64,000 bases of DNA, taken from Mesoflavibacter profundi (lineage in GTDB: Bacteria > Bacteroidota > Bacteroidia > Flavobacteriales > Flavobacteriaceae). Shown here in pieces: positions 1 to 64,000 of the stretch. The stretch covers positions 2,957,501-3,021,500 of the forward strand of contig NZ_CP061703.1 of assembly GCF_014764305.1 (NCBI RefSeq). The letters are read 5' to 3'. Each line of letters begins with the position of its first letter. Position 1 is the stretch's first letter. The translations under genes and the position numbers were made by a program. Under the pieces are notes generated by a model. That model saw only the letters and a list, made by a program, of their open reading frames with translations. It was not told where the DNA came from and ran no database searches.

Positions 1-15
1 CTAAATTATCTTCTT

Positions 16-444
16 ATGGAAAACCCAAATCAAAACCAAGTAAGAGAAATTTTTACTACAGAAATTGGTAAATTTTATTTCTTAGATCGTATTGTGATAG
101 GAGAAATCGATCATGGTGCAACATTAACCTACCAAAAAAGTTTAGAGGTTATAGAAAAAGCAAAAAAAATGTATGGAGAAAAAACAAACCTTGCTTACAT
201 TTCTAACAGGATTAATCCTTACTCTGTAAGACCAACAGATTGGTTAAAAATTTACAGTTTAAAGAAAAGCAATGTGGTTTCTTTTTCTATTGTAACAAGT
301 AGTCAAAGTAGTTGGGCTAATTTACTTTTAGAACGTTATTTTTGCGATACAAATGTAAATGTTTTTAATACTTTAAGTAAAGCTATTAGTTTTTCTAAAA
401 CTATTTTAGACAGTTTAGAGCAACATAAAACTAAAGCTTCTTAA
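16..444 (+). CDS. Conserved hypothetical protein, first of a tandem paralog pair
   Basis: A 142-residue soluble protein with no signal peptide or membrane segment. It aligns along its whole length with the next gene; shared blocks are YFLDRIVIGE-like near residue 20, AYISNRINPYSV near 60, DWLKIY near 75 and a C-terminal helix after VFNTLSKAI. The size and alternating strand/helix pattern are reminiscent of STAS or SpoIIAA-like small domains, but I see no diagnostic phosphorylatable motif, so this is only a fold guess. It starts at the first ATG, 15 bases into the window, so its promoter is outside. The 21-base gap to its paralog suggests cotranscription. Function unknown. Confidence 0.75.
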   Translation: MENPNQNQVREIFTTEIGKFYFLDRIVIGEIDHGATLTYQKSLEVIEKAKKMYGEKTNLAYISNRINPYSVRPTDWLKIYSLKKSNVVSFSIVTSSQSSWANLLLERYFCDTNVNVFNTLSKAISFSKTILDSLEQHKTKAS

Positions 445-465
445 ATTAGTTGTTTTTTAATTTTA

Positions 466-897
466 ATGAGAATAGCAGATTCTAACTTAGCAGACCAAAT
501 ATTAGATGTTCATATTACAGATCAAGGTATTTTTTACTTTTTAGATGGCATTGTTATATCCGAATTAAATGAAGGTATAACATATACTTGGGAAGAAGCA
601 AAAAATGCAATTGATGCCGCAATAGAATTTTACGGTGATGATTACAACTTGTGTTATATATCTAATAGAGTAAATAAATACTCTGTTAAGCCATCTGATT
701 GGTTAAAATTTTATCGTAATAATTTTAGACTAAACGGTTATGCAGTAGTCACTAAAAGCGAAAATAGTTGGTTTAATGCTTTGATGGAAAAGCTATTCTC
801 TAAAGTTGATATTAAAAGGTTTGACAGTTTATACGATGCTATAAATTGGTGCAAAACCCATAATGATTGTTGCAATAAAAAAACTATTGCTTCTTAA
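466..897 (+). CDS. Conserved hypothetical protein, second of a tandem paralog pair
   Basis: A 143-residue soluble protein, paralogous to the gene just upstream: it repeats the blocks FYFLDGIVISE, CYISNRVNKYSV and DWLKFY, ending in a helix after RFDSLYDAI. The pair probably arose by tandem duplication and has since diverged considerably, which argues for retained separate roles or a heteromer. Its last 14 bases overlap the end of the convergent cvfB-like gene, so no intergenic terminator separates them. No catalytic motif is recognisable and no function is assigned. Confidence 0.75.
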   Translation: MRIADSNLADQILDVHITDQGIFYFLDGIVISELNEGITYTWEEAKNAIDAAIEFYGDDYNLCYISNRVNKYSVKPSDWLKFYRNNFRLNGYAVVTKSENSWFNALMEKLFSKVDIKRFDSLYDAINWCKTHNDCCNKKTIAS

Positions 898-1720
898 GAT
901 ATATACCGTCTTCTTTAATTAAAATTGTTTTTTGCTTATAAAGTGTTCCTATTGCTTTTTTGAAGCTTTTCTTACTCATTTGCAATATATCTTTAATTAC
1001 TTCTGGATCAGATTTATCGTTTAGAGCTAAAAACCCTGAATTATCTTCTAATTCTTCTAAGATTTTTTTAGCATTTGGTTCTATATTTCTGTATCCTATT
1101 TGACCTAATGCAATATCTAACTTATTTCCTGGACGTATTTTTTTAACAATACCTTTTAGCTTATCACCTACGCTTATATCTTGGAAAATATTATCATTAT
1201 AGATTAAGCCTAAATGTTTTCCGTTTACAATTACATTCATTCCTATATCACTAGGATGAGAAGCTATTAAATCTACTTCTTCAAACTGTTCTACAGTTAA
1301 GGTTGTGTTATCTAAAAATCTATTTGTTTTACTTGAGGCAACTAACCTTTCGGTTTTTTCATCTATGTAACATCTTACTAGATACCAACCTCCTTTTTTC
1401 ATAGGAAAAGCTTGCTCTTTAAATGGACAAAATAATTCTTTTACTAAACCAAAATCCAGAAAAGCGCCATATTTAGAAACTTCGTTACAACGTAACATTG
1501 CAAATTCACCGTTTTTAATAAATGGTGTTGTTGTTGTGGCGATAATTCGTTCTTCATTATCTAAATACACAAACACCTCAATTTGGTCACCAATATTAAA
1601 TTGTGCAGGCACATAACGGTTAGGTAAAAGCACTTCATTACCTTCATTATCTCCTAAAAATAATCCAGGTTCTGTGTCTCTTAAAATTTCTAAAGTATTG
1701 TATTCTCCTAATTGTATCAT
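884..1720 (-). CDS. S1-like RNA-binding protein, CvfB/YitL family
   Basis: A 278-residue protein with the CvfB architecture: several consecutive S1-type OB folds (first about residues 1-65, second about 70-135, third about 145-210) followed by a C-terminal winged-helix region about 215-278 that ends with SFKKAIGTLYKQK and DGIYLKK. In Firmicutes CvfB binds RNA and affects virulence gene expression; the flavobacterial role is inferred to be RNA binding only. An exact TAnnTTTG box (TACATTTG) ends only four bases before the ATG, so the mRNA would have almost no leader. The gene lies downstream of the DUF2853 gene but a terminator separates them. Confidence 0.88.
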   Translation of the reverse strand: MIQLGEYNTLEILRDTEPGLFLGDNEGNEVLLPNRYVPAQFNIGDQIEVFVYLDNEERIIATTTTPFIKNGEFAMLRCNEVSKYGAFLDFGLVKELFCPFKEQAFPMKKGGWYLVRCYIDEKTERLVASSKTNRFLDNTTLTVEQFEEVDLIASHPSDIGMNVIVNGKHLGLIYNDNIFQDISVGDKLKGIVKKIRPGNKLDIALGQIGYRNIEPNAKKILEELEDNSGFLALNDKSDPEVIKDILQMSKKSFKKAIGTLYKQKTILIKEDGIYLKKQ

Positions 1721-1724
1721 GCTG

Positions 1725-1732
1725 CAAATGTA
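1725..1732 (-). promoter_or_regulatory. Predicted -7 promoter box of the cvfB-like gene
   Basis: Reads TACATTTG on the minus strand, an exact match to the Bacteroidota TAnnTTTG element. It lies four bases upstream of the start codon, so the transcript would be essentially leaderless. Confidence 0.55.
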
Positions 1733-1740
1733 AGCATATA

Positions 1741-1773
1741 AAAAAAGCGTTACTCTATTGTAACGCTTTTTTT
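1741..1773 (-). terminator. Rho-independent terminator after the DUF2853 gene
   Basis: A perfect inverted repeat GCGTTAC/GTAACGC with a 6-base loop, flanked by A and T tracts. It starts about 18 bases after the DUF2853 stop codon. It is symmetrical, but no plus-strand gene needs it here. Confidence 0.85.
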
Positions 1774-1790
1774 ATATATATTTTTATCTA

Positions 1791-2129
1791 CTAGTAAACA
1801 GACTCTTTTTTAAAGTGTTTAGTTAATAAGTAATATACTACTGCTCTGTATTTATTTTTATTTGATTTACCGTAAGTTTCCATTACAGAATCTATTGCTT
1901 TATCTAAATCTGCACTATCTGCTAATCCTAATTTTTTAATTAAAAAATTATTTTTAACCGTTGCTAATTCTTTATCGTCAGAACTAGAAACCGTAGCAGC
2001 ATCTTTATTATAAATTGAAGGACCACAACCAATTGTTACTTTTGTTAATAAATCCATATCTGGATTAACACCACATTTGTCCTTTAAATCTGCAGCGTAT
2101 TTAGTGATTAACTCATCGCGTTTACTCAT
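1791..2129 (-). CDS. DUF2853 family protein
   Basis: A 112-residue soluble, mostly helical protein starting MSKRDELITKYAADLKDK and ending YRAVVYYLLTKHF, which is typical in length and sequence for the DUF2853 family of unknown function. It carries one conserved-looking cysteine at KCGVNPDMD and another at TIGCGPSIY. It lies downstream of menD, but 124 bases separate them, and a TACCTTTA sequence upstream could be a degenerate -7 box, so it is probably transcribed on its own. A strong terminator follows the stop codon. Function unknown. Confidence 0.85.
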   Translation of the reverse strand: MSKRDELITKYAADLKDKCGVNPDMDLLTKVTIGCGPSIYNKDAATVSSSDDKELATVKNNFLIKKLGLADSADLDKAIDSVMETYGKSNKNKYRAVVYYLLTKHFKKESVY

Positions 2130-2253
2130 AATAATAATTTTAAGATTAATGTTTTGTTTAAGCTATTTAAAGGTACAATTTTTTTAAAAAAGTTTAATTC
2201 GTATAAAGAATTAATCCAATTAATACGATTAAAAACAATTTTTATCGATTAAG

Positions 2254-4002
2254 TTATTTTACAAACGGAAAATATTGTAATAATACTTCATCATTAAGCT
2301 TTGAAGGCGTAAAAATTTCTAATAGCTTTGGTGCATTATCATCTTTAAAAAAGTCTTGTAACTGTGTTTTTAAGTCTTCTTCTGTTGTTGCTTTAGCATA
2401 TTTAAAACTATACATTTTACAAAGATGTTCTGCTGTTAAATGGTGTTTAGTTTCAAAATAATAATCAAAATTAGGAGTGTTTTTGTGTCCTGGAAGAATT
2501 CTGAAAATTCCGCCACCTTCATTATTAATTACAATAATTCTAAAATTTTTAGGCGTGTAATTATTCCACAAAGCATTACTATCATAAAAGAAAGATAAAT
2601 CGCCTGTAATAAATAGCGTTGGTTTTGTATGTCCTACTGCAGCACCAATTGCTGTACTTGTGCTTCCATCTATACCACTTGTACCGCGATTACAAAAAAC
2701 GTCTAAGGTTGGATTTACATCAAATAATTGCAAATATCTTATCGTAGAGCTATTACTAACTTGTAATTGATACTGATTTGGTATCGCGCTTAAAATGCTA
2801 TCAAACGCCTTTAAATCTGAAAAACTTATCGTATCTAAGTAGATTTTATGCTTGTCTTGTCTAATTTTAAATTGGTTTAACCAAAACGGTTGATAATCGC
2901 TTTTAGAAGCTATTGTTAGTGGTAAAAACGAACTTAAAAATGAATTTTCAGATTGTTTAAAAACCTTGTTTAATACAAAAAACGTGTTATTTGCTCCGTT
3001 TTTTGCAACATGCCAATGGTGTTTTGGGCTATAATCTCTTAAAAATCGTTTTATTTTTTTAGATACAATTAAACCGCCAAATGTTAAAACAATTTCTGGT
3101 TTTAGTAATTCAAATTCTTCTGTATTTAGTGCAGCAATTAATTTATCAATACTAGAAATTATTTTTGGGTGATGAAGATTTGACGTGGTTTCTGTCATTA
3201 TTAAAACACTATCATCTTCGGCTAATTGATTGATATATTTTTGCTCTATAGAATTTGGGCTTAAAACACCAACAAGAACCAGTTTTCTTTTAGACGAATT
3301 CCAAATATTAGCAAAAGACTGATAATCGGTTTCAACTACATTTTCAACATTAGGTTGTATCACTTTTGGAGTAACTGTAAGCGCATCTACTCTTTCATAA
3401 AGTGGCTCGTCAAACGGAATATTAATATGTACTGGACCTTCATTTTCTAAAGCAATATTAATGGCTTTATTAATCTCCAACTCATTATAGTCTTGAATAC
3501 TTTGCTGTAATCCTAAAAAGTTTTCTATCCTATTTTCAATACTTTTCATGATTGGCAAATCCTCTTGTGTATTAGATTTTTTTTCGTCTAAATCTAATTT
3601 TAAGTTGGCCGAATATTGAATGTGATTTTTAAATACGTCTTTTTGATTTATAGTTTGTCCATCACCAATACCAACCAAATATTTAGGTCGATCTGCACTT
3701 AAAACTACTAAAGGAATATGACTGTAAAACGCTTCTGAAATTGCTGGATAATAATTTAACAAAGCACTACCAGACGTACAAACAACTGCAACTGGTGCTT
3801 TTATTTGTTGTGCAATACCAAGAGCAAAAAATGCCGCACAACGCTCGTCTACAATGCTGTAGCATTTAAAATAATCGTCATGCGTAAAACCTATAGTTAA
3901 CGGCGCATTACGACTACCTGGTGATAAAATAATATGTTGAATCTGTTTAGCTTTACAAAGCTGAACAACGGTCTGTGCTAAAGGAATTTTTGGGTACTTC
4001 AT
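2254..4002 (-). CDS. menD: 2-succinyl-5-enolpyruvyl-6-hydroxy-3-cyclohexene-1-carboxylate synthase (MenD)
   Basis: A thiamine-diphosphate enzyme that condenses isochorismate with 2-oxoglutarate, the first committed step of menaquinone synthesis. Visible family features are SPGSRNAPLT near the N terminus, DERCAAFFALG containing the cofactor-activating glutamate, TSGSALLNYYPA, and the ThDP/metal motif GDLSFFYDSNALWNN about residues 465-480. The open frame extends seven codons further upstream (ATG at 4023), but I prefer the ATG at 4002: it gives the usual MKYPKIPLAQ start, and a perfect TATTTTTG -7 box lies between the two ATGs. It follows the isochorismate synthase gene that makes its substrate. 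Confidence 0.95.
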   Translation of the reverse strand: MKYPKIPLAQTVVQLCKAKQIQHIILSPGSRNAPLTIGFTHDDYFKCYSIVDERCAAFFALGIAQQIKAPVAVVCTSGSALLNYYPAISEAFYSHIPLVVLSADRPKYLVGIGDGQTINQKDVFKNHIQYSANLKLDLDEKKSNTQEDLPIMKSIENRIENFLGLQQSIQDYNELEINKAINIALENEGPVHINIPFDEPLYERVDALTVTPKVIQPNVENVVETDYQSFANIWNSSKRKLVLVGVLSPNSIEQKYINQLAEDDSVLIMTETTSNLHHPKIISSIDKLIAALNTEEFELLKPEIVLTFGGLIVSKKIKRFLRDYSPKHHWHVAKNGANNTFFVLNKVFKQSENSFLSSFLPLTIASKSDYQPFWLNQFKIRQDKHKIYLDTISFSDLKAFDSILSAIPNQYQLQVSNSSTIRYLQLFDVNPTLDVFCNRGTSGIDGSTSTAIGAAVGHTKPTLFITGDLSFFYDSNALWNNYTPKNFRIIVINNEGGGIFRILPGHKNTPNFDYYFETKHHLTAEHLCKMYSFKYAKATTEEDLKTQLQDFFKDDNAPKLLEIFTPSKLNDEVLLQYFPFVK

Positions 4003-4010
4003 TCTACTTA

Positions 4011-4018
4011 CAAAAATA
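4011..4018 (-). promoter_or_regulatory. Possible internal -7 promoter box for menD
   Basis: Reads TATTTTTG on the minus strand, matching TAnnTTTG. It lies eight bases before the preferred menD ATG and downstream of the alternative upstream ATG, which helps decide the start. It would let menD be expressed separately from the isochorismate synthase gene. Confidence 0.4.
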
Positions 4019-4064
4019 CGCAATTTTTAAGTCTAAATGAATTTGATTTTAAAAGAAATCTTGC

Positions 4065-5189
4065 CTAAAGTAAGCTTTTAGTCGTTAAGCTTTTTGCAAC
4101 GGTTTCTTCCCATTCTTTTTCTGGATTAGAATCTTTTGTAATTCCGCCACCAACGTAGATTAATGCTTGATTATTTTTTATTTGAAGACAACGTAAATTG
4201 ACAAATAAATTAGTGACGGTTTTAATGCTTTGATAAGCGTTGTTTTCTACATTTTTACGGTTGGTATTTCTTGATTTTGTTTGCGTAAAATTAAGTTCGC
4301 CTAAAAAACCGGTATAAAACTCACGATTATAATTTTCATTTTTTAAAATGAAATCTTTTGCTGGCGCTTTTGGTAATCCGCAAACTGCTGGCGTTGGATG
4401 TAACGCTTTTAAAACATTTTTAAAGTTGAAATTAGCTTTATCAATAACTGCCGAAATCTTTGTTTGTAAGTGTAGTAACTGACCAGCTTTAATCGTTTGT
4501 CGTTTTGTAGTACTTACTCTATTTACCAATGGTTTAAGGCTATCTACAATAAAATCGGTCACAAATTGTTGCTCTTCAATTTCTTTATTTTGCCAAGTAA
4601 CATCTGTTGTATTTACATACGGTTGCGTACCTGCTAAGGACATTGTTTGCAAACGGTTACCTTCAATTTTTAATAACGTCTCTGGTGTTGCGCCTAACCA
4701 CAAACCTACTTTTGGATGGTACCAACAATAGACCATAGCGGTTTTGTAGTTATTTAGCAATCTTTTAAATAGTGAAATAGTTTCTGAACCATTAAATGAC
4801 GATTGCTCTACTCTGGAAGCGACTACTTTTTTAAAACTTTCGTTTTTAATTGCTTTTACAGCATTTTCAACTAAATTAATATGAAATTGCTTTGCTTCTT
4901 CTCTATTAACTAGATTGAAATTGGGCTGAAAATGTTCCGTTTCATCTAAAATTATTTCATCTTTAAATTCAATAATTTCACTTTCATTTAAAGGAAAAAT
5001 AATGGCGTTTTCAATATCTTCAAAAGGTGAAAACACAAAACCAGAATTAGTAAAATCTTGACAATAATTTACAGCGTCATTCTTCTGTAAAATAGCAGTT
5101 ATATTTATTTCATTTGGCTTACGATACGCTACGAATGGTAACTGATTTACTAAACGATTTTGTAATTGATTGAAAAACGATTGCTGCAT
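4065..5189 (-). CDS. menF: Isochorismate synthase (MenF/EntC type)
   Basis: A chorismate-utilising enzyme that isomerises chorismate to isochorismate for MenD. At 374 residues it is a single chorismate-binding domain with the expected blocks: KVVASRVEQ, LGATPETLLKIEGN, TMSLAGTQP, the HPTPAVCGLPK segment and the C-terminal FYTGFLGE and GGGITKDSNPEKEWEE. It starts 3 bases after the stop of the thioesterase gene and is followed by menD, so the three form a menaquinone operon. The context favours the MenF role over a siderophore EntC role, as no siderophore genes are visible. Confidence 0.92.
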   Translation of the reverse strand: MQQSFFNQLQNRLVNQLPFVAYRKPNEINITAILQKNDAVNYCQDFTNSGFVFSPFEDIENAIIFPLNESEIIEFKDEIILDETEHFQPNFNLVNREEAKQFHINLVENAVKAIKNESFKKVVASRVEQSSFNGSETISLFKRLLNNYKTAMVYCWYHPKVGLWLGATPETLLKIEGNRLQTMSLAGTQPYVNTTDVTWQNKEIEEQQFVTDFIVDSLKPLVNRVSTTKRQTIKAGQLLHLQTKISAVIDKANFNFKNVLKALHPTPAVCGLPKAPAKDFILKNENYNREFYTGFLGELNFTQTKSRNTNRKNVENNAYQSIKTVTNLFVNLRCLQIKNNQALIYVGGGITKDSNPEKEWEETVAKSLTTKSLL

Positions 5190-5192
5190 TAA

Positions 5193-5615
5193 TTACTTCT
5201 TTTTTGGTAAAGAAATAGTTGATAATTTACAGATAGAAATTAAGTTTTCATCTTGATCCGTAACTCTAATATCCAACAATTGCGTTGTACGACCTTTGTG
5301 CAAAAATGTTGCTTTTGCAAACACAAATCCTTCTCTAATACTTTTCACGTGATTTGCAGTAATTTCTAAGCCTCTAACCATTAAATTAGAGTCTGTAAAA
5401 ATAACCGATGCAAAACTACCTACACTTTCTGCCAACGCTGCTGTTGCGCCACCATGTAACACACCATCTGGTTGATGTACCTTTGAAGTAACCGGCATTC
5501 TGGCAACTAAAAAATCTGGTCCAAAATCTACCATTTCTATTTCTAAAGTTTCCATTAATGTATTTTTACTAGCTTTATTGGCTTGTGCTAGCACTTCTTC
5601 TTTTGTGTATTGCAT
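5193..5615 (-). CDS. menI: Hotdog-fold thioesterase, MenI/YdiI-like (probable DHNA-CoA hydrolase)
   Basis: A 140-residue PaaI/YdiI-type hotdog protein. It shows HQPDGVLHGGATAALAES, which matches the YdiI active-site helix including the catalytic glutamate, plus the family strand pattern to the end. In E. coli, YdiI (MenI) releases 1,4-dihydroxy-2-naphthoate from its CoA thioester. Here the gene is first in a run with isochorismate synthase (3-base gap) and menD, which supports the menaquinone role, though substrate specificity in this family is not readable from sequence alone. The symbol is therefore assigned by family plus context. Confidence 0.8.
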   Translation of the reverse strand: MQYTKEEVLAQANKASKNTLMETLEIEMVDFGPDFLVARMPVTSKVHQPDGVLHGGATAALAESVGSFASVIFTDSNLMVRGLEITANHVKSIREGFVFAKATFLHKGRTTQLLDIRVTDQDENLISICKLSTISLPKKK

Positions 5616-5661
5616 TGTTATAATTTTGAGCTGTAAATTTACTAACTATTTTAGAAGAATT

Positions 5662-6936
5662 TTAATTATTACACTCAAAACACTGTAATAATTTTTCAGG
5701 CAAGTTAATGTCTTCCGAGCCTTTTAATGGCTGATTTACTATACCTTTTTTATCAATTTCGGCTTTAAATTGCTTGGCATATTCTATTAAATGGTTACGT
5801 CTTGATATTATTTTCGAGATAATTTCTTCTCCATCTATTTCTGCTATTTGTTTTGGCCAAACAGACAACGATTGTTCTAAAACCTCATCGGTTAATAATT
5901 GCTGAAGCTGTTTTGCTTGCTCGATAAATAATTTTTCTGAAGTATTTATAAGAAAATATTGATCAAAAGGATAAACTAAACCTGGCATAAAATCTATTTC
6001 TGATTTAAATGGTCTTAATTCTGGAACTACATTTTTATCAGAAAGTATGGTTGGTAAAACACCATCTACACAAAAAAATGCGTTATCTCTATCTCCTGCA
6101 ATTGGTATCGCTTTTAGCACTTCATTTTCTTGTTTTACAATCCAGCCCCATTGTTTAGTATGTCTGTCCCAATCGCCAATTAATAAATCAAAAAGTCGGA
6201 CGCGAATCAATGCTTTTTTATCTACAGTAAGTTGCTCTTTTTGTTCTAATTTTAACTCTTGTAAATCTTCTGTATCTAAAATTTCAACGACATTATTTTC
6301 TTTTGTCCAGTTAGTTTTGCTTTCAGTTTCATATTCTAAAAGAAATAACCGATTTCCGTATTTAAAATTATAATTATCTAGTGTTTTCTGTTTTGGTACA
6401 AAAACTAATTTAGGATTTGTGTGATGTACTTTAGCGTGTTCTGCCAATTTTGCCACCAAAATAGCTGCGTAAGGATGTTGTGCCGAAATACCATCTACCA
6501 CAATATTTTCTAACCCTAAAGTTTTTGCAAATTCCGGAATTAAAACTTCTGGATCTTTATTAACGCTACGCAGCGTTAATTCGATATTATTTTTAGTTTT
6601 TAATTTTAAAGAATGGGTTTGTTTTCCGCCACCTTCTTTTTCTATAGAAACGCCACCAAATAATGTATCTAAATACATAACTGGTACTTTTACAGGTGTT
6701 GACCAAGCTTTACGATATTGCTCGCCTTGCATTAGTTTTTTAACCTCATCTGCTTGATACAAATCGCTTGCTGCAACTAACACAGAATCTTTAGTTTTAA
6801 AATCTACCGAATTGATGTTTTTAATATTGATTAATTCTGACTTTTTAAAAACTTGGTCTGTAGACGAAGTTGACCAATACAGCAAGCCTAACGCTATTAT
6901 TAGAAGAAATATAAAAAAATATACAATTCGTTTCAT
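5662..6936 (-). CDS. Membrane-anchored kinase-like domain protein of unknown function
   Basis: A 424-residue protein with one N-terminal hydrophobic segment (residues 4-20) and no lipobox, so it is an anchored or secreted protein. The body shows GGKQTHSLKLK at about 104, LRSVNKDPE at about 122, HTNPKLVFVP at about 172, DLLIGDWDRH at about 250-259 and IAGDRDNAFF at about 279-288. The DWDRH and DRDNAF pair resembles the catalytic and metal-binding motifs of atypical protein-kinase-like folds (HipA, PI4K-like, FAM20). As I recall, a very similar block occurs inside large Bacteroidota surface proteins that also carry phosphoesterase and BamA-like domains; here it stands alone. Kinase activity is inference only. 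Confidence 0.6.
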   Translation of the reverse strand: MKRIVYFFIFLLIIALGLLYWSTSSTDQVFKKSELINIKNINSVDFKTKDSVLVAASDLYQADEVKKLMQGEQYRKAWSTPVKVPVMYLDTLFGGVSIEKEGGGKQTHSLKLKTKNNIELTLRSVNKDPEVLIPEFAKTLGLENIVVDGISAQHPYAAILVAKLAEHAKVHHTNPKLVFVPKQKTLDNYNFKYGNRLFLLEYETESKTNWTKENNVVEILDTEDLQELKLEQKEQLTVDKKALIRVRLFDLLIGDWDRHTKQWGWIVKQENEVLKAIPIAGDRDNAFFCVDGVLPTILSDKNVVPELRPFKSEIDFMPGLVYPFDQYFLINTSEKLFIEQAKQLQQLLTDEVLEQSLSVWPKQIAEIDGEEIISKIISRRNHLIEYAKQFKAEIDKKGIVNQPLKGSEDINLPEKLLQCFECNN

Positions 6937-7018
6937 TAAGGGTTTTAGTTGGTTTTATACAAGGTACAAAACTTAAAAAACCTTAAAAAATCAATTTTAG
7001 AAATTAATATTTTATTAA

Positions 7019-7639
7019 CTAATTTCTAAAGCTTTCTACTAAAGTTAGGTGTTTGTTATTAGCCATTCCGTTAGGATTACAACCTAATTTACCTTCGGGA
7101 ATTTCGATATTTAATGCTTTATAATGACTAATCCAACCTTCGTGAAATTGATTGGTTTTAGGATCTTTAAAGGTCATTGGTTCTAATTGAAACACTTGAT
7201 GATCTTTGAAGGCTTCGTAGACTAATTCTGAACAATAATAACCTTCATCTTCAAAAACATAAGTGGTATTGTATGGCTGACCAACCAACGCTTTTGCATT
7301 ACTAATAGCTTTTGAAGCTTGAGCAGATTCAAGCTGATTTATACGGTAAACATCTGCAAAATACGTTGTAGAATCTTCTGGTTGTAAAAACACTTGTAAC
7401 GATTGAATTACAACACCTAAATCTGCATCGGAATGTATCACTTTTACCGAATCGTTTTCAATAAAACAAATTCCCATATGTGTATAATTAGTCACTTTTT
7501 GGGTTTGCGTGACTTCATTTATAGCTTCAGAAAGTTGACTAGTTGTTATTGGTTCTCTAAAAATAACATCACCAGTTTTTATAGTCTCTTTTTTTGCACA
7601 AGAGACTATTAAGACTAGGATTAAGCATAAGTATTTCAT
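7019..7639 (-). CDS. YiiX/YebB-like permuted papain-fold lipoprotein
   Basis: A secreted lipoprotein of about 206 residues with signal peptide and lipobox LIVSC followed by AKKE. The catalytic pair expected of YiiX/YebB-type NlpC/P60 relatives is visible: histidine in NYTHMGI near residue 50 and cysteine in GYYCSELVYEAF near 135. Members are thought to act on cell-envelope peptides or amides, but this one has no known substrate. The open frame runs six codons further upstream to 7657, but that would overlap the preceding gene; the ATG at 7639 begins directly with the signal peptide, one base after the upstream stop codon. Confidence 0.78.
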   Translation of the reverse strand: MKYLCLILVLIVSCAKKETIKTGDVIFREPITTSQLSEAINEVTQTQKVTNYTHMGICFIENDSVKVIHSDADLGVVIQSLQVFLQPEDSTTYFADVYRINQLESAQASKAISNAKALVGQPYNTTYVFEDEGYYCSELVYEAFKDHQVFQLEPMTFKDPKTNQFHEGWISHYKALNIEIPEGKLGCNPNGMANNKHLTLVESFRN

Positions 7640-7640
7640 C

Positions 7641-8585
7641 TTAGACAAGATTTGCAATAATGTCTTTTACAGGCAAAATTTCTTTTGTGTGTTCTATACT
7701 TGGACCTGCAACCCAAACCGTTTTGTAAGTTGCTTTTTTAGCTGCTTTTTCGGTAGCTTTCATTCCTATTGAAAAACGAATCATTTTTACCCATTTTTTC
7801 AATTTTTTATTCTTGTTTAACAGGTTTTCTATCCAAGTGGCTTTAGTACCAATCTTTTTAACGTAAGGTGTATTAATGACTGTACATGGTGTCCCAGAAA
7901 TACGTTCGGTCATAACTATATCTTTTGCACCATAATCTACGCAAGCTTGCTTATATTCATCTGTGACACCAGCTTCTACTGAGGCTATAAACGGACTTCC
8001 AACAGATACGCCAACAGCACCATAACTTAACATTTTATCAATATCTGCCTTACAGCCAACGCCACCAGCAGAAATGACAGGAATATTTAAATTATCTTTT
8101 AAAGTTGAAATTAATTCTTCTGGTGAGATATTTCCTCTATGTCCACCAGCTTGGTTATTAACTGCAACAACAGCATCTGCGCCTAAACTTTCTACTTTTT
8201 GAGCAAAACGTAAATCGGTAATATCACAAAACACTTTTATACCGACTTTGTGAGCATGTTCTATAGTTTCTTTTGGATTACCTAAAGAGGTTAAAATAAA
8301 ATCACAACCTTCTTCGCATAAGACATCTAATTGTGCTTTAGCTTTAGGGTTTGATTTGTTTACAATTAAGTTAAAACCAAATGCACCACCTTCAGGCTTG
8401 CTAGCTTTAAGTTCTTTAATTGCTGCTCTTAATTCCTCTAAAGTACGATAGTTTAATGCTGGTATACATCCAGCAATACCAGAATTCATTGCTTCTTTAA
8501 CCATTGCAACGTTAGACACCAAAAACATTGGCGCCATAATAATAGGATGTTTTATATTAAGTAACTCTGTAAGTTTAGTTTGCAT
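7641..8585 (-). CDS. Nitronate monooxygenase-like FMN-dependent enzyme
   Basis: A TIM-barrel FMN enzyme of the 2-nitropropane dioxygenase/nitronate monooxygenase family. It starts MQTKLTELLNIKHPIIMAPM and contains NNQAGGHRG with the candidate catalytic histidine, VISAGGVG and GAVGVSVGSPFIAS for phosphate binding of FMN. The open frame begins 19 codons earlier, but that extension (cysteine- and phenylalanine-rich) is not family-like, so the start at 8585 is chosen. About 314 residues is normal for the family. A basic insertion near NKNKKLKKWVKM is seen. Its lipoprotein neighbour starts one base downstream, implying cotranscription without an obvious functional link. Confidence 0.85.
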   Translation of the reverse strand: MQTKLTELLNIKHPIIMAPMFLVSNVAMVKEAMNSGIAGCIPALNYRTLEELRAAIKELKASKPEGGAFGFNLIVNKSNPKAKAQLDVLCEEGCDFILTSLGNPKETIEHAHKVGIKVFCDITDLRFAQKVESLGADAVVAVNNQAGGHRGNISPEELISTLKDNLNIPVISAGGVGCKADIDKMLSYGAVGVSVGSPFIASVEAGVTDEYKQACVDYGAKDIVMTERISGTPCTVINTPYVKKIGTKATWIENLLNKNKKLKKWVKMIRFSIGMKATEKAAKKATYKTVWVAGPSIEHTKEILPVKDIIANLV

Positions 8586-8645
8586 ATTTATCAGTTTATT
8601 TGATCGCATAAATATACAAAAAATATTATGCATGCATAACACTTT

Positions 8646-9881
8646 TTAGTTTTGAAATCTATAATAACCACATTTAAGGTATTCTCCTTCTGGAAAGGTT
8701 ACAGGATGATCAATGTCATGTCCTGTTTTTAAAATTAGGTTAAACGATCTATTACTATCTAGCAAAACCTGTTTATTAATATCGAAAAACGCTTGAGGAA
8801 CAACTCTAGAAGAACATGAGGCTAAAACTAATAGTCCTTTTTTAGCAGTAAGTTGCTCTCCTAATTGGGCTAATTGTGCGTATTTCTTTTTTGCTAAATC
8901 AATCTCTGACGCTTGTTTTGCAAAACTTGGCGGATCAATAACAACGACGTCAAACGTTTTCTTGTCTTTAATAAGTTGCTTAAGTGCTTCAAAAGCATCA
9001 CCTGCAATGGTTTTATGTATTCCTGTATAATCGTTTAATTTTCCGTTTTGAACAGCAACTTCCAGCGCTTGTTTACTTATATCTAAACTGGTTACTTCTT
9101 TTGCGCCATTATACAATGCATGTACCGAAAATCCGCCAGCATAACTAAACACATCTATTACGGTTTTGTTTTTACTCCACTCTCCTACTTGTTTTCTATT
9201 AGCACGATGATCTAAAAAATAACCTGTTTTGTGACCTTTAATGACGTGAGCTGAAAATTTTACGTCGTGTTCAACAAATTCTACAACTTCATTATGTAAT
9301 TCGCCATAAACAACATCGCCATCTTTTAATTGGTGATTAGATGAATTTTCTAAACTTCGGCTTAATCTAACAACTACAGTTTCTGCTTTAGAAATTTGTT
9401 GTAAACTAGGAATAATGGTTTCTATATAAGGTAGCCAGATTTCAGAATACAATTTAACTACCAAAACTTTGTCATACACATCTGCAATTAACCCAGGGAA
9501 ACCATCATTTTCACCAAACAATAAGCGATAACTATTAGTATTGGTTTGCAATAACGGTTGCCTTAATGTAAATGCTTTTTCTATTTTATGATGAAAAAAA
9601 GCGGAGTTGACTTCAACTTTGTCTTGAGAATTATGAATGATTTTAATACGTATAGGCGAATTAGCATCAAACAAACCTAATGCTATGACTTTGTTTTTGT
9701 TTTTACTGAAAATGATAGCTAAATCTCCAGTTTTAGCATCGTCATTTATCTTAACAATACTGTTAGAAAATCCCCAAGGATGACCTTTTACCACAAACTG
9801 TTCTCCTTTTGCATTTAATTTTACAGCAAGGCGTTTGGGTTGATAATTTGCTTTTATTTTATTAGAAAAAGTCATTAGCAT
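8646..9881 (-). CDS. PUA-domain SAM-dependent rRNA (cytosine) methyltransferase, RlmI-like
   Basis: A class I methyltransferase with an N-terminal PUA domain (about the first 90 residues, KGHPWGFSNSIVK), a central RlmI-type domain and a C-terminal Rossmann methylase: SAM motif DVFSYAGGFSVHAL, motif IV VVVIDPPSFAKQ and the cysteine motif VLASCSS. RlmI methylates C1962 of 23S rRNA in E. coli; the same target is likely but unproven here. The open frame reaches 9950, but a TACATTTG -7 box at 9891-9898 places transcription start downstream of that. The ATG at 9881 or the one at 9875 is therefore preferred, with a very short leader. Confidence 0.88.
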   Translation of the reverse strand: MLMTFSNKIKANYQPKRLAVKLNAKGEQFVVKGHPWGFSNSIVKINDDAKTGDLAIIFSKNKNKVIALGLFDANSPIRIKIIHNSQDKVEVNSAFFHHKIEKAFTLRQPLLQTNTNSYRLLFGENDGFPGLIADVYDKVLVVKLYSEIWLPYIETIIPSLQQISKAETVVVRLSRSLENSSNHQLKDGDVVYGELHNEVVEFVEHDVKFSAHVIKGHKTGYFLDHRANRKQVGEWSKNKTVIDVFSYAGGFSVHALYNGAKEVTSLDISKQALEVAVQNGKLNDYTGIHKTIAGDAFEALKQLIKDKKTFDVVVIDPPSFAKQASEIDLAKKKYAQLAQLGEQLTAKKGLLVLASCSSRVVPQAFFDINKQVLLDSNRSFNLILKTGHDIDHPVTFPEGEYLKCGYYRFQN

Positions 9882-9890
9882 TGTTTTGTG

Positions 9891-9898
9891 CAAATGTA
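9891..9898 (-). promoter_or_regulatory. Predicted -7 promoter box of the RlmI-like gene
   Basis: Reads TACATTTG on the minus strand, an exact TAnnTTTG match. It lies nine bases before the ATG at 9881 and inside the longer open frame, so it argues against the upstream start. Confidence 0.55.
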
Positions 9899-9910
9899 GT
9901 TTATAAAAAC

Positions 9911-9941
9911 AAAAAAACGCAATTGATAAAAATTGCGTTTT
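9911..9941 (-). terminator. Rho-independent terminator after the outer-membrane barrel gene
   Basis: An inverted repeat AAAACGCAATT/AATTGCGTTTT with a 6-base loop and a T run on the minus strand. It lies 34 bases after the barrel gene stop and just ahead of the RlmI-like promoter. Confidence 0.85.
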
Positions 9942-9974
9942 GACTAACATTAATAAAAAACAAAAAATGAACTT

Positions 9975-11018
9975 TTAATTTAAATCTATTCTTAAACCTA
10001 ATGCTAAACTATTAAGATTATTAGTATTGTTTTTAAATAAAGATTGTGCATCATACCTTGCATAAATACTAACATCTCTATAACCTATATATGCGCTTGG
10101 TCCGTAGACAAAATTATTTTGGTTAAAGTTATCACGTTCAGTAATAGTTACTTTCTTACCGTTGTCATTATATCTTATTTGTTGTTGTGTAAAGTATCTA
10201 AAGCCAACATATCCTCCAATACCAAGTCTAAATCCGCGTTGTGATCTTAACACTGTTTGATTGGTATCTTTATCGTATTCTGGTTTAGAAAAATCTAATT
10301 CTAAATGTACTGGTAATGTAAAATACCCTGAAGTAAGTTTTGCATCTTTTAAATCTAATCCAGAATCTTGTAATAAGGTTTGTCCATTCTGTTTCACAAA
10401 AATGAAATTGTCTTGTTCTGGCTTATACTCTTTAACTAATACAGACATACCAAATTTTAAATTCCAAAGTGTAGATGTTTCTTTTAAACGGTATTTAAAT
10501 GAAAAACCAACTTCTCCATCACCAATAGGATGATTTTTATAACCATTTTCGCTAGGGAAATTTGCACCTAACGCAGCAACGATTTGAGTTGTAAATCGCT
10601 TTTCTATTCTAGCGCCAGTTAATGAATCTTTAATATAGTTTTCATCAGAAAAAGACTTAAATAGTTTGTAACGATTATTGTCTTCAATTAGATCTGGCTC
10701 TAAATTTCCGTTAACTTTATTTTTAATTAGCGTTTGCATTAGTTGCTCTTGCTTAGCTACACCTTCGTTAATTTTTTGCGCATGGTAACTAGCAAACTCT
10801 TGTTTTTTTGCTTTAGCTTCTTCTTCTGTAATCTTATTTTTTTCTAGTTGTTTGTCTATCTTTTTTATTTTACTTTTTAGTTGAATTTTTTCTGTATTGG
10901 TAATAGAATCTATGCGTTTTGCAATGATTTGTGCGTTTTTTTCGAAACTGGTTTCTTGTGCATAATTGATCTGAATAGCGCATAGGAATGCCACTATTAA
11001 AATTGAATATTTTAACAT
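9975..11018 (-). CDS. Outer-membrane beta-barrel protein with N-terminal coiled coil
   Basis: A 347-residue secreted protein with signal peptide MLKYSILIVAFLCAIQINYAQ. Residues about 25-110 are a lysine/glutamate-rich coiled coil (KSKIKKIDKQLEKNK, EEEAKAKKQEFA). From about residue 140 the sequence alternates in the manner of an eight-strand barrel, with GFSFKYRLK, WNLKFGMSVLV, FTLPVHLELDF, GFRLGIGGYVGFRYF and a C-terminal strand LNSLALGLRIDLN. It is last in a cluster after the ECF sigma factor and the TM protein (27-base gap), so it may be the effector or target of that regulon. The periplasmic coiled coil could bind peptidoglycan or another protein. Function unknown. Confidence 0.8.
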   Translation of the reverse strand: MLKYSILIVAFLCAIQINYAQETSFEKNAQIIAKRIDSITNTEKIQLKSKIKKIDKQLEKNKITEEEAKAKKQEFASYHAQKINEGVAKQEQLMQTLIKNKVNGNLEPDLIEDNNRYKLFKSFSDENYIKDSLTGARIEKRFTTQIVAALGANFPSENGYKNHPIGDGEVGFSFKYRLKETSTLWNLKFGMSVLVKEYKPEQDNFIFVKQNGQTLLQDSGLDLKDAKLTSGYFTLPVHLELDFSKPEYDKDTNQTVLRSQRGFRLGIGGYVGFRYFTQQQIRYNDNGKKVTITERDNFNQNNFVYGPSAYIGYRDVSIYARYDAQSLFKNNTNNLNSLALGLRIDLN

Positions 11019-11045
11019 AGTTATTGTTTTTAAGAGGTTAATTAA

Positions 11046-11816
11046 TTAATTGTTGTTTCTGTTTACAACAGCTGTTTTAATTGATTTGTAATGTTTTGAA
11101 ATTTTTTGCAGAGTTCCTTTAGATTCATCAAAAAACAGTTGCTTCTCTGTATTTAAAAGTAATCTATCAGAATTTACATAGTTAGAGTTTGTTGGTTTAA
11201 GCTTAAGTGTATCTTCTATAGTTGTATTTTGATTATCATCTAAAGACGCTAGCAATGCATTAGGTGTAATGTATGTGTTTATAGAAGTATTTTGTGTGTC
11301 TATTTTAGGTTTAATTGAAAGAGTATCCTCATCAATTTTAACGTATTCTAAATCATTAAGTACAATATTGTTATCTGTTTTTGTCTTTATTGTTTCATTC
11401 TGTTTAGTTTCAGTTTTAGAATATGCGATTTGCGAGTGCTTAGAAGACTTTTCTTTGTTTTTGGTTATTGAAGCTTTTTCAGTTTTACTTGTGTTTTCTT
11501 TATTCTGATTGTTGTTATTTTTTGGCGTTGATTCTTTATCAATAGTAGGTTTAGGTTGTTGATCTACAATGATAACATCTTGAGAATCTACTTTTGGATT
11601 GATACTAGTTGTTTGATTAAAAACATACTGTTTAAATATAAATAACCCTATAATTAAACTAGCTGCAATACTTAATCTAAACCATATTTGTTTACGGTTA
11701 GATTGCTTAGATGTATCTATAAGCTCACTTAGTTTTTCTCTTGCTTGAATAGAAGGAACAACTTCTTTATCCTTTAGATGTTGTTTAATTAATTGATCTA
11801 TATTATTCGGTTCCAT
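11046..11816 (-). CDS. Probable anti-sigma factor or membrane partner of the ECF sigma factor
   Basis: A 256-residue single-pass protein: a cytoplasmic N-terminal part of about 42 residues (IDQLIKQHLKDKEVVPS), one membrane segment at about 45-64 (FRLSIAASLIIGLFIFKQ), then a long Lys/Thr/Asn-rich low-complexity stretch (about 85-150) and a C-terminal region ending in KHYKSIKTAVVN. Its first 14 bases overlap the end of the sigma-factor gene. That overlap plus the cytoplasm-membrane-periplasm layout is the classic ECF sigma/anti-sigma arrangement. It lacks a recognisable zinc-binding HxxxCxxC motif, so it is not a ZAS-type anti-sigma factor and the assignment is by context. Confidence 0.6.
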   Translation of the reverse strand: MEPNNIDQLIKQHLKDKEVVPSIQAREKLSELIDTSKQSNRKQIWFRLSIAASLIIGLFIFKQYVFNQTTSINPKVDSQDVIIVDQQPKPTIDKESTPKNNNNQNKENTSKTEKASITKNKEKSSKHSQIAYSKTETKQNETIKTKTDNNIVLNDLEYVKIDEDTLSIKPKIDTQNTSINTYITPNALLASLDDNQNTTIEDTLKLKPTNSNYVNSDRLLLNTEKQLFFDESKGTLQKISKHYKSIKTAVVNRNNN

Positions 11817-12366
11817 TATTGCTTGTATTAAATTTTTCTAACTGACTTTGAAGCAGTTTTCTTGCATGCGATAACTGAGATTTAGATGTCCCTAAACTTA
11901 TGTTTAACATTTCTGCTATTTCTTGGTGTTTATATCCTTCTATAGCATATAAATTAAAAACTGTTTTACATCCTATTGGTAAATTATCTATTGCTAATTG
12001 TATTCTATCTTTATTTGTAAAATCTTGTTGTTCATGATGTAAAAAGTGATTGTCTTCAATCTCTACAACGTTAAATTTGTTTTTCTGTATTCTTAAATAA
12101 GAAATACATTCTCTAACCATAATTTGTCTTATCCATGCTTCAAAACTACCATAAGGTTGATATGATTCTATATTTAAAAACACTTTATGAAACGCTGTTA
12201 TCATAACATCTTCTGCAAAATGTAAATCCTTTATATATTGCCTACAAACCGCAAGCATCTTTGCAGAATACTTGTCGTATATAGATAATTGCGCCTTCTT
12301 ATTAGCTTTTTTAGCTAATCGAATAAGCAAAGTATCGGTTTGATTAATAGGTCTTATTTTTGTCAT
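11803..12366 (-). CDS. ECF-type RNA polymerase sigma-70 factor
   Basis: A 187-residue sigma factor with region 2 at about residues 20-90 (YDKYSAKMLAVCRQYI, FAEDVMITAFHKVF, GSFEAWIRQIMVRECI) and region 4 at about 125-180 (LPIGCKTVFNLYAIEGYKHQEIAE, ISLGTSKSQLSHARKLL containing the -35 recognition helix). There is no region 1 or 3, as expected for the ECF group. It is first in a three-gene unit with a single-pass TM protein and an outer-membrane barrel, suggesting control of an envelope function. No TAnnTTTG box is visible just upstream, so it may use its own promoter type. Confidence 0.93.
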   Translation of the reverse strand: MTKIRPINQTDTLLIRLAKKANKKAQLSIYDKYSAKMLAVCRQYIKDLHFAEDVMITAFHKVFLNIESYQPYGSFEAWIRQIMVRECISYLRIQKNKFNVVEIEDNHFLHHEQQDFTNKDRIQLAIDNLPIGCKTVFNLYAIEGYKHQEIAEMLNISLGTSKSQLSHARKLLQSQLEKFNTSNNGTE

Positions 12367-12445
12367 TAGTTTTGCTCTCTATCTATATAAACGCTTTACA
12401 TTTAAAAAAGGTTGGATAGGATTTAAAAAAATAAATTTAAAACAA

Positions 12446-12474
12446 AAAAACACAACCATTAAGGTTGTGTTTTT
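12446..12474 (-). terminator. Second terminator downstream of dnaK
   Basis: A perfect inverted repeat AAAAACACAACC/GGTTGTGTTTTT with a 5-base loop, about 110 bases after the dnaK stop codon and after a first hairpin. It probably backs up the first one and insulates the sigma-factor gene. Confidence 0.75.
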
Positions 12475-12520
12475 ATTAGATAAATTCCTGAATTCTCAGT
12501 AAGTAAAATTTTTTTCCATT

Positions 12521-12554
12521 AAAAAAAGGCTGCCTAAATAGGCAACCTTTTTTT
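12521..12554 (-). terminator. Rho-independent terminator of dnaK
   Basis: A hairpin with arms AAAAAAAGGCTGCC and GGCAACCTTTTTTT (one internal mismatch) starting about 32 bases after the dnaK stop codon, with a strong T run on the minus strand. Confidence 0.85.
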
Positions 12555-12585
12555 TACTTCTATTTTCCGTCTAAAGACTTCAAGC

Positions 12586-14496
12586 TTATTTTACTTCTTC
12601 GAAGTCTACGTCTTCAACATCGTTACCAGAGTCTGCTGCTTGACCTTGTGCGCCTGCACCAGCGTCAGTAGCACCAGCTGCTCCTTGTGCTTCTTGTTGT
12701 GCTTTGTACATTTCTTCGCTAGCAACTTTCCAAGCTTCGTTAATTTTTTCTAACGCTGGCTCGATTACTGCTAAATCTTTTGTTTCGTAAGCTTTTTTAA
12801 GTTCTTCTAAAGCATCTTCAATTGGCTTTTTCTTATCGTCTGATAATTTATCACCAAATTCTTTTAATTGCTTTTCCGTTTGGAAAATCATAGAGTCTGC
12901 TTCGTTTAACTTCTTAGCACTTTCTGCTGCTTTTTTATCTGCTTCTGCATTTGCTTCAGCGTCAGCTTTCATCTTTTGGATTTCGTCTTCAGTTAAACCA
13001 GAAGACGCTTCAATACGAATATCTTGAGATTTTCCTGTTGCCTTATCTGTTGCAGATACTTTAATAATACCATTAGCATCAATATCAAAAGTTACCTCAA
13101 TTTGTGGTACACCTCTTTGTGCTGGTGGAATTCCGTCTAAATGGAAACGTCCAATCGTTTTATTATCTGCCGCCATAGCACGTTCTCCTTGTAATACATG
13201 GATTTCTACTGATGGCTGATTATCTGCTGCGGTAGAGAAAATCTGAGATTTTTTTGTTGGGATTGTTGTATTTGCTTCGATTAACTTAGTAAATACATTA
13301 CCCATAGTCTCGATACCTAATGATAATGGTGTTACGTCTAATAATAATACGTCTTTTACATCTCCTGTTAATACACCACCTTGTATTGCTGCTCCTAAAG
13401 ATACAACCTCGTCTGGGTTTACACCTTTACTTGGCGCTTTACCAAAGAAACTTTCTACTGCTTTTTGTACTGCTGGAATACGTGTAGATCCACCAACTAA
13501 GATAATTTGATCAATGTCACTTTTACTTAATCCTGCAGATTTTAATGCAGACTCACATGGCTCTATAGTACGTTTTACTAAATCGTCTATTAATTGCTCA
13601 AATTTACTACGTGTTAATGTACGCACTAAGTGTTTTGGTCCGCTTGCTGTAGCTGTGATGTATGGTAAGTTAATTTCAGTTTGCTCAGAAGATGATAATT
13701 CTATCTTCGCTTTTTCTGAAGCTTCTTTTAAACGTTGTAAAGACATTGGGTCTTTACGTAAGTCCATGTTTTCTTCAGCTTGAAACTCGTCTGCTAACCA
13801 GTTAATGATTTTTTCATCTACATCATCACCACCTAAATGTGTATCTCCGTCTGTAGATAATACTTCAAAAACGCCATCTCCTAATTCTAATATAGATACG
13901 TCATGAGTACCACCACCAAAGTCAAATACTACAATTTTTTGATCTGTTCCTTTTTTATCTAATCCATAAGCTAAAGCTGCTGCTGTAGGCTCGTTAATGA
14001 TACGTCTAACTTTAAGACCAGCAATTTCTCCTGCTTCTTTAGTAGCTTGACGTTGACTATCATTAAAGTAAGCTGGTACAGTAATTACTGCTTCACTTAC
14101 GTCTTGTCCTAAGTAGTCTTCAGCTGTTTTTTTCATTTTTTGAAGTACCATTGCAGATAATTCTTGTGGCGTATATAAACGACCATCAATATCTACACGA
14201 GGTGTATCGTTATCACCTTTTACTACTTTATATGGTACACGTTCTGCTTCGTTTTTAGACTCAGAATATTTGTTACCCATAAAACGTTTAATAGAATAAA
14301 CCGTTTTTGTTGGGTTTGTTACTGCTTGACGTTTTGCTGGATCACCAACTTTTATCTCTCCGCCTTCAACAAAAGCGATAACAGAAGGTGTAGTACGCTT
14401 ACCTTCTGCGTTAGGGATAACTACTGGTTCGTTACCTTCCATTACAGAAACGCAAGAGTTAGTTGTTCCTAAATCGATTCCAATAATCTTACTCAT
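12586..14496 (-). CDS. dnaK: Chaperone DnaK (Hsp70)
   Basis: A 636-residue ATP-dependent chaperone working with DnaJ and GrpE in protein folding. The nucleotide-binding domain starts [20 protein letters not shown] and has [12 protein letters not shown] and [13 protein letters not shown]; the substrate domain contains [13 protein letters not shown] and [12 protein letters not shown]; the C terminus has the usual Gly/Ala-rich tail ending [13 protein letters not shown]. The normal DnaKs carry GGGTFDVS; here the position reads GGGTHDVS, a small departure next to the phosphate-binding loop. It is monocistronic, with two terminators after it and no dnaJ or grpE nearby. No CIRCE operator is visible upstream, so heat-shock control is by some other means. 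Confidence 0.98.
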
Positions 14497-14651
14497 AATT
14501 TTATATAATTTATTTTTTTTTGTTGTGTTTTAAAAACTTAATTCGGTCTCATTAAGTCAATTAATATGCCAAGACATTTTTACTGACACGATGTCATATT
14601 TCATGTTTTAAATATTATAAGTTTTAACAATTGAAGGAGACATAAAAATTC

Positions 14652-14659
14652 TATATTTG
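14652..14659 (+). promoter_or_regulatory. Predicted -7 promoter box of sdaA
   Basis: TATATTTG matches TAnnTTTG exactly, and a TTG triplet at 14631-14633 lies 18 bases upstream, within the spacing reported for flavobacterial promoters. The start codon is 26 bases downstream. Confidence 0.65.
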
Positions 14660-14685
14660 CTGCTCTAAAACGTTTTCGTAAGACT

Positions 14686-16107
14686 ATGGAATGTATTTCT
14701 GTTTTTGACATGCTTAAAATTGGCGTAGGTCCTTCAAGCTCTCATACTTTAGGTCCTTGGCGAGCTGCCGAACGCTGGATTTATGAACTTAAAGCCGATA
14801 ATTTTTTTGATAAAATAAATTCAGTAAAAGTAGATCTTTATGGTTCTTTATCTTTAACAGGTAAAGGTCATGCTACAGACTTAGCAGTCATGCTTGGTTT
14901 AAGTGGTGCAGATCCAGAACGTATTCCTACAGATACCATAGATATAGTGATTGCGTCTATTTCTAACACACATAAAATAGTTTTAAACAATGAAAAGGTT
15001 TTAGTTTTTAATCCAGAAAAAGACATTATTTTTAATAGAGAGTTTTTACCTTTTCATGCTAATGGAATAAAGTTTACCGCTTTCGCGGAAAATGAAACGC
15101 ATGAGTCTACCTTCTACTCTATTGGTGGCGGATTTGTAGTAAAGGAAGAACGAACCGTACATGAAGAAAATGTAGAACTGCTAAAAGAATTTCCTTATCC
15201 TGTTCACAAAGCAACCGAGTTACTTGAATTTTGTCATAAAGAAAATCTTAGTATCTCAGAAATTGTTCTTGAAAACGAAAAATCACTTCGTACGGACGAA
15301 GAAATTGATTTTGAATTAAATCGCATTTGGCAAACCATGCTAGAATGCATGTTTATTGGTTGTCATACCGAAGGCAATCTTCCTGGTGGATTAAATGTAA
15401 GAAGACGTGCCTACGATACACATAAACGATTAAATATCGAAGTGCCTTACACAACACCGCAAGAATGGTTAGAAAGTATAAGAGAAAGTGAAGTAAAATT
15501 TAGACAAATCCTTAAATGGGTTAGCTGTTTTGCTTTAGCAGTAAATGAAGTTAATGCATCTTTAGGTCGTGTAGTAACAGCACCAACTAACGGAAGTGCT
15601 GGTGTAATTCCTGCAGTGCTAATGTATTATATGGTTATTGAAAATCATGATGGCGATTTTAGCGACATTAAGCGTTTTCTTTTAGTAGCTAGTGAAATTG
15701 GTAGCATCTTTAAAAAAGGTGCAACTATTAGTGCTGCAATGGGCGGATGTCAAGCTGAAATTGGCGTATCTTCTGCTATGGCTGCTGGTGCTTTAACCGA
15801 GTTACTTGGTGGTACGCCAGAACAAGTGATGATTGCTGCAGAAATTGCAATGGAGCATCATTTAGGTCTAACCTGTGATCCAATTGGTGGATTAGTACAA
15901 ATTCCTTGTATAGAACGTAATAGTATGGGCGCAATTAAAGCCATTAATGCTGCCGAATTAGCTTTAGATACAGATCCTAAAAATGTAAAAGTACCACTAG
16001 ACAAAGTAGTAGATACTATGTGGGAAACCGCTAAGGATATGCATACTAAATATAAAGAAACCAGCGAAGGTGGATTAGCAGTTAGAGTAAGTTTATCTGA
16101 TTGTTAA
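14686..16107 (+). CDS. sdaA: L-serine ammonia-lyase (iron-sulfur type)
   Basis: A 473-residue single-chain serine dehydratase converting L-serine to pyruvate and ammonia. The N-terminal beta domain begins [21 protein letters not shown]; the alpha domain carries [15 protein letters not shown] and the cysteine ligands of the 4Fe-4S cluster in [25 protein letters not shown] and VQIPCIERN. Length and order match the fused enzyme. It is divergent from dnaK and is followed after 4 bases by an SH3-domain protein. Its coding sequence contains a copy (15078-15091) of a GC-rich 14-base motif that also occurs upstream of lpd. Confidence 0.96.
15078..15091. repeat. GC-rich 14-base motif CGCTTTCGCGGAAA, copy inside sdaA
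   Basis: Identical to 43304-43317 in the lpd leader. Here it lies within the coding frame, around residues 131-136 of the serine dehydratase. Confidence 0.5.
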
Positions 16108-16111
16108 AATT

Positions 16112-17290
16112 ATGAAATTTAAATTAATCATCTTTACAGTTGTTATTGCTTTTTTTCAAGTAAATGCACAAAATAACAAGTATTTAAATACCGAGTCTTA
16201 CTTATTTAAAACTGCCGATTCTAGTTCAAAAAAATTAGGTTATTTTAAACCTAATGCTTCGGTAGTATTGATTGAATCTTTAGGCAATGGTTGGTCAAAT
16301 ATTAAAACCGATAATTTAGACACAGGCTACATTTTAACTAAAAATCTTTCTGATAAATATACTAGCTCCAAGAGATCTAATATCTTAAAAGATAATCCTA
16401 TAAGTAATGCAAACAGTAATTTTGGTAACTATCATAGTTATATTACTGTTGCGTCTTTAAGAATTAGAAATAAACCTAGTTTAGATTCAGAAATTGTTGG
16501 AAAACTTTCTTGCGGACAAGCAGTTCCAGTAAAATATCTTCCTGTAGATCCAAAAAGTTGGGTTAATATCACGAATAGTAGATTTGTTCAAAGACAATTT
16601 TTAGGAGAAAAACCTACACATAACAATTTAGTAGAGAAGTATAACAACATCCAAGAACAAGATTTTAAAAATAGACTTAAAATTGCTGAACGAATTGTAG
16701 AACTATCATGGAACAGTAATCAAACACACCTTAAAGAAGCTTATCAGATTCTAAATAATTTAGCTGTAGAAATAAAAGACGAAAAGCTAATTAAAAACAG
16801 TCAATTTTTTATAGAATATGCTTTGGGTCAATTGAATAAAAAAAATGATTCAGAAATAGAAGATTTTATTAAAAACGCAGACTTTATTATTAAAGGAATA
16901 AGCGTAAAAAATCAATTTGTAAAATTAAGTGAGGCTATTAAAACTTTTGGAGAACCTAAAGATGTTAAAAATATGCAAGATGAGTGCGGTATTTATTACA
17001 GTAACTTATTTTATTTTTATGATAACATAAACTTATCGGTTAACAAAGAAGAAAACCTAGCCAATATAGATTACATCCAATTATCTAAAAACTTTAAATT
17101 TAAAATCAACCAAAATAATATTATAGATCACACTATTTCAGAATTAAATTTTATAAAAAAATACGCAAGCTATATTAGAACAAATATCAATTATCCAAAT
17201 CGATATTTTTGGCAAAATGATGATGGCGGATATTACATAGAATTTAAAAATGGTTATGCCTATTCTATAACTGTGTTTTCAATATGCTAG
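16112..17290 (+). CDS. Secreted SH3-domain protein
   Basis: A 392-residue secreted protein with signal peptide ending FFQVNAQ. Two bacterial SH3 (SH3b) modules are visible: about residues 25-85 (LFKTADSSSKKLGYFKPNASV, GWSNIKTDNLDTGYI) and about 110-165 (ASLRIRNKPSLDSEIVGKL, KSWVNI). The remaining ~220 residues are helical then beta-rich with no recognised domain. SH3b modules often bind peptidoglycan or protein partners. It starts 4 bases after sdaA, so it is probably cotranscribed, though a metabolic link is not apparent. Its stop codon interlocks with that of the convergent neighbour in the sequence CTAG. Confidence 0.78.
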   Translation: MKFKLIIFTVVIAFFQVNAQNNKYLNTESYLFKTADSSSKKLGYFKPNASVVLIESLGNGWSNIKTDNLDTGYILTKNLSDKYTSSKRSNILKDNPISNANSNFGNYHSYITVASLRIRNKPSLDSEIVGKLSCGQAVPVKYLPVDPKSWVNITNSRFVQRQFLGEKPTHNNLVEKYNNIQEQDFKNRLKIAERIVELSWNSNQTHLKEAYQILNNLAVEIKDEKLIKNSQFFIEYALGQLNKKNDSEIEDFIKNADFIIKGISVKNQFVKLSEAIKTFGEPKDVKNMQDECGIYYSNLFYFYDNINLSVNKEENLANIDYIQLSKNFKFKINQNNIIDHTISELNFIKKYASYIRTNINYPNRYFWQNDDGGYYIEFKNGYAYSITVFSIC

Positions 17291-17739
17291 TCCATAGTAC
17301 AATCTTTTCGTCTCGTATCAACTAAAAAGAAGATTTTCCAAGCATTATCAACTTTAATTAATTGAAATGAATTAACGCCACAATGACTAAACTGGTCGTT
17401 AAACCAAAACTGATAAGGTGTCCAAGCATTTGCCATATTTCCGTCAATTTTAATATCAAAACCTAATAACTTTTCTTCAAATTTTTGATTTTTAGGAATT
17501 GATAAAATTGAAGTTATAAATTTCGAATAATCTTCGGTATGTAAAATGGTTTTTCCTTCTCTATTTGTCGCAATTGTTTGTAACGTCACATCTTTATAAA
17601 CCACTTGATTTAATAGTGTAGAATCTTGTTTATGAAAACCTTCAAAAAACGTTTCAATAGTTTTTTGTACTTCAGCTTCACTTTGCGAAAAAGTTTCAAC
17701 AGAAATTAATAGCAGAATAACGTAAATAATTGATTTCAT
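17287..17739 (-). CDS. Secreted NTF2/SnoaL-like protein
   Basis: A 150-residue protein with signal peptide MKSIIYVILLLISVETFSQ. The mature part has the NTF2-like cone pattern: an initial helix IETFFEGFHKQDSTLL, a strand VVYKDVTLQTI, then ANAWTPYQFWF and a final strand SFQLIKVDNAWKIFFLVDTR. This superfamily covers enzymes and small-ligand carriers, and the sequence gives no way to choose. It is a single gene facing the SH3 protein gene tail to tail, with a 4-base stop-codon overlap. Confidence 0.75.
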   Translation of the reverse strand: MKSIIYVILLLISVETFSQSEAEVQKTIETFFEGFHKQDSTLLNQVVYKDVTLQTIATNREGKTILHTEDYSKFITSILSIPKNQKFEEKLLGFDIKIDGNMANAWTPYQFWFNDQFSHCGVNSFQLIKVDNAWKIFFLVDTRRKDCTMD

Positions 17740-17840
17740 CTTAAAAACTATTTATCGTAAATATAAGATTTTCAGTGAAAAGAAAAATTTAGCAAAACGC
17801 CTTTATTTTAGTATTTTTACAGTCTATCAAAAAAAAGATT

Positions 17841-18659
17841 ATGTCTACAGCAAAAAAAGAATATAAAAGAATTACAGTAAAAACATTAGTCGATATGAAG
17901 GCTAATAACGAAAAAATTTCTATGCTTACCGCTTACGATTATACTATGGCTACTATCGTAGATGGTGCTGGTGTAGACGTTATTTTAGTTGGTGATTCGG
18001 CAAGTAATGTAATGGCTGGTCACGAAACCACGTTACCAATTACACTTGACCAAATGATTTATCATGCATCTTCAGTAATTCGTGCTGTAAAACGTGCTTT
18101 AGTCGTTGTAGATTTACCCTTCGGAACTTACCAAAGTGACCCGAAAGAAGCCTTAAGATCTGCTATTAGAATCATGAAAGAATCTGGCGGACATGCTGTT
18201 AAACTAGAAGGAGGAAAAGAGGTTAAGGAATCTATCAAACGTATTATAAATGCAGGTATACCTGTAATGGGACATTTAGGTTTAATACCTCAATCTATAT
18301 ATAAATTTGGGACGTATACTGTTAGAGCAAAAGAAGAAGTTGAAGCCGAAAAACTAAAAGAAGATGCTTTAATGTTAGAAAAAGCTGGTTGTTTTGCTAT
18401 TGTTTTAGAAAAAATTCCTGCAAAATTAGCTAAAGAAGTTGCAGAAAGTGTTTCTATTCCTGTTATTGGTATTGGTGCTGGAAATGGCGTTGATGGTCAG
18501 GTATTAGTATTACACGATATGGTTGGTATGACGCATGAGTTTAACCCAAGATTTTTACGTCGCTACATGAATCTTTTTGATGATATGACTAATGCTATAT
18601 CGCAGTATGTTGAAGATGTAAAAACAGTCGACTTTCCTAGTGATAAAGAGCAATATTAA
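17841..18659 (+). CDS. panB: 3-methyl-2-oxobutanoate hydroxymethyltransferase
   Basis: Catalyses transfer of a hydroxymethyl group from methylene-tetrahydrofolate to 2-oxoisovalerate, giving ketopantoate in pantothenate and CoA synthesis. The 272-residue TIM-barrel shows [27 protein letters not shown] (metal-binding aspartate), [10 protein letters not shown] and [25 protein letters not shown] sequence at 17812-17819 may be a one-mismatch -7 box. The pseudouridine synthase gene follows after 12 bases and probably shares its transcript. No panC or panD is nearby. Confidence 0.96.
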
Positions 18660-18671
18660 TCTAACCATCTA

Positions 18672-19376
18672 GTGATCCAAAATTCGAAACATCTATCCAA
18701 TAAAAACAACCTACAAGTCTTACACGAAGACAATCACATTATTGTCGTTAATAAACGTGCTGGAGATATTGTACAAGGAGATAAAACTGGTGATAAACCA
18801 TTAAGCGATGTAGTCAAGTCGTATTTAAAAGATAAATATAACAAACCAGGAAATGTTTATTTAGGAACAGTTCATCGATTAGACAGACCTACTTCTGGTT
18901 TGGTAATTTTTTCTAAAACTAGCAAAGCATTACCAAGACTAAACAAGATGTTTGCGACTAAAGATATTACAAAAACATATTGGGCTTTAGTTAAAAATAA
19001 ACCTAAAAAAGATTCAGATAGACTTGTACATTGGTTAAAAAAGAATTCTAAAAACAATAAATCTTACGCACATCCAACTGAAGTTAAAGACAGTAAAAAA
19101 GCTGTTTTAAGCTATCAAATTATCAAAAAACTAGATAATTTCTATTTGCTAGAAATCACTTTAGAAACTGGTAGACATCATCAAATACGTACCCAATTAT
19201 CTACTATTGGTTGCCCAATAAAAGGCGATTTAAAATATGGTTTTGATAGAAGTAACAAAGACGCTAGTATAAGTCTGCATGCCAGAAATATTAAATTTAT
19301 TCATCCTGTTTCTAAAGAAGAATTAGATATTACAGCGCCATTACCAAAAGATCCTGTTTGGGACGCCTGTATTTAG
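18672..19376 (+). CDS. RluA-family pseudouridine synthase
   Basis: A 234-residue RNA-modifying enzyme consisting of the catalytic domain only, without the N-terminal S4 domain. It contains EDNHIIVVNKRAG, the catalytic-aspartate motif GTVHRLDRPTSGLVIF, and the RluA-type GRHHQIRTQL and CPIKGDLKYG blocks. The start is a GTG. Target uridine (rRNA or tRNA) cannot be told from sequence; the S4-less form resembles RluC/D-like short homologs common in Bacteroidota. It lies 12 bases after panB. Confidence 0.9.
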   Translation: MIQNSKHLSNKNNLQVLHEDNHIIVVNKRAGDIVQGDKTGDKPLSDVVKSYLKDKYNKPGNVYLGTVHRLDRPTSGLVIFSKTSKALPRLNKMFATKDITKTYWALVKNKPKKDSDRLVHWLKKNSKNNKSYAHPTEVKDSKKAVLSYQIIKKLDNFYLLEITLETGRHHQIRTQLSTIGCPIKGDLKYGFDRSNKDASISLHARNIKFIHPVSKEELDITAPLPKDPVWDACI

Positions 19377-19413
19377 TTTAATAATTCTTATTTTTATTAA
19401 AAAGAAATAAGGC

Positions 19414-20784
19414 ATGATTGAAGCTATTGTAAACTCTCAAAAAGAATTTTTTAAAACCGGAAAAACTAAAACTATTGCCTACAGAAAGCAATTGCTAAAA
19501 CAACTTCAATCAGAATTAATTAAACAAGAAGATCATATTGTTAAAGCGCTTTATGACGATTTTAAAAAACCAGAATTTGAATCTATTATAACAGAAACTG
19601 CTATAGTCTTACAAGATTTAAAACGCACCTTAAAACACATTGATAAATGGGCAAAACCAAAACGTGTTTTTCCTAGTTTATTAAATTTTCCTTCATCAGA
19701 TTTTATTTATAAAGAACCTTACGGAACGGTGTTAATTATCGCTCCTTGGAATTATCCGTATCAACTTGCATTAGCTCCGCTAATTGGAGCTGTAGCAGCA
19801 GGAAACACCGTTGTACTAAAACCGAGTGAACTTACACCAAATACGTCTACTCTACTTTCAAAAATTATAAAACATGTTTTTCCTCCAGAATTTGTAACGG
19901 TAATTGAAGGTGGCGTAGACACTTCAACACAACTTTTAAATCAAGTTTGGGATTATATTTTCTTTACAGGCAGCGTTGGTGTTGGTAAAATTGTTGCCAA
20001 AGCTGCTGCACCTAATTTAACGCCTATTACATTAGAATTAGGAGGTAAAAATCCTTGTATTATCGATAAAAGTGCTAATTTAAAATTAGCTGCAAAACGA
20101 ATAGTTTGGGGAAAATTTGTTAATGCAGGACAGACGTGTATTGCTCCAGATTACATTTTAATAGACCAAAGCATTAAAAATGATTTTTATAATTTTTTAA
20201 AAGAAGAAATTACTAATGCATTTACTAATAAACCTAAAACATCAAAAGATTTTGCTAGAATAATAAACGAAAAAAACTTTAATCGTTTAACCGAAATGTT
20301 AGTAGACCAAAATTGCATAATTGGTGGAAATCATGACCTAACGGACTATTATATTTCTCCAACGGTTATTGATCAACCAAGTTTAGATAGCAAAGTGATG
20401 GAAGATGAAATTTTTGGTCCTATTTTACCTGTATTGGCTTATGACAACATTAACACGATAGATACAATAATTAACACATATCCTAAGCCATTAAGTTTGT
20501 ATGTGTTTAGTACAAATTCCGCGCAAGCAAAACAATTAATCAAACAATATTCTTTTGGTGGCGGATGTATTAATGATACAATTATACATTTTGCAAATCA
20601 CAGATTACCTTTTGGTGGTGTTGGCAATAGTGGTATTGGAGCCTACCATGGTAAACACACTTTTAATACATTTAGTCACATTAAACCTGTAGTAAAAAAA
20701 GGAAATTGGTTAGATATTACCTTACGTTATGCGCCTTATAAAGGAAAATTAAAATCTTTAAAACAATTATTGAATTGGTTGTAA
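19414..20784 (+). CDS. Aldehyde dehydrogenase, class 3-like (NAD(P)+)
   Basis: A 456-residue aldehyde dehydrogenase, the short length and sequence style of the ALDH3/fatty- or coniferyl-aldehyde group. Key elements are IAPWNYPYQLALAPL, KPSELTPNTS, FTGSVGVGKIV, the general base in TLELGGKNPCI, and the catalytic cysteine in NAGQTCIAPDY; PFGGVGNSGIGAYHGK and the hydrophobic C terminus also match. It would oxidise medium- or long-chain aldehydes to acids. It faces the histidine-kinase gene tail to tail with one base between stop codons. Confidence 0.93.
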   Translation: MIEAIVNSQKEFFKTGKTKTIAYRKQLLKQLQSELIKQEDHIVKALYDDFKKPEFESIITETAIVLQDLKRTLKHIDKWAKPKRVFPSLLNFPSSDFIYKEPYGTVLIIAPWNYPYQLALAPLIGAVAAGNTVVLKPSELTPNTSTLLSKIIKHVFPPEFVTVIEGGVDTSTQLLNQVWDYIFFTGSVGVGKIVAKAAAPNLTPITLELGGKNPCIIDKSANLKLAAKRIVWGKFVNAGQTCIAPDYILIDQSIKNDFYNFLKEEITNAFTNKPKTSKDFARIINEKNFNRLTEMLVDQNCIIGGNHDLTDYYISPTVIDQPSLDSKVMEDEIFGPILPVLAYDNINTIDTIINTYPKPLSLYVFSTNSAQAKQLIKQYSFGGGCINDTIIHFANHRLPFGGVGNSGIGAYHGKHTFNTFSHIKPVVKKGNWLDITLRYAPYKGKLKSLKQLLNWL

Positions 20785-20785
20785 A

Positions 20786-21604
20786 CTAATCGTTGAAGTA
20801 ATAAATCATTTTTAAAGTTACACCATTACCTGGTTGAGATAAAAGCTCGTAATCCATTTTAATTAATTCGGCTCTACTTTGCATATTTAATAATCCTGCA
20901 CCTTTATTTATGGTAGACATATCAAATCCTTTACCGTCATCTTTAGCTGTGATTAGCAGTTGATCGTTTTGATAATCTAAAATAACGCTTAGATTTTTAG
21001 CTTCAGAATATTTAACTGTATTGGAAAAAAACTCTTGAAGAATTCTAAAAATTATAATCTCGTGTTTTTTGTTTTTAAAAGGCTTAACTTCACCTTTTAC
21101 GTTTAATTCAGCTGAAGCAAATTTCATTTTTTTCAATCTATTCAATTCGTTTGTGATAGATTGTTCAAAACCAATATTTAAAACTACCTCGTTATTTAAC
21201 GATCTAGAAAGCATTCTTACTTCTTTAAGACTTTCTTTTACTGTATTAGACGCGTCTTTAAAACTATCTAAAGCTTCTCCATCTAATTTAGTTTTTAATA
21301 TATTTAATTGCATGCTTGCTGCTGCTAGCAATTGCCCAACGTTATCGTGTAATTCCCAACCAATATTTTTTAAGGTTTGTTCTTGGATTTCGGTTTGAGC
21401 ATTAGATAATTCTTTTTCAAAAGCTTGTTGTTGCTTTATCTTATCTATTAATAGTTTGTTTTTTCGTTTTTGAAAAACAATAAAAAATAAAATTACTAAA
21501 GAGGTAATTACTATTAATACACCTATCATATAGATTAGCAAATAACGCTCTGAAGCTGTAGAAGTAACTGGTTGTTGAGTTAAAAGAAGAAAAATATTAT
21601 CCAT
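20786..21604 (-). CDS. Sensor-less histidine kinase of the HisKA_3 (NarL-partner) type
   Basis: A 272-residue kinase. A single membrane helix at about residues 21-45 is preceded by about 20 residues, so there is no extracellular sensor domain. A coiled coil follows (about 48-80), then the HisKA_3 dimerisation helix with NIGWELHDNVGQLLAAA (phospho-histidine in ELHDN) and a HATPase domain with N box QEFFSNTVKYSEA, G1 box KDDGKGFD and G2 GAGLLNMQSRAEL. All catalytic boxes are intact, so it should be active. Its start overlaps the end of a seven-helix membrane protein gene by 8 bases and it is last in a seven-gene run; those membrane proteins are the likely input. No response regulator is adjacent. 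Confidence 0.88.
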   Translation of the reverse strand: MDNIFLLLTQQPVTSTASERYLLIYMIGVLIVITSLVILFFIVFQKRKNKLLIDKIKQQQAFEKELSNAQTEIQEQTLKNIGWELHDNVGQLLAAASMQLNILKTKLDGEALDSFKDASNTVKESLKEVRMLSRSLNNEVVLNIGFEQSITNELNRLKKMKFASAELNVKGEVKPFKNKKHEIIIFRILQEFFSNTVKYSEAKNLSVILDYQNDQLLITAKDDGKGFDMSTINKGAGLLNMQSRAELIKMDYELLSQPGNGVTLKMIYYFND

Positions 21605-22304
21605 TTTTTGGTTGTGGTTTAGATAAAATTAGACCAATAGCAAAGCAAGTATACATAAAAATATTAGCGAATAAAAATACACGTCGTTTTAAATTAACAA
21701 AATCCCAATCAGATTCGTTATTATATATTTCATAAAAAAATAAAGGAGATGTTACTAACCACCATAAAAATAAGGCTATAGAAGCATAAAAAGGAAAATG
21801 ATCTGTAAGTTTTATTAAATTATCTAATTGCAATAATTCTAAAAAGTACAATACGCATGATGTAAAAATAACTACAGCTCCAAAAAATATATATAAATAA
21901 GGATGTGCTGTATTTAAATCTGATAAATTAAAAAGTAAATAACTTATTGAGGTTATAGTAAAACTAATACTTAACCAAGTTAAAATTAATTTAAACAGTC
22001 TTACTTGTAGGATGTTTAAATAATAAATACTTATAAAAATAACACTTCCAATCAACCAAAAAATATTAAACCATCCTATGACTTTAATACCTGTTTTTAA
22101 TAAAAATTCTATTAAAATATTTGATTTAAAATAAGTAATTGCTGCTGCACCAAGCTCTACAAAGCCTACATAAAACAAGTAATATATAAATAACTTTGTT
22201 TTTGTGTTTTTAAATTTTTTAAAGGTAAATATAGCCGTTAGTATGGCTAAAACTTCAAAAAAATAAACAACAAAATTAAAATGAGTAGTTAAATACTTTA
22301 GCAT
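21597..22304 (-). CDS. Seven-helix membrane protein of a four-member tandem family (copy 4)
   Basis: A 235-residue integral membrane protein with seven hydrophobic helices and almost no soluble domains. The basic loop after helix 1 (FKKFKNTKTK) suggests the N terminus is outside and the C terminus inside. Family signatures are GFVELGAAAITYF in helix 2, YFLELLQLDNLIKL at helix 5, LWWLVTSPLFFYEIY in helix 6 and FAIGLILSKP at the C terminus. It is the most divergent of the four, lacking the N-x-WW motif in full (IGWFNIFW). Translational coupling (8-base overlap) to the histidine kinase makes it the prime candidate sensor subunit. No named family recognised. Confidence 0.75.
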   Translation of the reverse strand: MLKYLTTHFNFVVYFFEVLAILTAIFTFKKFKNTKTKLFIYYLFYVGFVELGAAAITYFKSNILIEFLLKTGIKVIGWFNIFWLIGSVIFISIYYLNILQVRLFKLILTWLSISFTITSISYLLFNLSDLNTAHPYLYIFFGAVVIFTSCVLYFLELLQLDNLIKLTDHFPFYASIALFLWWLVTSPLFFYEIYNNESDWDFVNLKRRVFLFANIFMYTCFAIGLILSKPQPKNG

Positions 22305-22320
22305 AGTATTAAATTACTTA

Positions 22321-23022
22321 TTAAGTTTTTGGTCTAGCTATTATTAGACCAATTGCAAATGTAGAATACATTAAAAAATTGGCTATTAAATAAATTTGCC
22401 ATTTAAGTAAAATAAAATTCCAATCTCCATTTTTAGAATAAATATCATAAAATGAAACAGGAGTTACAATTATCAACCACATAAATAAAGCAACAGCTAC
22501 GTAAAAATATAAATCTTTATAAAAGGTGAGGATTTTATCACTTAAAATCAATTCAATAAAATAACTAATTGTGCTTACAATGATTAATAGACTTCCCACT
22601 ATTTGAATGAATGGAAAGACTTGAAAAAAAATTTTTTCATAATTAATAAACAAAAATATAGTTGAGAACACTATAAATATAACAGAAGAAATATTTACTA
22701 TCCTATTAAGGAATCTAATTTTTAATACTTTTAAAAATAATCTAGAGAATAGAAAAACAATTATTACATCAAAAAAAATGGTAAACCACCAATAATTTTG
22801 TCTAAATACAGAGTTATACAAAGGATTTAAAAACTCTAATTTACTATAGTAATTAGGATAACTTCCTATAAGCTCTACAAAAAAAATAAAAAATAAAATA
22901 TGAATAAAAGCTATAGCTGTAGTAGGTTGATATTTTTTATATAAAATTATACCAACTAAAACAGCTATAAACTCTATAACATATGTTATTAAAACATTGT
23001 TATTTATAATAAAATCCTTCAA
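22321..23022 (-). CDS. Seven-helix membrane protein of a four-member tandem family (copy 3)
   Basis: A 233-residue seven-helix protein, clearly homologous to its three neighbours: FFVELIGSYPNYY at helix 2, QNYWWFTIFFD leading into helix 3, SYFIELILSDKIL at helix 5, LTFYKDLYFYVA entering helix 6, IIVTPVSFYDIY and a C-terminal FAIGLIIARPKT. It lies 5 bases after the membrane-anchored small-protein gene and 16 bases before copy 4. The two outer-loop aromatic residues before helix 3 are shared with copies 1 and 2. Too few conserved charged residues within the helices to suggest a transporter; a receptor-like role is inferred only from the adjacent kinase. Confidence 0.75.
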   Translation of the reverse strand: MKDFIINNNVLITYVIEFIAVLVGIILYKKYQPTTAIAFIHILFFIFFVELIGSYPNYYSKLEFLNPLYNSVFRQNYWWFTIFFDVIIVFLFSRLFLKVLKIRFLNRIVNISSVIFIVFSTIFLFINYEKIFFQVFPFIQIVGSLLIIVSTISYFIELILSDKILTFYKDLYFYVAVALFMWLIIVTPVSFYDIYSKNGDWNFILLKWQIYLIANFLMYSTFAIGLIIARPKT

Positions 23023-23027
23023 AGCTT

Positions 23028-23486
23028 TTAATTAGGATAAGGTTGTCCTGGTGGAATACCATTAGTACCTTTATCTAAACCATTTGCTGTAGAGATATCT
23101 TTTTGGGTACCAGATCGTTTATCATTTTCGGTAGGTACTAAAAAAATCGTGGTCAATCCTTTTGGTCCTACAGATGTATCTACACCTAAATATAAACGTA
23201 TACCGCTAGCATTTAAAGAGTCTTTTGCATAATTTACATAGTATTCCATATCTTTTATAGAATACCAAGAAGATCTATTATCCTCAGCTTCATAAGCAAC
23301 CGAATCTACATACTGCTGACGAAGATTTGTCCAGTTATCGCTTAGTTTTTTTGCTTCGGTTGGAGTAATAATACCAGAAGGCATTGTTAATGGTGGCGGC
23401 GTTGTCATACCTGTTGGACTAAAAAAATAATAGGTAATAAAAGCACCAATAAGTAAGCCTACAATAAGGCTAAATAAGTTTTTCAT
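23028..23486 (-). CDS. Membrane-anchored small conserved protein (DNRSSWYS family, anchored form)
   Basis: A 152-residue protein with an N-terminal membrane anchor at residues 4-22 (LFSLIVGLLIGAFITYYFF), a Pro/Thr-rich linker and a domain that is a paralog of the 119-residue protein five genes upstream in transcription order. Shared blocks: GIITPTEAKKLSDNW, DNRSSWYSIKDMEYY, GIRLYLGVDTS, PKGLTTIFLVPT, KDISTANGLDKG and PPGQPYP. The lysine at position 2 before the anchor predicts the domain lies outside the cytoplasm. The 61-base gap before it holds TACATTTA, a near -7 box, so this half may have its own promoter. Function unknown. Confidence 0.75.
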   Translation of the reverse strand: MKNLFSLIVGLLIGAFITYYFFSPTGMTTPPPLTMPSGIITPTEAKKLSDNWTNLRQQYVDSVAYEAEDNRSSWYSIKDMEYYVNYAKDSLNASGIRLYLGVDTSVGPKGLTTIFLVPTENDKRSGTQKDISTANGLDKGTNGIPPGQPYPN

Positions 23487-23547
23487 GTTGGTTAAGTATT
23501 TAAAGATTAATAGCTTATTCTTGAAGATAAATGTAAGAAAAAATCTT

Positions 23548-24270
23548 TTAATTTCTCAATTTAGGTTTAGAGACTATAAATCCTATACCTATAAAAACAT
23601 ACATAAATATAATTGCAAAAAATTTGATGGAATACTTAAGGCTTATGTATTCTGGATCTGAAAGCGTAAAATAACGTTCAAAAAAAGTTAATGGAGTTGT
23701 AACTATAAAAAAGACTAATGTCCCAATACTAACATAAAAAGGTAATAACTTATAAAAGCTTATTATATTTTCTAAATTTAACAACTGAATAAAATAACTA
23801 GAGATTAGAAAAACAATAACAAATAAGTCAATAACTTCTGCATAAATCATGTAGTCATAATTAGAAGACGACATAAATAAAACGAAAAATATAAACTGAA
23901 AAATTAGTGTTAAAAACAAAATCAATTTAATAGCTTTTTTAATACTTGTATTCTCTGCGATTAAATAATAATAACAACTAAAGAATACATTTGCTCCTAT
24001 AAACCACGTTAAAAAATACCACCAATAATTTTTTTCGAAAACCGTATTTTTTAAAGTTTCTTTTAAAGATGAAAATGATGGATTTGCATCTATTATTACA
24101 GTGTAAGAGGCTAATATTTCAATACAATTAATGTAGATTAAAAAGTAAATAAGATATTTAGAAGCTTTATCATTTTTAAATTTCTTAAAACATAAAATTC
24201 CTGCTAGAGCTGCAAAAACTTCAGCAGATCTAAAGCATAAAAAATAATATTCTTCAATTAATGAAATCAC
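23548..24270 (-). CDS. Seven-helix membrane protein of a four-member tandem family (copy 2)
   Basis: A 240-residue seven-helix protein. Signatures: INCIEILASYTVI at helix 2, NTVFEKNYWWYFLTWFIG in the outer loop and helix 3, SYFIQLLNLENII at helix 5, ISFYKLLPFYVS, VTTPLTFFERY in helix 6 and IGIGFIVSKPKLRN at the C terminus. It is closest to copy 1, sharing the NTVF-x-x-N-x-WWY-x-LTW stretch. It starts 2 bases after copy 1, so the two are probably made in equal amounts and may pair. No rhodopsin-type retinal lysine or transporter motif is present. Confidence 0.75.
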   Translation of the reverse strand: MISLIEEYYFLCFRSAEVFAALAGILCFKKFKNDKASKYLIYFLIYINCIEILASYTVIIDANPSFSSLKETLKNTVFEKNYWWYFLTWFIGANVFFSCYYYLIAENTSIKKAIKLILFLTLIFQFIFFVLFMSSSNYDYMIYAEVIDLFVIVFLISSYFIQLLNLENIISFYKLLPFYVSIGTLVFFIVTTPLTFFERYFTLSDPEYISLKYSIKFFAIIFMYVFIGIGFIVSKPKLRN

Positions 24271-24272
24271 AT

Positions 24273-25004
24273 TTACTTTTCAATTTCTGGTTTAGAAACA
24301 ATTAAACCAATTGTATACATTAAATACATAAACATAATTGAAAATAATCGTACAATTCTATTTAAAATAACAAAATTGTCATCTTTTGAATTATAATAGT
24401 TTTGATAAAAATCAAGTGGCGTTTGTATTATTATAAAGACAAATGCTGCAGTTGCAATATAAAAAGATAATGATCTGTAAAACGTAGTAATAGCATCACT
24501 ATTTATTAATTCTATAAAATAGACAGATGTTACAAACATGATAAGAGTAAGCTGTATTAAGTTAATTTCTGTAATACTATCACTCATAAAAGTATTAAAC
24601 TTAAAAATGTATAATACTATCTGTATTAAAATCAACACACTTGTAACACGTTTAACTATTAGTTTTAAACGTTTAGATTTAAGCACTTTAGAAAAGTATA
24701 TCGAATAAAACAAGGAAGAACCAATAGTCCATGTCAAGGAGTACCACCAAAAATTATTATAAAAAACTGTATTATTTAATAAATCTTTAATCCAAAATAA
24801 ATCTTCATTTTTTTTAATTAATCTTGGATAAGAACCAATCGTTTCAATAAGATTAACATAAATTAAAAAAAATATAAAAAGCTTAGCAGCTAGATCCTGT
24901 TTATATTTTCTTAATAAAAATATTCCAGTTAAAGCTGCTAAAATTTCTACACTTTTATAAAGTATAGCATAATTTGATTTAATGAAATATGCTAAAAACT
25001 CCAT
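24273..25004 (-). CDS. Seven-helix membrane protein of a four-member tandem family (copy 1)
   Basis: A 243-residue seven-helix protein. Helices lie at about residues 14-32, 39-58, 84-106, 118-136, 145-167, 175-196 and 214-236, with a positively charged first inner loop (LRKYKQDLAAK). Signatures: VNLIETIGSYPRL, NTVFYNNFWWYSLTWTIG, SVYFIELINSDAIT, IIQTPLDFYQNYY and YTIGLIVSKPE. It lies between the cytoplasmic small protein (3-base gap) and copy 2 (2-base gap). Not matched to a family I can name; the even helix spacing and short loops resemble receptor or rhodopsin-sized proteins more than transporters. Confidence 0.75.
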   Translation of the reverse strand: MEFLAYFIKSNYAILYKSVEILAALTGIFLLRKYKQDLAAKLFIFFLIYVNLIETIGSYPRLIKKNEDLFWIKDLLNNTVFYNNFWWYSLTWTIGSSLFYSIYFSKVLKSKRLKLIVKRVTSVLILIQIVLYIFKFNTFMSDSITEINLIQLTLIMFVTSVYFIELINSDAITTFYRSLSFYIATAAFVFIIIQTPLDFYQNYYNSKDDNFVILNRIVRLFSIMFMYLMYTIGLIVSKPEIEK

Positions 25005-25007
25005 TGA

Positions 25008-25367
25008 TTATTGTGGATAATTTGCTTGTGGTGGATCACCTAGATCACCTCTATCCATTCCATCTGCTCCGGTAATATCTTTATTAGATCCATTATCATC
25101 TTGTGTTGGAACCATAAAGATAGTAGTCATTCCCTTAGGATTTTCTTTAGATGTTTCTACGCCTAAGTAAAAACGTACACCGTTAACTTTAGGATTATTT
25201 TCTTGAATATAATCTAAAAAATCTTTCATATCCTGTAAAGAATACCACGAAGATCTGTTATCCGGTTGTCCTGCAGCAGCTTCGTTAGCTTTTGCTCTTA
25301 AAGTTGTCCAGTTGTCGTTTAAAGTTTGTGCCTGTTGAGCAGTAATAATTCCCTTTGGTGTTGCCAT
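25008..25367 (-). CDS. Small conserved protein (DNRSSWYS family, cytoplasmic form), first gene of the 7TM-kinase cassette
   Basis: A 119-residue protein with no signal peptide or membrane segment, starting MATPKGIITAQQAQTLNDNW. It is a paralog of the anchored 152-residue protein in the same run; conserved blocks are DNRSSWYSLQDMKDFLDYI, GVRFYLGVETS, NPKGMTTIFMVPT, KDITGADGMDRG and PPQANYP. The conserved WYS, YLG and TTIF segments look like a compact alpha/beta domain. It is first in the seven-gene unit and has an exact -7 box 30 bases upstream. Function unknown; a cytoplasmic adaptor or ligand-binding role is a guess from context. Confidence 0.75.
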   Translation of the reverse strand: MATPKGIITAQQAQTLNDNWTTLRAKANEAAAGQPDNRSSWYSLQDMKDFLDYIQENNPKVNGVRFYLGVETSKENPKGMTTIFMVPTQDDNGSNKDITGADGMDRGDLGDPPQANYPQ

Positions 25368-25396
25368 AAAATATTTAGATTGATTAATAATTGGAT

Positions 25397-25404
25397 CAAA
25401 AATA
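25397..25404 (-). promoter_or_regulatory. Predicted -7 promoter box of the 7TM-histidine kinase cassette
   Basis: Reads TATTTTTG on the minus strand, an exact TAnnTTTG match 30 bases before the first gene of the cassette, in the 61-base gap after comM. No upstream TTG at the usual distance. Confidence 0.5.
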
Positions 25405-25428
25405 AAAAAAATAACTAAATGTTAAATT

Positions 25429-26964
25429 TTATCCTAACCAACCATCGCGATCTAAACTTCTATATTGAATCGCTTCGCTTATATGATTACCCAAAACGGT
25501 TTCGCTTTGCTCTAAATCGGCAATAGTTCTAGCTACTTTCAAAATTCTATCGTAAGCTCTAGCCGAAAGATTTAAACGCTCCATTGCTGTTTTTAAAAGC
25601 TGAAGTGAAGCATCATCCAACTTACAATATTTTCGTATTTGTTTGGTAGACATCTGCGCATTGTAATGCACATTATCAAAATCTTTGAAGCGTTGTGTTT
25701 GAATTTCTCTTGCACAAGTCACGCGCTTTCTAATGTCTACAGAACTTTCTGCTATTTGATCATCCGATAATTTTTCAAAAGGTACTGGCGTTACTTCAAT
25801 ATGAATATCTATCCTATCCAACAACGGACCAGAAATTTTACTTAAATACCGTTGCATTTCGGCAGGACTTGAAGTAACAGGCGCATCAGGATCGTTAAAA
25901 TATCCACCAGGACTTGGATTCATACTTGCTACCAACATAAACGACGATGGATAAGTCACCGTAAATTTTGCTCGCGAAATGGTAACTTCTCTATCCTCCA
26001 AAGGTTGACGCATCACTTCTAAAACTTCTCTTTTAAATTCTGGCAACTCGTCTAAAAACAACACACCGTTATGACTTAACGAAATTTCTCCTGGTTGCGG
26101 ATAACTTCCGCCACCAACTAAAGCGACATTTGAAATCGTGTGATGCGGACTTCTAAATGGTCTTTGCGACATTAATCCTGCGTCTTTAACACGACCAACA
26201 ACGCTATGTATTTTTGTGGTTTCTAAAGCTTCATGCAAGGTCATTGGTGGCAAAATACTAGGTAAACGCTTGGCTAACATAGTTTTTCCTGCGCCTGGCG
26301 GACCAATTAAAATAATGTTATGTCCGCCAGCTGCAGCAATTTCCATGCAGCGTTTTATACTTTCTTGTCCTTTAACGTCTGCAAAATCAAACTCTGGAAA
26401 ATTTAGATTTTTTTCAAATTCTTTTCTGGTATCAATTTTAATTTGTTGCAATGCTTCACCTTTATCAAAAAAGTTAATTACTTCTTTAATATTTTCTACA
26501 CCATAAACCTCTAAATCATTGACTATTGCTGCTTCTTTTGCATTTTGTATAGGTAAAATAAATCCTTTGTAACCTTCTTCCCTAGCCTTAATTGCAATAG
26601 GCAACGCACCTTTTATAGGTTGTAAATTTCCGTCTAAAGATAATTCGCCCATAATTAAATAACGATCTAAATCTTCGGCTTTAATCTGTTTAGATGCTGC
26701 TAAAATCCCGATTGCTAACGTTAAATCATAAGCAGAGCCTTCTTTACGCAAATCTGCTGGCGACATGTTGATTATAATTTTTTTTCCTGGAATTTTATAA
26801 CCGTTATTTTGAAGTGCTGCTGCGATACGATAATTGCTTTCTTTTATAGCATTGTCGGGTAATCCAACAAGATGATAACCTATTCCTGTATCTACATTAA
26901 CTTCTACTGTAACTGTTGTTGCTTCAACACCAAAAACAGCACTTCCAAAAACTTTTTTGAGCAT
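25429..26964 (-). CDS. comM: YifB/ComM family Mg-chelatase-like AAA+ ATPase
   Basis: A 511-residue protein with an N-terminal Lon-protease-like fold (about 1-170, [18 protein letters not shown]), a ChlI-type AAA+ domain with Walker [17 protein letters not shown] and Walker [12 protein letters not shown], and a C-terminal region ([19 protein letters not shown]). In naturally competent bacteria ComM is a hexameric helicase aiding branch migration during transformation; elsewhere the role is less clear. The full-length, intact motifs suggest function. It lies upstream of the 7TM cassette in the same direction but probably forms its own unit. Confidence 0.93.
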
Positions 26965-27089
26965 AAATGGTTGGTTTAGAGTGTTAATATATAAATTTTG
27001 AATGAATTGTCATTTTTAAATATAGTTTTAAATTAAGGTTATTAATAAATAATAAAATCTGTACTTTCGTTTTATTGAATCCGATATAA

Positions 27090-28559
27090 ATGAAAAACAC
27101 TCAAAAAATTGGATTGGTTTTAGGACCTATCGTTTTTTTTATCTTACTATTATTTTTTAAACCAGAAGGTTTATCTACAGAAGGTCGCGCAGTACTTGCA
27201 TCTACCGTTTGGATTGCTATTTGGTGGATTACAGAAGCGATACCTATTGCGGTAACTGCCTTATTGCCAATTGCGCTTTTCCCATTGTCTGGCGGACTTA
27301 ATTTAAGTGATACCACTAGTGCTTTTGGGCATAAATTTGTGTTTTTATATTTAGGTGGATTTATTATTGCGATTGCTATTGAAAAATGGAATCTTCACAA
27401 ACGCATTGCTTTAAATATTATTAAAATAATTGGGTTTAATTTAAAACGAATTATCCTTGGGTTTATGCTAGCTACCGCGTTTTTATCTATGTGGATTAGT
27501 AATACTGCAACATCTGTGATGATGCTTCCAATTGGTGTAGCTATTATTTTACAACTAAAAGATAATCCAAATACGCCAGAAGACGAAAACTTAACCTTTG
27601 GGAAAGCCTTAATGTTAGCGATTGCTTACAGTGCTTCAATTGGTGGTATTGCTACATTAATTGGTACGCCGCCAAATTTAGTGTTGGCTGGAGTCGTTTC
27701 AGATATTTATAATTATGAAATCACCTTTTTACAATGGTTTATGTTTGGGTTTCCTATTTCAATTATATTATTATTTATCTGTTGGAAATACCTTACTGAA
27801 GTCGCTTTTACATTTGAAAAACGAGAATTTACAGACGGAAAAGCCGAAGTTAACCTTCAATTAAAAGCTTTAGGCAGCATTAGTTATGAAGAAAAATTGG
27901 TCGCTTTTATTTTTGGTTTAACCGCATTTTTCTGGATTACGCGTTCGTTTTTATTTAAAAACATTTTACCTGCGTTAGATGATACAATTATCGCTATTTC
28001 TTTTGCTATCGTGTTGTTTTTGTTACCGTCTAAAAAACAAGGAACAAAATTAATGAATTGGGATGATGCGGTGAAAATTCCTTGGGGAATTATTTTATTG
28101 TTTGGTGGCGGAATGGCTTTATCAAAAGGGTTTGAAACTACAGGCTTAGCCAAATGGATTGGCGAACAAATGACCACTTTTGCTGGCGTGACCACTATCA
28201 TTTTACTATTATTACTAATTGCTGCGGTTAATTTTTTAACCGAAATTACCTCCAATTTAGCAACTACAGCTATGCTGTTACCGGTGTTAGCGCCTATGGC
28301 AATTTCAGTAGATATTCATCCGTTTATTTTAATGGTTGGCGCTGCTGTTGCGGCATCTTGTGCTTTTATGTTACCAGTAGCTACGCCACCAAATGCAGTA
28401 GTTTTTGGTTCTGGTTATTTACGCATTCCAGATATGGTAAAAAAAGGATTTGTGATGAATTTAGTATCTATTATTTTACTAACGCTGTTTGTGTACTTTG
28501 TCCTTCCGTTACTTTGGAATATTACTATCGAAGGATTTCCGGACGCATTTAAACATTAA
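27090..28559 (+). CDS. SLC13/DASS family sodium-coupled anion transporter
   Basis: A 489-residue permease with about 11-12 membrane helices and the two inverted-repeat hairpin motifs of the divalent anion:sodium symporter family: SMWISNTATSVMMLPIG with ATLIGTPPNLVLAG in the first half, and LTEITSNLATTAMLLPV with MLPVATPPNAVVFGSG in the second. These SNT-type loops bind sodium and substrate, usually C4-dicarboxylates or citrate. The exact substrate is unknown. TACTTTCG at about 27062 could be a one-mismatch -7 box. Its stop codon overlaps that of the convergent gene in TTAA. Confidence 0.92.
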   Translation: MKNTQKIGLVLGPIVFFILLLFFKPEGLSTEGRAVLASTVWIAIWWITEAIPIAVTALLPIALFPLSGGLNLSDTTSAFGHKFVFLYLGGFIIAIAIEKWNLHKRIALNIIKIIGFNLKRIILGFMLATAFLSMWISNTATSVMMLPIGVAIILQLKDNPNTPEDENLTFGKALMLAIAYSASIGGIATLIGTPPNLVLAGVVSDIYNYEITFLQWFMFGFPISIILLFICWKYLTEVAFTFEKREFTDGKAEVNLQLKALGSISYEEKLVAFIFGLTAFFWITRSFLFKNILPALDDTIIAISFAIVLFLLPSKKQGTKLMNWDDAVKIPWGIILLFGGGMALSKGFETTGLAKWIGEQMTTFAGVTTIILLLLLIAAVNFLTEITSNLATTAMLLPVLAPMAISVDIHPFILMVGAAVAASCAFMLPVATPPNAVVFGSGYLRIPDMVKKGFVMNLVSIILLTLFVYFVLPLLWNITIEGFPDAFKH

Positions 28560-28879
28560 AAAATAGCACCAACTACTACATTAACAATAGTGTCTATAAT
28601 TTTGTTTTTTAGGTGTCCTAAACGTTGTTTTGTAATACCTGCTTGATATAACGCTTTAAGCACTAAAATATCTTTTTGGCTTTTTAATAACCATTCATAA
28701 TCCTTTACAGTTAGTTCTGTGTTGGCTAAAAGCTTGGTCCAACGTTCTAGTTTTTCTTTAGAAGCTTCTAAAAATGCTTCGACATCTTTTTTAGATTCGG
28801 TTTTATAGTCTGCGTAACTTTCACCTAATACTTTTAAAAGTTCGTCTTTAATTTGTTTTAATAGTTCTTCAAAATCCAT
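28556..28879 (-). CDS. Small helical hypothetical protein
   Basis: A 107-residue, strongly charged, mostly alpha-helical protein (FEELLKQIKDELLKVLGES, KDVEAFLEASKEKLERW) with a hydrophobic C terminus DTIVNVVVGAIF that could be a short membrane-inserting tail. No signal peptide. It starts 12 bases after the lipoprotein gene, so the two are probably coexpressed and may act together at the envelope. No family recognised. Stop codons overlap with the SLC13 gene (TTAA). Confidence 0.65.
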   Translation of the reverse strand: MDFEELLKQIKDELLKVLGESYADYKTESKKDVEAFLEASKEKLERWTKLLANTELTVKDYEWLLKSQKDILVLKALYQAGITKQRLGHLKNKIIDTIVNVVVGAIF

Positions 28880-28891
28880 CGGTTATGCATA

Positions 28892-29344
28892 TTAATTACC
28901 TAAAAAACTAAGCAAATTGGTTTTGTTTTCTTTGTTTTTATTGGCTTCGTATTTAATAATTAAATCAAAAGCTTCCATAATTTGTGCTTTGGCTTCGTTG
29001 GTAAATACTTGACTTAATTGCTGCTCGTCTTCCCAACGTTTTAAAAAACCTGCTAATAAGCTTTTATCTTGATCTGCCATTAATTTTAGCATCGCGTAAG
29101 TAATCTCGTTATTAGGTTTGTTTTTTTCGTATTCGACTAACTTTTTAAGATCTAAAATTAAGTCGTTAACTTCAGCTTCATGATGGGAAAAACTGTCTAT
29201 TGCTTTTTCTATTAAAGCTTCACTTTCTACTTTAACAGAAATGGTTTGTTGATAAGAATATTGGTCGTAAACCGCTGTTTTTAAGCTATTACAAGATACG
29301 ATTATCGATAAAAAACATATATAAAAAAACAACTTTAACTTCAT
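28892..29344 (-). CDS. Small helical lipoprotein of unknown function
   Basis: A lipoprotein of about 150 residues: signal peptide MKLKLFFYICFLSIIVSC with the lipobox cysteine followed by NSLK. The mature protein is almost entirely helical and acidic/lysine-rich (FSHHEAEVNDLILDLKKLVEYE, AKAQIMEAFDLIIKYEANK). The open frame can be extended three codons to a TTG, but the ATG at 29344 begins directly with the signal peptide. It is paired with a small helical gene downstream. No family recognised. Confidence 0.7.
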   Translation of the reverse strand: MKLKLFFYICFLSIIVSCNSLKTAVYDQYSYQQTISVKVESEALIEKAIDSFSHHEAEVNDLILDLKKLVEYEKNKPNNEITYAMLKLMADQDKSLLAGFLKRWEDEQQLSQVFTNEAKAQIMEAFDLIIKYEANKNKENKTNLLSFLGN

Positions 29345-29384
29345 AACAACCAATAAATTAAAGCCTAAAGTTAGATAATATTAT

Positions 29385-30356
29385 TTAACTAGAAAGTTTT
29401 TTTTCGAATAAAAATTCAATCATTCGTTTTTCGTTATAATAAATATTGTTTTTATGATGAAATCCAACATGACCGCCATATTTTGGTAGTTCTAAAAATA
29501 GATTTGGATTGTTTTTGGCTTCTTCTATTGGATAACATTCTTTAGATAAGAACGAATCGTTTAACGCATTAATCAATAACGTTGGTACTGAAATTTGGTT
29601 TAAAAACTGAAGACTACTGGATTGCTCATAATAATCTAAAGCATCTTTAAAACCGTGGGCTTTTGAGGTATAAGCATTGTCAAAATCTTGTAATGTCTTT
29701 ACCGACTTTATTATGGAATTTGAAATTTTTTCTGGATATAAAACTTGTTTTTCTTTTAGTTTTCGTTTTAAGTCTCTTAAAAATTTAATGGAATACAATC
29801 TATTATCTAAAGCCATCAATCGTTGCAAAGAGCCTTTTAAATACACTGGTACCGAAACAGCAACTGCTGCCTTAATTTGTTTTGGCACATCTTCGGTTTC
29901 ACCTAAATATTTTAAAATCACATTTCCGCCTAAACTAAATCCGTTTAAATAGATCGTATCGTAGTGATAATGCGCTGTAATGTGATTAATAACTTCAGCT
30001 AAATCGTCTGTTTTACCAGAGTGATACGACTGAAAACTATTGTTGACTTCGCCACTACAACCTCTAAAATTTACACAAACTGCATCCATATTATTTTGGT
30101 TAGCTATTTTAGCCGATCCAAGTACATAATGTCTATTACCGTTACCTTCTAAACCGTGTAAAACGATTAGTAACTGATTCGTTTTTTTAGTTGAAAAACT
30201 CCAATCTAAATCTAAAAAATCTTGATCTGGTAAAACAATACGTTCGCGTTTTTGGTTTACACCTTTTACCCTACGCCATAATCCAGAATAAATCGTAGCA
30301 ATATGACCATTACGGAATAATAGATTGGGTTTGTATGTTGTGTTTAGGATTGGCAT
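29385..30356 (-). CDS. YheT-type alpha/beta hydrolase
   Basis: A 323-residue alpha/beta hydrolase resembling E. coli YheT. The oxyanion-loop block LLIVLHGLEGNGNRHYVLG, the CVNFRGCSGEVN block and the nucleophile elbow YLNGFSLGGNVILKYLG are visible; the aspartate is likely in INALNDSFL and the histidine in GGHVGFH near the C terminus. Substrate unknown, probably an ester. Its ATG overlaps the last base of the adenine deaminase stop codon (TAATG), so the two are translationally coupled. Confidence 0.88.
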   Translation of the reverse strand: MPILNTTYKPNLLFRNGHIATIYSGLWRRVKGVNQKRERIVLPDQDFLDLDWSFSTKKTNQLLIVLHGLEGNGNRHYVLGSAKIANQNNMDAVCVNFRGCSGEVNNSFQSYHSGKTDDLAEVINHITAHYHYDTIYLNGFSLGGNVILKYLGETEDVPKQIKAAVAVSVPVYLKGSLQRLMALDNRLYSIKFLRDLKRKLKEKQVLYPEKISNSIIKSVKTLQDFDNAYTSKAHGFKDALDYYEQSSSLQFLNQISVPTLLINALNDSFLSKECYPIEEAKNNPNLFLELPKYGGHVGFHHKNNIYYNEKRMIEFLFEKKLSS

Positions 30357-31978
30357 TAGGCTTCTAAACTTGTAAACTCAAACTTACCACCATCAAACAA
30401 GCCTTTATCACTTAATTTTAAAGCTGGTATAACTAACAATGCCATAAACGACAACGTCATATAAGGCGCGTGTAAAGTGGCGCCTAAATCTTTTGCCATT
30501 TGGTCTAATTTGGCATAAGCTTTACCAATAGTTTCGGCATTTTGATCACTCATAATTCCTGCAACTGGTAATGGTACAACATCTTGTTTTGTCTTAGAGA
30601 CTGCACAAATTCCACCTTTATTTTCAATGATTAAGTTTACTGCTTTACAAATCGCTTCATCATCTACGCCAACAGCAATAATATTGTGAGAATCGTGACC
30701 AACAGAACTTGCGATTGCGCCTTCTTTTAATCCAAAATTTTTAATAAATGCTATTGCAGGTTTATCATTTTTATAACGATTAACAACCGTCATTTTTAAA
30801 ATATCTGTTTTGGTATTAGAAACTAAATTTCCGTTTTCTATTGTAGCTTCTGCTAAGATTTGGTTAGTCACTAACTCGCCATCTAAAGCTTCAATTACTC
30901 TTATATTTTTTGCTTGACTTTCAACTTGAAAATCGGATGTTTCTTTTTTTTCAGTGTTGAAATTATTAAGATTTTCAAAACTAATATGAGGCATTAAAGA
31001 TGTACCGTTATCAAAAACTAATTCGCCATTAATATAGGTTTGTAATGTTTTAAATGATTTTAAATCTTCAACTATAATAAAATCTGCAGCGTCACCTTCA
31101 TTTAATAATCCAACGTCTAAATTATAATGCTTTACAGGATTTATGCATGCTGCTTGTAAGACGTTAAAGACATCGTTACCTTTTGCGACTGCTCTGTCAC
31201 ATAATTTATTTATATGATGCAACAATAAATCATCTGGATGTTTATCGTCACTACAAAACATGATGTTTTGATAATACTCAGGAAGTAAATCTATAAGCGC
31301 TTCGAAGTTTTTCGCGGCGCTACCTTCACGAATAAGGACTTTCATTCCTTTTTGCAATTTTTCTAAGCCTTCTTCGTAGGTAAAACACTCGTGATCGGTT
31401 GTTATTCCTGCGCTAATATATTTGGTTAAATCGTCACCACGTAAACCTGGTGCATGACCATCAATAGGTTTGTTATAATGTTTTGCCCATTCTATCTTTT
31501 TTAAAACTTCAGAATCATCAAATAAAACGCCAGGATAATTCATCATTTCGGCTAAATATTTAATGTCTGGATTTGCCATTAAGTTTTTTATATCATCAGA
31601 ATTTATAACAGCTCCAGCCGATTCAAAAGTGGTTGCAGGTACACAACTTGGTGCTCCAAAATTGAATTTAAATGGTGTTTGCTTACCATTTTCAATCATA
31701 AACTCGACACCTTTTACGCCTAATACATTGGCGATTTCATGCGGATCACTAACAGTTGCAACCGTACCGTGTTTTACGGCTATTTTGGCAAACTCGCTTG
31801 GTACTAACATGGAGCTTTCTATATGAATATGTGCATCTACAAAACCAGGTAAAATGTAGTGTTTTACATCATGTTCTTCTTTTTTAACAGCTTTAATCTT
31901 ACCGTTTTCTACTAAAATACTTCCGCTAAAAATTGTTCTATTTTGTATGTCTACTATTTGACCTTGGATTGTTTTCAT
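30356..31978 (-). CDS. ade: Adenine deaminase (Ade type)
   Basis: A 540-residue amidohydrolase that deaminates adenine to hypoxanthine for purine salvage. The metal-binding [15 protein letters not shown], the [15 protein letters not shown] motif, [10 protein letters not shown] and [10 protein letters not shown] are characteristic of the bacterial Ade family rather than of adenosine-deaminase-like adenine deaminases. Full length for the family. An exact -7 box lies 18 bases upstream of the ATG. A YheT-like hydrolase gene is coupled to its 3' end. Confidence 0.95.
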
Positions 31979-31996
31979 TCTTATTTATTTATGTCA

Positions 31997-32004
31997 CAAA
32001 ATTA
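31997..32004 (-). promoter_or_regulatory. Predicted -7 promoter box of ade
   Basis: Reads TAATTTTG on the minus strand, an exact TAnnTTTG match placed 18 bases before the ade ATG and directly after the dsbD terminator. Confidence 0.55.
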
Positions 32005-32008
32005 AACT

Positions 32009-32034
32009 AAAAAAAATCCTGCATTTGCAGGATT
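32009..32034 (-). terminator. Rho-independent terminator of the pabB-tilS-dsbD run
   Basis: A perfect 8-base stem AATCCTGC/GCAGGATT with a 4-base loop, followed on the minus strand by a T run. It lies about 6 bases after the dsbD stop codon. Confidence 0.85.
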
Positions 32035-32040
32035 AGTTTT

Positions 32041-34014
32041 TTATTTCTTGAAGTTTTCAACGCCTTTTTGGAGCCATTCAAAATACTCGTCTGCGTTTGG
32101 TGTGTAGGCAGTTGTGTGATTTAACAATTCCATATTATGATTTAACAACACATAAAATGGTTGTGAGTTATTTTGAAAGTTTAGCGTTTGTAAGGTCGCC
32201 CATTTATCGCCTATTGTTCTAATATTTTTTAAATTTCCGTTAGGTTTTACGTATTTAAATTGCTCTTCTTTTGGCAGTTCTTTACGATCATCTACGTATA
32301 ATGAAATAATGATATACTCTTCTTTAAGTATTTTATAGATTTTACTCTGACTCCATACTTGTTCTTCCATTTTACGACAATTTACACAAGCCCAACCTGT
32401 AAAGTCTAACATAATTGGTTTGTTAGCTTCTTTGGCTGCAGCAATACCCTCGTCTAAATCTTTATAACAATCTAAACCTAAAGGACATTCAGATTCGCGC
32501 TCATAAATACTATAAGACATTGGTGGCGGAAAACCACTTAACGCTGTTAAGTCCCATGTTGGATTTTTTAGTATTCCTGGTGCTATATAAATAACAAAAG
32601 AGATTACTAAAACAGCTGTACTAATTCTTAAAAAACTTAGTTTTTTTAATGGACTATCATGCGGAAATTTGATTTTTCCTATTAAATAAAGGAACAACCC
32701 AATACCTAAAATTACCCATATTGCTAAGAAAATTTCACGTTTTAAAAGTCCCCAATGCGATACTAAATCTGCATTTGATAAAAATTTAAACGCCATAGCT
32801 AGTTCTAAAAATCCTAAAACTACTTTAACGCTATTTAGCCAACCACCAGATTTTGGTAAAGCGTTTAACCATTTTGGGAACATTGCAAACAAGGTAAACG
32901 GTAATGCTAATGCTAAACCAAAACCAGACATACCAGCTGTTAATTGCATTGCGCCACCATCACTTGTTAATGATCCTGCTAATAATGAACCTAAAATTGG
33001 TCCCGTACAAGAAAACGAAACAATTGCTAAGGTTAACGCCATAAAAAATATACCAATAAAACCACCTATGCTTGATGATTTTTCGTCCATTTTATTTCCC
33101 CAAGACGCTGGTAATGTGATTTCGTAAAAACCAAAAAATGAAAACGCAAAAAAGCCTAAGATTAAAAAGAAGATAATATTAAGCCATACATTGGTTGAAA
33201 TAGTATTTAAAATTTCTGGATCTAAGGAGTCTAAAAAGTGAAATGGTAAACTTAAAAGCACATAAATTAAAAGGATGAAAAACCCGTATAATATTGCATT
33301 TGCAATACCTTTTTGACTGTTTTCTGCACTTTTTGTGAAGAATGAAACCGTTAAGGGAATCATCGGAAACACACAAGGTGTTAATAATGCTATTAAACCA
33401 CCAATAAAACCAAGAATGAAAATACCAAAGTTGGTTTTTTCTTTAACTTCTTCTTGTTTGTAATTGTTCCAACCTGTAATATTTAAATCTAATTGTCTTG
33501 ATTTATCTAAATTTTCAGCATCTAGATTTGGTGTGTCAAAAGTCTCTTGACTTACTTTTCCTTCTTGTAAGTTAAATGTAACGATTTCACTTTCAAAAAT
33601 ACATCTGGCATCATCACATGCTTGAAAGCTAATTTCGGCTTCAATTTGTGATATATTTGAATCTTTTAATTCTATCTTTTGAGTAAATGTTGCTGCGTTA
33701 TCAAAATAAGTCAAATCCATTTGAAATACTTTATCAAACTTAGTAATACTCTCGCTTTCTGTAGCTTTACCAACTAATTTAAAGTCTTTTTTTAAAGCAT
33801 CTTCGTTATAGATAAACTCTGTAGGAATTGCGCCGCCTTCTGGTAAAGTTTGAGAATATAAATGCCAATGATCTTCTATATCTGCTTTGTAAATCAGATT
33901 ATATTCTGTATCACTAATTTTTTCGACTTCTGCAGACCATTTTACAGGTTCTATTTGAGAAAAAACAGTTTGAATTGAAAACAGTACAATTAAAAAAGCT
34001 AATAAATGCTTCAT
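32041..34014 (-). CDS. dsbD: Thiol:disulfide interchange protein DsbD-like
   Basis: A 657-residue membrane reductase that passes electrons from cytoplasmic thioredoxin to the periplasm. Order: signal peptide (FLIVLFSIQTVFSQ), N-terminal periplasmic domain about 20-180 with the cysteine pair in FQACDDARCIFES, about eight membrane helices at 195-500 with the redox cysteines in LTPCVFPMIP and SFSCTGPILGS, and a C-terminal thioredoxin domain with GWACVNCRKMEEQ near 540. All three cysteine pairs are present, so it should be a complete relay. It starts within the tilS stop codon (ATGA overlap). Confidence 0.92.
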   Translation of the reverse strand: MKHLLAFLIVLFSIQTVFSQIEPVKWSAEVEKISDTEYNLIYKADIEDHWHLYSQTLPEGGAIPTEFIYNEDALKKDFKLVGKATESESITKFDKVFQMDLTYFDNAATFTQKIELKDSNISQIEAEISFQACDDARCIFESEIVTFNLQEGKVSQETFDTPNLDAENLDKSRQLDLNITGWNNYKQEEVKEKTNFGIFILGFIGGLIALLTPCVFPMIPLTVSFFTKSAENSQKGIANAILYGFFILLIYVLLSLPFHFLDSLDPEILNTISTNVWLNIIFFLILGFFAFSFFGFYEITLPASWGNKMDEKSSSIGGFIGIFFMALTLAIVSFSCTGPILGSLLAGSLTSDGGAMQLTAGMSGFGLALALPFTLFAMFPKWLNALPKSGGWLNSVKVVLGFLELAMAFKFLSNADLVSHWGLLKREIFLAIWVILGIGLFLYLIGKIKFPHDSPLKKLSFLRISTAVLVISFVIYIAPGILKNPTWDLTALSGFPPPMSYSIYERESECPLGLDCYKDLDEGIAAAKEANKPIMLDFTGWACVNCRKMEEQVWSQSKIYKILKEEYIIISLYVDDRKELPKEEQFKYVKPNGNLKNIRTIGDKWATLQTLNFQNNSQPFYVLLNHNMELLNHTTAYTPNADEYFEWLQKGVENFKK

Positions 34015-35327
34015 TTTTGATATTTAATTTTTAAAATGTCTTGGGTTTGTTTAGTTAGTTTAAACCTATTATCTGCTCTGTGATTTATCACCCAAACCAC
34101 TTGGTGATCACTACACAATAGCAAGGTTTTTTGTTTGTCTAGCAAAGATAATTTTTCGTCTTTAAAAAACTTGCTAAGTTTCTTTTTTCCTTGCATTCCT
34201 AATGGGTAAAAATAGTCGCCTTTTTCCCAATGTCTTACAGTTAAAGGATACTTTAACGTTTTTTTATCAATATAAATGGTGGATTTATCTGTTTTGCCTA
34301 TTTCTTCTACAGACTCTATACATAAAATTCCGTTTGGTAATTTTATTTCGTTTTGATCTTCAAGAATGGTAACTGTTTCATTGTTTTCTTCTGAAGAAAT
34401 TTCACTTAAAATCAAACAATCTCTATCTTTTAATAGCTGATGCGTTTTAGAAAACACCAACTTTCCGCTTTGCGCTGTTAGTAAATTTTCGATGTCTTTC
34501 CATTGTGAGAAACCGTAATCTTTAAAGATTTCAAATAGATAAGCTTTTGGATTATTTAATGCTTCAAATTCTGAAATTTTATATGAAATTTGGCTGTCAT
34601 CAATAGTTACAATCGCTTTATTTAAAAAGGAATCTACAGCATCTTCAACGATAGCTGAACTATCATTTAAATGCGCCAATGTATTTTGAAAGTTTGCTAA
34701 AACATCTGGATTTATGTCTTTTAAAACAGGGATCACATCATGACGCAACTTATTGCGTAAGTATTTTGTAGAGGCATTACTGCTATCTTCTCTCCATTTT
34801 AAATGGTTTGTTTTTGCATAATCTTCAATGTCTTCTCTTGAAAATGATAACAACGGTCTAACGATAGTTTCATTAACTTCAGGTATGCCTTTTAAGCCTT
34901 CTAAACCTGTACCACGTGATAAGTTGATTAAAAACGTTTCTAAATTATCATCTGCGTGATGCGCTGTTAAAATGTAATCGAATTCTAATTGTTCTGATAG
35001 TTCAAAAAACCAATCGTAACGGAGTTGTCTTGCAGCTAATTGTATGGATAGTTTTTCGTTTTTTGCAAAACTTTCGGTGTCAAAATTTTGGATAAATACT
35101 TCAACATCTAAGTCTTCTGCAAGCTCTAAAACAAAACTCTCGTCAGCGTCACTTTCATTTCCTCTTAAATTGAAATTACAATGCGCCAAAGTAAAATCCA
35201 GCTTTGCCTCTTTACACAAATGCGCTAAAACCACCGAATCTACGCCGCCAGAAATAGCAATTAGCAGCTTACTTTCTTTTAAAAAAGGAAGGTTTTGGAT
35301 AATGTGATTTATAAACGCTTTCTGCAT
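34011..35327 (-). CDS. tilS: tRNA(Ile)-lysidine synthetase
   Basis: Modifies C34 of the AUA-reading isoleucine tRNA to lysidine, an essential step. The 438-residue protein has the PP-loop motif LLIAISGGVDSVVLAHL, TAHHADDNLETFLINLSRG and RPLLSFSREDIEDYA in the N-terminal catalytic domain, and a C-terminal TilS_C domain from about 355 (TVRHWEKGDYFYPLGMQGKK, DHQVVWVINHRADNRF). It lies 23 bases after pabB and overlaps dsbD by 4 bases, so the three appear to be an operon. Confidence 0.95.
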   Translation of the reverse strand: MQKAFINHIIQNLPFLKESKLLIAISGGVDSVVLAHLCKEAKLDFTLAHCNFNLRGNESDADESFVLELAEDLDVEVFIQNFDTESFAKNEKLSIQLAARQLRYDWFFELSEQLEFDYILTAHHADDNLETFLINLSRGTGLEGLKGIPEVNETIVRPLLSFSREDIEDYAKTNHLKWREDSSNASTKYLRNKLRHDVIPVLKDINPDVLANFQNTLAHLNDSSAIVEDAVDSFLNKAIVTIDDSQISYKISEFEALNNPKAYLFEIFKDYGFSQWKDIENLLTAQSGKLVFSKTHQLLKDRDCLILSEISSEENNETVTILEDQNEIKLPNGILCIESVEEIGKTDKSTIYIDKKTLKYPLTVRHWEKGDYFYPLGMQGKKKLSKFFKDEKLSLLDKQKTLLLCSDHQVVWVINHRADNRFKLTKQTQDILKIKYQK

Positions 35328-35350
35328 ACTGTAAAAGTAATATTAAAATA

Positions 35351-36646
35351 TTATTGATCCTCCAAAACCGTTCGCATAGCTTTGGCTTTAATCAAGCATT
35401 CTTCATACTCTTGTGTTGGGTCACTTTTTGCTGTTATTGCGCCACCAACTGAGTAGCTTACGTACTTTTTAGATTGATTATATAAAATGCTCCTAATCAC
35501 TACATTAAAATCGAAATCACCTTCTGGCGAAAAATAACCAACAGCACCAGAATATAATCCGCGTTTAGTAGCTTCTAAATCTTCGATAATTTTCATTGCC
35601 GAAATTTTTGGAGCGCCAGTCATACTTCCCATCGGGAAAGTGGTTTTAATCACATCTACAGGATGTACCTCTTCCCTAACCTGAGATGTTACTGTAGATA
35701 TCATTTGATGGACTTGCTCAAACGTATACACTTTACACAATTCTTCTACTTTTACGCTTCCTTTTTTAGCAGTTAAAGACAGATCGTTACGCACCAAATC
35801 TACAATCATAATATTCTCACTACGCTCTTTTGGATTGGCAACCAAATCGTGTTTAAGCAAACTATCGATCATAAAATCTTCGTCACGTTTTGCGGTTCCT
35901 TTTATGGGTTGAGAAATTATAGTTGCTCCTTCTTTTTTTAAGTAACGTTCTGGTGAAGCACTTAATAAATACTTGTCATTTTGCTTTAAAAAGGTGGCAA
36001 ATGGTGGCGTAGAAATAGTGTTTAACTTATTATAAATCTCTAACGGATTTATCGTTGTATTTTCGGCATAAAATTCTTGACAAAAATTAGCTTCATAAAT
36101 ATCACCACGATGTATGTGAGCTAGCATTTTTTCTAGCTTTTCAAAATATTCATCTTTATGAATACGTAGATGAATTTTAATTGGTGATTTAGATGAAGGG
36201 TTTTTTAGAATTTCAAAATTTGAAATAGTTTCAAAATCAGCATCCATTTCATCATCAACCATTTTTAAGTAGTGTAATTCAACCGAATTTCTTTTTAAAA
36301 AGAATAGTTTTTTAGGTTGAAAAAAATATAAATCTGGAAAACGTAATCCGTCAAAATTTTCTGATTTTAATGGCTCAACATCATTTTTTAAATCGTAAGA
36401 TAAATAACCAAAAATCCAATCGTTAGTCGTGGTTTGGTAATCTTTTAGTTTATCAAAAGCTTGATGAAAATCGGTTTGTAAACTAGTAAATGTATCTACC
36501 GCCAAAACCGCATCGTAATTAGAATACTGCTGTTTATAATTATTACTGTCCAGCCAAATAATATCTTCAAATTGGTTGCTCCAGTTTAACAAATGTTGTT
36601 TAAACTGTTGGACATTAGCAACTTTATATGTTTTATGTGTTCTCAA
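35351..36646 (-). CDS. pabB: Aminodeoxychorismate synthase component I
   Basis: Makes 4-amino-4-deoxychorismate from chorismate and ammonia for folate synthesis. The 431-residue protein ends in a chorismate-binding domain with [11 protein letters not shown] (the lysine in PIKGT marks PabB, where TrpE normally has alanine), [28 protein letters not shown] and [18 protein letters not shown]. The N-terminal ~150 residues are the usual lid region. No glutaminase subunit or pabC is adjacent. First gene of a run with tilS and dsbD. Confidence 0.93.
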
Positions 36647-36723
36647 ATAAAAAAATTGAAGTGTAAAGTTAAGCAGATTTAAGAAAAAAACGATTAATTT
36701 GACAGTAGTTTAAAACCAATATT

Positions 36724-37614
36724 ATGTTTCAATTATCAAACGACTTATTAAACATTAAAGTGAAAGCTGAAGGTGCTGAGCTTTGTGAGATTTCTTCAGT
36801 TAAAAATAACCGACAATTCATGTGGAATGCAGATCCAAAAGTTTGGGCTAGTTTCGCACCAAATTTATTTCCAATTATTGGATCTATGAAAGATGATAGT
36901 TATGTGTTTAACGGAAAAACCTATCATATGCCAAAGCATGGTTTTGTTAGACATAGTGATGAGATTAAACTAATAGAACAAACCAAAAACAGCTTAACGT
37001 TTAGCTTGAAACAAAACAAACAGATAAGCGAATGGTTTCCGTTTGATTTTGAATTTTTGTTGAAATACACACTTATAGAAAACACATTAACCTTAACGCA
37101 TACCGTTAGAAATCTGGGCGATTCTGATATGTATTTTTCAATTGGTGGTCATCCTGCGTTTAAATGTCCTTTGTATGATGAAGAAAGTTACACTGATTAT
37201 CATTTAGAATTTGAAAATCCTGAAACTGCAAAAAGTTACTTACTAAATATGGATAACGGTCTTGTTACAGACCAAACAAAACCAGTTTTTGATATTAAAA
37301 ACACCATTAATTTAAAACCAGATTTATTTAATGAAGATGCTTTAATTTTTAAAGATTTAAGCTCTAGAAAAGCAGCTTTAGTAAGTAAAAAATACGGAGA
37401 AATTTTAAATGTTAGCTTTCCTGATTTTAAATATTTAGGGATTTGGGCAAAACCAAACGCGCCTTACGTATGTATAGAACCTTGGTTAGGCATTGCAGAT
37501 CACGAAAACACCAACCAAGACATTACTAAAAAAGAAGGTATTATAAAATTAGCAGCAAATAAAACATTTACAGCAAGCTACAGCATACAAATACATAACC
37601 AGCATTTGGAATAA
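36724..37614 (+). CDS. Aldose 1-epimerase-like protein
   Basis: A 296-residue galactose-mutarotase-superfamily protein of the LacX-like/YeaD-like group. The catalytic histidine is probably in SIGGHPAFKCPL near residue 145 and the glutamate in YVCIEPWLGIADHEN near 258. It is shorter than canonical GalM and lacks neighbouring sugar genes, so it may act on sugar phosphates or another hexose. The gene is divergent from pabB; the helicase gene follows with its promoter inside the 3' end of this gene. Confidence 0.87.
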   Translation: MFQLSNDLLNIKVKAEGAELCEISSVKNNRQFMWNADPKVWASFAPNLFPIIGSMKDDSYVFNGKTYHMPKHGFVRHSDEIKLIEQTKNSLTFSLKQNKQISEWFPFDFEFLLKYTLIENTLTLTHTVRNLGDSDMYFSIGGHPAFKCPLYDEESYTDYHLEFENPETAKSYLLNMDNGLVTDQTKPVFDIKNTINLKPDLFNEDALIFKDLSSRKAALVSKKYGEILNVSFPDFKYLGIWAKPNAPYVCIEPWLGIADHENTNQDITKKEGIIKLAANKTFTASYSIQIHNQHLE

Positions 37615-37629
37615 ACAAAATATAAGTAG

Positions 37630-37637
37630 TAGTTTTG
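37630..37637 (+). promoter_or_regulatory. Predicted -7 promoter box of the DEAD-box helicase gene
   Basis: TAGTTTTG matches TAnnTTTG, with a TTG at 37606-37608 (21-base spacer, within the flavobacterial range). The GTG start lies 17 bases downstream. Confidence 0.55.
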
Positions 37638-37654
37638 TAGCCTAAATTATAGCT

Positions 37655-39013
37655 GTGACTTTTCAAGATTTAAAATTAAACACTCCATTATACAATGCAA
37701 TTGACGATTTAGGCTTTACATCGCCTACGCCAATACAAGCAGAAGCTTTTAGTATTGTTGCAAGTGGTAAAGATGTGGTAGGAATTGCCCAAACAGGAAC
37801 TGGTAAAACCTATGCTTACATGTTGCCTATCTTAAGAAATTTAAAATTTTCAAAACAAGATAATCCGCGTGTTTTAATTTTAGTTCCAACAAGAGAACTT
37901 GTAGTACAAGTGGTTGATGATATAGAAAAACTAGCCAAATACATCAATGTACGCGTGCTTGGTGTTTATGGTGGTACAAACATAAATACCCAAAAACAAG
38001 CTGTAGCACAAGGTTTAGATATTATTGTTGCAACACCTGGAAGATTATACGATTTAGCGGTTAGTAGAGCGTTACAGCTTAAATCTATCCAAAAATTAGT
38101 GATAGATGAAGTTGATGTGATGCTAGATTTAGGATTTAGACATCAATTAATCAATATTTTTGATATACTTCCAGAACGTAGACAAAACATCATGTTTTCT
38201 GCAACAATGACGGAAGATGTAGACGACTTAATTACCGACTTTTTTATAGCTCCAGAACGTGTTTCGATTGCAGTTTCTGGTACGCCTTTAGAAAATATTG
38301 AACAAACCAAATACAGCGTCCCAAATTATCATACAAAAAAGAATCTTTTAATCGAACTTTTAAAAGACGAAGAACAGTACAATAAAGTCTTAGTGTTTGT
38401 ATCTAATAAACGTATGGCAGATCGGCTTTTTGAAGATTTAGATGAATTTTTTAAAGAAGAATTATGTGTCATTCACTCTAACAAAACGCAAAATTACAGG
38501 TTACGTAGTATTGAGCAATTTAGAGAAGGTGTTAACCGAATTTTAGTTGCAACAGATGTTATGGCACGTGGTTTAGATATTGATAATATTAGTCATGTTG
38601 TAAACTTTGACACGCCTGAATATCCAGAAAATTACATGCATCGTATTGGTAGAACTGGTCGTGCAGAACGCGAAGGTCATGCTTTAGTATTTTCTACAGA
38701 AAAAGAACAAGACGCATTAGAACGCATTGAGAAATTAATGCAAATGGAAATTAATTTAGTTGAAATACCAGAAACTGTTTCCATTTCTGAAGAATTAATT
38801 CCTGAAGAACGCGAAGTAATAAAAGAGCGTTACAATCCAACAAAACGCAGACGTGACGAAGATGCACCAGGACCAGCTTTTCATGAGAAAAAAGAAAAAA
38901 ATAAAAAGGTTAATCTTGGTGGAAGTTACAAACGCGAAATCGCTAAAAAATATAAAAAACCTAAAACACGAGGTGATAAAAACTATAATAAACGTAATAA
39001 AAAACGTAAATAA
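37655..39013 (+). CDS. DEAD-box family ATP-dependent RNA helicase
   Basis: A 452-residue RNA helicase with a GTG start. Motifs in order: Q motif region SPTPIQAEAF, Walker A IAQTGTGKTYAY, PTRELVVQV, TPGRLYD, motif II as DEVD (instead of the usual DEAD), SAT, then in domain 2 VLVFVSNKRMADRL, ATDVMARGLDID and HRIGRTGRAEREG. The C terminus (from about 395) is very basic (KRRRDEDAPG, KKEKNKKVNL, NYNKRNKKRK), fit for RNA binding. It resembles RhlE-type helicases in ribosome assembly or cold adaptation. The DEVD variant keeps the catalytic D and E. Confidence 0.93.
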   Translation: MTFQDLKLNTPLYNAIDDLGFTSPTPIQAEAFSIVASGKDVVGIAQTGTGKTYAYMLPILRNLKFSKQDNPRVLILVPTRELVVQVVDDIEKLAKYINVRVLGVYGGTNINTQKQAVAQGLDIIVATPGRLYDLAVSRALQLKSIQKLVIDEVDVMLDLGFRHQLINIFDILPERRQNIMFSATMTEDVDDLITDFFIAPERVSIAVSGTPLENIEQTKYSVPNYHTKKNLLIELLKDEEQYNKVLVFVSNKRMADRLFEDLDEFFKEELCVIHSNKTQNYRLRSIEQFREGVNRILVATDVMARGLDIDNISHVVNFDTPEYPENYMHRIGRTGRAEREGHALVFSTEKEQDALERIEKLMQMEINLVEIPETVSISEELIPEEREVIKERYNPTKRRRDEDAPGPAFHEKKEKNKKVNLGGSYKREIAKKYKKPKTRGDKNYNKRNKKRK

Positions 39014-39043
39014 AAAAAGCCAATCGTAAAGATTGGCTTTTTT
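39013..39043. terminator. Bidirectional terminator between the helicase and ExbB-like genes
   Basis: A perfect stem AAAAAAGCCAATC/GATTGGCTTTTTT with a 5-base loop between two convergent stop codons. A and T tracts on both sides let it serve both genes. Confidence 0.9.
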
Positions 39044-39046
39044 GTT

Positions 39047-39436
39047 TTATTTATTAGCAAGTCTTAAAATAAATATTCCTATTCTAGTCACAACAAAAGA
39101 AAACAATCCAAATGTTGCAGTTAACAAAGATATTTTTAATCCGCCTGCAAATATAGATGGATCTGGATTACCCATTGCCTCTACACTATCAAACGCTTGA
39201 ATAAGCCCTAAAACCGAACCCAGAAAACCTAAAACCAAAGCTAGCAAACTACAATCTATTGCTAATTTAATTTCTTTAGTAGATGTTGCATTTGATTTTA
39301 ATTTTATAAATCCTTTAATAATAAAAAATAAAGACGTTAAAAAGGCAATTAGAATTAAAGACATGAATAACGGTCCGCCTTCTTGAAAAAGATTAGCAAC
39401 TAAAAAATGATGATTAAAAATAGTTAGTAAAGTCAT
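39047..39436 (-). CDS. MotA/TolQ/ExbB-like proton channel family protein (single short copy)
   Basis: A 129-residue protein with three membrane helices: about 22-42 (GPLFMSLILIAFLTSLFFIIKG), about 63-82 (LLALVLGFLGSVLGLIQAF) and about 98-122 (LKISLLTATFGLFSFVVTRIG). The VLGFLGSVLGLIQAF and AGGLKISLLTATFGL blocks are the TolQ/ExbB pore helices. It is shorter than ExbB because the cytoplasmic loop is nearly absent, and no ExbD/TolR partner is adjacent, so whether it forms a proton-driven motor is unclear. An exact -7 box lies upstream. Confidence 0.82.
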   Translation of the reverse strand: MTLLTIFNHHFLVANLFQEGGPLFMSLILIAFLTSLFFIIKGFIKLKSNATSTKEIKLAIDCSLLALVLGFLGSVLGLIQAFDSVEAMGNPDPSIFAGGLKISLLTATFGLFSFVVTRIGIFILRLANK

Positions 39437-39464
39437 AATGTAAATGTTTTGATTAAACGTGATA

Positions 39465-39472
39465 CAAACTTA
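39465..39472 (-). promoter_or_regulatory. Predicted -7 promoter box of the ExbB-like gene
   Basis: Reads TAAGTTTG on the minus strand, an exact TAnnTTTG match 28 bases before the start codon. The 192-base divergent region 39437-39628 otherwise shows no clear hairpin. Confidence 0.5.
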
Positions 39473-39628
39473 TTTTTTAATACGTTTAGTTTTAATAAAA
39501 TGCGACTAACAACCAAATTAGATATTGATTTAACTTATTGTTAAAACCCTTATTAAATTGGTTATTGGTCTACAAAAAAATTTCTAGACCATTTAAAATC
39601 GTAATATTGTAAATATATTATTTAGACT

Positions 39629-40699
39629 TTGAAGTTACGTACAATTACTAAAATATTAATTTTAAAAACCTTTAAACACCTATTATTTTGGTCTGTTGTA
39701 CTTCTGTTTTTTACCTATTTTTTTAGTGCTGGAAGTTCTAATTTTAAAGATACTTTAATGTTTAGTGTCTTTTTAATGCCAACAACAATTGCAACAACTT
39801 ATGTATCTATTTATAAATTAATTCCTGATTATTTAATCACAAAACGGTATGTCTTATTTACATTATATAGTGTTTACACTCTAATTATTTCGTTGTATTT
39901 AATTATGGTTTCTATTTTTTTTAGTTTGATTTATTTATCAAATTTTGAATTTAATCAAATGAATCCAATTACTAGAAATATTATTTTAGTCACTTCTAGC
40001 GTCTATCTAGTCGTTATCTTGGTAAGTGCATTTAAACTATTACAGCTTAACCTAAAATCGAATAAAAAAACAGCAGTTTTAGAGTCTAAAATTTTAGAAA
40101 CACAGTTAAAGCTAAAAGAACAAGAACTTAATTATCTAAAAATGCAAATTCATCCACATTTTTTGTTTAACACATTAAATACTATGTATGGCTCTGCTTT
40201 AAAAAAGGCAGACGAAACGCCGGAAATGATACTAAAACTGTCTAATCTTCTTGATTATTTACTATACCAAGTCGATAAACCATCTGTAAGTTTAGAAGAC
40301 GAAATTAATCATATTGAAGATTATATTTCACTTGAAAAAATGCGATTTAATGATACTTTACGCATTGATTTCACAAAAAAAATTGAATCTAAATCTATAA
40401 CTGTCGCACCAATGCTTTTTATTCCTTTTGTAGAAAATAGTTTTAAACATGGAACTCTACAAAATGGCGTTTTAGATATAAATTTATCCATAATTGCGAC
40501 TAATAATTTAATAGATTTTAAATTGAGTAATAGTAGTTTAAATCATGACAATAAAACCTTTGGTATAGGATTAGAAAACATAAAAAAACGACTTAATTTA
40601 CTTTATCCTAACAGGCATACGCTTCAAATTGCTAACTTAAAATCAAAATTTACGGTTAGCTTAAAAATTAATTTAAATTCAACATTAAAAGATGAGTAA
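39629..40699 (+). CDS. LytS-type sensor histidine kinase
   Basis: A 356-residue kinase with a TTG start. Four N-terminal membrane helices occupy about residues 15-145, with no extracytoplasmic domain; a coiled coil (ESKILETQLKLKEQELNYL) leads to the His_kinase domain (MQIHPHFLFNTLNTMYG, phospho-histidine in HPHF) and a HATPase with IPFVENSFKHG and GIGLENIKKRL. Partner is the LytTR regulator whose start overlaps its end by 8 bases. In Bacteroidota such 4TM-LytS/LytTR pairs are abundant and mostly uncharacterised. Confidence 0.92.
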   Translation: MKLRTITKILILKTFKHLLFWSVVLLFFTYFFSAGSSNFKDTLMFSVFLMPTTIATTYVSIYKLIPDYLITKRYVLFTLYSVYTLIISLYLIMVSIFFSLIYLSNFEFNQMNPITRNIILVTSSVYLVVILVSAFKLLQLNLKSNKKTAVLESKILETQLKLKEQELNYLKMQIHPHFLFNTLNTMYGSALKKADETPEMILKLSNLLDYLLYQVDKPSVSLEDEINHIEDYISLEKMRFNDTLRIDFTKKIESKSITVAPMLFIPFVENSFKHGTLQNGVLDINLSIIATNNLIDFKLSNSSLNHDNKTFGIGLENIKKRLNLLYPNRHTLQIANLKSKFTVSLKINLNSTLKDE

Positions 40700-41402
40700 G
40701 CCTATAACCTGTATCATAGTAGACGATGAAAATATAGCTAGAGACGTTATAGCATCTCATTTATCTAAAATTGATAATATAAACGTTGTTGCACAATGTA
40801 AAAATGCAATCCAAGCATTTAATTATATAAATAACCAAGCTGTAGATTTAATTTTTTTAGATATTAATATGCCCGAAATTTCAGGTATTGCTTTTGCAAA
40901 ATCTATTAATAAAAACATTAAAATAATATTTACTACTGCCTATCGTGATTATGCTGTAGAAGGATTTAATCTTCAAGCTGTAGATTATTTATTAAAACCT
41001 ATTTCTTTTGAAAGATTATTGCAAGCAGTTAATAGATATTTTGAAGTCCATACGCAACAAACAGAAGTAAAATCCTTAAAATCTACAGCTAACGATTTTA
41101 TTTTTGTTAGAGCTGAAAGGCGAATGCAAAAAATTAATTTTGATGAAATTATCTACATCGAAAGTTTAAGCGATTACATAAAAATTCATCTTCAAAATAA
41201 AATTATAGTTACAAGAGAAACGATAAGTGCGATAGATGCTAAATTACCTCAGCAAGATTTTTTAAGAATTCATCGGTCTTATATAGTTAACTTATCTAAA
41301 ATTGAATCTTTTACAAACGAAGAAATTACGCTTAAAAACACCTCTTTAACCATAAGTAGAAGTTATAAAAAAGAGGTTTTAAACCGACTAGAACGTTTTT
41401 AA
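40692..41402 (+). CDS. LytTR-family response regulator
   Basis: A 236-residue regulator: receiver domain at about 1-120 with CIIVDDENIARDV, phospho-acceptor in LIFLDINMPEISG and the lysine in YLLKPISFERL, then a LytTR DNA-binding domain at about 138-236 (IYIESLSDYIKIHL, FLRIHRSYIVNLSKI). It pairs with the overlapping LytS kinase gene. Its target genes are not evident; autoregulation of the pair is possible. The stop codon overlaps the convergent DUF2721 gene in TTAA. Confidence 0.94.
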   Translation: MSKPITCIIVDDENIARDVIASHLSKIDNINVVAQCKNAIQAFNYINNQAVDLIFLDINMPEISGIAFAKSINKNIKIIFTTAYRDYAVEGFNLQAVDYLLKPISFERLLQAVNRYFEVHTQQTEVKSLKSTANDFIFVRAERRMQKINFDEIIYIESLSDYIKIHLQNKIIVTRETISAIDAKLPQQDFLRIHRSYIVNLSKIESFTNEEITLKNTSLTISRSYKKEVLNRLERF

Positions 41403-41815
41403 TTCTTTGTTTTATCTGATAAGTGACTTTCAATATCATCTAAATGATGATTTAAGGCATCTACAGAAATTTGAATTTCTTTAATTAAATATCCTAAAGA
41501 AACTATTAACAATACTAACGCAACGCCAAAAATCCACACTGCAATTGTTTGCAAGTTTATATATACCAAAAACATAGTTAGCACACAAAGTAACAAACTA
41601 GAAATACCAAATATTTGCATTGATCGTGTTAGATAAAGTCGTTTTCTTAAATTATTAATTTGAAGTAAAAGCGCATCGTCTTTTTGCTGTAAAAACTTTT
41701 CTTTTAGGTTTCTAACCACAGATGCATAAGCTAAAAATCTATTAGTATACGCCAACATGATTAATGATATTGCAGAGAATAATAAAGCTGGTGTTGTTAA
41801 AGTAAGATGGTTCAT
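41399..41815 (-). CDS. DUF2721 family membrane protein
   Basis: A 138-residue protein with three membrane helices: about 6-24 (LTTPALLFSAISLIMLAYTNR), then after a charged helical loop (LKEKFLQQKDDALLLQINNLRKRL) helices at about 66-86 and 90-110. The size and layout match DUF2721. The C-terminal tail is acidic and cytoplasmic. Function unknown. It follows the lpd terminator by few bases and faces the LytTR gene. Confidence 0.82.
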   Translation of the reverse strand: MNHLTLTTPALLFSAISLIMLAYTNRFLAYASVVRNLKEKFLQQKDDALLLQINNLRKRLYLTRSMQIFGISSLLLCVLTMFLVYINLQTIAVWIFGVALVLLIVSLGYLIKEIQISVDALNHHLDDIESHLSDKTKN

Positions 41816-41827
41816 AAGTTTTAAATT

Positions 41828-41855
41828 AAAAAAAGCGAGCTAAAAAGCCCGCTTT
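41828..41855 (-). terminator. Rho-independent terminator of lpd
   Basis: A hairpin with arms AAAGCGAGC and GCCCGCTTT (one mismatch) and a 6-base loop, followed on the minus strand by a run of T. It lies about 33 bases after the lpd stop codon. Confidence 0.8.
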
Positions 41856-41887
41856 CATTATATATAAATAATCTTTTTAGCATTTTA

Positions 41888-43288
41888 CTATACATGTAAA
41901 GCTCTATCTTCAGTTGCTGCTAAAGCAGCTTCTTTGATAGCTTCTGCAAATGTTGGATGTGCATGAGACATACGCGAAATATCTTCGGCAGATGCTCTAA
42001 ATTCCATAGCAGTTACTGCTTCTGCAATTAAGTCTGCACAACGTGCACCAATCATGTGTACACCTAATACTTCGTCTGTAGTTTCGTCTGCTAAGATTTT
42101 TACAAATCCATCTATATCACCACTTGCTCTTGCACGACCTAAAGCTCTAAACGGGAATTGTCCAACTTTGTATTTGGTTCCTGCTTCTTTAAGTTCTTCT
42201 TCTGTTTTTCCTACTGCTGCAACTTCAGGCCAAGTGTAAACTACACCAGGTATTAAGTTATAGTCAATATGTGGTTTTTGTCCAGCTAAAGTTTCGGCAA
42301 CAAAAACACCTTCTTCTTCTGCTTTATGTGCTAACATTGCTCCTTTTATTACGTCTCCAATTGCGTAAATGTTACTTGCAGATGTTTGTAAGTGATCGTT
42401 TACTTCTACTTGTCCTCTATCATTAAGTTTTACTCCTGCAGCTTCGGCATTAAGTCCGTCTGTGTAAGGACGACGACCAACTGATACTAAACAGTAATCA
42501 CCTTTAAACTCAACAACTTCGCCTTTTTTGTTTTCAGCTTTTACAACAACTTCATCACCGTTACGCTCTACAGATTGTACTTTGTGAGACACCATCATGT
42601 TGCATTTTGCTTTCTTAAAGACTTTATTAAGCTCTTTAGATAATCCTGCATCCATTGTTGGAAGGATACGATCCATATACTCTACAACTGTTACTTCTGC
42701 ACCAAGACGTTTGTATACCTGTCCAAGCTCTAAACCTATAACGCCACCACCAATAATGATAAGGTGTTTAGGCACTTCTTTAAGTTTTAAAGCTTCAGTA
42801 GACGTAATTATTCTCTCTTTATCAATGTTAATAAATGGTAAGTTAGAAGGTTTAGATCCTGTTGCTATAATACTGTGTTTAGCTTCAATTTCTTCTTCTT
42901 TTTCACCTTTAATAGTGATGTGAGTTGCGTCTTTAAAACTTCCTACACCATGGTAAACATCAATGTTATTTTTTTTCATTAAAAAATCAATACCGCCTGT
43001 AGTTTGGTCTACTACAGATTGCTTACGCGCAATCATTTTTTCTAGGTTAACTTTGATTTCTCCAGGAATCTCGATTCCGTGTTCTTCAAAATGTTTTGTA
43101 GCTTCTTCGTAATGGTGAGAAGAACTTAATAATGCCTTACTAGGAATACATCCAACATTTAAACATGTACCACCTAAAGTTGAGTATTTTTCTATTAAAG
43201 CAGTTTTCATGCCTAATTGCGCACATCTAATTGCAGCTACATATCCACCAGGTCCAGAACCTATTATTGCTACATCGTATTGACTCAT
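41888..43288 (-). CDS. lpd: Dihydrolipoyl dehydrogenase
   Basis: The FAD-dependent E3 subunit of 2-oxoacid dehydrogenase complexes and the glycine cleavage system. The 466-residue protein contains VAIIGSGPGGYVAAIRCAQ, the redox-active disulfide GGTCLNVGCIPSK, IIIGGGVIGLELG for NAD binding, SNIYAIGDVIKG and the C-terminal base MSHAHPTFAEAI. All catalytic residues are present. It stands alone, so it probably serves several complexes. Its leader holds an exact -7 box and a GC-rich 14-base motif that also occurs inside sdaA. Confidence 0.97.
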   Translation of the reverse strand: MSQYDVAIIGSGPGGYVAAIRCAQLGMKTALIEKYSTLGGTCLNVGCIPSKALLSSSHHYEEATKHFEEHGIEIPGEIKVNLEKMIARKQSVVDQTTGGIDFLMKKNNIDVYHGVGSFKDATHITIKGEKEEEIEAKHSIIATGSKPSNLPFINIDKERIITSTEALKLKEVPKHLIIIGGGVIGLELGQVYKRLGAEVTVVEYMDRILPTMDAGLSKELNKVFKKAKCNMMVSHKVQSVERNGDEVVVKAENKKGEVVEFKGDYCLVSVGRRPYTDGLNAEAAGVKLNDRGQVEVNDHLQTSASNIYAIGDVIKGAMLAHKAEEEGVFVAETLAGQKPHIDYNLIPGVVYTWPEVAAVGKTEEELKEAGTKYKVGQFPFRALGRARASGDIDGFVKILADETTDEVLGVHMIGARCADLIAEAVTAMEFRASAEDISRMSHAHPTFAEAIKEAALAATEDRALHV

Positions 43289-43303
43289 ATGTATTGTTTT
43301 TTT

Positions 43304-43317
43304 CGCTTTCGCGGAAA
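43304..43317. repeat. GC-rich 14-base motif CGCTTTCGCGGAAA, copy in the lpd leader
   Basis: The identical 14 bases also occur at 15078-15091 within sdaA. In an AT-rich genome two exact copies of a 9-G/C 14-mer are not expected by chance. On the lpd mRNA strand it contains CGC-GAAA-GCG, a three-pair stem capped by a GNRA-type tetraloop, 15 bases before the start codon. Confidence 0.5.
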
Positions 43318-43340
43318 TTAAAATTTATTGATTTCTACTA

Positions 43341-43348
43341 CAAAAGTA
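43341..43348 (-). promoter_or_regulatory. Predicted -7 promoter box of lpd
   Basis: Reads TACTTTTG on the minus strand, an exact TAnnTTTG match, with a TTG 21 bases upstream. This gives lpd a leader of about 45 bases. Confidence 0.6.
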
Positions 43349-43417
43349 CAATTTTGAATGATTATTAGCCAACGGATTTGATTTTTATTTGTGGCAATGA
43401 CTTGAATTGAAATAAAT

Positions 43418-43473
43418 AAAAAAAGCCTATAAATAAATCTACCATATGCATAGATCTAAAATAGACTTTTTTT
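43418..43473 (-). terminator. Probable terminator of the PAS-LuxR gene
   Basis: Arms AAAAAAAGCCTAT and ATAGACTTTTTTT (one mismatch) enclose a 30-base interior that itself can pair weakly (ATCTA/TAGAT). It lies about 75 bases after the stop codon and before the lpd promoter. The rest of the 258-base gap holds nothing else I can name. Confidence 0.6.
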
Positions 43474-43546
43474 CCCTAAAAAGATTAATAGCACTGTAAA
43501 GATGCTGTATTGTTTACTGGTTTACAATACTCAATTTGAGTATTTT

Positions 43547-44317
43547 TTAAATAAATAAATTATTTGCTTTTAATAAACCTTTTAATTCGCCAGTAGATGT
43601 AATTTTTAATTTTTTTAAAATGTTTCGTCTGTGTGTATCAACAGTATGCGAACTTATATTTAATTTTTCTGAAATCTCTTTGCTAGAATGATCCAATAAT
43701 AACAACCTAATTACATCTCTTTCTCTATTTGAAATGCCATCTTTTAATAGCTTAGTAGAAAAGTTATTATAATAAATGGTTTCATACTCGTTATTCTTAT
43801 TTAAAAGCTTTGCTGTAGCAGTAATTTGCATTTTTATTTTTGGATCTAAAACGGTGTAATGTGCTAATCCTATAATAGGCTTCATATCTGAATCAAACGC
43901 TAATGGTGTCGTGTTTTGAATGATATTTACATAGTTGTCTTTTGCATTTTTTATTCGATAATTCCATGTGTAATTTGCTTTAGGTCTATCGTCTTCCGGG
44001 ATTTCATTCATTGTAAATTCCATAAGATTTGTCATAGCAGTTAACCAGACTTCAATGTCTTCAGGATGCATTCTACTCCAAAAATACCGCATACCTTTTG
44101 CTGATAGATCTTTAGCGTCTAATCCTAAACACGATTTAAAATTTTTGCTAACATATTCAAAAGTCAAGTCTTGCGTATTTGTGACGCAAAAAAAAGTAGA
44201 ACTGTACGGTAAAAACGTATCCAATTCTATAATTTTTTTTATGTGAGTCTCTAAAGACGGTTTTGAATAAGAGTTGAAAATTGAATGATACAATTCTTTA
44301 ATAGCAGAATACTTCAT
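43547..44317 (-). CDS. PAS-LuxR transcriptional regulator
   Basis: A 256-residue regulator with a PAS-like domain at about 35-160 (FFCVTNTQDLTFEYVSKNFKS, YFWSRMHPEDIEVWL, NYTWNYRIKNAKDNY) and a C-terminal LuxR/NarL-type helix-turn-helix at about 190-256 (LKDGISNRERDVIRLLLLDH, SSKEISEKLNISSHTVDTHR). It lacks a receiver domain, so it is not a classical response regulator; the PAS domain presumably senses a ligand or partner. Similar one-component regulators are common in Flavobacteriaceae. Monocistronic; targets unknown. Confidence 0.88.
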   Translation of the reverse strand: MKYSAIKELYHSIFNSYSKPSLETHIKKIIELDTFLPYSSTFFCVTNTQDLTFEYVSKNFKSCLGLDAKDLSAKGMRYFWSRMHPEDIEVWLTAMTNLMEFTMNEIPEDDRPKANYTWNYRIKNAKDNYVNIIQNTTPLAFDSDMKPIIGLAHYTVLDPKIKMQITATAKLLNKNNEYETIYYNNFSTKLLKDGISNRERDVIRLLLLDHSSKEISEKLNISSHTVDTHRRNILKKLKITSTGELKGLLKANNLFI

Positions 44318-44359
44318 AAAAAATAAAGATTAACATTTACACATCTACAATATAAAAAT

Positions 44360-44818
44360 TTATATTGAGATTGCTGTTGTATGCTTTACCTCGCTAATTA
44401 CAAACATACTATGTGTACTACCAATATGTTTGATTTTAGTTAGTTTTTCTACCATAAATTCTCTAAAATCTTCCATATCCTTAACCACAACTTTTAATAA
44501 ATAATCGTATTCGCCACTTATATGATGACATTCTATAACTTCTGTTAGTTTATTAACTTCTTTTTCAAATTGTATAACATAGTCTTGTAAATGCTGCGAT
44601 AGTTTAATGTGGCAAAAGGCAACAAAAGTTTTATCAACTTTATCTTTTTTTACAAGAGCAACATATTTATTTATTACACCATTGTTTTCTAATTTTTTAA
44701 TACGCTCAAAAACAGCAGTTACAGATAAATCTAATTGTAATGCTATTGCTTTATTAGTTTGCTTACTGTCTGATTGTAAGAGTTTTAAAAGTTTTCTGTC
44801 GATTTGATCTAATTTCAT
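44360..44818 (-). CDS. Lrp/AsnC family transcriptional regulator
   Basis: A 152-residue regulator with an N-terminal helix-turn-helix (QIDRKLLKLLQSDSKQTNKA, LSVTAVFERIKKLENNGVI) and a C-terminal ligand-binding RAM domain (VIECHHISGEYDYLLKVVVKDM). Members respond to amino acids. It is divergent from a Cys/Met-metabolism PLP enzyme gene with 157 bases between, so it probably regulates that gene in response to its substrate. An exact -7 box lies in its own leader. Confidence 0.93.
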   Translation of the reverse strand: MKLDQIDRKLLKLLQSDSKQTNKAIALQLDLSVTAVFERIKKLENNGVINKYVALVKKDKVDKTFVAFCHIKLSQHLQDYVIQFEKEVNKLTEVIECHHISGEYDYLLKVVVKDMEDFREFMVEKLTKIKHIGSTHSMFVISEVKHTTAISI

Positions 44819-44855
44819 TTTTGAAAAATTTTCTGAAAATTATAAAGACTTCAAA

Positions 44856-44863
44856 CAAAAATA
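44856..44863 (-). promoter_or_regulatory. Predicted -7 promoter box of the Lrp-family regulator
   Basis: Reads TATTTTTG on the minus strand, an exact TAnnTTTG match 37 bases before the start codon. The 157-base divergent region is extremely AT-rich; a separate box for the plus-strand gene is not clear. Confidence 0.5.
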
Positions 44864-44975
44864 AAATTATATACTATTAAAAAGTATAAAAACCGAATAA
44901 TAATTTAAATAAAACCAAAGTGATTGATTATTTTACATAAATTTTAAATATTTGATGTATTAAAAACTATTACTT

Positions 44976-46175
44976 ATGAAATTTAAACCAGCTAACAACA
45001 TACAAGATTTACAATATTTTGGTGAATTTGGTGGCGTAAATCCATCAATTTCAGACTCGTCAACCTATACTTTTTTATCTGCAAAAACCATGTTTGATAC
45101 TTTTGAAGGTAATGCAGATGGTTGTTATTTATATTCACGTCACTCTTCACCTTCAAATTTATATTTAGGTGAAGCTCTAGCCGCAATGGAAGGTACAGAA
45201 ACTGCTAACGTTACAGCTTCAGGAATGGGTGCAATTACACCTGTAATTATGCAGCTTTGCGGAGCAGGCGATCATGTGGTTTCAAGCCGAACTATTTATG
45301 GCGGGACTTATGCGTTTTTGAAAAATTTTACACCAAGATTAAACATCTCTACAACCTTTGTTGACATTACTAAATTAGATGTTGTAGAAGCTGCAATTAC
45401 CAAAAACACTAAAATTTTATACTGTGAAAGTGTAAGTAATCCTTTATTAGAAGTTGCAGACATTGAAGGCTTAGCTAAACTTGCTAAAAAGCATAATTTA
45501 AAATTAGTGGTAGATAATACGTTTTCGCCTTTATCAATTTCTCCTGCAAAATTAGGTGCAGATGTTGTTATCCATAGTTTAACCAAATTTATTAACGGTT
45601 CTAGTGATACCGTTGGTGGTGTTGTTTGTGGTACACAAGAATTTATCAACGATTTAAGAAATGTAAACGATGGAGCTTGCATGTTATTAGGATCTACAAT
45701 GGATAGTCTTAGAGCTGCATCTATATTAAAAAACTTACGTACGTTACATATACGTATGCAACAACATAGTAAAAATGCTAGTTATTTAGCTGAGCAATTT
45801 GAAAAATTAGGATTGAAAACCGTTTATCCTGGATTACAATCGCATCCTTCACATCAGTTATTTAAATCTATGATGAATCCGCAATATGGGTTTGGCGGAA
45901 TGCTTACCATTGATGTTGGAAGCTTAGATAAAGCAAATAGTTTAATGGAGCTAATGCAAGAAAAAAACCTAGGTTACTTAGCAGTAAGTTTAGGCTTTTA
46001 TAAAACATTATTTTCTGCACCAGGAAGTTCTACATCTTCAGAAATTCCTGAAGAAGAACAAGCAGAAATGGGATTAAGCGATGGATTAATTAGATTTTCT
46101 ATAGGCTTAGACGCAGACATAGATCGTACATTTAACATGATGGTTAATTGTATGAAAGATGTAGGCGTACTATAA
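44976..46175 (+). CDS. Cys/Met metabolism PLP-dependent enzyme (methionine gamma-lyase or cystathionine gamma-lyase-like)
   Basis: A 399-residue fold-type I PLP enzyme. Visible are YSRHSSPSNLYLGEALAAMEG, the cofactor ring-stacking tyrosine in TIYGGTYAFL, DNTFSPLSISPAKLGADVV, the Schiff-base lysine in HSLTKFINGSSDTVGG and RFSIGLDADIDRT. Canonical methionine gamma-lyases have a cysteine right after YG in this loop; here it is glycine, as in cystathionine lyases and synthases, so lyase specificity is uncertain. The divergent Lrp-family gene is a likely regulator, which favours an amino-acid degradation role. A strong terminator follows. Confidence 0.85.
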   Translation: MKFKPANNIQDLQYFGEFGGVNPSISDSSTYTFLSAKTMFDTFEGNADGCYLYSRHSSPSNLYLGEALAAMEGTETANVTASGMGAITPVIMQLCGAGDHVVSSRTIYGGTYAFLKNFTPRLNISTTFVDITKLDVVEAAITKNTKILYCESVSNPLLEVADIEGLAKLAKKHNLKLVVDNTFSPLSISPAKLGADVVIHSLTKFINGSSDTVGGVVCGTQEFINDLRNVNDGACMLLGSTMDSLRAASILKNLRTLHIRMQQHSKNASYLAEQFEKLGLKTVYPGLQSHPSHQLFKSMMNPQYGFGGMLTIDVGSLDKANSLMELMQEKNLGYLAVSLGFYKTLFSAPGSSTSSEIPEEEQAEMGLSDGLIRFSIGLDADIDRTFNMMVNCMKDVGVL

Positions 46176-46194
46176 TTTTTTTAGTTTTAAGTTT

Positions 46195-46228
46195 AAAAAA
46201 AGCGTATTGAAATTCAATACGCTTTTTT
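46195..46228. terminator. Bidirectional terminator between the PLP enzyme and the surface protein
   Basis: A perfect inverted repeat AAAAGCGTATTGAA/TTCAATACGCTTTT with flanking A and T tracts, lying between two convergent stop codons. Confidence 0.9.
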
Positions 46229-46248
46229 ATTTTCATTATTAAATAAGA

Positions 46249-48228
46249 TTAATCATATTTGACTGATTCTATAGTAGCTCCAGATCCATCAGTTACTAAA
46301 CTAATGTCTCCTCCAGCTGGATTTACAATTCTAAAATAAATATTATCGCCAGCATCTAAATGCACTATAGCAGATGTAGATAATGTATATTTTTCTCCAA
46401 CATCTAACGCGCTATCAAAAGTCATTTTAGTTATTGTTCTATTAATAGCAGTTCCTGTTGATGATTTAGAGAAAAACAACTCAACTGTTTCATCCTCAGC
46501 ATCATTATCATCAACTATATTCATAATTAAAGTGTAACTTAATCTATAATAACCACTTTTAGATATGGTTACATACATACCATTTGTAGCTATTGTTGTA
46601 CCATAACCTACAAAAGTTCCTGTGTTTAATCTTATTATACCATTTCCTGTTACTGTTGTACCAGAAGCATTAACAATAGTTCCATTAATGCTTGTATCTG
46701 AAAAATATTTAATATAATCAGGTAAAACCCAAGTTGCATTACCATTTGCATCAGATTCTAACACCTTATCTACACCTTCATCTCCATTTACAATTCTTAA
46801 TGTTCCGTTTAAATGAAGATTGGTTGTAGGAGAATTTGTGCCAATACCTACTCTAACATTTCCTGTATCATCACCTAAAGCAATAGTATTAGCGTTAGTC
46901 ACATTTGTATTTTGTCCAATAGCTACACTATTTAAACCATCTGCAATAGCATTAGATCCTATTGCTATTGAATTGCTATTTGTTGCTTGAGCTAAGTTAC
47001 CAATAGCTGTCGCATTTAAATTATCTGCTAAAGCATCGTAACCAATTGCAATAGTATTATCGTAATCTTTAGCATAAGAACTGTAACCAATTGCAACACC
47101 ATAATTAGAATTTGATATAGCATCTGTACCTATTACAATATTGTCTGTTGCTCTTGAGGTTGAATTATAACCAATTGCAATATTTCTTTGTGCGTTTCTT
47201 GTTTCGGCATCAAAACCTAAAGAAATTCCATAAGCATTATTACCTTTTGCTGTATTACCTATAGCTATAGATCCTTGTCCACCAGCTGCGACTGCATCTG
47301 CTCCTATCGCAATAGTATTTGCATAGTCTTTTGCACTTGCATTATAGCCTAATGCTAAAGAGTTTGTGTTATTTGCAAAAGCAGTATTTCCTATTGCTAA
47401 AGCGCTTGCTCCAGTTGATTTTACGTCTCTTCCTATAGCTAAAGATTGATATCCAGATGCGATTGTTTTTACATTTCCGCCAGGATTACTAGAGTAACCT
47501 ATTGCTAAAGCTTCTTGCGCTGTTGCTTCGGTTGCGATACCAATACTTGTAGAGTTATATCCTGAAGCTTCGGTATTGTAACCTATTGCATTATTAAAAT
47601 TTTGTGTTGTGTTAGCTTGATAGCCTAAAGCCAAAGATTGATATCCAGAAGCATCTGTTTGATAACCTATAGAAACAGCATCGTTACTATTGGTTACTGC
47701 ATTATATCCTAAAGTAACAGAACTTTGTGCGTTTGCAGTTGCATTTCTTCCCATAACTACAGCATCATTTACTGTAGATGTTGCTCCAAAACCAAATATT
47801 GCACTTCCGTTAGCGTCTAATCGTCCGATTTGCTGATTATTAACTTTTTGAACAAATGAATGATTAGAAGTTGTTCCTATAAACTCGGTTCCAGATCCAG
47901 AATTAAGATCATTTCCGTTTAAACTCCAATCTGTATTTGTTGGTGTCGCTGTGATTGCTACCCATTTACTTCCATCCCAATAATAAAATCCAGGTAAAAC
48001 ATCTAAGACTGTTGCAGTATTATAAATTAATAATCCAGTTGCAGGCGAAGAAATGGTTGTTGCATCTGTTGTCGAACTTAATGAAATTCTTGGTAATAAT
48101 ACACCTTTATTAGAGCTTGAAATATCTAAAATTGAAGACGGTGTAGGATTTGTTGTTCCTATTCCAACTTGTGCTTTTACATTAATTAAAGAAAAGGTAA
48201 GTAGAATGAAAAAGTAGCATTTTTTCAT
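46249..48228 (-). CDS. Secreted surface protein with YadA-type head repeats and a C-terminal jelly-roll-like domain
   Basis: A 659-residue secreted protein. Signal peptide MKKCYFFILLTFSLINVKAQ is followed by VGIGTTNPTPSSILDI and LLIYNTATVLDVLPGFYYWDG, a start typical of Bacteroidota surface and tail-fibre-like proteins. Residues about 155-450 hold about 21 repeats of the form x-x-AIG-x-x-A-x-A-x (for example NTIAIGADAVAAG, NSVAIGQNTN), the YadA/trimeric-autotransporter head motif. A second VGIGTNSPTTNLHL unit follows near 455, and residues about 505-659 look like a C1q/TNF-like jelly roll (GYYRLSYTLIMN, DVGEKYTLSTSAIVHLDAGD). No YadA membrane anchor and no T9SS sorting tail are seen, so attachment is unclear. 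Confidence 0.85.
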   Translation of the reverse strand: MKKCYFFILLTFSLINVKAQVGIGTTNPTPSSILDISSSNKGVLLPRISLSSTTDATTISSPATGLLIYNTATVLDVLPGFYYWDGSKWVAITATPTNTDWSLNGNDLNSGSGTEFIGTTSNHSFVQKVNNQQIGRLDANGSAIFGFGATSTVNDAVVMGRNATANAQSSVTLGYNAVTNSNDAVSIGYQTDASGYQSLALGYQANTTQNFNNAIGYNTEASGYNSTSIGIATEATAQEALAIGYSSNPGGNVKTIASGYQSLAIGRDVKSTGASALAIGNTAFANNTNSLALGYNASAKDYANTIAIGADAVAAGGQGSIAIGNTAKGNNAYGISLGFDAETRNAQRNIAIGYNSTSRATDNIVIGTDAISNSNYGVAIGYSSYAKDYDNTIAIGYDALADNLNATAIGNLAQATNSNSIAIGSNAIADGLNSVAIGQNTNVTNANTIALGDDTGNVRVGIGTNSPTTNLHLNGTLRIVNGDEGVDKVLESDANGNATWVLPDYIKYFSDTSINGTIVNASGTTVTGNGIIRLNTGTFVGYGTTIATNGMYVTISKSGYYRLSYTLIMNIVDDNDAEDETVELFFSKSSTGTAINRTITKMTFDSALDVGEKYTLSTSAIVHLDAGDNIYFRIVNPAGGDISLVTDGSGATIESVKYD

Positions 48229-48258
48229 CTTAAAAAAATTTGGGTTATTTACACATTA

Positions 48259-48266
48259 CAAATATA
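48259..48266 (-). promoter_or_regulatory. Predicted -7 promoter box of the YadA-repeat protein gene
   Basis: Reads TATATTTG on the minus strand, an exact TAnnTTTG match 30 bases before the start codon. The remaining part of the 153-base gap shows no hairpin. Confidence 0.6.
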
Positions 48267-48381
48267 CTTTTAGTAAGAATTTAACTACTAAATAACTTTG
48301 TGTAAAAACTCAATTTTTCGATAAAACTGTATAATTTTCCGACCAAAAACATTGCTTTAGTGTAATTTTAACACTTAAGTT

Positions 48382-49404
48382 TTAGTTTCCCTTTATTCTT
48401 TCAAAAAAAGCATTGGTTTGATCTTGATTTGGCAACCTATCAAAATCCTGTTTGATATTCCATCTTGCTCCATCTTTGTATAATTTAAATTTGAAAAGTG
48501 CCGAATTTTTATTTTCAGGATCAATAAACGGATATCTTAAATCGGTATAGATATAACTATTATCTTTTTTAGATTTTTCTATCTTAAAATAGTTATTACT
48601 AAACCATTTTAATGTAGTAATATCTCTATTTAACAGATTAATTCCTGCTGTGGATTTTTCAATTTTATGCCAATTAGAAAATGTTGTTTTTGAATCTAAA
48701 ATAGAATAATAACCTGCATAATAATCAGTGTTAGTTTCTGCTACAGCGTACCAAAGTAAATTATTAAATAATGTTGGTTGTGATTGATAACGTAGGACGT
48801 TAATTTGTTTTTGCTCTAATGTAGATGTAAATACAGAATTTACATAAAGTTTATTCACACAAGTAATTATTAAATAGGCGCTGCTTAAAAATAGTCCAAT
48901 CTTAGTAAACTTAACTCGTTTAGGATGATTTCGCTTATAAAACATCACAATAATTAAACAGATTAAAAATGGAATTGTATAAATTGGATCGACTACAGCA
49001 ATGGTATTAAAAGCAACTCTATAATTGCTAATTGGCGTAAATAATTGTGTGCCATAAGGTGTAAAACTATCTAAAATAGGATGCGTTAATATTGAGAAAA
49101 AAAACAATAGCAGCCAATCTTTATAGTTTGTTTGATGTTTACGTTTATAGGTATTATAAAACTTGTAAACAACTAAAGCTATAATTGGTGTAAATAAAAA
49201 TGCAAATAAAAACGAATGCATAAATCCACGATGAAATGCTGTAATATCAATTTCATTATTAAATAATAATTTACCAATAAACACATCTAAATCTGGAATT
49301 GTGCCACCAATAGCTCCAAAAAGCATGGCTTTATTTCCTATTTTTCTGCCTAAAGTTAACTCGCCACAAGCAGCGCCAAGTACGATTTGAGTTAAAGAAT
49401 CCAT
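48382..49404 (-). CDS. YdjM-like membrane-bound metal-dependent hydrolase
   Basis: A 340-residue membrane protein of the YdjM/DUF457 group. The N terminus MDSLTQIVLGAACGELTLG, the acidic motif GGTIPDLDVFIG, the HRGFMHSFLFA motif and THPILDSFTPYGTQLF supply the conserved His/Asp metal-binding set; four to five helices occur in the first 190 residues. The C-terminal 150 residues are soluble and unassigned. E. coli YdjM is SOS-regulated, but no such operator is recognised here. Enzymatic activity of the family is unproven. Confidence 0.85.
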   Translation of the reverse strand: MDSLTQIVLGAACGELTLGRKIGNKAMLFGAIGGTIPDLDVFIGKLLFNNEIDITAFHRGFMHSFLFAFLFTPIIALVVYKFYNTYKRKHQTNYKDWLLLFFFSILTHPILDSFTPYGTQLFTPISNYRVAFNTIAVVDPIYTIPFLICLIIVMFYKRNHPKRVKFTKIGLFLSSAYLIITCVNKLYVNSVFTSTLEQKQINVLRYQSQPTLFNNLLWYAVAETNTDYYAGYYSILDSKTTFSNWHKIEKSTAGINLLNRDITTLKWFSNNYFKIEKSKKDNSYIYTDLRYPFIDPENKNSALFKFKLYKDGARWNIKQDFDRLPNQDQTNAFFERIKGN

Positions 49405-49489
49405 ATAAAATGCTAAAATAGAACATAGAATTGAATTTGCATAGCTCTGTCTAAAATCGTAACATTACATCTCTAAAAAACTAACTAAT

Positions 49490-50956
49490 ATGAAAGATAA
49501 AAACCTTTCTGATATCGAAATTAACGAGCAAAGAATTGTAGAAAACAAAGAGTTAAACCTTTTAGAAGCTTTAATTCCAGTAGTTTGTCTAATGGCTTTA
49601 TTAGCTTATAATATATTTTTTGTTGAAGATCAAGAATGGTTTGGAGGTTATACTAATCAAATTATCTTATTAATTGGTGGTTGTATTGCTGCTGCTGTTG
49701 GTTTTTTTAACAAAGTTTCTTTTAACATTATGCTTAAAGAAATTTGGGAAAACCTAAAAAGTGTATTTGTTCCAATACTTATTTTATTTTTAGTTGGTGC
49801 TTTAGCTGGTACATGGCTTGTAAGCGGTATCATTCCTGCAATGGTTTATTATGGTTTACAAGTGTTAAGCCCAGAAATTTTCTTGCCAGCTTCTGTAGTT
49901 ATAGCTGCAATTATTTCTATTGCTACAGGAAGTTCTTGGACAACATCTGCTACTGTAGGTATTGCACTTATTGGAATTGGTAGCGCGTTAGGTATTCCTA
50001 CTGGAATGATTGCTGGTGCTGTAATATCTGGTGCGTATTTTGGTGATAAAATGTCTCCACTAAGCGATACTACCAACCTTGCTCCTGCTATGGCTGGAAC
50101 AGACTTATTTACACATATTAGATATATGGCTTTTACTACTGTACCAACTATAATTGTTACATTAATAGTTTTTACAGTACTAAGCAGTACAATAGATACA
50201 ACCGGTAATGCAGATTTAAGTGCGCTTTTAACTAGCATAGATAACACTTTTAATATTACACCTTTACTATTTATTGTTCCAGCAGTTGTAATAGCTTTGA
50301 TTTTACTTAAAACAAAACCTTTAATAGCTTTACTTTCTGGAGTTATTCTAGCAGCTGTTTTTTCATTTATATTTCAACCAGACATATTAAATGGATTATC
50401 AGATTCAAAATTAAGCGCTATCATTAATGCAATTTTGACAGATACTAACATAGCTACAGACAACGAAAAGTTAAACGAATTATTCTCTTCTGGTGGAATG
50501 AACGGAATGATTTGGACCATTCTTCTAATTTGTTGTGCAATGGTATTTGGTGGTATCATGGATGCAATTGGTGCTTTAGCAAGAATCACTAACGAACTTC
50601 TTAAAATTGCAACTACCGTATTTGGTCTATTTGCAAGTACAGTTTTAAGTTGTTTAGGATTAAATGCAATTGCATCAGACCAATATTTAGCAATTGTTAT
50701 TCCTGGAAAAATGTTTAAAAAAGCATTTAACGATAAAAATCTAGCACCAGAAAACTTAAGTCGTACTTTAGAAGATTCTGGTACAGTAACTTCTGTTTTA
50801 ATTCCTTGGAACACTTGTGGCGCTTATCAAAGTGGCGTACTTGGTGTTGGTGTTGCAGAGTATTTTTGGTTTGCTATTTTTAATTGGTTAAGCCCAATTA
50901 CAACATTAATATTTGCTGCATTTTCTATTAAAATTAGACAACTGACCCATAAATAA
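49490..50956 (+). CDS. nhaC: NhaC-family Na+/H+ antiporter
   Basis: A 488-residue antiporter with about 12 membrane helices. The NhaC signature GDKMSPLSDTTNLAPAMAGTDLFTHI is present, as are TGSSWTTSATVGIALIGIG and LIPWNTCGAYQSGVLGVG. It exports sodium in exchange for protons, consistent with a marine origin. Some members exchange malate for lactate instead (MleN), so the substrate pair is not fully certain. Divergent from the YdjM-like gene; 140 bases separate it from the peroxiredoxin gene. Confidence 0.92.
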   Translation: MKDKNLSDIEINEQRIVENKELNLLEALIPVVCLMALLAYNIFFVEDQEWFGGYTNQIILLIGGCIAAAVGFFNKVSFNIMLKEIWENLKSVFVPILILFLVGALAGTWLVSGIIPAMVYYGLQVLSPEIFLPASVVIAAIISIATGSSWTTSATVGIALIGIGSALGIPTGMIAGAVISGAYFGDKMSPLSDTTNLAPAMAGTDLFTHIRYMAFTTVPTIIVTLIVFTVLSSTIDTTGNADLSALLTSIDNTFNITPLLFIVPAVVIALILLKTKPLIALLSGVILAAVFSFIFQPDILNGLSDSKLSAIINAILTDTNIATDNEKLNELFSSGGMNGMIWTILLICCAMVFGGIMDAIGALARITNELLKIATTVFGLFASTVLSCLGLNAIASDQYLAIVIPGKMFKKAFNDKNLAPENLSRTLEDSGTVTSVLIPWNTCGAYQSGVLGVGVAEYFWFAIFNWLSPITTLIFAAFSIKIRQLTHK

Positions 50957-50969
50957 TTTATAATAATTA

Positions 50970-50982
50970 TAGTCTAAAATTA
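50970..50982 (+). promoter_or_regulatory. 13-base element TAGTCTAAAATTA upstream of the peroxiredoxin gene
   Basis: The same 13 bases occur at 55393-55405 upstream of tpx. Both genes encode peroxidases, so a shared regulator site is possible; the element is AT-rich and the evidence is modest. Confidence 0.3.
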
Positions 50983-51054
50983 TTACAATAAATAAAACTT
51001 ATTACTTAATAAATATTTAAAATTTCATTAATATTTTAATAGTAATAACATGTT

Positions 51055-51062
51055 TATATTTG
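51055..51062 (+). promoter_or_regulatory. Predicted -7 promoter box of the peroxiredoxin gene
   Basis: TATATTTG matches TAnnTTTG exactly, 34 bases before the start codon. The upstream part of this 140-base gap is almost entirely A and T. Confidence 0.6.
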
Positions 51063-51096
51063 CGGCTTTAAAATTAATAATCAAAACAAATAAAAC

Positions 51097-51741
51097 ATGG
51101 CATTAGTAGGAAAACAATTTCCAGATTTAAATGTAGACGCAATGAACGAAATGGGTGATACATTCAAAATTAACGTTCTTGAAGAAGCAAAAAATAACAA
51201 CAAAAAAGTATTATTATTTTGGTACCCAAAAGACTTTACTTTTGTATGCCCAACAGAATTACACGCGTTTCAAGCTGCTTTAGCTGAGTTTGAAAAAAGA
51301 AACACTATCGTAATTGGTGCTTCTTGTGATACTCCAGAGGTACACTTTGCTTGGTTAAACACAGCAAAAGACAATGGTGGTATCGAAGGTGTAACTTACC
51401 CAATCTTAGCAGATTCTAACCGTAACTTAGCTTCTACTTTAGGTATTTTAGATATTACTAATGAAACTTACAACGAAGAAACTGGTGTTGTAACTGTAGA
51501 AGGTGATAACGTAACTTACAGAGCTACATACATCATTGACGAAGAAGGTAACGTACAACACGAAAGTATTAACAACATGCCATTAGGTAGAAACGTTGGT
51601 GAATACTTAAGATTAATCGATGCGTTAACTCACGTTCAAGAAAAAGGAGAAGTTTGTCCAGCAAACTGGGAAGAAGGAAAAGAAGCAATGAATGCTAACA
51701 GAACTGGAGTTGCAGATTATTTAGCTGCACACGTAAACTAA
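51097..51741 (+). CDS. Typical 2-Cys peroxiredoxin (AhpC/TSA family)
   Basis: A 214-residue thiol peroxidase that reduces hydrogen peroxide and organic peroxides. The peroxidatic cysteine is in KDFTFVCPTELHAFQ near residue 52 and the resolving cysteine in EKGEVCPANWEEG near 189, so it works as a dimer. Length suits the AhpC/Prx1 group. Codon choice is regular and GC slightly higher than in neighbours, as expected for a highly expressed gene. The thioredoxin-like gene that could recycle it follows after a terminator-like hairpin. Confidence 0.95.
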   Translation: MALVGKQFPDLNVDAMNEMGDTFKINVLEEAKNNNKKVLLFWYPKDFTFVCPTELHAFQAALAEFEKRNTIVIGASCDTPEVHFAWLNTAKDNGGIEGVTYPILADSNRNLASTLGILDITNETYNEETGVVTVEGDNVTYRATYIIDEEGNVQHESINNMPLGRNVGEYLRLIDALTHVQEKGEVCPANWEEGKEAMNANRTGVADYLAAHVN

Positions 51742-51756
51742 TTTCAAAAACATAAA

Positions 51757-51800
51757 TAACACCAAATCCTAAAACAATGACGGATTTGGTGTTAATTATT
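51757..51800 (+). terminator. Terminator or attenuator between peroxiredoxin and thioredoxin-like genes
   Basis: A perfect 13-base stem TAACACCAAATCC/GGATTTGGTGTTA with a 12-base loop followed by an interrupted T run. It probably reduces but does not abolish read-through to the thioredoxin-like gene. Confidence 0.7.
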
Positions 51801-51812
51801 TAAAATAAAAAT

Positions 51813-52121
51813 ATGCTACAAGAATTAAGTCAAGATAACTTACAAGAAATTATAAAATCTAATGATACAGTTGTTGTACAATACTCTGCAACTTGGTGCG
51901 GAAATTGTAGAATAATGAAACCTAAAGTAAAAAAATTAGCTAGCGAATTAGAAAACATTACGTTTGTAATAGCAGATGCCGAAAAATTTCCTGAGTCAAG
52001 AAAACTTGCTACAGTAGATAATCTACCAACATTTGCGACCTTTAAAAATGGTGAGTATGTAAATCAAGTACAGACTAATAAATTTGATGTTTTAAAAGAA
52101 TTAGTTAACGAAGTAGCTTAG
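51813..52121 (+). CDS. Thioredoxin-family protein
   Basis: A 102-residue single-domain thioredoxin-fold protein with the active site SATWCGNCRIMKPK, where the usual GP between cysteines is GN, and the cis-proline in VDNLPTFATF. The variant dipeptide should shift the redox potential. Its position right after the peroxiredoxin and 3 bases before a DUF6952 gene suggests it recycles the peroxiredoxin. Cytoplasmic, as no signal peptide is present. Confidence 0.92.
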   Translation: MLQELSQDNLQEIIKSNDTVVVQYSATWCGNCRIMKPKVKKLASELENITFVIADAEKFPESRKLATVDNLPTFATFKNGEYVNQVQTNKFDVLKELVNEVA

Positions 52122-52124
52122 ATT

Positions 52125-52382
52125 ATGAAATTACCAGTTATAAAACACCTTACCCAATTTATAGAAGACAATGATGAAGATTACATCATAGAAACTATTG
52201 AAACTTTAGAAAACCTAACTGAAGTTCCTTCATTAAAAGATGAAGAATTAGATGTTATAGGCGAATTAATTTCTAATATGTATGGTGCTATTGAAGTTAA
52301 TAAAATGATCAAAGATGGTACACCTAAAAAAGAAGCAGTAAATAATTTTATGCAACGCGTTTTAGGATCGATTGATAAATAA
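52125..52382 (+). CDS. DUF6952 family small protein
   Basis: An 85-residue acidic helical protein (LTQFIEDNDEDYIIETIETLE, MYGAIEVNKMIKDGTPKKEA) matching, as far as I recall, the DUF6952 family found in Flavobacteriia. It has no cysteine, so it is not itself a thiol enzyme. It starts 3 bases after the thioredoxin-like gene and ends at a strong terminator, so the two are cotranscribed. The linkage suggests an accessory role in peroxide defence. Function unknown. Confidence 0.78.
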   Translation: MKLPVIKHLTQFIEDNDEDYIIETIETLENLTEVPSLKDEELDVIGELISNMYGAIEVNKMIKDGTPKKEAVNNFMQRVLGSIDK

Positions 52383-52414
52383 AAAAAACACTTCAATTGA
52401 AGTGTTTTTTTTTT
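52381..52414. terminator. Bidirectional terminator between DUF6952 and ankyrin genes
   Basis: A perfect palindrome ACACTTCAATTGAAGTGT flanked by eight A on the left and more than eight T on the right. It overlaps both stop codons and serves both convergent genes. Confidence 0.9.
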
Positions 52415-52883
52415 ATTCTAAGGTTTCAGCAATACTGTTGAAGCCTTTTTCTTTTGCGTAATCTATTGCTTTTTTTCCTTCATTATCAACAATGGTTTTA
52501 TCTGCTTTATGTTTAAGCAATAGTTTTACCATATCTTCTTGATTGTACATTGCTGCATAAATTAATGCAGTAATACCAGCATTGTTTTTAGCATTTATAT
52601 TTGCGTTATGTTGTAATAGTTTTTCAGCAATAGCTGTATTTCCTTTAAATGAAACACCAATCAAAGCTGTATTACCCGATGCATCTTTACCATTAACATC
52701 TACGTAGTGCTCTAACAATATTTCGGCAATATTTTCTTTATTAAAATAAGTTGCAAAAATTAACGGTGTAAAACCTCTTTGATCTTTAATATTAACCAAG
52801 TCTGGATTTCTGGTTAATTGTGCTTTTATATTGTCTTCATTGCCAGATTGTATTGTGGCAAAAAATAATTCGTTTTCTGTCAT
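52413..52883 (-). CDS. Ankyrin-repeat protein downstream of katG
   Basis: A cytoplasmic protein of about 156 residues made of four ankyrin repeats (for example DQRGFTPLIFATYFNKENIAE, DASGNTALIGVSFKGNTAIAE, NNAGITALIYAAMYNQEDMVK) plus a capping helix. The open frame extends upstream to 52922, but that start lies inside the katG terminator; the ATG at 52883 gives MTENELFFATIQSG, a normal ankyrin cap. In Pseudomonas and Campylobacter, ankyrin proteins next to catalase genes are needed for full catalase activity or haem delivery; the same role is inferred here from position. Confidence 0.85.
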   Translation of the reverse strand: MTENELFFATIQSGNEDNIKAQLTRNPDLVNIKDQRGFTPLIFATYFNKENIAEILLEHYVDVNGKDASGNTALIGVSFKGNTAIAEKLLQHNANINAKNNAGITALIYAAMYNQEDMVKLLLKHKADKTIVDNEGKKAIDYAKEKGFNSIAETLE

Positions 52884-52894
52884 AGCTATATAAA

Positions 52895-52926
52895 ATAAAA
52901 AGAGTGCTTGACACGCAAGCACTCTT
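52895..52926 (-). terminator. Terminator or attenuator between katG and the ankyrin gene
   Basis: A perfect 11-base stem AAGAGTGCTTG/CAAGCACTCTT with a 5-base loop and a T-rich tail on the minus strand, 18 bases after the katG stop. Its arms look like CIRCE half-sites but are in the wrong order, so it is not a CIRCE operator. Confidence 0.8.
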
Positions 52927-52943
52927 AAATTAATTGTCTTTAA

Positions 52944-55196
52944 TTATTTTTTTAAATCGTAACGATCTAAATTCATCACTTTAGTCCAAGCTTTTACAAA
53001 ATCTTTTACAAATTTTTCTTGTGCATCATTTGCACCATAAAATTCTGCTACAGCTCTTAATTCGGTGTTAGAACCAAAAATTAAATCGGCACGAGTTCCT
53101 TTAAATTTTACTTCTCCAGTACGTCTGTCTCTACCTTCAAAATATCTATCGTCTTCACTTGTAGCACTCCATGTGTACGTAAAATCTAAAATATTAGTAA
53201 AGAAATCGTTAGTTAACGTTTCTTTTTTATCGGTAAATACACCGTAATCAGAACCATCATAATTTGCACCTAAAACTCTTAATCCTCCAACTAAAACAGT
53301 CATTTCTGGAACAGTAAGCGTTAAAAGATTAGCTTTATCTACTAATAAATCTTCTGCTGCAATTTCTAAATCAGATTTGATATAATTTCTAAATCCATCT
53401 GCAATTGGTCGCAAGTAATTAAATCCTTCTATATCTGTTTGTTCTTGTGAAGCATCGCCTCTACCTTGCGTAAATGGCACATCAATATTCTGACCTGCTT
53501 TTTTTGCAGCTTGTTCAACACCAACATTTCCCGCAAGTACAATTAAGTCTGCTATTGAAACTTCTCCTTCAAAATCGGTTTTAATACCTTCTAATTTTGA
53601 TAAGACTTTATCTAATTCTTTTGGATTGTTAACTTCCCAACTTCTTTGTGGTTCTAAACGAAGTCTTCCGCCATTAGCGCCACCACGTTTATCTGACCCT
53701 CTAAAAGTTGAAGCAGATGCCCAAGCAGTAGTTACCATTTGTGATATCGATAATCCTGAATCTAAAATCATTTCTTTCAATTTAGAAATATCGACTTCAG
53801 AAAGTTTATAATTTACTTTAGGAATTGGATCTTGCCATAACAATTGTTCTTTTGGTACTTCAGGACCTAAATAACGATCTATTGGTCCCATATCTCTATG
53901 TGTTAATTTGTACCAAGCACGAGCAAAAGCATCTTCAAAAGCTTTATGATCTTTATGGAATTTCTGAGAAATTTTTAAATACTCAGGATCTGTTTTTAAA
54001 GCAATATCTGCAGTAGTCATCATTAAATCTTGAGTCCCATTTGGATCTCCAGCTTTTGGTGCTTTTCTAGCTTTTGAAGCTTCAGTTGGTTTCCATTGAT
54101 GTGCTCCAGCAGGACTTTTGGTTAATTCCCAATCATAATTTAATAATACATCAAAATAATCGTGATCCCATTGTGTTGGGTTTGGTGTCCAAGCACCTTC
54201 TATTCCACTAGTAATTGTATCATCTAAAACTCCAGTACCAAATGTATTTTTCCAACCCGTACTCATTTCTTCAATGGAAGCTCCATGTGGCTCAACACCA
54301 ACATATTTACTAGGATCTGCAGCTCCATGCGCTTTACCAAATGTATGTCCACCAGCGACTAATGCTACAGTTTCTTCATCATCCATCGCCATACGACCAA
54401 AAGTTTCTCTAACATCTTTAGCAGACCCCATTGGATCTGGATTACCGTCTGGTCCTTCTGGATTTACATAAATCCAACCCATCATTACTGCTGCTAAAGG
54501 ATCTTCAAGATCTCTTTCTTCTACATCTTTACTGTCGCCATAACGCGCTTCATTTGCGCCCCATTCTGTTTCACTTCCCCAATATACATCTTGTTCTGGT
54601 TCCCATATATCTTCTCTTCCTCCTGCAAATCCAAAGGTTTTAAAGCCCATTGACTCTAAAGCACAATTACCTGCAAGTATCATTAAATCTGCCCAGGATA
54701 TTTTACGACCGTATTTTTTCTTTATAGGCCAAAGTAAAAGTCTTGCTTTGTCAAGGTTACCATTATCTGGCCAACTATTAATTGGTGCGAATCTTTGATT
54801 ACCGCCACCAGCGCCACCACGTCCATCTCCTACTCTATATGTTCCTGCACTGTGCCAAGCCATTCTAATCATAAATCCGCCATAATGACCATAATCTGCA
54901 GGCCACCAATCTTGAGAATCTGTCATTAAATCTATGACTTCTTGCTTAAGTTGATTATAATCAAGACTATTAAACTCTTTAGCATAATCAAAATCATCAT
55001 CTAAAGGATTAGAATTTGGTGCATGTTGACGAAGTATATTTAATTTAAGCTCGTTTGGCCACCAATCGCAGTTTTTTACTCCGCCACCAGCTGTTTTTTT
55101 AACAGTTCCGCTTAAAAAAGGGCATTTTGCAGAACTTTCATTAATTTCAAAATTTTCACCATTTGGATTTTTGTCTGAATGAGGATTAGGTTGCAT
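52944..55196 (-). CDS. katG: Catalase-peroxidase
   Basis: A 750-residue haem enzyme that removes hydrogen peroxide. The N-terminal active domain has [20 protein letters not shown] (distal Arg, Trp, His; the Trp joins the Met-Tyr-Trp adduct), the tyrosine in [11 protein letters not shown], and the proximal histidine in [15 protein letters not shown]. The C-terminal half repeats the fold without haem ([31 protein letters not shown]). There is no signal peptide, so it is cytoplasmic. Divergent from tpx across a 221-base region that probably carries peroxide-responsive control of both. Confidence 0.97.
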
Positions 55197-55392
55197 AATT
55201 ATTTTAGTTTTTAGTATTATTTGTCTGGATTAAAATTAGAGATATAATTTACAAAAAATATTACATTAAAATTGATTGTTATTATTTTAAAATAGTTTTA
55301 AACTATAGCTTTAACAATTATTATAATTTTTTGTAATTATTCTGTTAAAAAATTCTTCATTAAAATTTTTAGTAGTCAATATTGTAGTATTT

Positions 55393-55405
55393 TAGTCTAA
55401 AATTA
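55393..55405 (+). promoter_or_regulatory. 13-base element TAGTCTAAAATTA upstream of tpx
   Basis: Identical to 50970-50982 upstream of the peroxiredoxin gene, and 12 bases before the tpx start. Also in this region, an imperfect AT palindrome (AATTATTATAATTTTTTGTA at about 55316) could be an operator; no consensus is recognisable. Confidence 0.3.
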
Positions 55406-55417
55406 AATTATACTTAA

Positions 55418-55921
55418 ATGGCTAAAATAACTTTAGGAGGCAATCCTGTTGAAACTATTGGTGATTTACCTAACGTTGGGATAAAAGCACCAAACTTTAC
55501 ACTTATTACTAAAGATTTATCTGAAAAAAAATTAGAAGACTACACTGGCAATAAAGTTGTTCTTAATATTTTTCCAAGTGTAGATACTGGTACTTGTGCT
55601 ACTTCTGTAAGGACTTTTAATAAAAAAGCATCTGAAGTTGAAAACACTAAAATACTTTGTATATCAAGAGACTTACCATTTGCTCAAGCGCGTTTTTGTG
55701 GTGCAGAAGGCATAGAAAACGTAGAAATGTTATCGGATTTTAAATCTGGTGATTTTGGTAAATCTTATGGGTTAAATTTTAAAAACGGACCTTTTGAAAC
55801 TTTACATTCTAGATGTATCGTTGTTCTTGATGAACAAGGTAATGTCTTACATACCGAACAAGTGCAAGAAGTTGCAGACGAACCTAACTATGAAGCTGCA
55901 TTAAATGCTTTAAAGAAATAA
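55418..55921 (+). CDS. tpx: Thiol peroxidase (Tpx)
   Basis: A 167-residue atypical 2-Cys peroxiredoxin. The peroxidatic cysteine lies in FPSVDTGTCATSVRTFN near residue 60 and the resolving cysteine in LPFAQARFCGAEG near 94, the standard Tpx spacing; the N terminus MAKITLGGNPVETIGDLP is also characteristic. It reduces alkyl hydroperoxides with thioredoxin. The dgkA-like gene starts immediately after its stop codon (TAAATG). Confidence 0.95.
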   Translation: MAKITLGGNPVETIGDLPNVGIKAPNFTLITKDLSEKKLEDYTGNKVVLNIFPSVDTGTCATSVRTFNKKASEVENTKILCISRDLPFAQARFCGAEGIENVEMLSDFKSGDFGKSYGLNFKNGPFETLHSRCIVVLDEQGNVLHTEQVQEVADEPNYEAALNALKK

Positions 55922-56293
55922 ATGCATCAAAAAAAAGAACCTTTTTTAATAAATCGTATTAAAAGTGTAAAATATGCCTTTTTGGGTATGTTGCGCTTAA
56001 TACAAACAGAAGCCAGCATTAAAATTCAATTTGTTATTGCTATTCTAATGACTATTGCTGGCTTCTATTTTTCTATATCTACTACAGAGTGGATTATGCA
56101 ATGCTTTGCTATAGGACTTGTTATGAGTATAGAAGGTGTTAATACTGCTATAGAAGAAATTGCAAATTTTATTCATCCAAACCATCATCCAAAAATTGGA
56201 ATTATTAAAGATGTTGCAGCTGGAGCTGTTTTTATTGCTTCAATTTCTGCAAGTATTATAGGTTTAATAATTTACATTCCTAAGATTTTTTAA
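55922..56293 (+). CDS. dgkA: Diacylglycerol/undecaprenol kinase family protein (DgkA)
   Basis: A 123-residue membrane kinase with three helices and the DgkA motifs NRIKSVKYAFLGMLRLIQTEAS, EGVNTAIEEIANF (the metal-binding glutamates) and IKDVAAGAVFIASI. Gram-negative forms phosphorylate diacylglycerol and Gram-positive forms undecaprenol; the substrate here is not decided. It shares a zero-base junction with tpx and lies upstream of ftsK in an envelope-gene cluster. Confidence 0.9.
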   Translation: MHQKKEPFLINRIKSVKYAFLGMLRLIQTEASIKIQFVIAILMTIAGFYFSISTTEWIMQCFAIGLVMSIEGVNTAIEEIANFIHPNHHPKIGIIKDVAAGAVFIASISASIIGLIIYIPKIF

Positions 56294-56355
56294 ACAATTA
56301 TCCATTAGGATAAACGTTAACAATTTGTATTTTTACCCAAATTAAATACCTATTA

Positions 56356-58782
56356 ATGGCGAAAGCAAAGAAAACATCAAAATCCAAAACTAAACTGCGT
56401 TTTAAAACACCTGATTTTACTCTTAATAATCAGCAAAAATTAGTATTTGGAAGCTTTCTTATAATTTTAGGGATACTACTATTTACAGCATTTTTATCCT
56501 TTATTTTCACAGGTAAAGCAGATCAAAGTACTTTAACCGAATTTACTTCTAGACAAGTAGAAACCAAAAACTGGCTAAGCAAAGTTGGTGCTTGGTTAAG
56601 TGATGTTTTTATTCAACGTGGTTTTGGTATTGCTGCTTTTATGTTTTCTGGTTTATCGTTTTTATCAGGCATATTTGTACTTATGGATCTTAACAAAAGT
56701 AAGTTAAGAAGACATTGGTTTTGGGGCACATTAATTGTGATCTGGATTTCTATATTTTTTGGATTTTTCACTTCAAAAAATGACATTTTAAGTGGTACAA
56801 TTGGTTTTGAGATTAATACATTTTTTCAAGATTACATTGGTAAATTAGGAACTATACTATTATTAATATTTTGTTTTATCACCTATTTAGCAATCAGATT
56901 TAAATTTACACCACAACGTATAGCTGCTTTATTTAACAAAGCAAAAAACAATATTAAAGACGATTTTAACGAAGATTTTACGCCTGTAGACAATTCGCAT
57001 TCTGAAGAAGCAGAACAAATTAAAACTGCATTTAATGTAAATGAAACTAATGAAGCAAGTAAAGTTGAGGCTGAAACTTCCACAACTATTTCTACAGAAA
57101 AAACTACTTCTTTCGAAGTATCTACACCAAAACTAGAAGAAGAAACTATAGAACCTACTTTAAAAACTTCATCTAAAGAAGACGATGACGAAGACGTTAA
57201 AATTGAAGTAGAAACGGTAAAAGAAGAAGAATCTGAAACCGATAATCTTGCAAATAAATTAGTTGAAGATTTTGGGCAATTTGATCCAACCTTAGAGTTA
57301 GGTAAATACCAATTTCCGCCTTTAGACCTATTAAAAAAATATGATAACGAAGGTGTTACCATAAACCAAGAAGAATTAGAAGAAAACAAAAACCGAATTG
57401 TAGAAACTTTAAACAACTACAAAATTGGTATAGATAGCATAAAGGCTACTATTGGACCAACGGTAACTTTATATGAAATTGTACCAGAAGCTGGTGTACG
57501 TATTTCAAAAATTAAAAACTTAGAAGATGATATTGCTTTATCTTTGGCAGCGCTTGGTATACGTATAATTGCACCAATTCCTGGTAAAGGAACCATTGGT
57601 ATAGAAGTACCAAATAAAAATTCTACAATCGTATCTATGCGATCTGTAATTGCGTCTCAAAAATTTCAAAAATCTGAAATGCAATTACCAATTGCAATCG
57701 GTAAAACCATTAGTAACGAAACACTTGTGGTTGATCTAGCAAAAATGCCTCACTTACTTATGGCTGGTGCAACAGGACAAGGTAAATCGGTTGGATTAAA
57801 TGCGGTACTAACTTCCCTTTTATATAAAAAACATCCAGCTGAAGTTAAGTTTGTTTTAGTCGATCCTAAAAAAGTTGAACTTACACTTTTTAATAAAATT
57901 GAAAGACACTATCTAGCAAAATTACCAGATAGTGAAGATGCCATTATAACAGATAACACTAAGGTTATAAACACCTTAAATTCACTTTGTATCGAAATGG
58001 ATAATCGTTACGAATTGCTTAAAAATGCACTTTGTAGAAACATTTCTGAATACAATGCCAAGTTTAAAGCCAGAAAATTAAATCCTAACGACGGACATCA
58101 ATTTTTACCATACATTGTTTTAGTAGTTGATGAGTTTGCAGATTTAATAATGACAGCTGGTAAAGAAGTAGAAACACCTATTGCACGTTTAGCGCAACTT
58201 GCTCGTGCAATTGGTATACACTTAATTATTGCAACACAACGTCCATCTGTTAATGTAATTACAGGTATAATTAAAGCCAATTTCCCAGCAAGAATTGCCT
58301 TTAGAGTAACTTCCAAAATAGATTCTCGTACCATTTTGGATGGTGCTGGAGCAGACCAATTAATTGGTCGTGGAGATATGCTTTATACACAAGGTAACGA
58401 TATGATTCGTATACAATGTGCTTTTGTAGATACTCCAGAAGTAGAAAAAATTGTAGATTTTATTGGTTCTCAAAAAGCATATCCAGATGCTTATCTTTTA
58501 CCAGAATATGTTGGTGAAGAAAGTGGCACAAGTCTTGATATAGATATTTCGGATAGAGATAAACTCTTCCGTGAAGCTGCAGAAATTATTGTTACAGCAC
58601 AACAAGGATCTGCGTCTTTACTACAACGTAAACTTAAACTTGGTTACAACCGTGCAGGTCGTATTATAGATCAATTAGAAGCTGCAGGTATAGTTGGTGG
58701 TTTTGAAGGTAGTAAAGCAAGACAAGTGCTTGTACCGGATTTACTAGCTTTAGAACAATTATTAGAAAACGAAACTAAATAA
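56356..58782 (+). CDS. ftsK: DNA translocase FtsK
   Basis: An 808-residue protein coordinating chromosome segregation with division. Four membrane helices lie at about residues 30-190, followed by an acidic, Thr/Glu-rich linker at about 210-300. The motor domain has the alpha part (NNYKIGIDSIKATIGPTVTL), Walker A MAGATGQGKSVGLNAVLTS, VKFVLVDPKKVEL, Walker B YIVLVVDEFADLIM, and RPSVNVITGIIKANFPAR. The C-terminal gamma winged-helix (ASLLQRKLKLGYNRAGRIID) reads KOPS sites. TATTTTTA upstream may be a near -7 box. Confidence 0.97.
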   Translation: MAKAKKTSKSKTKLRFKTPDFTLNNQQKLVFGSFLIILGILLFTAFLSFIFTGKADQSTLTEFTSRQVETKNWLSKVGAWLSDVFIQRGFGIAAFMFSGLSFLSGIFVLMDLNKSKLRRHWFWGTLIVIWISIFFGFFTSKNDILSGTIGFEINTFFQDYIGKLGTILLLIFCFITYLAIRFKFTPQRIAALFNKAKNNIKDDFNEDFTPVDNSHSEEAEQIKTAFNVNETNEASKVEAETSTTISTEKTTSFEVSTPKLEEETIEPTLKTSSKEDDDEDVKIEVETVKEEESETDNLANKLVEDFGQFDPTLELGKYQFPPLDLLKKYDNEGVTINQEELEENKNRIVETLNNYKIGIDSIKATIGPTVTLYEIVPEAGVRISKIKNLEDDIALSLAALGIRIIAPIPGKGTIGIEVPNKNSTIVSMRSVIASQKFQKSEMQLPIAIGKTISNETLVVDLAKMPHLLMAGATGQGKSVGLNAVLTSLLYKKHPAEVKFVLVDPKKVELTLFNKIERHYLAKLPDSEDAIITDNTKVINTLNSLCIEMDNRYELLKNALCRNISEYNAKFKARKLNPNDGHQFLPYIVLVVDEFADLIMTAGKEVETPIARLAQLARAIGIHLIIATQRPSVNVITGIIKANFPARIAFRVTSKIDSRTILDGAGADQLIGRGDMLYTQGNDMIRIQCAFVDTPEVEKIVDFIGSQKAYPDAYLLPEYVGEESGTSLDIDISDRDKLFREAAEIIVTAQQGSASLLQRKLKLGYNRAGRIIDQLEAAGIVGGFEGSKARQVLVPDLLALEQLLENETK

Positions 58783-58786
58783 AAAA

Positions 58787-59431
58787 ATGAAAAAATTAAT
58801 TATCCTTTTACTAAGTATTACAACAGGATTTACTGCAATTGCGCAAAACGATACAAAAGCAAAAGCATTGCTTGACGAAGTATCTGCTAAAGCAAAAAAC
58901 TACGATAATATTAGTATAGATTTTAAATATGTTTTAGAAAATACCGAAGAAAATATTAAACAAGAAACAAGAGGTGATGTTATCATGCAAGGTGATAAAT
59001 ACAAATTAAATATTTTAGGTATTACTAGAATTTACGACGGTAAAAACATTTATAGCATTAGCCCAGAAGACGAAGAAGTTACAATTTCTAAAGGCTCTAA
59101 TGAAGACGAAAGTACTATAACACCAAGTAAAATGCTTAGTTTTTATAAAGATGGATTTACTTATCAAATGGATATCGAACAGAATGTTCAAGGTAGAAAA
59201 ATTCAGTTTGTAAAACTTACACCTATAGATTCAAATTCCGAAATTAAATATGTATTATTAGGTATAGACGTGAAAACAAAGCACATTTATAGATTAATAG
59301 AAATTGGTAAAAACAGTACAAAAACTACCTTAACTGTTAATTCTTTTAAAACAAACGAAACTTTGTCAAAAACCTTATTTACTTTTGATCAAGCTAAATA
59401 CAAAGATTACTACATTAATAAATTGGATTAG
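58787..59431 (+). CDS. lolA: LolA-like outer-membrane lipoprotein carrier
   Basis: A 214-residue periplasmic protein with signal peptide ending GFTAIAQN. The mature protein follows the LolA half-barrel pattern: ISIDFKYVLENTEENIKQET, GDVIMQGDKYKLNILG, IYDGKNIYSISPEDEEV and a final strand pair ending LFTFDQAKYKDYYI. It should shuttle lipoproteins from the inner to the outer membrane, although Bacteroidota homologs are sequence-divergent. It lies 4 bases after ftsK and 6 bases before a LptF/LptG-like gene. Confidence 0.85.
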   Translation: MKKLIILLLSITTGFTAIAQNDTKAKALLDEVSAKAKNYDNISIDFKYVLENTEENIKQETRGDVIMQGDKYKLNILGITRIYDGKNIYSISPEDEEVTISKGSNEDESTITPSKMLSFYKDGFTYQMDIEQNVQGRKIQFVKLTPIDSNSEIKYVLLGIDVKTKHIYRLIEIGKNSTKTTLTVNSFKTNETLSKTLFTFDQAKYKDYYINKLD

Positions 59432-59437
59432 ACCTAA

Positions 59438-61267
59438 GTGAAAATTTTAGATAGATACATATTAACATCTTATCTTAAAACCTTTATCAGCGTGTTTGTT
59501 ATACTCATGCTGATTTTTGTTTTACAAGCCATATGGCTGTACATTAAAGAGTTAGCAGGTAAAGATTTAGACTTAGTTACCATATTAAAATTTTTAATGT
59601 ACATAACACCTACATTAATTCCTTTAATACTACCATTAACCATATTGTTATCTTCTATAATGGTATTTGGTAATTTTGCCGAAAACTACGAGTTTGCTGC
59701 AATGAAAAGTACAGGAATCTCCTTACAAAGAGCAATGTCTGGTTTAGGTGTTTTTATTGTAATTCTATCTATCACAACTTTTTTCTTTAGTAATAATGTT
59801 ATTCCTTGGGCACATTACGAGAGTCACAACTTAAGAAAAAACATAGCAAAATTAAAACCGGCTATGGCAATTGCAGAAGGACAATTTAATGATATTGGAG
59901 AGAATTTTAATATTAAGGTTGAAGAAAAAAGCGGCGAAAACGGTAAGTTTTTAAAAGGTGTAACTATACATAAAAAAAGTGCTAAAAGACTATCCGGAAA
60001 TCATACAGTAATTGTTGCAAAAACAGGTGAATTAGCTAGTGCAGAAGACTCTAATATTTTAAAATTAATTCTATTTGATGGATATTATTATGATGATACG
60101 CCACCAAGAGAATTAAAAGAACGTCAAAAAAAACCTTTTGTAAAAAGTGAGTTTAAAAAGCATATAATGAATATAGACTTGACAGAGCTAAATAATGTAG
60201 ATTTAGAAGAAAAAAATGTCGATAATAAATATACAATGCTTAATATTTCTGAGCTTAATCAAACATTAGACTCATTAAAACAAGGACGACAAGAAGATGT
60301 AGAGTTGTTTTCTCAATCCATTTATAATCGTACCAACCTAGCAACTTTAGATATTTCCATTTCGCCTAAAAAAGACTCTATTTACGATGGAAAAATTTTA
60401 GATTTATTCGACACTAGATTTAAAGTACAACTACTAGATTACGCTGTTAATAACGTATCAAGTACAATGCAAATCTTAAAGTCTAAACAAAAAACTTTAA
60501 AAAATTCTAGTTCTTGGATAAATAAACATGGTATAGAACTTCACAAAAAATTTGCTTTAGCTGTAGCATGTATCATTTTATTTTTTGTTGGTGCACCATT
60601 AGGAGCATTAATACGTAAAGGAGGATTAGGATTACCAATGGTAATTGCAATAATTTTATTTTTAACCTATCATTTTATTGGCTTGTTTGCTGAAAATAGT
60701 GCGAAAAACGGTAAATTAAATCCTGCGCTTTCGGCTTGGTTTTCGACATTAATTATGTTACCGCTTAGTATATTTTTAACCAAAAGAGCTACAGAAGATA
60801 GAGGCTTATTTGAATTTGATCATATTACTGTGCCAATTAAAAATTGGTACAATAATAAATTTGGAAATAAAAACTTAGTAGGTACAGCTTCTGAAGAAAA
60901 GAACTCACAAATCGATACCGTTGAACAAGAAAGTATTTCAAAAATAGAAATCGATTCATCTTCTCTAAATAATTACAAAACACTTTCTACAATAAGTATT
61001 ATTACTTATATGTTAGCTTTAATATTATTTATTCTATACTTCGTATTTAAAAATAATAAGTTACCACAACTTGCTAACGCAGGTATACAGCTAAGTGCAA
61101 TAAGCTATTTAGTATTTTTATTTAATTACATTAAATTATTTTCACCGGTTAAAAACATATTTAATCAACTAAATATTAAAGATAGTTTACTATCAAAATT
61201 TATAGGATTTATTATTTATCCTATCACTCACATAAGCAGAAATCTAAAAGTTAAAACATACAGGTAA
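59438..61267 (+). CDS. LptF/LptG family permease
   Basis: A 609-residue inner-membrane protein with a GTG start. Three helices in the N-terminal part (about 10-120) carry MKILDRYILTSYLKTF and AMKSTGISLQRAM; a periplasmic jellyroll-like domain spans about 130-360, and three helices follow at about 375-460 (FALAVACIILFFVGAPLGALIRKGG). In LPS export LptF and LptG pair in the LptB2FG extractor. The C-terminal extension (about 480-609) with two further helices is longer than in E. coli proteins. Only one copy is here, so the partner lies elsewhere. Confidence 0.9.
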   Translation: MKILDRYILTSYLKTFISVFVILMLIFVLQAIWLYIKELAGKDLDLVTILKFLMYITPTLIPLILPLTILLSSIMVFGNFAENYEFAAMKSTGISLQRAMSGLGVFIVILSITTFFFSNNVIPWAHYESHNLRKNIAKLKPAMAIAEGQFNDIGENFNIKVEEKSGENGKFLKGVTIHKKSAKRLSGNHTVIVAKTGELASAEDSNILKLILFDGYYYDDTPPRELKERQKKPFVKSEFKKHIMNIDLTELNNVDLEEKNVDNKYTMLNISELNQTLDSLKQGRQEDVELFSQSIYNRTNLATLDISISPKKDSIYDGKILDLFDTRFKVQLLDYAVNNVSSTMQILKSKQKTLKNSSSWINKHGIELHKKFALAVACIILFFVGAPLGALIRKGGLGLPMVIAIILFLTYHFIGLFAENSAKNGKLNPALSAWFSTLIMLPLSIFLTKRATEDRGLFEFDHITVPIKNWYNNKFGNKNLVGTASEEKNSQIDTVEQESISKIEIDSSSLNNYKTLSTISIITYMLALILFILYFVFKNNKLPQLANAGIQLSAISYLVFLFNYIKLFSPVKNIFNQLNIKDSLLSKFIGFIIYPITHISRNLKVKTYR

Positions 61268-61282
61268 ACCTTAAAAATACCT

Positions 61283-61290
61283 TATCTTTG
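61283..61290 (+). promoter_or_regulatory. Predicted -7 promoter box of ribB
   Basis: TATCTTTG matches TAnnTTTG exactly, 18 bases before the ribB start codon. The 41-base gap is far too short for an FMN riboswitch. Confidence 0.6.
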
Positions 61291-61308
61291 CAAAAATTTT
61301 AGGCAGCA

Positions 61309-62460
61309 ATGACAACAAATACATCTATCCAAAAAGAATTACAATTAAATACAATAGAAGAAGCTATCCAGGATATAAAAGCTGGAAAAGTGATAATTGT
61401 TGTAGATGATGAAGATAGAGAAAATGAAGGTGATTTTCTTGCTGCTGCAGAGCTAGTTACGCCTGAAATGATCAATTTTATGGCAACGCATGGAAGAGGT
61501 TTAATTTGTGCGCCATTAACTGAACATAGATGTGAAGAATTGGATTTACAAATGATGGTTTCTAATAACACAGACCATATGGAGACTGCATTTACAGTTT
61601 CAGTAGATTTAAGAGGAAATGGAGTAACTACAGGAATTTCTGCATCCGATAGATCAAAAACTATACAAGCATTAATCAATCCAGAAACAAGACCTTTTGA
61701 TTTAGCTAGACCAGGTCATATTTTTCCTTTAGTAGCAAAAGAAGGTGGCGTTTTAAGACGTACTGGACATACAGAAGCTGCAATAGATTTTGCTAGACTT
61801 GCAGGATTACAACCTGCTGGAGTTATAGTAGAAATTATGAATGAAGATGGTACTATGGCTAGGTTACCACAGTTAATGGAAGTTGCTAAAAAGTTTGATT
61901 TAAAAATAGTTTCTATTGAAGATCTAGTTGCCTATAGAATGGATCATGATTCATTAATTCTTAAAAAAGAAGATTTTAATATAGAAACAAGATTTGGAAG
62001 TTTTAGATTAAGAGCTTACCAACAAACAACTAATAACCAAATACATATAGCACTTACTAAAGGCGATTGGACTAGTAACGACGAAGTTTTAACAAGAGTA
62101 AATTCTACTTTAGTTAATAACGATATTTTAGGTACATTGACTAATAATGCAGATCAAAAACTAGACAATATGTTTAGTGTTATTAATAATGAAGGTCGTG
62201 GCGCTATATTATTTATCAATCAGCAGTCAGAAAGCATGAATTTACTTCAAAGACTTTCTTCACTTAAACTAATGCAAGAGCCAAACACTATTGCAAAAGC
62301 GCCAGCTATAGCAATGGATAGCAAAGATTTTGGTATTGGTGCGCAAATACTTCATGATTTAAACATTCATAAAATAAAATTGATATCAAACTCGCAACAA
62401 ACCAAAAGAGTTGGTATGATTGGATATGGATTAGAAATTGTAGATTATGTTAATTATTAA
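61309..62460 (+). CDS. ribB: 3,4-dihydroxy-2-butanone-4-phosphate synthase with a degenerate GTP cyclohydrolase II-like domain
   Basis: A 383-residue RibBA-shaped protein. The N-terminal RibB domain (about 10-205) is intact: VVDDEDRENEGDF, FMATHGRGLICAPLT, RPGHIFPLVAKEGGVLRRTGHTE-type blocks and EIMNEDGTMARL. The C-terminal GTP cyclohydrolase II-like domain (about 220-383) keeps the fold, including FGIGAQILHDLNIHKIKLIS and RVGMIGYGLEIV. However, the zinc site (three cysteines in active RibA) reads RVNSTLVNNDILGTLTNNAD with no cysteine, and the RQEGRGIGL catalytic block reads NQQSESMNL. It should therefore make only the butanone phosphate; GTP cyclohydrolase II must come from another gene. Confidence 0.93.
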   Translation: MTTNTSIQKELQLNTIEEAIQDIKAGKVIIVVDDEDRENEGDFLAAAELVTPEMINFMATHGRGLICAPLTEHRCEELDLQMMVSNNTDHMETAFTVSVDLRGNGVTTGISASDRSKTIQALINPETRPFDLARPGHIFPLVAKEGGVLRRTGHTEAAIDFARLAGLQPAGVIVEIMNEDGTMARLPQLMEVAKKFDLKIVSIEDLVAYRMDHDSLILKKEDFNIETRFGSFRLRAYQQTTNNQIHIALTKGDWTSNDEVLTRVNSTLVNNDILGTLTNNADQKLDNMFSVINNEGRGAILFINQQSESMNLLQRLSSLKLMQEPNTIAKAPAIAMDSKDFGIGAQILHDLNIHKIKLISNSQQTKRVGMIGYGLEIVDYVNY

Positions 62461-63650
62461 AGTGAATCTTTAATAATTTCTACCATTTTTTCAGCACGCT
62501 TTTTTACTTCGTCTTTAGACCAAGAAAGCTTTATTAAACAAGAAATATTTCGTCCAATAAAATGATCAGATTGATCAAAGGTTTTATCTTTTAAATACTT
62601 TAGACCTTCTTTTACTTCTGCTGAAATTGGATATAACGATTTAATTTCTTTTAAATGATCCCATTTTCTTACATAATGCCAATTGTTATCATAATAATGA
62701 AAACAAGCATCTATACCTTGGTCCTTAAACTTCTTTGAAACCTTTCTAGCTATATCTAAATTTGGTAAATAAAAATTTAAAAAAGCATAACTTTCTTCTC
62801 CGCCATCAGGAACTTTTCTAAATGTAATTTCAGAAATTTTAGATAATTCTTCTCTTAATATCGAATAATGCTGTTTTTGAATAGCAATAAATTCTTTTAA
62901 TCGTCGCACTTGTGCTAATCCTACAGCAGCGTGTAATTCTGAAATCCTGAAATTGTAACCTAAAACAGGATGAGATTCCGCGCCTCTATCTGTACCAATA
63001 TGGTCGTGACCATGATCACTAAATTGGTCGGCATTTACAGCATATTCTTTGTTATTTGTTAGAATTGCTCCGCCTTCACCACAAGTGATTGTTTTTACAA
63101 AATCAAAAGACAAACAACCTACATTGCCATAAGTTCCTAGATATTTGTTTTTGTAAGTTCCTCCAACAGCTTGACAAGCGTCTTCGATTAATTTTAGATT
63201 ATGAGCATCACATAAAGCTTGTAATGCATCTAAATTTGCCATACTTCCACACATGTGAACAGGCATAATAGCTTTGGTCTTACTTGTTATGGCTTGTTCT
63301 ACTTTAACAGGATCTAGTGTAAGAGTTTCATCTATATCTACAAGTACAGGTATTGCTCCTAACATCATCACTGCTTCAAAAGTAGCTACAAAAGTAAAAG
63401 TTGGCACGATTACTTCATCTCCTGCTCCAACTCCTGCAATCGCAAGTGCTACAGAAACTGCTGCTGTACCACTACTTACTAACTGAACATGATTAACTTT
63501 AAGCGTATTTTGTAATTCTTCTTCTAAAGATTTTGCTTTGTAATGTCCTTTTCTTAAAGCATCAAAACCGTAACGCATTAAAATTCCGTTATCAAGTACA
63601 TCTTTTAGTTCGTTTCGTTCCGCATCGCCAAAAAATTCAAATCCAGGCAT
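62457..63650 (-). CDS. DegT/DnrJ/EryC1/StrS family aminotransferase
   Basis: A 397-residue PLP-dependent sugar or cyclitol aminotransferase. Visible are SSGTAAVSVALAIAGVGAGDEV, VPTFTFVATFEAV, EDACQAVGGTYK, the Schiff-base lysine in LSFDFVKTITCGEGGAIL and NFRISELHAAVGLAQ. These enzymes add amino groups to nucleotide-linked keto sugars for surface polysaccharides, or act on other ketones; no other sugar-nucleotide genes are in view. Its stop codon overlaps that of ribB in TTAA. The thioredoxin-fold gene lies upstream with 24 bases between. Confidence 0.92.
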   Translation of the reverse strand: MPGFEFFGDAERNELKDVLDNGILMRYGFDALRKGHYKAKSLEEELQNTLKVNHVQLVSSGTAAVSVALAIAGVGAGDEVIVPTFTFVATFEAVMMLGAIPVLVDIDETLTLDPVKVEQAITSKTKAIMPVHMCGSMANLDALQALCDAHNLKLIEDACQAVGGTYKNKYLGTYGNVGCLSFDFVKTITCGEGGAILTNNKEYAVNADQFSDHGHDHIGTDRGAESHPVLGYNFRISELHAAVGLAQVRRLKEFIAIQKQHYSILREELSKISEITFRKVPDGGEESYAFLNFYLPNLDIARKVSKKFKDQGIDACFHYYDNNWHYVRKWDHLKEIKSLYPISAEVKEGLKYLKDKTFDQSDHFIGRNISCLIKLSWSKDEVKKRAEKMVEIIKDSL

Positions 63651-63674
63651 AAATATAAATAGTTGTTAGTCGTA

Positions 63675-64000
63675 TTAGTAGTTTTCTATGATAGCGTCTA
63701 TAAAAGCAAAATGTCTATCAGTTTCTCTTAAAAAAGTATATCCTGATAATTCTCCAATAACTTTTAAGTTATCGTTTAAAGCAACAAGATTTGGGTAACC
63801 ACCAGATTTATTATATTTTCTAACAACTTCAATATTTTTTTTTCGTTGTTCTGCTGTAATTATATCTGTTCGTCTTGGCATATCTATCATGACCAAAACA
63901 AATTGATTTGCTTTTTCTTTAAACTTATCGTTATCAAAAAAATCTTGTTTTAACATCTTACATGGTGCACACCAATCGCTTCCTGTAAATAAGACTAAAA
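63675..64000 (-). CDS. Thioredoxin-fold protein, N terminus cut by the window edge
   Basis: The frame is open to the right edge. Reading back from the internal ATG at 63956 gives FTGSDWCAPCKMLKQDFF, so the true protein includes a CxxC redox site (WCAPCK) of a thioredoxin-like/DUF255-style domain and begins outside the window. The visible part continues VLVMIDMPRRTD and KYNKSGGYPNLVALND with a likely cis-proline in GYPNLV. It resembles thioredoxin-family proteins (often secreted) that reduce or form disulfides. Signal peptide cannot be assessed. Confidence 0.8.
   Translation of the reverse strand, partial: LVLFTGSDWCAPCKMLKQDFFDNDKFKEKANQFVLVMIDMPRRTDIITAEQRKKNIEVVRKYNKSGGYPNLVALNDNLKVIGELSGYTFLRETDRHFAFIDAIIENY

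Follow-up and report, generated by a model that had tools for sequence, protein, structure and literature searches.

The window (the whole stretch of DNA that was analyzed, 64,000 nt) harbors a cassette of seven closely spaced minus-strand genes. According to the ORF list, these encode the small protein S1 (25008..25367, 119 aa), which has no signal sequence or hydrophobic N-terminus, the seven-helix membrane (7TM) proteins TM1 (24273..25004, 243 aa; GPCR/rhodopsin-like predicted fold) and TM2 (23548..24270, 240 aa; GTG start), the small protein S2 (23028..23486, 152 aa), which has an N-terminal membrane anchor, the 7TM proteins TM3 (22321..23022, 233 aa; TTG start) and TM4 (21597..22304, 235 aa), and the HisKA_3 histidine kinase HK (20786..21604, 272 aa), which has one transmembrane helix and no sensor domain. 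The spacing calculated from the ORF ends is 3, 2, 61, 5, and 16 bases, followed by an 8-base overlap of TM4 and HK, and all seven reading frames are open. Besides the ORFs, the assignments are based on a family profile (S1), N-terminus checks (S1, S2), paralogy (S2 and all 7TM proteins), a structure model and its comparison (TM1), trees (TM2 to TM4), and Pfam and residue checks (HK). Our ORFs, identities, Pfam matches and residues agree with the seven genes, gaps, paralogies and intact kinase boxes described in the first-pass annotation.

No response regulator (RR) adjoins HK. The cassette is convergent to plus-strand genes at 17841..20784, which we take to be panB, rluA and an aldehyde dehydrogenase gene. 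At this syntenic site, RR-bearing relatives have the RR between the kinase and rluA-panB. Upstream of S1, the sequence TAnnTTTG (25397..25404, minus strand), the consensus of a promoter -7 element, is a weak promoter candidate found by pattern match: it occurs 54 times on the same strand of the window, no paired TTG was found upstream of S1, and the motif was present upstream of the first S gene in 1 of 11 relatives checked.

TM1 is 36, 35, and 29% identical to the other three 7TM proteins of the window, and with TM4 as query, TM1 to TM3 scored E values of 1e-28 to 2.8e-23. S1 and S2 are 49% identical. The whole single-contig genome of 3.09 Mb has four 7TM genes and two S genes in all, and a genome search found no further copy of either elsewhere. 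In the S tree, S1 and S2 fall within one clade of 8 (support 100/100). In the 7TM tree, TM1 is grouped with TM2 (98/85), whereas TM4 lies in a clade of six 7TM proteins, most of which are kinase-proximal (100/100), and TM3 pairs with a protein of the same genus elsewhere in the tree (97/94). The cassette had been regarded as a duplicated three-gene module; the paralogy of the 7TM and of the S proteins holds, but both trees reject the copying of a single block.

The cassette is not private to one genome: it expands on an operon that is widespread in Bacteroidota and has the order S-7TM-HK-RR. Throughout the class to which the window belongs, an S gene, one to five 7TM genes, a HisKA_3 kinase gene and often a gene for a NarL-type RR recur in this order. 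We compared 54 nearer loci, picked by a 7TM match, and 38 more distant loci, picked by a match to S or 7TM; the presence of S or 7TM in these loci is thus given by construction. S was found directly before 7TM in 51/54 nearer and 33/38 distant loci (a labeled S before 7TM was absent in 5/38), 7TM before HK in 53/54 and 34/38, and HK before RR in 11/54 and 33/38. The junctions of 7TM and HK overlapped or spanned 20 bases or less in 50/54 and 31/35 cases. Both the conserved order and the varying copy number that the earlier annotation had proposed to look for were observed, with 1 to 5 7TM matches per genome. Nine RRs from outside the loci fetched at first scored 205-242 bits against the linked RR. 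The loci of seven of these nine were fetched on RR resemblance only, and all seven turned out to be S-7TM-HK-RR operons. S-7TM genes without an adjacent kinase, which had been named as evidence against the proposal, occurred in three of the 38 distant loci (L165, L177, L191). In locus L167, S-7TM is followed by a His_kinase (PF06580) and a LytTR regulator. This swap to a LytS-type kinase identifies S-7TM as an input module that can be combined with different kinases. Our literature searches on the operon and on GPCR-like/7TM kinase systems, which covered few subscription papers, retrieved no description of an S-7TM-kinase operon.

HK matched HisKA_3 and HATPase_c above the curated Pfam cut-offs, and its H, N, G1, and G2 positions are intact. 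By a crude hydropathy rule, HK resembles 85 of the 91 kinases in the comparison in having a single hydrophobic N-terminal segment. Among the closest solved kinase sequences are those of VraS (E 5.8e-11) and DesK (E 7.7e-10). The linked RR, whose domain content was checked for one representative (L083), is missing from the window locus and also from the genome. The same search returned no RR match above 131 bits in 27 of 30 RR-less genomes, and the other three contain a separate complete operon; in 10 RR-bearing genomes the best matches reached 222-473 bits, 473 being the query itself. The earlier picture of the system is supported in part, as to an input unit of the kinase, but it overlooked the usual response regulator, which was lost in this lineage.

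An AlphaFold2 model of TM1 showed seven membrane-length helices (pLDDT 91.8, pTM 0.88). Among the structural matches listed, GLP-1R was the best (Z 13.2 over 220 residues, nearly the full length, 4.2 A), a match to be read with caution since helical bundles can reach such Z scores by their arrangement and the Foldseek E values were 0.099 or worse. Apart from one rhodopsin and LYCHOS, the 50 matches listed were GPCRs; other seven-helix folds such as PAQR and SWEET were absent among them, which excludes nothing. The mean numbers of K+R/D+E were 3.57/0.36 in L1, 2.95/0.28 in L3, 2.12/2.01 in L5 and 2.17/1.14 in the C-terminus, compared to 2.25/2.79 in L2, 0.88/1.30 in L4 and 0.82/2.07 in L6. This loop charge suggests a topology with the N-terminus outside and the C-terminus inside, which agrees with the orientation of GPCRs and rhodopsins. 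The 7TM proteins may resemble these receptors in predicted fold and orientation, but are encoded beside a histidine kinase and differ in sequence. A GPCR family model gave no match at E up to 1 among 30 + 9 7TM proteins, where matches above about 0.1 were possibly filtered. The lysine that binds retinal in microbial rhodopsins lies halfway along TM7; no conserved mid-helix lysine was found there among 138 7TM proteins, and lysine exceeded 10% in TM7 and just after it only at positions 215 (31%) and 238-240 (52, 14, and 24%).

No Pfam or NCBIfam family exceeded the cut-off for S. Six PDB sequence matches (E 0.018 to 0.62) were judged to be due to chance, and fold recognition returned only two chains at Z 2.0-2.2, so that no fold was recognized. 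Among 98 S proteins, a crude rule assigned an anchor to 43, no signal to 33 and a lipoprotein signal to 22; the window proteins have no lipobox. Since the type of signal switches repeatedly across the S tree, a single extracellular ligand-binding role for S looks odd. It is plausible from their N-termini that S1 and S2 reside on opposite faces of the membrane.

We consider it likely (probability about 0.7) that the cassette encodes a split receptor whose S and 7TM proteins set the state of a sensor-less kinase, and that it represents an expanded, RR-less form of the S-7TM-HK-RR operon. The multi-subunit input complex proposed earlier agrees with the conserved linkage, the tight or overlapping junctions, the kinase swap in L167 and the fact that no transporter or enzyme matched convincingly; the complex itself we infer, as we do its physical coupling, sidedness, ligand sensing and new output. 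Points against this reading are the three distant loci with S-7TM but no kinase nearby, the five without a labeled S before 7TM, the unrecognized fold and repeatedly changing signal type of S, the choice of the loci by a match to S or 7TM, and the kinases of the same class that the window genome encodes without 7TM partners. The receptor would consist of 7TM, with its N-terminus outside and C-terminus inside, and of S as a lipoprotein, an anchored or a signal-less protein, depending on the species. The HisKA_3 kinase, held by its one-helix anchor, would associate with 7TM and be switched by it between kinase and phosphatase states. The extra copies of S and 7TM may widen the range of signals or build a hetero-oligomer. 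In the majority of the distant relatives, the linked NarL-type RR is presumably the target that the kinase phosphorylates, while in the lineage of the window, which lost the RR, the kinase is intact and its target is probably another regulator.

By analogy, the receptor is best read as working like SaePQRS or LiaFSR. The SaePQRS components are present in one copy each, and kinase and RR belong to classes other than the HisKA_3 and NarL types found here. SaeQ has four predicted helices versus seven in 7TM, a distinction made by description and not by sequence. Relatives whose S is a lipoprotein show a SaePQRS-like layout, whereas the window lacks the regulator and the lipobox. In Staphylococcus aureus, a small lipoprotein and a multi-helix membrane protein are likewise encoded with kinase and RR, and these accessory proteins are described as forming a complex with the kinase and as needed to induce the phosphatase activity of SaeS (PMC5083920). 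As to the pairing of a HisKA_3 kinase with a receiver-plus-LuxR RR that is typical of LiaFSR/VraTSR, an RR lies beside HK in most of the distant and some of the nearer loci, but not in the window. LiaFSR and VraTSR comprise a HisKA_3 kinase with little sensor, a LuxR-type RR and an extra membrane protein; unlike here, this single membrane partner is of another family and not expanded, and S is lacking. The LiaF family was absent among the Pfam matches of the 30 + 9 7TM proteins at E up to 1. LiaF is described as inhibiting LiaRS without stimulus (PMC7191749). A seven-helix membrane part also provides kinase input in 7TMR-DISM, LytS/BtsS and HisKA_7TM proteins, with BtsS described as a 7TM receptor that binds pyruvate (PMC10653868), but in these 7TM and kinase are fused in one chain. 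7TMR-DISM was rejected as a relative: hhalign gave probabilities of 1.7% and 1.1% (19 of 20 fetched loci, L203 left out; coordinates as implied by the match lengths), and 7TMR-DISM_7TM appeared in 1/30 proteins (E 0.39); one further comparison was confined to rows with an open frame on the strand given. Between near and far 7TM family members the hhalign probability was 99.9%, the far ones having been found with a profile of near members.

Sensing coupled to transport is known from BceAB-BceS and UhpC-UhpB, and 7TM could likewise be transporters or membrane enzymes that are monitored by the kinase, with S binding the substrate or serving as an accessory. The operon linkage and the rise in copy number would fit this too, and transport families appeared among the best Pfam matches of 30 7TM proteins (TctB, E 0.0057, 1/30; CysZ/EI24, E 0.0064, 2/30), in a search that shows E values without cut-offs. 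These matches are, however, weak and inconsistent: none of 13 proteins tabulated singly exceeded a Pfam or NCBIfam cut-off, and no PDB sequence relative was found. The match to a characterized transporter or enzyme that would have spoken against the first-pass annotation was thus not convincingly obtained. Together with the GPCR-dominated structural matches and the few polar positions kept in more than 75% of 138 proteins (N84, Y162, E165, Y227), this makes a transporter or enzyme improbable. We hold it to be just as improbable that S and 7TM form a SaePQ-like negative unit, which holds the kinase in phosphatase mode or stabilizes it while the signal enters elsewhere, e.g., through the single transmembrane helix. 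In favor of this, hardly any of the kinase is extracytoplasmic, and saePQRS is built from similar components, a lipoprotein and a membrane protein before regulator and kinase, with SaePQ described as required for phosphatase induction (PMC5083920). Yet the component that has expanded and diversified most is 7TM, and input diversity therefore fits better than a fixed brake.

Decay, with a kinase that signals to nothing after RR loss and 7TM copies as relics, would account for the RR missing from locus and genome and for the 7TM fragments that accompany intact copies in the relatives G125 and G293. We regard it as very improbable, since the seven frames are open and all 43 RR-less kinases compared kept the H and N residues and the glycines of G1 and G2 (at the position of the G1 Asp, 37 have D and 6 have N). 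These kept residues and a His to Tyr change in the N-box, common to 42 of the 43, indicate continued selection.

If the split receptor is right, common Bacteroidota kinases that seem to be sensor-less take their sensor from neighboring genes, for which no curated family was found. Receptor duplications, kinase swap and regulator loss then form a natural set for studying the control of a histidine kinase by a separate membrane receptor; should the 7TM fold hold, this would be a bacterial counterpart to GPCR signaling. A broader view, which we find doubtful, is that of a large unrecognized Bacteroidota class of stand-alone GPCR/rhodopsin-fold receptors with S co-receptors on either face, exchangeable HisKA_3 or LytS-type kinases and tandem-duplicated hetero-oligomeric arrays, which in one lineage would have been connected to a new regulator once the original was lost.

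A regulator encoded beside a CHAT protein (L097) was considered as a diagnostic new partner and rejected: 39 of 40 genomes have it, whether or not they carry the linked RR, and it is therefore uninformative. The window genome encodes three HisKA_3 kinases, two of them TPR-fused and without 7TM partners, and two receiver-plus-LuxR regulators (L097 and L098) that are not accompanied by a HisKA_3 kinase gene.

The cassette occupies 25367-20786 on the minus strand and encodes, in transcription order, the small protein S1 (119 aa), the seven-helix membrane (7TM) proteins TM1 (243 aa) and TM2 (240 aa), the small protein S2 (152 aa), the 7TM proteins TM3 (233 aa) and TM4 (235 aa), and the histidine kinase HK (272 aa). 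The gaps from S1 to HK are 3, 2, 61, 5 and 16 bases, and the last junction is an 8-base overlap; genes, order and spacing all agreed with the first-pass annotation. HK matched HisKA_3 and HATPase_c in Pfam/NCBIfam, and no match passing the cut-off was obtained there for the S and 7TM proteins of the window. A search of the window's genome revealed no further 7TM or S genes outside the cassette. Genes that we take, from sequence, to be aldehyde dehydrogenase, rluA and panB are convergent to HK, and a presumed comM lies upstream of S1.

The window's family is Flavobacteriaceae, since genome G163, classed in that same family, shares its locus with Algibacter luteus (L053 and L039, whose rows are identical). 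With TM4 alone as query, 129 of the 299 genomes searched from this family gave 1-5 7TM matches each. Profile searches of 345 phylum-wide genomes detected S in 30 of them and 7TM in 25; going by kinship labels, every positive genome falls inside the window's class. We mapped 54 loci picked for a 7TM match (the window and L034-L086, L039 and L053 being one locus) and 38 more distant loci picked for an S or 7TM match (L162-L199). S immediately preceded 7TM on the same strand in 51/54 and 33/38 loci, respectively, and 7TM preceded HK in 53/54 and 34/38. The 7TM-HK junctions are tight: with genes called from the longest start, the two overlap by a median of 25 bases in the first set and 28 in the second. 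A NarL-type response regulator (RR) followed HK in 11/54 and 33/38 loci; in two of these 33 (L178, L181) it came after a second kinase. Deviations from the order fell at contig ends (L038, L066, L043) or involved a 516-base gap (L055) in the first set; among the distant loci, L180 has a 247-aa ORF before 7TM and L198 no ORF there on that strand. Unlabelled small ORFs precede divergent 7TM genes at L195:4728-5189, L196:4342-4731 and L197:4450-4839; by eye their products look like remote S proteins, yet the S profile missed them.

Both the conserved order and the varying copy number that the first-pass annotation had proposed to test were seen among relatives. Parts without the kinase, which it had named as grounds for refutation, occur in 3/38 distant loci, L165:3752-5897, L177:4910-6346 and L191:2954-4447; here S-7TM, with two 7TM in L165, comes straight after a gene that looks rho-like by eye, and there is no kinase nearby. 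These are input modules lacking an adjacent output.

The order was also recovered without selecting for S or 7TM. Against the linked RR, nine RRs that did not belong to the loci already fetched reached 205-242 bits, and the seven sites examined (all but those in genomes G101 and G063) were all S-7TM-HK-RR in the same order, with S scores of 29-102 bits. The RR type itself therefore predicts the other parts.

Most likely, S and 7TM would together make up a receptor controlling the kinase/phosphatase balance of HK, which has no sensor of its own. At L167:3736-6484, the genes after S and 7TM encode a His_kinase (PF06580) kinase and a LytTR regulator in place of the HisKA_3 and LuxR types, a natural output swap coupling a LytS-type kinase to S-7TM. 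L064 has a single S and then two 7TM-HK pairs. Both loci fit S-7TM as receptor and the kinase as output. We rate the operon as a variation on two-component systems with accessory membrane proteins, a known sort. SaePQRS has a lipoprotein and a membrane protein complexed with the kinase (PMC5083920); the likeness to it, and to LiaFSR, is probably one of mode of working rather than of established family membership. Our literature search aimed at this operon and at GPCR-like or 7TM kinase systems found no description. The window-type 7TM does not belong to 7TMR-DISM, which was rejected on profile comparison.

The AlphaFold2 model of TM1 (30 aligned sequences) has seven long helices (pLDDT 91.8, pTM 0.88). 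Foldseek found no PDB match below E 0.001; the 50 matches listed were mostly GPCRs (best E 0.099, query TM-score ≤0.55). With VIA-align 2, the best match listed was GLP-1R (Z 13.2, 220 residues, 4.2 A), and the 50 matches listed were one microbial rhodopsin, LYCHOS, in which the aligned region is GPCR-like, and otherwise GPCRs from various classes. Z was ≥8 in 879/1000 chains. Since helical bundles at Z near 13 may have only arrangement in common, homology to GPCRs is no more than possible; a GPCR-like 7TM would be the bold version of the reading. Across 138 7TM proteins, loop charges indicate that loops 1 and 3 lie inside together with the C-terminus and that loops 2, 4 and 6 lie outside, loop 5 being neutral. 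The predicted orientation is therefore N-out, C-in.

In the S2 model (pLDDT 78, below that of TM1), the anchor helix is joined by two further helices and three strands, and structure comparison found no recognisable fold in it. Among 98 S proteins, 43 had an N-terminal anchor, 22 a lipobox and 33 no signal by a crude rule that missed some lipoboxes. In a tree of 60 S proteins, supported branches require 4 or more changes of the anchor label; S1 and S2 fell in a single clade of 8 (5 signal-less, 3 anchored). In this set, 0/37 anchored S proteins versus 12/22 signal-less ones lay in a locus with RR.

Gains and losses were both evident in the tree of 96 7TM proteins. TM4 belongs to a 6-member clade (support 100/100) in which 5 adjoin a kinase, TM1 and TM2 group with first-position 7TM proteins (98/85), and the partner of TM3 is a protein from the window's genus (97/94). 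In G068, a genome of that genus, the order is S-7TM-S-7TM-HK (L054), and G125 and G293 carry 7TM fragments. L048:6792-12219 holds two S-7TM copies with small and opposite-strand ORFs between them and, behind the first copy, a 7TM fragment whose 80-residue match contains one stop, a tandem duplication with decay.

Both rluA and panB lay within the fetched stretch at 8/11 RR loci and 39/43 RR-less loci, so this is mostly the same site with and without RR. Because the distant loci mostly have RR (33/38), its loss in the window's lineage would be the simpler direction than gain by others. The best match to the linked RR was 29% identical (83 bits) in the window's genome, 27/30 RR-less genomes had no match above 131 bits, and 10 RR-bearing genomes gave best matches of 222-473 bits, 473 being the query itself. 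Judged by sequence, the RR has not simply relocated. The other three RR-less-locus genomes (G175, G173, G045) each hold a separate full operon, whose RR could serve both.

In all 43 RR-less kinases, the His that accepts the phosphoryl group, the Asn and Lys of the N-box and the glycines of the ATP box are retained; at the G1 Asp position, 37 have Asp and 6 have Asn. Directly after the N-box Lys, 42/43 carry Tyr, versus His in 43/48 others (11 with RR, 37 of the distant set). The RR-less kinase thus appears to be under selection, yet altered. The window's genome has three HisKA_3 kinases; the other two adjoin a receiver protein, with one 84-aa ORF between in L099. It has seven LuxR-type HTH matches, four of which were looked at: three are receiver+HTH regulators (L097, L098, L099), and one lies in the window and was read by eye. 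The L097 and L098 regulators are without a HisKA_3-class kinase next door and thus are candidate HK partners, by elimination only. The L097 type occurs in 39/40 Flavobacteriaceae genomes searched, irrespective of the linked RR.

The match in the window (43547-44317) is a 256-aa protein with the HTH at its C-terminus; by eye, its N-terminus is PAS-like, no receiver is seen, and it adjoins an Lrp-like regulator. At L097:7271-10954, a CHAT-TPR protein, a small retropepsin-like protein (by eye) and the LuxR-type regulator are consecutive.
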